Shown here: piece after piece, positions 1 to 17,478 of the stretch
How positions within the stretch are numbered: position 1 is the stretch's first letter
How the letters are laid out: each line of letters starts with the position of its first letter
Origin: Chloroflexi bacterium UBA4733
Lineage (GTDB): Bacteria; Chloroflexota; UBA4733
NCBI GenBank assembly: GCA_002404055.1
Contig: DHIZ01000410.1
Span: 936 to 18,413 of the forward strand
Length of the DNA stretch: 17,478 nucleotides
Direction: 5' to 3'
Notes under the pieces: generated by a model
The model's database searches: none
The model's input: the letters and a program-made list of their open reading frames with translations, nothing else
What the model was told of the DNA's origin: nothing
Position numbers and translations under genes: made by a program

Positions 1-695
1 TTGACCTGGCCGAAGTAGCCGGCCAGATGGCGCTGCGTCGAGCCGCCCAGCGCCGCCAGGTCGGGCGGCGTCCAGCGGCCGGCATAGGTCTCCCGGTAGC
101 CATCCGGCGGCGGATAGTCGTCGATATGGTTCTGGTGGTGCGGCTCGATGTGGGACACGAACAGGTAGAACGGGTGCTCCTGATGCCGGTCGACGTAGCG
201 GATGGCGGCGTCGGTCAGGGCATCGACTCGATAGCCGGGCAGCTTCACCGGTTGGTTGTCGTTGTCGTACATGTTGGTGTCGTAGGAATCGGAAGTCATC
301 TCCAGCGCGTTGGAGCCTAGCCAGTACTGGTAGCCGCCGCGGTGCGGCTCCGTTACCGGTTCCTCCCCTCCCAGGTGCCACTTGCCGATGTAGCCGGTCT
401 CGTACCCTCCATCACGGAAGTAGTGAGCCAGCGTGCGAGCATCGTCAGGCAGCGGTATGCCGTTGCGATAGCAACCGGTCCGCGTCTGATAGAGGCCGGT
501 TTGCAGGGCGGCGCGGGCCGGCGCGCAGACGGGCTGGCAGGTGCAGGAATAGTAGGCATGGGTGCCCCACTGCGCCACCCGATCGAAGTTGGGTGTTAAC
601 CCCAGCGGGTTGCCGTGGACCCCGGTCGTGTCCCAGCGCTGTTGATCGGTGAAGAAGACGATCACGTTGGGATGATCGCCGCGACTCCTGGCCAT
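1..695 (-). CDS. Sulfatase (arylsulfatase A family), N-terminal part, runs off the window
   Basis: This is the first ~231 residues of a sulfatase, which hydrolyses sulfate esters (the family also includes phosphonate hydrolases). Seen: an N-terminal metal-binding segment FFTDQQRWDTTG (residues 14-25), the active-site signature C57-A-P-A-R61 followed by AALQTG, where the Cys would be converted to formylglycine, and a KWHLGG motif with the conserved lysine. HIEPHH further on fits a family metal/substrate segment. The ATG at 695 is preceded by an AGGAG ribosome site about 9 nt upstream. The gene is divergent from panC, with about 120 bp between them. The C-terminal half is outside the window, so the substrate cannot be guessed. 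No formylglycine-generating enzyme is visible here. Family assignment is confident. Confidence 0.93.
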   Translation of the reverse strand, partial: MARSRGDHPNVIVFFTDQQRWDTTGVHGNPLGLTPNFDRVAQWGTHAYYSCTCQPVCAPARAALQTGLYQTRTGCYRNGIPLPDDARTLAHYFRDGGYETGYIGKWHLGGEEPVTEPHRGGYQYWLGSNALEMTSDSYDTNMYDNDNQPVKLPGYRVDALTDAAIRYVDRHQEHPFYLFVSHIEPHHQNHIDDYPPPDGYRETYAGRWTPPDLAALGGSTQRHLAGYFGQV

Positions 696-817
696 GCCTT
701 GCTCCTTTTCCCGCCGGCAGCCGCGACGCTCGCGCTATGACCGACGTTCTGGACGTATAGTTTCAGGAATCATACACAATCCGGCGCATGACCCATGAGC
801 GGGAAGGGCGATACCAC

Positions 818-1660
818 ATGCAGGTCTGTCAATCCATCAACACGTTGCAGGACGCGCTGGCCGGCTTGCCCCGGCCACTGGGCCTCGTGCCGACGATGGG
901 TGCGCTCCATGCCGGGCACATGGCGCTGGTAACGGCCAGCATCGCCGCCAACCGCTCGACAGCGGTCAGCGTGTTCGTCAACTCGAGCCAGTTCGGGCCA
1001 CACGAAGATATCTCGCGCTACCCGCGTCCATTCGAAGCGGACCTCGCGCTGCTGGAACCCGCCGGTGTCGATGTGGTCTTCGCCCCGGAAGCGACGGAGC
1101 TATATCCGCCGGGCTTCGCCACCTGGGTCAACGTCGAAGGTCCCCCGGCGGAACGACTCGAAGCGGAACGTCGTCCCGGCCACTTCCGCGGTGTCGCCAC
1201 CATTGTCGCCAAGCTCCTGCTGCTGGTGAGGCCGGACGCCGCCTACTTCGGTCAGAAAGACGCCCAGCAACTGGCCGTGGTCCGGCGCGTGGTGGCGGAC
1301 CTCAACATCCCCACGAATATCAGCGCCGTGCCGACGGTGCGCGAGACGGACGGCCTGGCCTTGAGCAGCAGGAATGTCTACCTTTCCGGGCCGGAGCGCC
1401 GGGCGGCCACGGTTCTCTCGCGAGCCCTCGCCAACGCGCAGGCACAGTACGCCGCCGGCACGCGCGACGCTGCAGCGCTCCTGCGCCGACTGCAGGAGGA
1501 GTTCGCCCGCGAGCCGCTGGCAGCCCTCGACTACGTCGATCTGGCTGACCCGGCCACCTTCCAGCCGGTGTTCCAGCCGGCAGACGACACGCTGGTGGTG
1601 ATCGCCTGCCGTATCGGCGCTACTCGTTTGATTGATAATGCGGCGTTGGGTGGGGACTGA
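818..1660 (+). CDS. panC: Pantothenate synthetase (pantoate--beta-alanine ligase)
   Basis: PanC joins pantoate and beta-alanine using ATP (via pantoyl-adenylate) in the cytosol, the last step of pantothenate synthesis for coenzyme A. Seen: the nucleotidyltransferase HxGH motif in PTMGALHAGH (residues 25-34), FVNSSQFG (53-60; the family usually has FVNPTQFG), YFGQKDAQQL (143-152), and the KMSKS-equivalent segment ALSSRN (181-186). An upstream in-frame ATG exists at 788. The ATG at 818 is preferred because GGGAAGGG lies 9 nt before it and gives a 280-residue protein, the usual family length. No other pantothenate gene is adjacent. A dyad repeat directly follows the stop and may terminate transcription. 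Confidence 0.96.
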   Translation: MQVCQSINTLQDALAGLPRPLGLVPTMGALHAGHMALVTASIAANRSTAVSVFVNSSQFGPHEDISRYPRPFEADLALLEPAGVDVVFAPEATELYPPGFATWVNVEGPPAERLEAERRPGHFRGVATIVAKLLLLVRPDAAYFGQKDAQQLAVVRRVVADLNIPTNISAVPTVRETDGLALSSRNVYLSGPERRAATVLSRALANAQAQYAAGTRDAAALLRRLQEEFAREPLAALDYVDLADPATFQPVFQPADDTLVVIACRIGATRLIDNAALGGD

Positions 1661-1662
1661 AA

Positions 1663-1793
1663 CAGAGCCGCGACTGCGGGGAGTGACAGAGCCGCGACTG
1701 CGGTCTGCGGCCCAAGGACAGCACTGCCGTGCAGAGGACCGTCCCCAGGACCGCAGTCCTGTCTTTGGGCCGCAGACCGCAGTCGCGGCTCTG
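1663..1793. repeat. Large inverted repeat with extra direct copy, between panC and the PAC2 gene
   Basis: Two perfectly complementary 29-nt arms lie at 1687-1715 and 1765-1793. The complementarity continues inward with scattered mismatches, so the whole 107-bp unit could fold into one long hairpin. A further direct copy of the outer 17 nt (CAGAGCCGCGACTGCGG) sits at 1663-1679, 24 bp before the left arm. CTTTT-like bases follow the right arm (1796-1803, CCGTCTTTT region). It could be a strong terminator for panC, or a small palindromic or MITE-like element. No target-site duplication was identified. Confidence 0.85.
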
Positions 1794-1927
1794 CCCGTCT
1801 TTTGCCGACGTGGTAGGCTACCCAGCATGGCATCACGTATGCGCCTGGCAGGCAGCGAAACGGTCCGCACGGTAGCAAAGCGCGGGACCAGTTGCCGCCA
1901 GGCTACGTCCAGTAATGGGGAGCACCG

Positions 1928-2830
1928 ATGGACGAGTTGACGCTCGAAAGCCCACCCCAACTGCAGAACGCGATTCTGGTCGCCGCCTTCAGCGGCTGGA
2001 GCGACGCCGGTTCCGTCGCCACGTCGGCCGGCCGCTGGCTGCTCAGCCAGTGGAGTTCGCGCCGCTTCGCCACGCTCGACCCGGAAGAGTACTACGATTT
2101 CAGCAGCACGCGGCCAGAAGTGACATTGGATAGTCGCGGCCTGCGCCACCTGGCCTGGCCGGCGAACGAGTGGTTTGTGCTCAGCGGTACAACTGCCGAG
2201 CGACCATTGGTCATCTTCCTCGGGGCCGAACCGCAACTGCGCTGGCGGCGCTTCACGACGTTGTTCCTGGACCTGGCCGAGCAGGTCGGCGTCACGACGG
2301 TGGTTGGCCTGGGGTCGTTGTTGCAGGACGTGCCGCACACGCGGCCGCCCCGCCTGAGTGGTAGTGCCAACGACCGGCGCATGCGCTCCCGCCTGCTGGC
2401 CGCCGGCGTGCCTGCCTCCGGCTATCAGGGACCGACCAGTATCCTCAGCGTGGTGCAGGACTTCTGCCGGCAGCGCGGCGGCATTTCCGCCAGCATCTGG
2501 GGCGCTGTGCCGCACTACATCTCGGCCAACCCCAACCCGCGGGTGATGCACGCCGTCTTGCAGGCGCTGGCGAAAGTGCTTGACCTGCCCCTCGATCTGG
2601 CCTCACTGGAGCAAGACGCCCGCACCTTCGAAGAGAAGGTCAACGGCGCTCTGCGCGCCAACCCCCAGGTAGCGGCCATGGTGCGCAGCCTGGAAGAGCA
2701 AATCGACCTGCAGACGACGCCCGCGCTGCCGGCCGCCCAGGAATCGCCCCTGCCGAGTGGCGCCGACCTGGTGGCAGAACTGGAGCGATTCTTGCGCTCT
2801 CGCCAGCAGCGCCAGGAAGGTGAAGGCTAA
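1928..2830 (+). CDS. PAC2-family protein (proteasome-assembly-chaperone-2-like)
   Basis: A 300-residue cytosolic protein of the PAC2 family, named for the eukaryotic proteasome assembly chaperone; the bacterial members have no settled function. Seen: the N-terminal segment AAFSGWSDAGSVATSAGRWL (residues 19-38), the core VVGLGSLLQDVPHTRPPRLSG (135-155), and the conserved SILSVVQDFCRQRGGISASIWG-type region around residues 171-193. PHYISANPNPR follows. The last ~60 residues look like a charged helical tail. The ATG is preceded by GGGGAG at a good distance. The gene ends 3 nt before lspA, implying co-transcription and possibly translational coupling. No proteasome genes are visible in the window. 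Family assignment is by motif recognition and is fairly sure; the role is unknown. Confidence 0.8.
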   Translation: MDELTLESPPQLQNAILVAAFSGWSDAGSVATSAGRWLLSQWSSRRFATLDPEEYYDFSSTRPEVTLDSRGLRHLAWPANEWFVLSGTTAERPLVIFLGAEPQLRWRRFTTLFLDLAEQVGVTTVVGLGSLLQDVPHTRPPRLSGSANDRRMRSRLLAAGVPASGYQGPTSILSVVQDFCRQRGGISASIWGAVPHYISANPNPRVMHAVLQALAKVLDLPLDLASLEQDARTFEEKVNGALRANPQVAAMVRSLEEQIDLQTTPALPAAQESPLPSGADLVAELERFLRSRQQRQEGEG

Positions 2831-2833
2831 CGG

Positions 2834-3328
2834 GTGGAGACGGCAACGACCGAACGCCCGCTAGCGGGGACGCTCACGCCCTGGCTCACCGGCCTGGTGG
2901 TGCTGGTTGCCGATCAAATCACCAAGGCGCTCATCGTCCAGGCTGCCAACAACCAGCCGGAAACCACCATCAAGGTGTTCACGCCCTTTCTGGCCTTTGT
3001 CTACGTGCGCAACACCGGCGTTGCCTTTAGCCTCTTCAACCAGCAGAGGGTCCTGTCGCTGCTCATCCCCGTCGTCATCGCGGGGGTCGTGGTGACGTTC
3101 ATGCGCTACCTCCCACGCAACGTGCTGCTCTTGCGCATCAGCATGGGGATGATCCTCGGCGGCGCGCTGAGCAACCTGATCGACCGCCTGCGCCAGGGCT
3201 ACGTGGTCGACTTTATCGAAGCCCACATCGGGCAGCACATCTGGCCGCTCTTTAACGTCGCCGATAGCAGCATCGTCGTCGGCGTTGCGCTGTTAGCCTG
3301 GTACCTTGTCTTCAGGGCGGAGGCCTAA
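2834..3328 (+). CDS. lspA: Lipoprotein signal peptidase (signal peptidase II)
   Basis: LspA is an inner-membrane aspartyl protease that removes signal peptides from diacylglyceryl-modified prolipoproteins. Seen: four hydrophobic segments (about residues 16-33, 50-68, 72-90 and 140-160), the VRNTGVAFSLF motif (58-68), GGALSNLIDRL (109-119), and the two catalytic aspartates D126 in YVVDFIE and D144 in FNVADSS. Length 164 residues is normal. The start is GTG at 2834, 3 nt after the stop of the PAC2 gene, with GGAAGGTGAAGG as ribosome site at the end of that gene. The lgt and lnt partners are not in the window. Confidence 0.96.
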   Translation: METATTERPLAGTLTPWLTGLVVLVADQITKALIVQAANNQPETTIKVFTPFLAFVYVRNTGVAFSLFNQQRVLSLLIPVVIAGVVVTFMRYLPRNVLLLRISMGMILGGALSNLIDRLRQGYVVDFIEAHIGQHIWPLFNVADSSIVVGVALLAWYLVFRAEA

Positions 3329-3396
3329 AGACAAGGGCCGCACCTGGGCGCCCGCTGCGGTGGACCCCTGCACCCAACGACGACGGGACACTACGT

Positions 3397-4215
3397 TCAC
3401 GGCTTCGCAGGAGTCTTCGCGCCGCCATCGGAGGGCTGGCTACTCTGCAACTCGCTCTTATATTTGTCGGCTTGTTGCTGCAAGTTATCGAGTACCAACT
3501 TCGGAGCGAAGCCGAAGATGGCGGCGATCACCAGATCAAACGGGTACAGCGACAGGTCGTACATCTCGGAGAGCGGGCGTAATGCGAGGCTCCCACCCTG
3601 CGAACTGCTTGTCGATGTAGCGGCGGCCGTCCCGGCGCTGCCGGCTCTGCCGGTCGTTGCGGCAGGGCTGACAGCGGTGCTGGTAGGGGTGCTGTTAGGG
3701 GTCATGGCCGCGACGTGATAGGACATCGGGTTGAAGCTGACGGTGACATAGCCCGTCAGCAACACGCCGATTACGGCGGCGATCCCCGAGACCACCGGCG
3801 TAATCAGCACGCGCGCGTTCGTCAGGCCGTAATCTTCGATGGCCGTTACGGCCGCACTGCCGGTATACAAGCGGGAGAAGAGCCCGACGCCCGCGCCCAC
3901 GACGTAGACGGCGGCCGCGCCGACAAGGGCCGATCGTGGCGCACTTGCCGCGATGACCGTCGCCAGCAGGAGCAGCGTCGCGAGAGCAGCAGAGAACCCG
4001 ATCATCAGGAGCTGACCCGCCAACCGGCGCAGCCCGACATGGCGATCATTGCGATACTGCTCGATCGCGATTCTGACCGTCCGCAAGCTTGTCCGGGCGT
4101 TCGCCACGGCGCGGTCAGCCTCGTCGGTGTCTGATGGAGACGTCTGTCGTCCAGCGGCTGGGCCGATGATCCACCCGCTGCAGGCGCGAATCACGGCATT
4201 GCTGGCGATCACCAC
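3397..4215 (-). CDS. Unknown multi-pass membrane protein, C-terminal part of a frameshifted gene
   Basis: No function recognised. As an independent frame it opens at a GTG at 4215 that overlaps the stop of the preceding frame. That start would cut through a membrane helix: the same frame reads sensibly back to about 4320 as a charged stretch (ERRAADLRGWEKRLRLVA) followed by a full hydrophobic helix (IAPVILLCWGVFNLVVIA), with no start codon available there. It is therefore read here as the second part of one gene. Seen further on: a charged helical stretch (DEADRAVANARTSLRTVRIA), four hydrophobic segments (starting near QLLMIGFSAALATLLLLAT, ALVGAAAVYVVGAGVGLF, VLITPVVSGIAAVIGVLLTG and FDLVIAAIFGFAPKLVLDNL), a Ser/Thr/Ala/Pro-rich linker, and a C-terminal LQQQADKYKSELQSS helix. 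The gene converges with lspA. Confidence 0.55.
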   Translation of the reverse strand: MVIASNAVIRACSGWIIGPAAGRQTSPSDTDEADRAVANARTSLRTVRIAIEQYRNDRHVGLRRLAGQLLMIGFSAALATLLLLATVIAASAPRSALVGAAAVYVVGAGVGLFSRLYTGSAAVTAIEDYGLTNARVLITPVVSGIAAVIGVLLTGYVTVSFNPMSYHVAAMTPNSTPTSTAVSPAATTGRAGSAGTAAATSTSSSQGGSLALRPLSEMYDLSLYPFDLVIAAIFGFAPKLVLDNLQQQADKYKSELQSSQPSDGGAKTPAKP

Positions 4216-5183
4216 GAGGTTGAAGACCCCCCAACACAGCAGGATGACCGGCGCGATTGCCGCGACGAGACGAAGCCGCTTTTCCCAGCCGCGGAGATCG
4301 GCGGCGCGCCTCTCGACTGCGCGTTGGATCCTCCCGCTGACGTGGTGCTGGAAACCACCGATACGGTGGGCTTGGCAGCGCTGCTGGACGGAGAGCCAGA
4401 CGTCGGTGGACCAGCGGAGGCGGTGTTGGCCGCCGATCCCGCCGGCGCGGTCCTGTTGGACGTCTGCTCGGATACCCCGGCGGGGCTCGTGACGTACGTG
4501 AGCGCGTTGGCGCTGAGTTGCTTCGCCGCCACCAGGGCGGCAATCGCCGTCTCAATGTCGCGTTGCAGCTCGGCGGCGTTGTCGATGCTGGAACCCGTCA
4601 GGCGCAGGTGATCGTACTGGGCATCGCCCAGCACATCGGTCACCGGTTCCACCGCGATGATGGCCGCCTCCGCCTCATGAAGTCGATCAAAGAGCGCCGG
4701 GTAGTCCGGGGGGGGATCCGGTGGCTCGACCGCCTGTAAAGAACTTGGCTCGGAATAGAGGGGAAGCCCGAGCGCCGTGGCGATGAAGTCGTGGGCGTCC
4801 TGTATCTTGGTGACGGACAGCAGCACCTTTGTGCCGGCCGGAGCATTCTTTGCCCTGTCGATGGTAACGAGCTTATCCTTCAGTTCCGCCAGACGCACCC
4901 GTAACTCGGCGGCGCTGCGAGCGTTTCGGCGCTTCGCCGGGACGTTACCGCCAAACGTGCCGACGACCACAACCAGTACACAGAAGATACCGGCAGCAAC
5001 GAGGCCCCAGACGAGATCCAGCCAATCCGGCAGCGCGGTGGCATCGCCAGAGTGTATTGGAGGCTGAATCAGGACAGAGACGACCGTGCCCAGCGCGGCT
5101 ACGACTGGGATCAAGGGCGAAACGGCTAGCAGATCATCCACCCCACGTCCCATACCATCGCCAATTTTGCTAAGACTGGGCAT
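4209..5183 (-). CDS. Unknown membrane protein, N-terminal part of the same frameshifted gene
   Basis: No function recognised. The ATG at 5183 is chosen over an earlier in-frame start at 5297 because AAGGAGA lies 8 nt upstream; the extra N-terminus looks like random translation. Seen: two membrane segments (about residues 22-40 and 54-78), a basic stretch (AKRRNARS), a helical cytosolic region of about 150 residues (AELRVRLAELKDKLVTIDRA and following), then a Ser/Ala/Thr/Pro-rich low-complexity linker (about 230-285). The last ~40 residues (Arg/Ser/Cys-rich, ending GGSSTSW) look out of frame. One missing base between about 4290 and 4335 would join this linker to the charged helix and membrane segment of the following frame, giving a protein of nearly 600 residues. 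Confidence 0.55.
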   Translation of the reverse strand: MPSLSKIGDGMGRGVDDLLAVSPLIPVVAALGTVVSVLIQPPIHSGDATALPDWLDLVWGLVAAGIFCVLVVVVGTFGGNVPAKRRNARSAAELRVRLAELKDKLVTIDRAKNAPAGTKVLLSVTKIQDAHDFIATALGLPLYSEPSSLQAVEPPDPPPDYPALFDRLHEAEAAIIAVEPVTDVLGDAQYDHLRLTGSSIDNAAELQRDIETAIAALVAAKQLSANALTYVTSPAGVSEQTSNRTAPAGSAANTASAGPPTSGSPSSSAAKPTVSVVSSTTSAGGSNAQSRGAPPISAAGKSGFVSSRQSRRSSCCVGGSSTSW

Positions 5184-5705
5184 CGGTATCTCTCCTTTGC
5201 ACGCCATCGTTCCCGTCACAGAGCAGTGTGCGTGTTTCCGCAATGTGCATCGACGATCGAAGAAAGCATCGCACGATGATGGATGATAGTGTGGCATTGG
5301 TTGGGAGCAAGTGCAAGGGAGGTGTCCGTCCTCGGGGCCTTTTCACCTCTTGAGACCGTCGGAGAGGACGAGGCGGACGGCCAAGGGGCCCGCCAGGCTC
5401 AGGAACGGATGGTAGCGGCGATATGGCGCAGTGGCAGTAGCACCTGAGGGCGGTGCTGATCGTCAGCAAAGTCAGAACGCTGATTGCCGTATGGGGCGAT
5501 TCTAACTGAGTACTGAAGCGTGCCGGGACCGGTTGTAACCGCGGGCAGCCGGACGATGATGCTGCAGGAAACCGACCCGGTAGCGCCGTTTACGGTGCTT
5601 TGCGGGTACCCGCCGCAGCGGGTGGATAGCCTGCTCGTTTACGGGCAGGCGATCATCCGGCGCCGCGCAACCTTCCGGCCACCCGACCGCGCTCCTCCCC
5701 GTGGC
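5184..5705. other. Gene-poor interval of about 520 bp
   Basis: This lies between the ribosome site of the membrane-protein gene and the stop codon of the Clp-repeat gene. Short open frames in it have no recognisable domain and no good ribosome site. No tRNA fold was found by eye. A perfect 12-bp palindrome GCGGGTACCCGC lies at 5602-5613. The promoter of the membrane-protein gene should lie at about 5190-5300, but no clear -35/-10 pair stands out. Confidence 0.4.
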
Positions 5706-6509
5706 CTACTCGGCCGGCCTTTCCGGGGCCGGGGTAGCCGCCGCTGGCGGCGCGGTATCGTCGGTCGCGTGCTCCTGGGCCATCGTTTGCGCGTCTTGGC
5801 GCAGGCGGCGGATTTGGCTCACCGTGTCGTTGACGCGCGTCAGGAGGGCGGCTTGCGCCTGGACGCCGGCGTGGACGAACCAGGCGGCTGCATCGCTGCG
5901 CGTGGAGCGGATGCCCGCCTCGATCAAGGTGTCGATGGCGGCCAGGTCATCGTCGTCGATACGGCAGGTCACGACATTGTCTTTCGTCGGGCCGCTGTCG
6001 GTGGCGCGCCGGCTGCTGAGGGCGCCCTGCTGGTTCAGCACGCGGAGTGTGGCTCGACGGACCTTGTTCAAGGTCACGCCCAGCGATTCCAGCGTGCCGG
6101 CAGCGATGCCTTCGCCTTCGCGCACCAATCCGAGCAAGAGATGCTCGGTACCGATGTAGTGATGGCCGAGATCGCGCGCCTCAGTCACCGCCAGCTCGAT
6201 GACCCTTTTCGCGCGCGGTGTCATACTGCGCTCACCGCTCGGAGCCTGGCTGCCTCGTCCAACCGTGAATTCAATGGCGCTCCGAACCTTGTCCAACTTG
6301 ATGCCGAGGTCCGTAAGCACCTTGGCGGCTACCCCCTCGCTCTCGCGGATGAGGCCCAGGAGCAGATGCTCCGTACCGATATAGTTATGGTTGAAACGCT
6401 CCGCTTCCTCCTGGGCGAGGGTGAAAACGGCCCTGGCACGCTGCGAGAACCTGTCAAAACGTTGCGGTGACTCTGACGCGAGCGACGGTTGCGGTTCCGG
6501 CTCATTCAT
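5706..6509 (-). CDS. Clp N-terminal-repeat protein with ribbon-helix-helix-like C-terminus
   Basis: Two Clp N-terminal repeats, the substrate/adaptor-binding module of ClpA/ClpC ATPases, occur without any AAA+ domain. Seen: repeat 1 at about residues 20-85 (FTLAQEEAERFNHNYIGTEH, then LLLGLIRESEGVAAKVL) and repeat 2 at about 95-158 (AVTEARDLGHHYIGTEHLLL, then GLVREGEGIAAGTL). The segment at about 178-215 (VVTCRIDDDDLAAIDTLIEA followed by GIRSTRSDAAAWFV) looks like a ribbon-helix-helix DNA-binding fold. The tail is helical, then Pro/Ala-rich. The ATG at 6509 has AAAGGA about 9 nt upstream; a longer in-frame start at 6683 has no support. At 267 residues it is far shorter than ClpC. A likely role is adaptor or regulator of proteolysis or transcription, which is inference. 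It is divergent from the Trm112-family gene. Confidence 0.85.
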   Translation of the reverse strand: MNEPEPQPSLASESPQRFDRFSQRARAVFTLAQEEAERFNHNYIGTEHLLLGLIRESEGVAAKVLTDLGIKLDKVRSAIEFTVGRGSQAPSGERSMTPRAKRVIELAVTEARDLGHHYIGTEHLLLGLVREGEGIAAGTLESLGVTLNKVRRATLRVLNQQGALSSRRATDSGPTKDNVVTCRIDDDDLAAIDTLIEAGIRSTRSDAAAWFVHAGVQAQAALLTRVNDTVSQIRRLRQDAQTMAQEHATDDTAPPAAATPAPERPAE

Positions 6510-6697
6510 GGGAGATCCTTTCCGAGCAGACTGGGAGGGACAGTGTCGATGATCCCTACGTAGATAATCTTTACATGTAGATACCAAACATGCAAGAGTA
6601 TTGCACGCTCCCGGCATCGAAGGTTGCCTGTGCAACGGCGGGGGCGAGCTGTTCCGGTATACTCCACCTGACGCGTTGCACACAGGAAAGGCTGCTC
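6510..6697. promoter_or_regulatory. Divergent promoter region between the Clp-repeat and Trm112-family genes
   Basis: This 188-bp interval separates two divergent starts and is locally AT-rich (6550-6605) in an otherwise GC-rich window. On the plus strand a consensus-like -10 box TATACT (6658-6663) lies about 35 nt before the Trm112 start, with no convincing -35 box. On the minus strand TTGCAT followed 16 nt later by TAAAGA could serve the Clp-repeat gene. A small hairpin GTTGC-CTGT-GCAAC lies at about 6623-6636. Promoter calls are by eye. Confidence 0.4.
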
Positions 6698-6904
6698 ATG
6701 GACCTGAAGGAACTGGTGGAGATTCTGGCCTGCCCGATCGACAAACAGCCCGTGCGCATTGAAGGCGACTGGATCATCTGCAGTGCTTGCGATGCCCATT
6801 ACCCGATCCAGGACGGCATCCCATGTATGCTGATCGAGGAGGCAAAGTATCCCAACGGCAAGAAGCAGCCACAAGGGCAGCAATCGTCCGGCGCCGCGCA
6901 GTAG
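6698..6904 (+). CDS. Trm112-family small zinc-binding protein
   Basis: A 68-residue protein of the Trm112 family. Eukaryotic and archaeal Trm112 activates several methyltransferases that modify tRNA, rRNA or release factors; bacterial members are less well characterised. Seen: two cysteine pairs' worth of ligands arranged as ILACPID (Cys12), IICSAC (two Cys), then HYPIQDGIPCML, the family signature ending in a hydrophobic, proline-containing turn. Only one cysteine is present in the first knuckle (ACPID rather than CPxC), as in many bacterial members. The ATG at 6698 has AGGAAAGG 6 nt upstream; the longer frame from 6590 is not supported. The last ~20 residues are polar and probably disordered. 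rluD follows after 76 nt on the same strand. Confidence 0.88.
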   Translation: MDLKELVEILACPIDKQPVRIEGDWIICSACDAHYPIQDGIPCMLIEEAKYPNGKKQPQGQQSSGAAQ

Positions 6905-6980
6905 AGTCGCCGTAGGCTCGGCGCCGCTGCCCGAGGACGACCTGGATGATGAGACGGCTATCGCGCTCGCGCCGGTTCCT

Positions 6981-7913
6981 GTGTCCGGCCACGACGTGGC
7001 CTTCACCGTCGATAAGCGCGGCATCGGCCTGCGCTTAGACCAGGCCATCGCCTTCTACGCGCCAGCAGTCACGCGCAGCCAGGCCAGCCGGCTGATCCAG
7101 GAGGGCCACGTCCGTTCCGGTTCGCGCATCACCACACGTAGTCATCGAGTCTATACCGGTGAACGGGTGGAGTTGCTGCTGCCGCCGCCCGAACCAGCAA
7201 GGGTGCAGCCGGAGGCCATGCCACTAGACATCCTCTACGAGGACGCCGACCTGCTGATAGTCGATAAGCCGATGGGACTGGTCGTCCACCCCGCCTACGG
7301 GCACACCAGTGGCACGCTCGTCAACGGCTTGCTCGCGCACGCCGGCAGCCTGCCGGACGCCGGGCTGGCCTTCCGCCCTGGCATTGTCCACCGGCTAGAC
7401 AAGGACACGTCCGGGCTGCTGGTGGTCGCCAAAACGCCGATGGCGCTGGCCGACATCCAGACGCAGTTCAAGCGCGGTGTGGTGACGAAAGCCTACCTCG
7501 CCCTCGTAGCCGGCCGGCCCAAGGAGGAGGCTGGCATCGTTGACTTACCGCTCGGTCGCGATCCCAAGAACCGCCAGCGCATGGCCATTGTGCCTGCCGG
7601 CCGCCCCGCACGCACGCACTGGCGCATTCAGGAGGAGTTGCCGGGCTACACCCTGCTGGCGGTACGCCTGGAGACCGGCCGCACTCACCAGATTCGGGTC
7701 CACCTGCGCGCCATTGGGCACCCCATCGTGGGCGACCAGGTCTACGGCGAGCAGCGTCACGCCCAGGGACTTCGCCGGCAGTTCCTTCACGCCAACCATC
7801 TGGAGCTACGCCAGCCCACCAGCGGGCAGCCGCTCTCCTTCGACTCGCCATTGCCGACAGACCTGCTGGCAGTGCTGGAGCGCATGCGCGCCAAAGGCGC
7901 TCGGGCCAGTTGA
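6981..7913 (+). CDS. rluD: RluD/RluA-family 23S rRNA pseudouridine synthase
   Basis: Converts specific uridines to pseudouridine; RluD acts on helix 69 of 23S rRNA, but the exact target of this paralogue is not decided by sequence. Seen: an N-terminal S4 RNA-binding domain (about residues 17-68; RLDQAIAFYAP, then SRLIQEGHV), the catalytic domain entry LYEDADLLIVDKPMGLVVHP (85-104), the signature HRLDKDTSGLL (137-147) with catalytic D140, KAYLALVAG, and the closing motif LETGRTHQIRVHL. Length 310 residues is typical. The start is GTG at 6981; there is no clear ribosome site, and the ATGs at 6946 and 6949 are out of frame. The stop overlaps the folP start. Confidence 0.93.
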   Translation: MSGHDVAFTVDKRGIGLRLDQAIAFYAPAVTRSQASRLIQEGHVRSGSRITTRSHRVYTGERVELLLPPPEPARVQPEAMPLDILYEDADLLIVDKPMGLVVHPAYGHTSGTLVNGLLAHAGSLPDAGLAFRPGIVHRLDKDTSGLLVVAKTPMALADIQTQFKRGVVTKAYLALVAGRPKEEAGIVDLPLGRDPKNRQRMAIVPAGRPARTHWRIQEELPGYTLLAVRLETGRTHQIRVHLRAIGHPIVGDQVYGEQRHAQGLRRQFLHANHLELRQPTSGQPLSFDSPLPTDLLAVLERMRAKGARAS

Positions 7914-8785
7914 GCAAGCCGTTCCAGCGCTCCTGGCGCTGCCGGGACCTGACGCTGCCGATTGGCCGGCGAACGCTGCTCATGGCAATCATCAACGTCA
8001 CGCCGGACTCCTTCTCCGGCGATGGACTGGATCACCATGTCGGCGCCGCGGTGGCCGCCGGACTGCAAGCGGTAGCGGATGGCGCCGACACGGTGGACAT
8101 CGGCGGTGAAAGCACCCGGCCGCGTAGCCAGCCAGTGCCGGAAGAGGAAGAACTCTCGCGCGTCATCCCGGTCATCAGGCAACTCACCCGCCAGACGGCG
8201 ATCCCCGTTTCGGTTGACACCAGTAAGCCGCGCGTCGCCGCGGAAGCGCTGGCGGCCGGCGCTCGTGTCGTTAACGACGTCAGCGGGCTAGCACTGGGCG
8301 ACGAGCTCGCTCGCCACGCGGCGGCGGCTGGGGCCGGACTCGTGCTGATGCGTTTCCCCGGCTTCCCGTTCAACCGTCCGCACTCCCGACCTCCCGATGC
8401 CGGTGATCTCATCGCCGAGGTGCGCGCCGCCCTCGCGGCGAGCGCGGCGCGAGCGCTGGCCGTCGGCGTGCTGCCGGAGTGTATTGTGCTCGACCCCGGC
8501 TTCGGCTTCGGTCTGCTGGCCCCCGACAGCATCCGGTTGTTGCGCCGCCTGGCGGAACTGCGTGAGCTGGGCTATCCCCTGTTGGCCGGCGTCTCCCGCA
8601 AAGGCTTCACCGGGCAGCCCGACCAGCTACCGGTCGCTGAACGCCAGTGGGGCACTGCCGCAGCGCACACCCTCGCCATTGTTAACGGCGCCAATCTGCT
8701 GCGCGTGCACGATGTCACCGCCGCCCGCCGTGTAGCCGCCTTCACCGACCTTGTAGTGCGCGATGGGGACGTTGCCGATGGCTGA
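7910..8785 (+). CDS. folP: Dihydropteroate synthase
   Basis: Condenses 6-hydroxymethyl-7,8-dihydropterin diphosphate with p-aminobenzoate to dihydropteroate; it is the sulfonamide target. Seen: MAIINVTPDSFSGDG (residues 25-39), DIGGESTRPRS (63-73), PVSVDTSKPRV (99-109), VVNDVSGL (120-127), DPGFGFG (195-201), AGVSRKGF (226-233, Lys231), and LLRVHDV (263-269). Deviations: the usual MHMxGxP after the fourth strand is LMRFPGFP (146-153), and the Lys/Thr/Asn of the usual GIGFGKTxxxN segment are not present (GFGFGLLAPDS). The start is TTG at 7910, overlapping the rluD stop (TTGA), so translational coupling is likely. The 3' end overlaps folK by 8 nt. Confidence 0.93.
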   Translation: MSKPFQRSWRCRDLTLPIGRRTLLMAIINVTPDSFSGDGLDHHVGAAVAAGLQAVADGADTVDIGGESTRPRSQPVPEEEELSRVIPVIRQLTRQTAIPVSVDTSKPRVAAEALAAGARVVNDVSGLALGDELARHAAAAGAGLVLMRFPGFPFNRPHSRPPDAGDLIAEVRAALAASAARALAVGVLPECIVLDPGFGFGLLAPDSIRLLRRLAELRELGYPLLAGVSRKGFTGQPDQLPVAERQWGTAAAHTLAIVNGANLLRVHDVTAARRVAAFTDLVVRDGDVADG

Positions 8786-9335
8786 CCTCTGGCTCAGCCT
8801 GGGCAGCAACCTGGGCAACCGCGAAGCAACGCTGCGCGACGCCTTGCGAGCGCTAAAGGCACGTGGCCTGGCCATCCGCGCTGTCTCCTCCTTGTACGCC
8901 ACCGCGCCGCAGGGAATCACCGACCAGCCGGAATTCCTCAACTGCGTGGCACGAGTACAGACGGACCTTCCTGCCAGGGAGGCGCTTCGCCAGTGTCAGG
9001 GGGTCGAAGCCTTGTACGGCCGCGAACGAACGCTACGCTGGGGGCCACGCACGCTGGATATCGATCTCCTCTTTTATGACAATCTCGTGAGCACCGATGC
9101 GGAACTTGAGTTGCCCCACCCACGGCTGTGGGAACGAGCGTTCGTCCTCGCTCCGCTGTTGGAACTCTGGCCTGATCTCACGACACCCGGCGGGGAACCG
9201 GCCCGTGATGTGCTCCAGCGCCTGAGCATGAGCCAGGGTGTGCGGCGTTGGGGGACGGTCGTTATCGGCGGGTGTGCGGTCGGCAACTTTAGGGTAGTGG
9301 TGAAGCATAATACGTTTGAAGATCGCGGAAGTTGA
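8778..9335 (+). CDS. folK: 2-amino-4-hydroxy-6-hydroxymethyldihydropteridine pyrophosphokinase
   Basis: Transfers pyrophosphate from ATP to 6-hydroxymethyl-7,8-dihydropterin, making the FolP substrate. Seen: LWLSLGSNLGNRE (residues 4-16), SSLYATAPQGITDQPEFLNC (37-56), and the Mg-binding motif RWGPRTLDIDLLFYDN (87-102) with D94 and D96, then LPHPRLWERAFVLAPLLEL. The ATG at 8778 has GGGG 8 nt upstream; an in-frame ATG at 8763 is possible. Residues after about 160 (VVIGGCAVGNFRVVV...) do not resemble the family and run 47 nt into the convergent PIN gene, so the original stop may have been lost when the downstream sequence changed. folB and folE are not nearby. Confidence 0.94.
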   Translation: MADLWLSLGSNLGNREATLRDALRALKARGLAIRAVSSLYATAPQGITDQPEFLNCVARVQTDLPAREALRQCQGVEALYGRERTLRWGPRTLDIDLLFYDNLVSTDAELELPHPRLWERAFVLAPLLELWPDLTTPGGEPARDVLQRLSMSQGVRRWGTVVIGGCAVGNFRVVVKHNTFEDRGS

Positions 9336-9723
9336 TGAAGTCAAGGTACCGCCGCGCCAAGTACCGCGTCAATGAGGCATCGTCAGTGAGGACCAAATAG
9401 TGCTTGCGGGTCGCGCGATGGAGTATACCCGCGTCGGTAAGGCCCAGCAGAACAAACTCAGGTTCCGCGCAAATCAGTTTCGCTGGCCGGTGCTGCTCAT
9501 CAATTACAAATCGACTCGAAGGGTCCGCCAGCATGGACGCCATGACCTCGAAAAATCCCTGGTGCCTGTCACCGTGTAATCTTCCAGCGAGATTGCTAAT
9601 TTCCGTCAGTATATGGGGCGTCACAGTGACTTGAGAGAGGTTCTGTAAGAGTTGAAGGAGCGCCTCATAATCTATGACAGCAAACGACTCGGTCCTCTTG
9701 AACCGGGAAACTGCTATTCGGAC
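9289..9723 (-). pseudogene. PIN-domain protein lacking its N-terminus, fused to the end of the CRISPR array
   Basis: PIN domains are Mg-dependent ribonucleases, often toxins. This gene keeps a segment I recognise from a PIN family: RFKRTESF, VTPHILTEISNLAGRL with the conserved Glu, LLGLTDAGIL with Asp, and YLVLTDDASLTRYL, ending FINFRDL. The family normally begins about 20 residues earlier with a strand ending in the first catalytic Asp (DTN-type); that part is missing. At that point the DNA becomes a CRISPR repeat remnant (9704-9723). The frame stays open through the array to an ATG at 9834 inside a spacer, so a chimeric 181-residue product is possible but would lack one active-site acid. 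No proper ribosome site was found. Its 3' end overlaps folK tail to tail. Most likely inactive. Confidence 0.7.
9704..9723 (-). repeat. Decayed partial CRISPR repeat at the PIN junction
   Basis: The 20 bases CGGGAAACTGCTATTCGGAC match the 3' part of the plus-strand repeats at 19 positions plus a one-base gap. The repeat ends exactly 37 nt before the next repeat, the same as the spacer length, so it was once the array's terminal repeat. The other half, including GTTTCAAT, is absent and replaced by PIN coding sequence. Confidence 0.75.
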
Positions 9724-9760
9724 CAGCCGTAGCGGGGGTCGCGCGACTGCGGCACCAGAG

Positions 9761-9946
9761 GTTTCAATCTCTAATTCGGGATAACTGCTGTTCGGACCCC
9801 TCCAGGGCGTCGTCGCTGGCGTCCTCCGCAGCATGTTTCAATCCCTCATTCGGGATAACTGCCATTCGGACTTGCCGCCCTGGTTGCGGCTGTGCAGCAT
9901 CGACTTCGGGTTTCAATCCCTCATTCGGGATAACTGCCATTCGGAC
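9761..9946 (-). CRISPR. Short CRISPR array, three 37-nt repeats and two spacers (plus a decayed unit beyond)
   Basis: Repeats lie at 9761-9797, 9835-9871 and 9910-9946, with spacers at 9798-9834 (37 nt) and 9872-9909 (38 nt). The last two repeats are identical, beginning GTTTCAATCCCTC and ending CCATTCGGAC on the plus strand. The first has four substitutions (including TCTCTAATT and CTGTTC). A spacer-length gap of 37 nt (9724-9760) leads to a more decayed partial repeat. The minus strand of the repeat ends in ATTGAAAC, the typical 5' handle of mature crRNA, and decay increases towards low coordinates. Both indicate transcription on the minus strand, the same direction as the cas genes, with the leader at the high-coordinate side. 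No spacer target is recognised. Confidence 0.95.
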
Positions 9947-10218
9947 CGCTCCCGAACAGTCCATCAGGAATGCCTTCGGATCGCGCAAGAATGCCTCGTG
10001 GTGGGGCGACGCGGAAAATTGCGAGCATCGGCGCTGAAGACACTGGGGTGCGGCGGTTTCAACCGCCGTGGCGAGAGTATCGGTTGTCAAGGTGCGTGCG
10101 CCCCAGAGGCGACCGGTCCATCACCCGGCTGCGAGCGTCCCCGCGTGGCCGAGTCGGCGCTCCGATCCTCGCGGCGAGGCGCTGGTACGAAGTATAGCGA
10201 ACGCGGCGCAACCGCGCC
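9947..10218 (-). promoter_or_regulatory. Presumed CRISPR leader between cas2 and the array
   Basis: These 272 bp separate the cas2 stop from the leader-side repeat and hold no credible gene. They are not AT-rich. Seen: a perfect hairpin CGGCGGTT-TC-AACCGCCG at 10051-10068, and a direct repeat GAATGCCT at 9968-9975 and 9989-9996, spaced 21 bp (two helical turns), 22 and 43 bp from the array edge. A leader role is inferred from position and crRNA orientation. No promoter pair is clear; read-through from cas2 is possible. Confidence 0.5.
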
Positions 10219-10545
10219 TCAGACGACATAGGCCACCGCTTCCACGGGTGGTGCGCCGCCGATCGCTACCACGCGACTCTCGCATGCGGCGCAGACGCGA
10301 TAGATGCGTACATGGTCCTGCGCCGGCCGGATCTCCCGGGCGAGACGCGCCGCCAACTCCACCTGCTGGCGCTTCGTGAGATAACACTCGAAGACGCTGT
10401 ACTGGACCCAGGCGCCGAAACCGCTCAGCAGCCGGTGGACCCGCCCCCGGCGCCGATCATCGGGGATGTCGTAGCTGACCAGCACGAACTCGGTGTCGGT
10501 ATGGCAGCCGGCCACGACCGGAGCGCCGCTCGCCGCGCGCTGCAC
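10219..10545 (-). CDS. cas2: CRISPR-associated Cas2
   Basis: Cas2 is the small ferredoxin-fold subunit that bridges two Cas1 dimers in the spacer-integration complex. Seen: FVLVSYDIPDDRRRGRVHRL with the conserved Asp of the first strand, then LLSGFGAWVQYSVFECYLTK, and RIYRVCAACESRV near the end. The GTG at 10545 is chosen because GGGAGGT lies about 8 nt upstream; it gives 108 residues, slightly long for the family because of about 19 residues before the first strand. Upstream codons of the open frame lie inside cas1 and are not used. It follows the cas1 stop by 16 nt and is the last cas gene before the array. Confidence 0.95.
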   Translation of the reverse strand: MQRAASGAPVVAGCHTDTEFVLVSYDIPDDRRRGRVHRLLSGFGAWVQYSVFECYLTKRQQVELAARLAREIRPAQDHVRIYRVCAACESRVVAIGGAPPVEAVAYVV

Positions 10546-10561
10546 GTCCCCTACCTCCCGC

Positions 10562-11578
10562 TTAGCGCACCGTGAACGGCCGGTAGGCCGGCGTCTCGCC
10601 GAGCAGGGCCTTGCCAAGCAGGCGCGCCTGCAACTCCAAGTAGCGCCGGTACGTGACCCGATACCCGAAGACCGGATGCTCGATCTCCTGGTTGAGCCGG
10701 GCCTCGAATTGCTCCAAGAAGGCCCGGCGGCCCGGTTCGTTGAGGCGACAGCTGCCCAGCTCCGTGACGAAGTGGTCCGCCCCGAGGACCCGCCGATTGA
10801 CGCACGCGAGGACCACCGAATCGGCGATGATCGGGCGGAACTCCTCCATCAGGTCTAGGGCGACCGCCGGCCGCCCGTACTGCGCCGCGTGGAGGTAGCC
10901 GACGTAGGGATCCAGACCCGCCGTCTGGGCGGCCGCGATCACCTTCTGGGTGAGCAGCGCGTAGCCGAAGCTGAGCATGGCGTTCACGGGGTCCGGCGGC
11001 GGGCGCCGGAGGCGGCGACTGAAGCCGAGCGGCTGCCGCAGGAGATGGGCGAAGACGCCGAAGTAGGCGGCCGAGGCCGCCCCCTCCACCCCGAGCAGGC
11101 TCGGCACGCTCTCCACGCCTTCGGCTGCCGTGATGCCCCGCTTGAGCGATTCGGCCGCCGGCAACAGATCCGCCGACGCGAGCGTGCGCTGCTGCCGGAG
11201 CAGGAGGGTGCGCATGTTGCTCAACTTGCCGGAGACGAAGCGCCGGGCCAACGCCAGGCGCTGGGCGGGGTCATGGTGGGCGCGGTGCTGGGCGATGCGC
11301 AGGTGGACGTGGCGGGAGGGCTCGGGGAGCAGCATGCCCCGGTACTGGCCGTGGGCGCCGAGGTAACAGACGGGGATGGCCCGCTCCAGCAACGCGCCGA
11401 TGGCGGAAGCGGTCAGCGTCACCTCCCCCAGCACCACCACATCGTCGAGCTTGAGCAGCGGGATCTCCACTGTGCGCTTCTCTCGCCCGGTACGACGGTC
11501 TTCCGGCACCTGGACCTGTAAGCAATCTCCGTCGAGGCGGACCAGGGAGCGCGGCTCGGTGAGGTACAACGTTGGCAT
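10562..11578 (-). CDS. cas1: CRISPR-associated endonuclease/integrase Cas1
   Basis: Cas1 is the metal-dependent integrase that inserts new spacers at the leader-repeat junction. Seen: the N-terminal beta domain (MPTLYLTEPRSLVRLDGDCL, residues 1-20), then the helical domain with the expected acidic/His triad: E165 in VEGAASAAYF, H230 in PYVGYLHAAQYGR, and D242/E245 in ALDLMEEFRP. Length 338 residues is typical. The ATG at 11578 shares one base with the cas4 stop (TGATG), and GGAGGAG lies just upstream. All catalytic residues are intact, so the adaptation module could be active. Confidence 0.97.
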   Translation of the reverse strand: MPTLYLTEPRSLVRLDGDCLQVQVPEDRRTGREKRTVEIPLLKLDDVVVLGEVTLTASAIGALLERAIPVCYLGAHGQYRGMLLPEPSRHVHLRIAQHRAHHDPAQRLALARRFVSGKLSNMRTLLLRQQRTLASADLLPAAESLKRGITAAEGVESVPSLLGVEGAASAAYFGVFAHLLRQPLGFSRRLRRPPPDPVNAMLSFGYALLTQKVIAAAQTAGLDPYVGYLHAAQYGRPAVALDLMEEFRPIIADSVVLACVNRRVLGADHFVTELGSCRLNEPGRRAFLEQFEARLNQEIEHPVFGYRVTYRRYLELQARLLGKALLGETPAYRPFTVR

Positions 11579-12255
11579 CAAGTCTCCTCCCGCCGTGAAG
11601 TCCCATCCACCTCGTGGTCCGGGTCCCCTTCCGCCGACCAGGCGCTGGCCACGGCGGGCGCGCCCATTGCCTTGAGCGCGAGCACTTCGCGGGGCAGGCA
11701 GATGGGCGCGAGGCTGCAGTCGCGCCACTTGGCGGGCCGGTCGATCGGGTCCGGCATGCGCCCGGCCGCCAGCAGGTCCCGCATGGCCGTGAGCGTGGCC
11801 ATAGTCTGCGCGCGCAGTTCCGGCGTGAAAGGGACCGCTTCGCGCCGCCGATTGCCGTGGTAGAAGATCGCCCCTTCGGGCACGGGCCGGCCCGTGCGCT
11901 CCTCCAGGCAGAGCGCCTGGGCGCAGAGCTGGACGTGGTCGTTGGTCCAGCGCCCCATCCGGCCCCGCTTGTACTCCACCGGCCGCCATACGCCGTGGGC
12001 TTCCTCGATCAGATCAGCGAAGCCGGCGATGCGCAGGCGCTCCGAGTAGAGGTAGACGCGACGCAGGACCGCCTCACCATCGACAGTGCCTCCGCCGCCG
12101 AGATCGACCCGCTCGTGCTGCAGGAGGCCCTCCAGCACGTATTCGTTGCGCACCATCTCGCCCTGGACGAACTCGATCCAGAAGCGACGCGGACAGTAGA
12201 GGAAGGCGTTGAGGTGAGAAATGGGCAGGTACTCCGGTAGCTCGAATTCGGTCAT
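11578..12255 (-). CDS. cas4: CRISPR-associated exonuclease Cas4
   Basis: Cas4 trims pre-spacers and helps select PAM-bearing ends. It is a RecB-family nuclease that usually holds a 4Fe-4S cluster on four cysteines. Seen: CPRRFW with Cys21, LLQHERVD with His47, GFADLIE with Asp81, VEYKRGR with Glu94/Lys96, and QLCAQALCLEE with Gln109. The C-terminal cysteine group reads KWRDCSLAPICLP: Cys180 and Cys186 are present, but the position three before Cys180, usually the second cluster ligand, is Trp177. The last ~35 residues are a polar tail. The ATG at 12255 has GAGGAGG upstream and overlaps the cas6 stop by 4 nt (ATGA). Confidence 0.95.
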   Translation of the reverse strand: MTEFELPEYLPISHLNAFLYCPRRFWIEFVQGEMVRNEYVLEGLLQHERVDLGGGGTVDGEAVLRRVYLYSERLRIAGFADLIEEAHGVWRPVEYKRGRMGRWTNDHVQLCAQALCLEERTGRPVPEGAIFYHGNRRREAVPFTPELRAQTMATLTAMRDLLAAGRMPDPIDRPAKWRDCSLAPICLPREVLALKAMGAPAVASAWSAEGDPDHEVDGTSRREET

Positions 12256-13208
12256 GGTCGCCTCCTCGTCTGCCCCATGCCCTGCGCCGTCTTGTAGCCG
12301 GTCCCGCCGTAGCAGGCGAAGTCGGCCAGGGCGTTGAGTTGCCACAACCCTCGTTCGGTGGTGGCACGAAACTCGTAGCGGACCCAGCCGGTAAAGCCCT
12401 TCTGAGGGAAGCGACCGTAGTCCAAAGTCACGGTTCGGAGTTCGTAGTCCGCCACCAGACCCCTGCCGGCGACATCGGCGACCGCCCGGCCGTCTATCCG
12501 TAGCGGCGGCGGCGCGAAGGCATTCCACTTGCGCGCCCAGCTCTCCCATACCCAACGGGGCTGCGGAAAGAGTTCGATGCGTTTCCGATCATCCCGGCTC
12601 GGACTGATGACGCCTGCCGTCTCGCTGGCGCCCCCATTGTCCCCGGCGCGCTCGCCCAGCGCCACAGCGATGGTCGCAACACCGTTGGTCGCCGCTCTTT
12701 GCACCCCGTCACCCATGCTGAAGGCGGTGGGGGTGGCAAATTCTACTGTAATCCCTGTCACAGCGCCGGCCTGAGCGAGCAGGCCAGCGAAGGTCGCCCA
12801 GCCGGTCCAGCCGCTGCTGTCAGGCACGAAGCTCACGCGCGTGAGGGCGAACTCGGCGTCGTGGAGCCGCCAGATGGGGCTCCCACCACCAGGCAGACAC
12901 CGCTGGACGAAGGCATGGAAGACACGGCGGTCGAGCACGGTGCAGCGGAGCGCCACCGTCGGGCCCGGCTGGCGCCCATTCTCCCCGAGCACGGCGACGG
13001 TGAAGGGGCGAAGGGCATTGGGATGGTGCAACTCGTCGGTCAAGGAAGGATTGACCGCCTGCAGCCAGCGCAGGAACGCGGCGTGGACCTGGCGCTGATA
13101 GTCACCACTCGGCCGAGGTCCGGATCGCCAGAGGAGGTCGAGAGTGCAGGCCCACAACTCGGCCTCACCGCCGGGTGTAACGGAAGAGACGCCGTGCAGT
13201 ACGCTCAT
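12252..13208 (-). CDS. cas6: CRISPR repeat endoribonuclease Cas6
   Basis: Cas6 cuts the pre-crRNA within each repeat, leaving the 8-nt ATTGAAAC handle seen in the array. Seen: an N-terminal RAMP strand (AELWACTLDLLWRSG), QVHAAFLRWL with His42 as a candidate catalytic His, NALRPFTVAVL, a second RAMP domain with KGFTGWVRYEF, and the C-terminal glycine-rich loop ACYGGTGYKTAQGMGQTRR (about residues 299-317). Length 318 residues is somewhat long; residues about 165-205 are a variable insert. The ATG at 13208 overlaps the upstream stop (ATGA); a TTG three codons earlier is less likely. The glycine loop and position leave little doubt. Confidence 0.92.
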   Translation of the reverse strand: MSVLHGVSSVTPGGEAELWACTLDLLWRSGPRPSGDYQRQVHAAFLRWLQAVNPSLTDELHHPNALRPFTVAVLGENGRQPGPTVALRCTVLDRRVFHAFVQRCLPGGGSPIWRLHDAEFALTRVSFVPDSSGWTGWATFAGLLAQAGAVTGITVEFATPTAFSMGDGVQRAATNGVATIAVALGERAGDNGGASETAGVISPSRDDRKRIELFPQPRWVWESWARKWNAFAPPPLRIDGRAVADVAGRGLVADYELRTVTLDYGRFPQKGFTGWVRYEFRATTERGLWQLNALADFACYGGTGYKTAQGMGQTRRRP

Positions 13209-13888
13209 ATAATCCAACCTGGATCTTGGGAGGCATCGGCCCGCCGCTGTGCCGCACTGGCTGGACGCAAGCGAGCGGCCGCGAAAAACATGGCGCTACC
13301 CATGACCACGAGATAGTTCCGGGCGGTACCGTCGACGAACGTGACCTCCAGGTCCCGCCCAATCCACCCTTCGGAGCGGCAGAGCTGTCGCAACTTGCCG
13401 GCGAGTGGGGTATCCGCGCGCGCCGCAAAGAACGGCACGTACTGGTCGCGAAACGCACGGATGAGCACGGGCGGGAGGGGGACGCCCTCGGCATCCAGAT
13501 TGAGATCGCACGCGGCGGCCTCCTGATAGCAGTAGCGGTCTTCCCACGCCGATCGGATCATGTCACCCTGATGCAGCCGGAAGCGCACGGTCGGACGCTG
13601 CTCTGGCGGGCGCATCCGGGTGAGTACACAGAAGAGCCGGTCTTCCGGCTCCGGGCGAAGGGGCGTCAGTATTGCCGGGAGCGTTGCCTGCCAGTCAGCC
13701 AGTTGGTCGAACCACTCTGCTTCGTAGTTTTGGACGACGTGGAGCGCATCGTAGCGGAGGATATCGTTGCTGGACAGGTCGTGCCGCGGGTCGTAGATCA
13801 GGGCGGCCGGCGGGTCGAAGCTCTCGCGAAAGCTGAAGCGCGCTCTGGTGATCGCGTGGTCTTCACGCTGCTTGCCGAGCCACTGCAA
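13205..13888 (-). CDS. Divergent Cas5-like protein in the Csc1 position (uncertain)
   Basis: The gene sits between csc2 and cas6, where type I-D loci carry csc1 (Cas5), the subunit that holds the crRNA 5' handle. I do not recognise clear Csc1 sequence. Seen: a strand-like start (ITRARFSFRESFDPPAALIY), the helical stretch RYDALHVVQNYEAEWFDQLA, and later strands (PTVRFRLHQGDMIR, RDLEVTFVDGTARNYLVVMG). The start is unclear. TTG at 13888 is given here; GTG at 13960 would overlap csc2 by 98 nt. A GTGA overlap at 13866, matching the junction style of the neighbours, is one base out of frame and would give MKTT before ITRARF if a base were restored. Assignment is by position only. Confidence 0.5.
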   Translation of the reverse strand: MQWLGKQREDHAITRARFSFRESFDPPAALIYDPRHDLSSNDILRYDALHVVQNYEAEWFDQLADWQATLPAILTPLRPEPEDRLFCVLTRMRPPEQRPTVRFRLHQGDMIRSAWEDRYCYQEAAACDLNLDAEGVPLPPVLIRAFRDQYVPFFAARADTPLAGKLRQLCRSEGWIGRDLEVTFVDGTARNYLVVMGSAMFFAAARLRPASAAQRRADASQDPGWII

Positions 13889-14564
13889 GAACTCTGGCCA
13901 GTTCGTTGATGAGGTCTGGCGGCGAACGCAGGATGTTGGCGATGACGTAGGCCAGTTCACCTGGCATCACGTCCTTCAACGTCTCCATGTCCAGGAAGTG
14001 AGCTTCCGGCTTGACGTACTCCTCCTCGTAGATGCTGGTCGACGCGGCGCCGGTGATCGGATTGCGCATCGTGCCGTTGTCGAACGTGGCATTGCCGGTG
14101 CGCTTCCCAAGAACCTGCGCCGTGCCATCCAGGGAAAAGGCGTCGCTGGTCATCACCCGGGACTTCTGCGCCCCGCCGCCGCCGACGGCAAAGCCATACA
14201 GGAGACAATCGATGCAGTGTTCGCAAGGAGCATTGGTGTTGATGGCGCAGGGCAGCTTCGTTTTCGGGCTCACGTGCAGCATCTCCACCTCGCGCAGAAC
14301 TTCACGGCCTGCACGTCGCTCGACCGCCGTCTGCTTCCGCTTGCTCATAACCACGCGGCGGATCACCTCGGCGCGGGTACGTCCGGCCCGTACGGTCTCT
14401 TTGACCAGACCTTCACCGCTGCCCTCCGTGCGAAAAATCGTTTCCGACTCCGTGAGTCGCACGATAACTAAGGTCGTGTAGCGCCCGAGTGGGAAGTTCT
14501 GGTAGGTGGGGACGAGCAGACGACGCTCGGCATACCCGTCAAGTGTTGGAAGGATCGTTGCCAT
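13863..14564 (-). CDS. csc2: Type I-D CRISPR Cas7 backbone protein Csc2
   Basis: Csc2 (Cas7d) polymerises along the crRNA spacer as the backbone of the type I-D complex. Seen: the N-terminal FPLGRYTTLVIVRLTES (residues 24-40) and IFRTEG, VVMSKRKQTAVERRAGREVL (71-90), a zinc-type cysteine cluster (C106, C114, C117, C120) leading into LLYGFAVGGGGAQKSRVMTS (121-140), DAFSL, then NGTMRNPITG and LAYVIANILRS. At 233 residues it is shorter than the family as I know it (about 300-350): the usual segment after NILR, which carries a Tyr-Gly-Ala turn and more strands, is not present in any frame. The ATG at 14564 follows the upstream stop by 3 nt, with AAGGAAG as ribosome site. Confidence 0.9.
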   Translation of the reverse strand: MATILPTLDGYAERRLLVPTYQNFPLGRYTTLVIVRLTESETIFRTEGSGEGLVKETVRAGRTRAEVIRRVVMSKRKQTAVERRAGREVLREVEMLHVSPKTKLPCAINTNAPCEHCIDCLLYGFAVGGGGAQKSRVMTSDAFSLDGTAQVLGKRTGNATFDNGTMRNPITGAASTSIYEEEYVKPEAHFLDMETLKDVMPGELAYVIANILRSPPDLINELARVLAVARQAA

Positions 14565-14567
14565 GAG

Positions 14568-15677
14568 TTAAAGCTTCCTTTCTGGTTGCGCGAGCATCTC
14601 CACGCGCTCGTCCTCGCGCAACGCCTGCTCTTGCTGCTTGAGGGGAATGCACTGGCGGATGTAGAAGAGGTAGGCGCTCCGCACCAGCCGGGTGCGGCCG
14701 AGGAGGCGATTGACATCGCCGTGATGCGCCTCGGCGAGCACGCCATCAAAGAAGAGAGTGACGTACTGCTCGACCGCGTCGTGTTTCGTCCGCCCGGGCT
14801 TGAAACCGGGGCTCGCGGTGCGCTCCAGGTACGCGAAGATGCCGAGCGCATCGTCTTGCATCGCTGTCGCCAGTTCATGCACCATGTCACCGCTGAAGCC
14901 GGCAAACCAGAGCCGTTGCTTCAGGGCATGCAGATGGCCCAAGCGCTCGAGCAGCCCTTGCAGCGCGGCTGCATTGAGGGAGCCGCTCGCCCCGGGCGCA
15001 CCGTCTGCGGTACCCGAGAGGAGCCAGCCGAGGTTGCGCGGCATCCCTTCGACGCACAGTGCCACCTCTGGCGTCGTGCTCAGGTCGAGGATGGGGACGG
15101 GGAGCCGCGAGAGGAGGGCACGGCAACCGAAAAAGCGCGCCAGGATGACAGCCGTTTCCAACGCTTGTAGGAACTGCTCACCGTACCCTTGGCCACACGC
15201 ATGGATTGGCAAGACGGGCGTGTTGCCGAGCGCCTCGGCCAGTTCAGGCAAAGCAACGCCCATCGTGCCGCCCGGTACGCCCTGGATGGCGATGCTGTCG
15301 CCGGCGACCCAGTCGCGGAACACCGCATCGGCCTTGATGAAAAAGGAACCAAGATCCTGGCTCCGGAGCCGCTGCACTTCGGCGTACCAGGCCGTCAGCA
15401 GCGACCTGGTAAAAAAGCTGTAGGGGAACAGGTGGAGATAGAAGGTCGTCTGCTCCGTCCCCTGTCTGTCCCGGTGACTCTTCCAGGCAAGCCGTTCGAG
15501 GATGAACTGGGTGCGACAGACGGGACAGATATTGCGCTTCGGCTCACGGCTGTCGCCGCCTTCCAGCCGATTGGAGAAGATCTGCACGCCAATACTGGGG
15601 GGCGCGTTGGCAGCCATCCACTCTTGGGCCGGCGCGGCGCTGCTGCACACACAGCACTGCCGGTGCTCGCCGTTCAC
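14568..15677 (-). CDS. cas10d: Cas10d (Csc3), C-terminal part: zinc finger and palm-like region
   Basis: This is the second part of the type I-D large subunit, which recognises the PAM and stabilises target DNA. Seen: a treble-clef-like finger with Cys8/Cys11 and Cys51/Cys54 (RQCCVC and NICPVC), followed by a region with FYLHLFPYSFFTRSLL, then a helical C-terminus (SAYLFYIRQCIPLKQQEQAL). As annotated it starts at GTG 15677, which overlaps the stop of the preceding frame (GTGA) and could permit coupled re-initiation. However, the same frame reads sensibly back to about 15742 (KALDVSGTAVPAAHYAAHLR), which argues that it is the downstream half of one frameshifted gene of about 910 residues. Confidence 0.85.
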   Translation of the reverse strand: MNGEHRQCCVCSSAAPAQEWMAANAPPSIGVQIFSNRLEGGDSREPKRNICPVCRTQFILERLAWKSHRDRQGTEQTTFYLHLFPYSFFTRSLLTAWYAEVQRLRSQDLGSFFIKADAVFRDWVAGDSIAIQGVPGGTMGVALPELAEALGNTPVLPIHACGQGYGEQFLQALETAVILARFFGCRALLSRLPVPILDLSTTPEVALCVEGMPRNLGWLLSGTADGAPGASGSLNAAALQGLLERLGHLHALKQRLWFAGFSGDMVHELATAMQDDALGIFAYLERTASPGFKPGRTKHDAVEQYVTLFFDGVLAEAHHGDVNRLLGRTRLVRSAYLFYIRQCIPLKQQEQALREDERVEMLAQPERKL

Positions 15678-17299
15678 GTACCGGCGGAGGTGCGCGGCAT
15701 AGTGCGCGGCCGGGACGGCAGTCCCGGAAACGTCGAGCGCCTTTGCAAGTAGCGGTCGAGCGCGGCGGGCTCGCCCGTGCCGTGTGCGGCCGGGACGGCC
15801 TCAGCGTTTGCCGGTTGCAGGTGCGCCAGGTCGGTCAGGATGGCGTCGTGCAGATCATCCATCGACAGGGCACAGTCGGCGGCGAGGAAGTACCCCCAAC
15901 GGTAGGCATTTACCGCTCTGTACGCTGGCCAGAGATCTTCCGGCAGCCCGAGCAGCGCGTAGACGCGCGTTTCGCCGTTGCGGACCTTCGCGGCCTTGAG
16001 CAGCGTCGTCGCGTGCTTATTGAGGTAGTTGCGATACGCCATGGCCAGTTCACCCAGGCGGAGCGTTTCCGGTTCAGCGGGGATGATGGTGCCCGTCGCC
16101 AGCCGATCGACGACGTAGGCGCGGCTGGCAGCGTCCAGTTTGCCTTTGCTTAGGGCGACTTGCAGATCGGTAGTAATATCTGCGCTCCGTTGTGCAAGCC
16201 AGTCCGCCTTGTACGGTTTGGCCTGCACCCGGCTGAAGATCACCCCGAAGACGTCAGCCGATAGCGCTCCACTTTCCAGCGCGGCGCTATCCACGGCGAT
16301 GCCCCACGGGGCATTCCTGACGAATTTTCCTATGTCATCCTGCTGCAAGCTGGCCACCCGGTTTCGCACGCGTGCGGCGACGTTCGCCATCTGGCCTGCA
16401 TTCCACACAAACGGGCTGTCGCTAGGCACCAGGTAGGCCACGCCGTCAGGGTAATACAGGAGGTCCACGGCGTGCGCGGCATCGCGCAACTGGGCGACGG
16501 CCGCATTGTGGATCAGGTTGGTGAGGAGACCGCGTTGCTCGACGACGCGATGGGTCAGCCAGCGGTGAGGTCTGTCGGCCAGGAAGAGGTTGATCTTGTC
16601 CAGGGCGTTTGCCTTGCTCCTGGTTTCAGCCAAGGTGTGAGAGGTTGCCAGCGTATCCACGGCATACATCAGCCATCCCAGACGCTCGACACGCTCCCAG
16701 CCCAGCTGGAAACGACGGTGCTGCGTCCGGTCAAGGCCGGTCGCCGTAATGGCCAGGTTTCCCTGGTGCAGGTGCGCAAGGGCGACGATATCCGCCAGGT
16801 AGTCACGCCAGGTTGGGAAGAAGCGCTCAGCCTCTAAGCGTCCCAACTCGGCCAGAATGTTGGCCTCTGAGGCTTGATCGGCATAGGTATGCCGGCCGCC
16901 GGCCCATCGGTTGTAGGGGGGAACCTTGTTCAAGTCGTGGACGACGCAGGCGCAATAGAGGCAACGGCGCTCGACGTCCGGCAGCGAGACGAGCGCATTC
17001 AGCCGCTCAAAGAGCAGCACCAAGTCGAGGACGTGCCCAAAATAGCTCTGCCCAGCCTTACCTCCCCACTGGATGATGGTCTTGTACGTACGCAACTGCC
17101 GGTTGACCAACTCGCGGAAAAAGTCGCCAGTGACATCGTGCGTCTCCCAGCGCAACTCCAAGCGCAGATCCGCCCGAGATACGGCGTTGCTCACCGCGTC
17201 GGCGAGAAGGTCTCCCTGGGCGGTCTGATCGCCCGGCTCCGGGGTGGAACGCATCGCCGTATCTCGGGGAGTCTTCAATAGCCGTCGGGTGGTAGGCAC
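15674..17299 (-). CDS. cas10d: Cas10d (Csc3), N-terminal part with HD nuclease domain
   Basis: In type I-D systems the HD nuclease sits on Cas10d rather than Cas3. Seen: H89 in YFGHVLDLVLLFERL and the HD pair H121-D122 in CACVVHDLNKVPPYNRW, followed by ALAHLHQGNLA with further histidines; then a long helical region including RAYVVDRLATG. GTG at 17299 is chosen because AGGAGG lies 6 nt upstream, giving 541 residues; the open frame beyond it runs into the transposon end. The last ~23 residues (RRSTFPGLPSRPRTMPRTS...) look out of frame. Restoring one base in the short A run at 15742-15744 would read ALDRYLQ-KALDVSG straight into the zinc-finger half. It is the first cas gene visible; cas3 is not upstream within the window. 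Confidence 0.88.
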   Translation of the reverse strand: MPTTRRLLKTPRDTAMRSTPEPGDQTAQGDLLADAVSNAVSRADLRLELRWETHDVTGDFFRELVNRQLRTYKTIIQWGGKAGQSYFGHVLDLVLLFERLNALVSLPDVERRCLYCACVVHDLNKVPPYNRWAGGRHTYADQASEANILAELGRLEAERFFPTWRDYLADIVALAHLHQGNLAITATGLDRTQHRRFQLGWERVERLGWLMYAVDTLATSHTLAETRSKANALDKINLFLADRPHRWLTHRVVEQRGLLTNLIHNAAVAQLRDAAHAVDLLYYPDGVAYLVPSDSPFVWNAGQMANVAARVRNRVASLQQDDIGKFVRNAPWGIAVDSAALESGALSADVFGVIFSRVQAKPYKADWLAQRSADITTDLQVALSKGKLDAASRAYVVDRLATGTIIPAEPETLRLGELAMAYRNYLNKHATTLLKAAKVRNGETRVYALLGLPEDLWPAYRAVNAYRWGYFLAADCALSMDDLHDAILTDLAHLQPANAEAVPAAHGTGEPAALDRYLQRRSTFPGLPSRPRTMPRTSAGT

Positions 17300-17372
17300 T
17301 ACTTTCCTCCTAAGCATGTAACCACAAGTGTGGCACGGAATCTGCCGATGGGTAGATTGGGAGGTGACCGCT

Positions 17373-17478
17373 ATGTTGTTGGTGGAACTGACGGAGGAGC
17401 AGCGGGCGGAGGTGGAGCGGGTGAGCCGGCAGGCGGTGGGGCGAGTGGCCTTGCGGGCGCACATGGTGCTGCTGAATG
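17373..17478 (+). mobile_element. IS630-like transposase, first 35 codons, runs off the window
   Basis: The frame begins at ATG 17373 with GGGAGGTGA about 7 nt upstream and reads MLLVELTEEQRAEVERVSRQ, then AVGRVALRAHMVLLN. This resembles the N-terminal helix-turn-helix of IS630-family transposases, which typically start with a TPEQRAxLE helix and a RARIVLL segment. Only the start is in the window, so the catalytic DDE part and the right end are not seen. It is divergent from cas10d. The 73 bp between the two starts (17300-17372) must contain the left end of the element and any cas promoter; a small palindrome CCACA-AG-TGTGG lies at 17322-17333. The terminal inverted repeat could not be defined. 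Confidence 0.65.

Follow-up and report, generated by a model that had tools for sequence, protein, structure and literature searches.

A half repeat joined to a truncated PIN-like gene at the old end of a type I-D CRISPR array, most likely the scar of a deletion

The 17,478-nt stretch of DNA analyzed here, called the window throughout, carries a minus-strand cas operon with a CRISPR array directly downstream, and at the far end of that array lies the remnant of a PIN-like gene (Table 1). Judged by its genes, the locus is a type I-D CRISPR-Cas system: Cas1d and Csc2 matched TIGR04093 and TIGR03157 above their cut-offs, and Cas10d was recognized by the PADLOC model PDLC01588. A plasmid of Candidatus Chlorohelix allophototropha (NZ_CP128402.1, Chloroflexota) encodes Csc2, Cas6, Cas4, Cas1, and Cas2 followed by an array, all in the same order and direction as in the window and with 37-nt repeats that likewise end in ATTGAAAC. 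All five of these Chlorohelix proteins matched the window by tblastn, Cas1d at 52% identity and Cas4 at 50% (over 12237 to 11635), and no match at E 0.01 was found in the window for Chlorohelix Cas10d, Csc1, or Cas3′. The two loci differ in that the Chlorohelix array has 76 repeats rather than 3.5, Cas10d is one gene there and two open reading frames (ORFs) here, and no PIN gene is annotated behind the array in the stretch of the plasmid that was read.

Table 1. Positions of the array, its flanking gene remnant, and the neighboring genes in the window
Feature	Positions	Strand	Observations
folK ORF	8763-9335	+	PF01288; runs towards the PIN remnant, with overlapping 3′ ends
PIN-like protein remnant, Arg42 to C terminus (P0002 numbering)	9289-9705	-	79% identity to P0002
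Open frame joining S2-R1-S1-R0 to the PIN remnant	9289-9834	-	181 aa; cluster P0001, 6 contigs
Junction zone	9703-9708	-	TCCCG from the repeat adjoins CGG, the PIN Arg42 codon
R0, truncated leader-distal repeat	9704-9723	-	first 21 transcribed repeat positions, with a 1-nt deletion and one mismatch
S1, oldest spacer kept	9724-9760	-	37 nt
R1, degenerate repeat	9761-9797	-	37 nt, 4 differences; TTA replaces TGA in the chimeric frame
S2, spacer	9798-9834	-	37 nt; begins with the ATG of the 181-aa chimeric ORF
R2, consensus repeat	9835-9871	-	37 nt
S3, spacer	9872-9909	-	38 nt
R3, consensus repeat, leader proximal	9910-9946	-	37 nt, identical to R2
Presumed leader, cas2-array gap	9947-10218	-	position and orientation as in the Candidatus Chlorohelix type I-D locus
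cas2 ORF	10219-10617	-	PF09827, TIGR01573; true start probably inside the ORF
cas1, type I-D	10562-11575	-	inside ORF 10562-11989; TIGR04093 above cut-off
cas4 ORF	11578-12555	-	TIGR00372 above cut-off; true start probably inside the ORF
cas6	12252-13217	-	PF10040 above cut-off; TIGR01877 below cut-off
csc2/cas7d, short	13863-14564	-	PF18320 and TIGR03157 above cut-offs
cas10d/csc3, two ORFs	14568-15677 and 15674-17464	-	both ORFs: TIGR03174 below cut-off, PADLOC PDLC01588

The two Cas10d/Csc3 ORFs overlap by 4 nt, one matching positions 9 to 406 of the 859 in PDLC01588 and the other positions 454 to 703, an arrangement that may be natural or may stem from a frameshift or an assembly error. 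A gene for Cas3′ would be expected upstream of cas10d, past the end of the window. The Csc2/Cas7d ORF (233 aa) covers only about the first 195 of some 300 model positions, and an ORF in the place of Csc1/Cas5d (13205 to 13960) matched no Pfam, NCBIfam, or PADLOC model.

Read on the minus strand, the repeat is GTCCGAATGGCAGTTATCCCGAATGAGGGATTGAAAC. Because the Chlorohelix type I-D array follows cas2 and runs in the same direction, the left end of the window's array, near 9704, was taken by analogy as the old, leader-distal end; the orientation of the array, with the leader beside cas2 and ATTGAAAC at the 3′ end of the repeat, matches that of the Chlorohelix locus. The predicted hairpin of R1 is weak (−1.4 versus −7.8 kcal/mol for R2), and that of R2 is unexceptional, with 27 of 200 shuffled sequences folding equally well. 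No sigma-70-type promoter-like site was found between 9250 and 10250, and Rfam gave no match at gathering score. Neither the first 20 nt of S1, S2, and S3 nor a 27-nt stretch of the repeat had an exact match in viral contigs, and S1, the one spacer compared with phages and plasmids, matched none of them. Within the window itself, S3 matches 18 of 19 nt at positions 4543 to 4525, inside ORF 4209 to 5297, in the spacer half away from the seed.

On the side opposite the leader, the last whole repeat (R1) is followed at a distance of 37 nt, one spacer length, by a truncated one. This sequence, R0, is the counterpart of positions 17 to 37 in the plus-strand repeat: 19 bases match, one differs, and there is a single one-base gap. 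Apart from the mismatch, this is how an initial annotation had described R0, which is equally similar to R1 and R2. Its alignment score of 30 was reached by none of 5,000 simulated local 60-mers (maximum, 24) and by none of 34,310 real 34-nt stretches, which overlapped and were taken from both strands of the window outside 9690 to 9946 (best, 18). A score of 30 did occur somewhere, on either strand, in 2 of 300 simulated whole windows, so the case is carried by place and spacing, which together identify R0 as the remnant of a repeat, far beyond local chance. In the sense of the transcript, R0 keeps the start of the repeat and has neither the 3′ arm of the hairpin nor the repeat 3′ end. In type I-D processing that 3′ end gives an 8-nt handle, as described in an excerpt of PMC10212523, so the usual Cas6 cut should not be expected at R0. 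The 1-nt deletion and the mismatch in R0 may date from before the event that truncated it or may have arisen since.

Immediately beyond R0 begins the PIN-like remnant. The ORF that contains it (9289 to 9834) had 19 relatives besides itself at E ≤ 1e−3, and a profile search gave 3,250 at E ≤ 1e−8; the first 19 and 107 new sequences from the best 120 of the 3,250 made up an alignment of 126 relatives. The nearest relative, P0002 (179 aa), is 79% identical over its residues 40 to 178 by tblastn, an alignment of 139 codons with neither gap nor stop that starts at window position 9711. The tblastn alignment with another relative, P0003, starts five residues earlier, at 9726, and passes through R0 with few identities: the translation of R0 (LVRIAVSR) shares 3 of 8 residues with P0003 (LERDYIPR), one of which is Arg42 itself. 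We take these identities across R0 as chance, yet they blur the edge of the PIN part. The conserved part begins at Arg42 (codon 9705 to 9703), which defines the edge of similarity that the initial annotation had proposed to locate with intact homologues, and about 41 residues are missing by P0002 numbering, about twice the roughly 20 that it had estimated.

The name PIN was assigned from the sequences of relatives. The window protein matched no Pfam, NCBIfam, or PADLOC model. In their sources, several homologues carry the name PIN or FCF1-like, the homologue P0005 matched PF01850 below the cut-off (E 7.7e−4), and of two matches among solved structures, both weaker than E 0.01, the better was the rRNA-processing protein fcf1 (E 0.09); these names and two weak matches are what suggests a PIN domain. 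The PIN motif consists of four acidic residues, including a first Asp after strand 1. This first catalytic Asp lies in the missing part and is absent from the window ORF, as claimed when the truncation was first noticed, and the other three acids are intact (E78, D134, and D151). Among the 126 aligned relatives, Asp is found at P0002 position 23 in 124, Glu at position 76 and Asp at position 132 in all, and Asp at position 149 in 116, and only the first of the four positions has lost its acid in the window. The two relatives without the first Asp, P0017 and P0018, are both short and come from contigs of 547 and 1,706 nt; P0017 was probably cut by the end of its contig, and P0018 starts just after the RFKRT position. 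At most these 2 of the 126 could be relatives that start at the same residue as the window copy with no array before them. Structure models point the same way: pLDDT values fall below 50 over residues 1 to 26 and 33 to 44 of the modeled window ORF, and the corresponding region of an intact relative is modeled with confidence as the strand and helix bearing the Asp.

No PIN relatives were found in viral contigs or phages; 12 were in genome contigs, none of them labeled Chloroflexota, and 5 were in plasmids. Their neighborhoods vary, with one constant. In all 14 related loci examined (12 genome loci and 2 plasmid loci, the latter from two of the five plasmid matches), the PIN gene is immediately preceded by a partner ORF. 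The partner encodes 84 to 136 aa (57 aa in L008) and overlaps the PIN gene by 4 nt in 11 of the 14 loci. A script with a leave-one-out profile test recovered the partner in 13 loci, weakly in L011 and partially in L008, and in L001 it was recognized by eye, the partner profile including one wrong ORF from that locus. Together the two genes may form a toxin-antitoxin or accessory defense cassette. Cassettes with the same PIN family include MIC7113_RS32615/RS32620 of Allocoleopsis (partner of about 100 aa, PIN protein of about 165 aa), where the plasmid-borne PIN gene is 41.7% identical to P0002; compared with these two-gene units, the window copy lacks both the partner and the N-terminal 41 residues. 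Neither was found elsewhere in the window, the best match being E 0.093 for the partner by tblastn and E 0.033, away from the array, for a profile of the PIN N-terminal piece.

The cassettes in L014 (2181 to 2980) and L015 (2208 to 3004) lie on two cyanobacterial plasmids. In L014 a DUF499 gene is one gene away and a DUF1156 gene matching HmaB of PADLOC follows directly, and neither the partner nor the PIN protein of this locus matched a PADLOC model; in L015 a DUF499 gene is also near, and the stretch read contains no DUF1156 gene. In two proteobacterial metagenome-assembled genomes (MAGs), an ORF lies just downstream of the cassette (L005, 2611 to 3359; L007, 9681 to 10426), which from its sequence we take to be truB-like.

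The half repeat and the PIN homology break at the same bases, and no filler sequence is seen at the join. With TCCCG as the last bases from the repeat and CGG as the first of the PIN part, the breakpoint can be placed only to within about 5 nt; read from the window side only, these would be the bases shared by the two parent sequences. That the old end of the array is fused to a truncated PIN gene, as first annotated, is confirmed by the half repeat at spacer distance and the start of homology at the same bases. We regard it as likely that the fusion is the scar of one deletion, reaching from the middle of a repeat to PIN codon 42. A two-gene PIN cassette would have lain downstream of the leader-distal end of the type I-D array in the same direction, and one illegitimate deletion would have joined the two at bases common to the repeat (TCCCG) and the Arg42 codon (CGG). 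It would have taken away the 3′ half of the repeat with whatever repeats and spacers were older, the trailer of the array, the gene for the partner, and PIN codons 1 to 41, leaving an array of 3.5 repeats that ends in a PIN remnant, probably dead. A single deletion would explain the layout because array, partner, and PIN gene would all share one direction (leftwards). Thus, while the fusion stands, the suggestion that the array was deposited into the PIN gene is not needed: a deletion explains the join equally well and in fewer steps, since array and PIN gene read the same way and the partner is missing too. We infer both the single step and the earlier gene order, which was not found in the related genomes examined.

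The same join could have formed in the opposite way, if an insertion of the CRISPR-cas block, alone or as part of a large segment, had split a PIN cassette near folK, leaving the PIN N terminus and the partner upstream of the cas operon and outside the window. The varied neighborhoods of PIN relatives indicate that the cassette can stand alone, and its third-position GC content (59%, versus 71 to 91% in six other genes measured) may mark the PIN part as foreign to its surroundings. An insertion, however, would have to end in the middle of a repeat, and neither the N-terminal piece nor the partner was found within the window, which ends inside cas10d. We therefore consider an insertion unlikely. 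An artificial join of two unrelated molecules by the assembler is hardly credible, even though the window may come from a metagenome: the junction-spanning ORF (cluster P0001) occurs on 6 contigs, the longest of 15,646 nt, although these may share one sample or include the window's own contig, and a join of at most about 5 shared nt would be short for an assembly overlap.

If the fusion arose by deletion, the type I-D system itself might have made it. A leader-distal spacer, since lost, would have targeted the PIN cassette or the flank of the array, and resection by Cas3′/Cas10d followed by end joining would have removed the array end, the partner, and the start of the toxin, so that the system pruned its own memory and a toxin cassette in one event, leaving a fused frame that may be expressed. 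We consider this highly improbable.

The PIN remnant contains no stop, frameshift, or indel. With P0003 as the outgroup, the window copy has 10 unique changes against 8 in P0002, and two further outgroups gave 8 against 6 and 6 against 5. Because the frame is undamaged and the counts of 10 and 8 are so close, the truncation is probably recent. With P0004 as the outgroup, the counts are 12 against 4, a difference compatible with relaxed constraint and with an older event.

Upstream of the join the PIN frame stays open for 45 codons, through R0, S1, and R1, to an ATG at 9834 formed by the first three bases of S2, and the initial annotation was right that it continues into a spacer; the other two frames stop after 21 and 4 codons. 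Because one of three frames is open that far, a fusion would be in frame about one time in three. Had R1 kept the consensus, this frame would contain a TGA where the degenerate R1 has TTA, and the open frame through the array is probably an incidental by-product.

It has also been proposed that the array transcript carries a chimeric PIN reading frame, and in its strongest form this would make the fused ORF a working gene that yields a 181-aa protein from the ATG in S2. Consistent with it are the ATG itself, a GAGGG in R2 upstream of it that resembles a ribosome-binding site, the TTA in R1 in place of TGA, a PIN part free of stops and frameshifts for which three of four outgroups give a rate of change similar to that of P0002, and the occurrence of cluster P0001 on 6 contigs. 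Such a protein would lack the first Asp and its partner, however, and its array-coded part is modeled with low confidence as a 3-residue strand and a short helix, at a place that in an intact relative is confidently modeled as a strand and a helix. An opening of 45 codons occurs in one of the three frames in any case, and no sigma-70-type promoter-like site was found. The frame, which depends on a degenerate R1 and lacks the first Asp, is open as claimed, and its expression as a working gene appears improbable.

Degenerate repeats beside a toxin-like gene in a type I locus also recall CreTA, in which case R1-S1-R0 would be a CreA-like guide, a degenerate mini-array that represses the toxin gene. 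Two degenerate repeats do flank one spacer beside such a gene, and R0 with the adjoining PIN sequence can form a hairpin near the normal place, as 17 of 200 shuffled sequences did equally well. The guide seed comprises positions 1 to 5 and 7 to 11 (an excerpt of PMC8501985), and this pattern of S1 has no second site in the window. The only contiguous 8-nt match to the S1 seed in the window is preceded by GCG, not by the GTN of a PAM, and on these two grounds the CreA-like guide was rejected, with next to no probability left to it. Here, moreover, the repeats on the leader side are normal, and the PIN gene is broken and would encode a protein toxin, whereas CreT is an RNA toxin (an excerpt of PMC9458426).

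Partial or degenerate leader-distal repeats are known and are handled by CRISPRDetect (an excerpt of PMC4869251): it is at their old end that arrays gather altered repeats, deletions, and repeats of which a part is gone. What sets the window apart from the cases in that excerpt is that the missing half is replaced exactly by a gene remnant that breaks at the same bases. No array end fused into a PIN gene was found in the literature searched, as judged by title or the start of the abstract. A fusion to an identifiable gene scar is thus a nice but minor case, and the present one is a real and well-supported scar of a fairly ordinary kind, most likely left by a deletion. It offers a base-level example of loss at the old end of an array, with array end and gene broken at the same bases. 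If the system had cut the scar itself, array shortening would be linked to the loss of neighboring toxin cassettes; otherwise the locus is a tidy, ordinary deletion scar and a caution against annotating 9289 to 9834 as a PIN toxin.

Elsewhere in the window, PanC has its best named match in a protein from a Chloroflexota MAG (86% identity). Downstream of panC lies a palindrome (1687 to 1793) of two 53-nt arms, 89% complementary and 1 nt apart, with a further 18-nt direct copy at 1662 to 1679; it is perhaps a REP- or MITE-like element.
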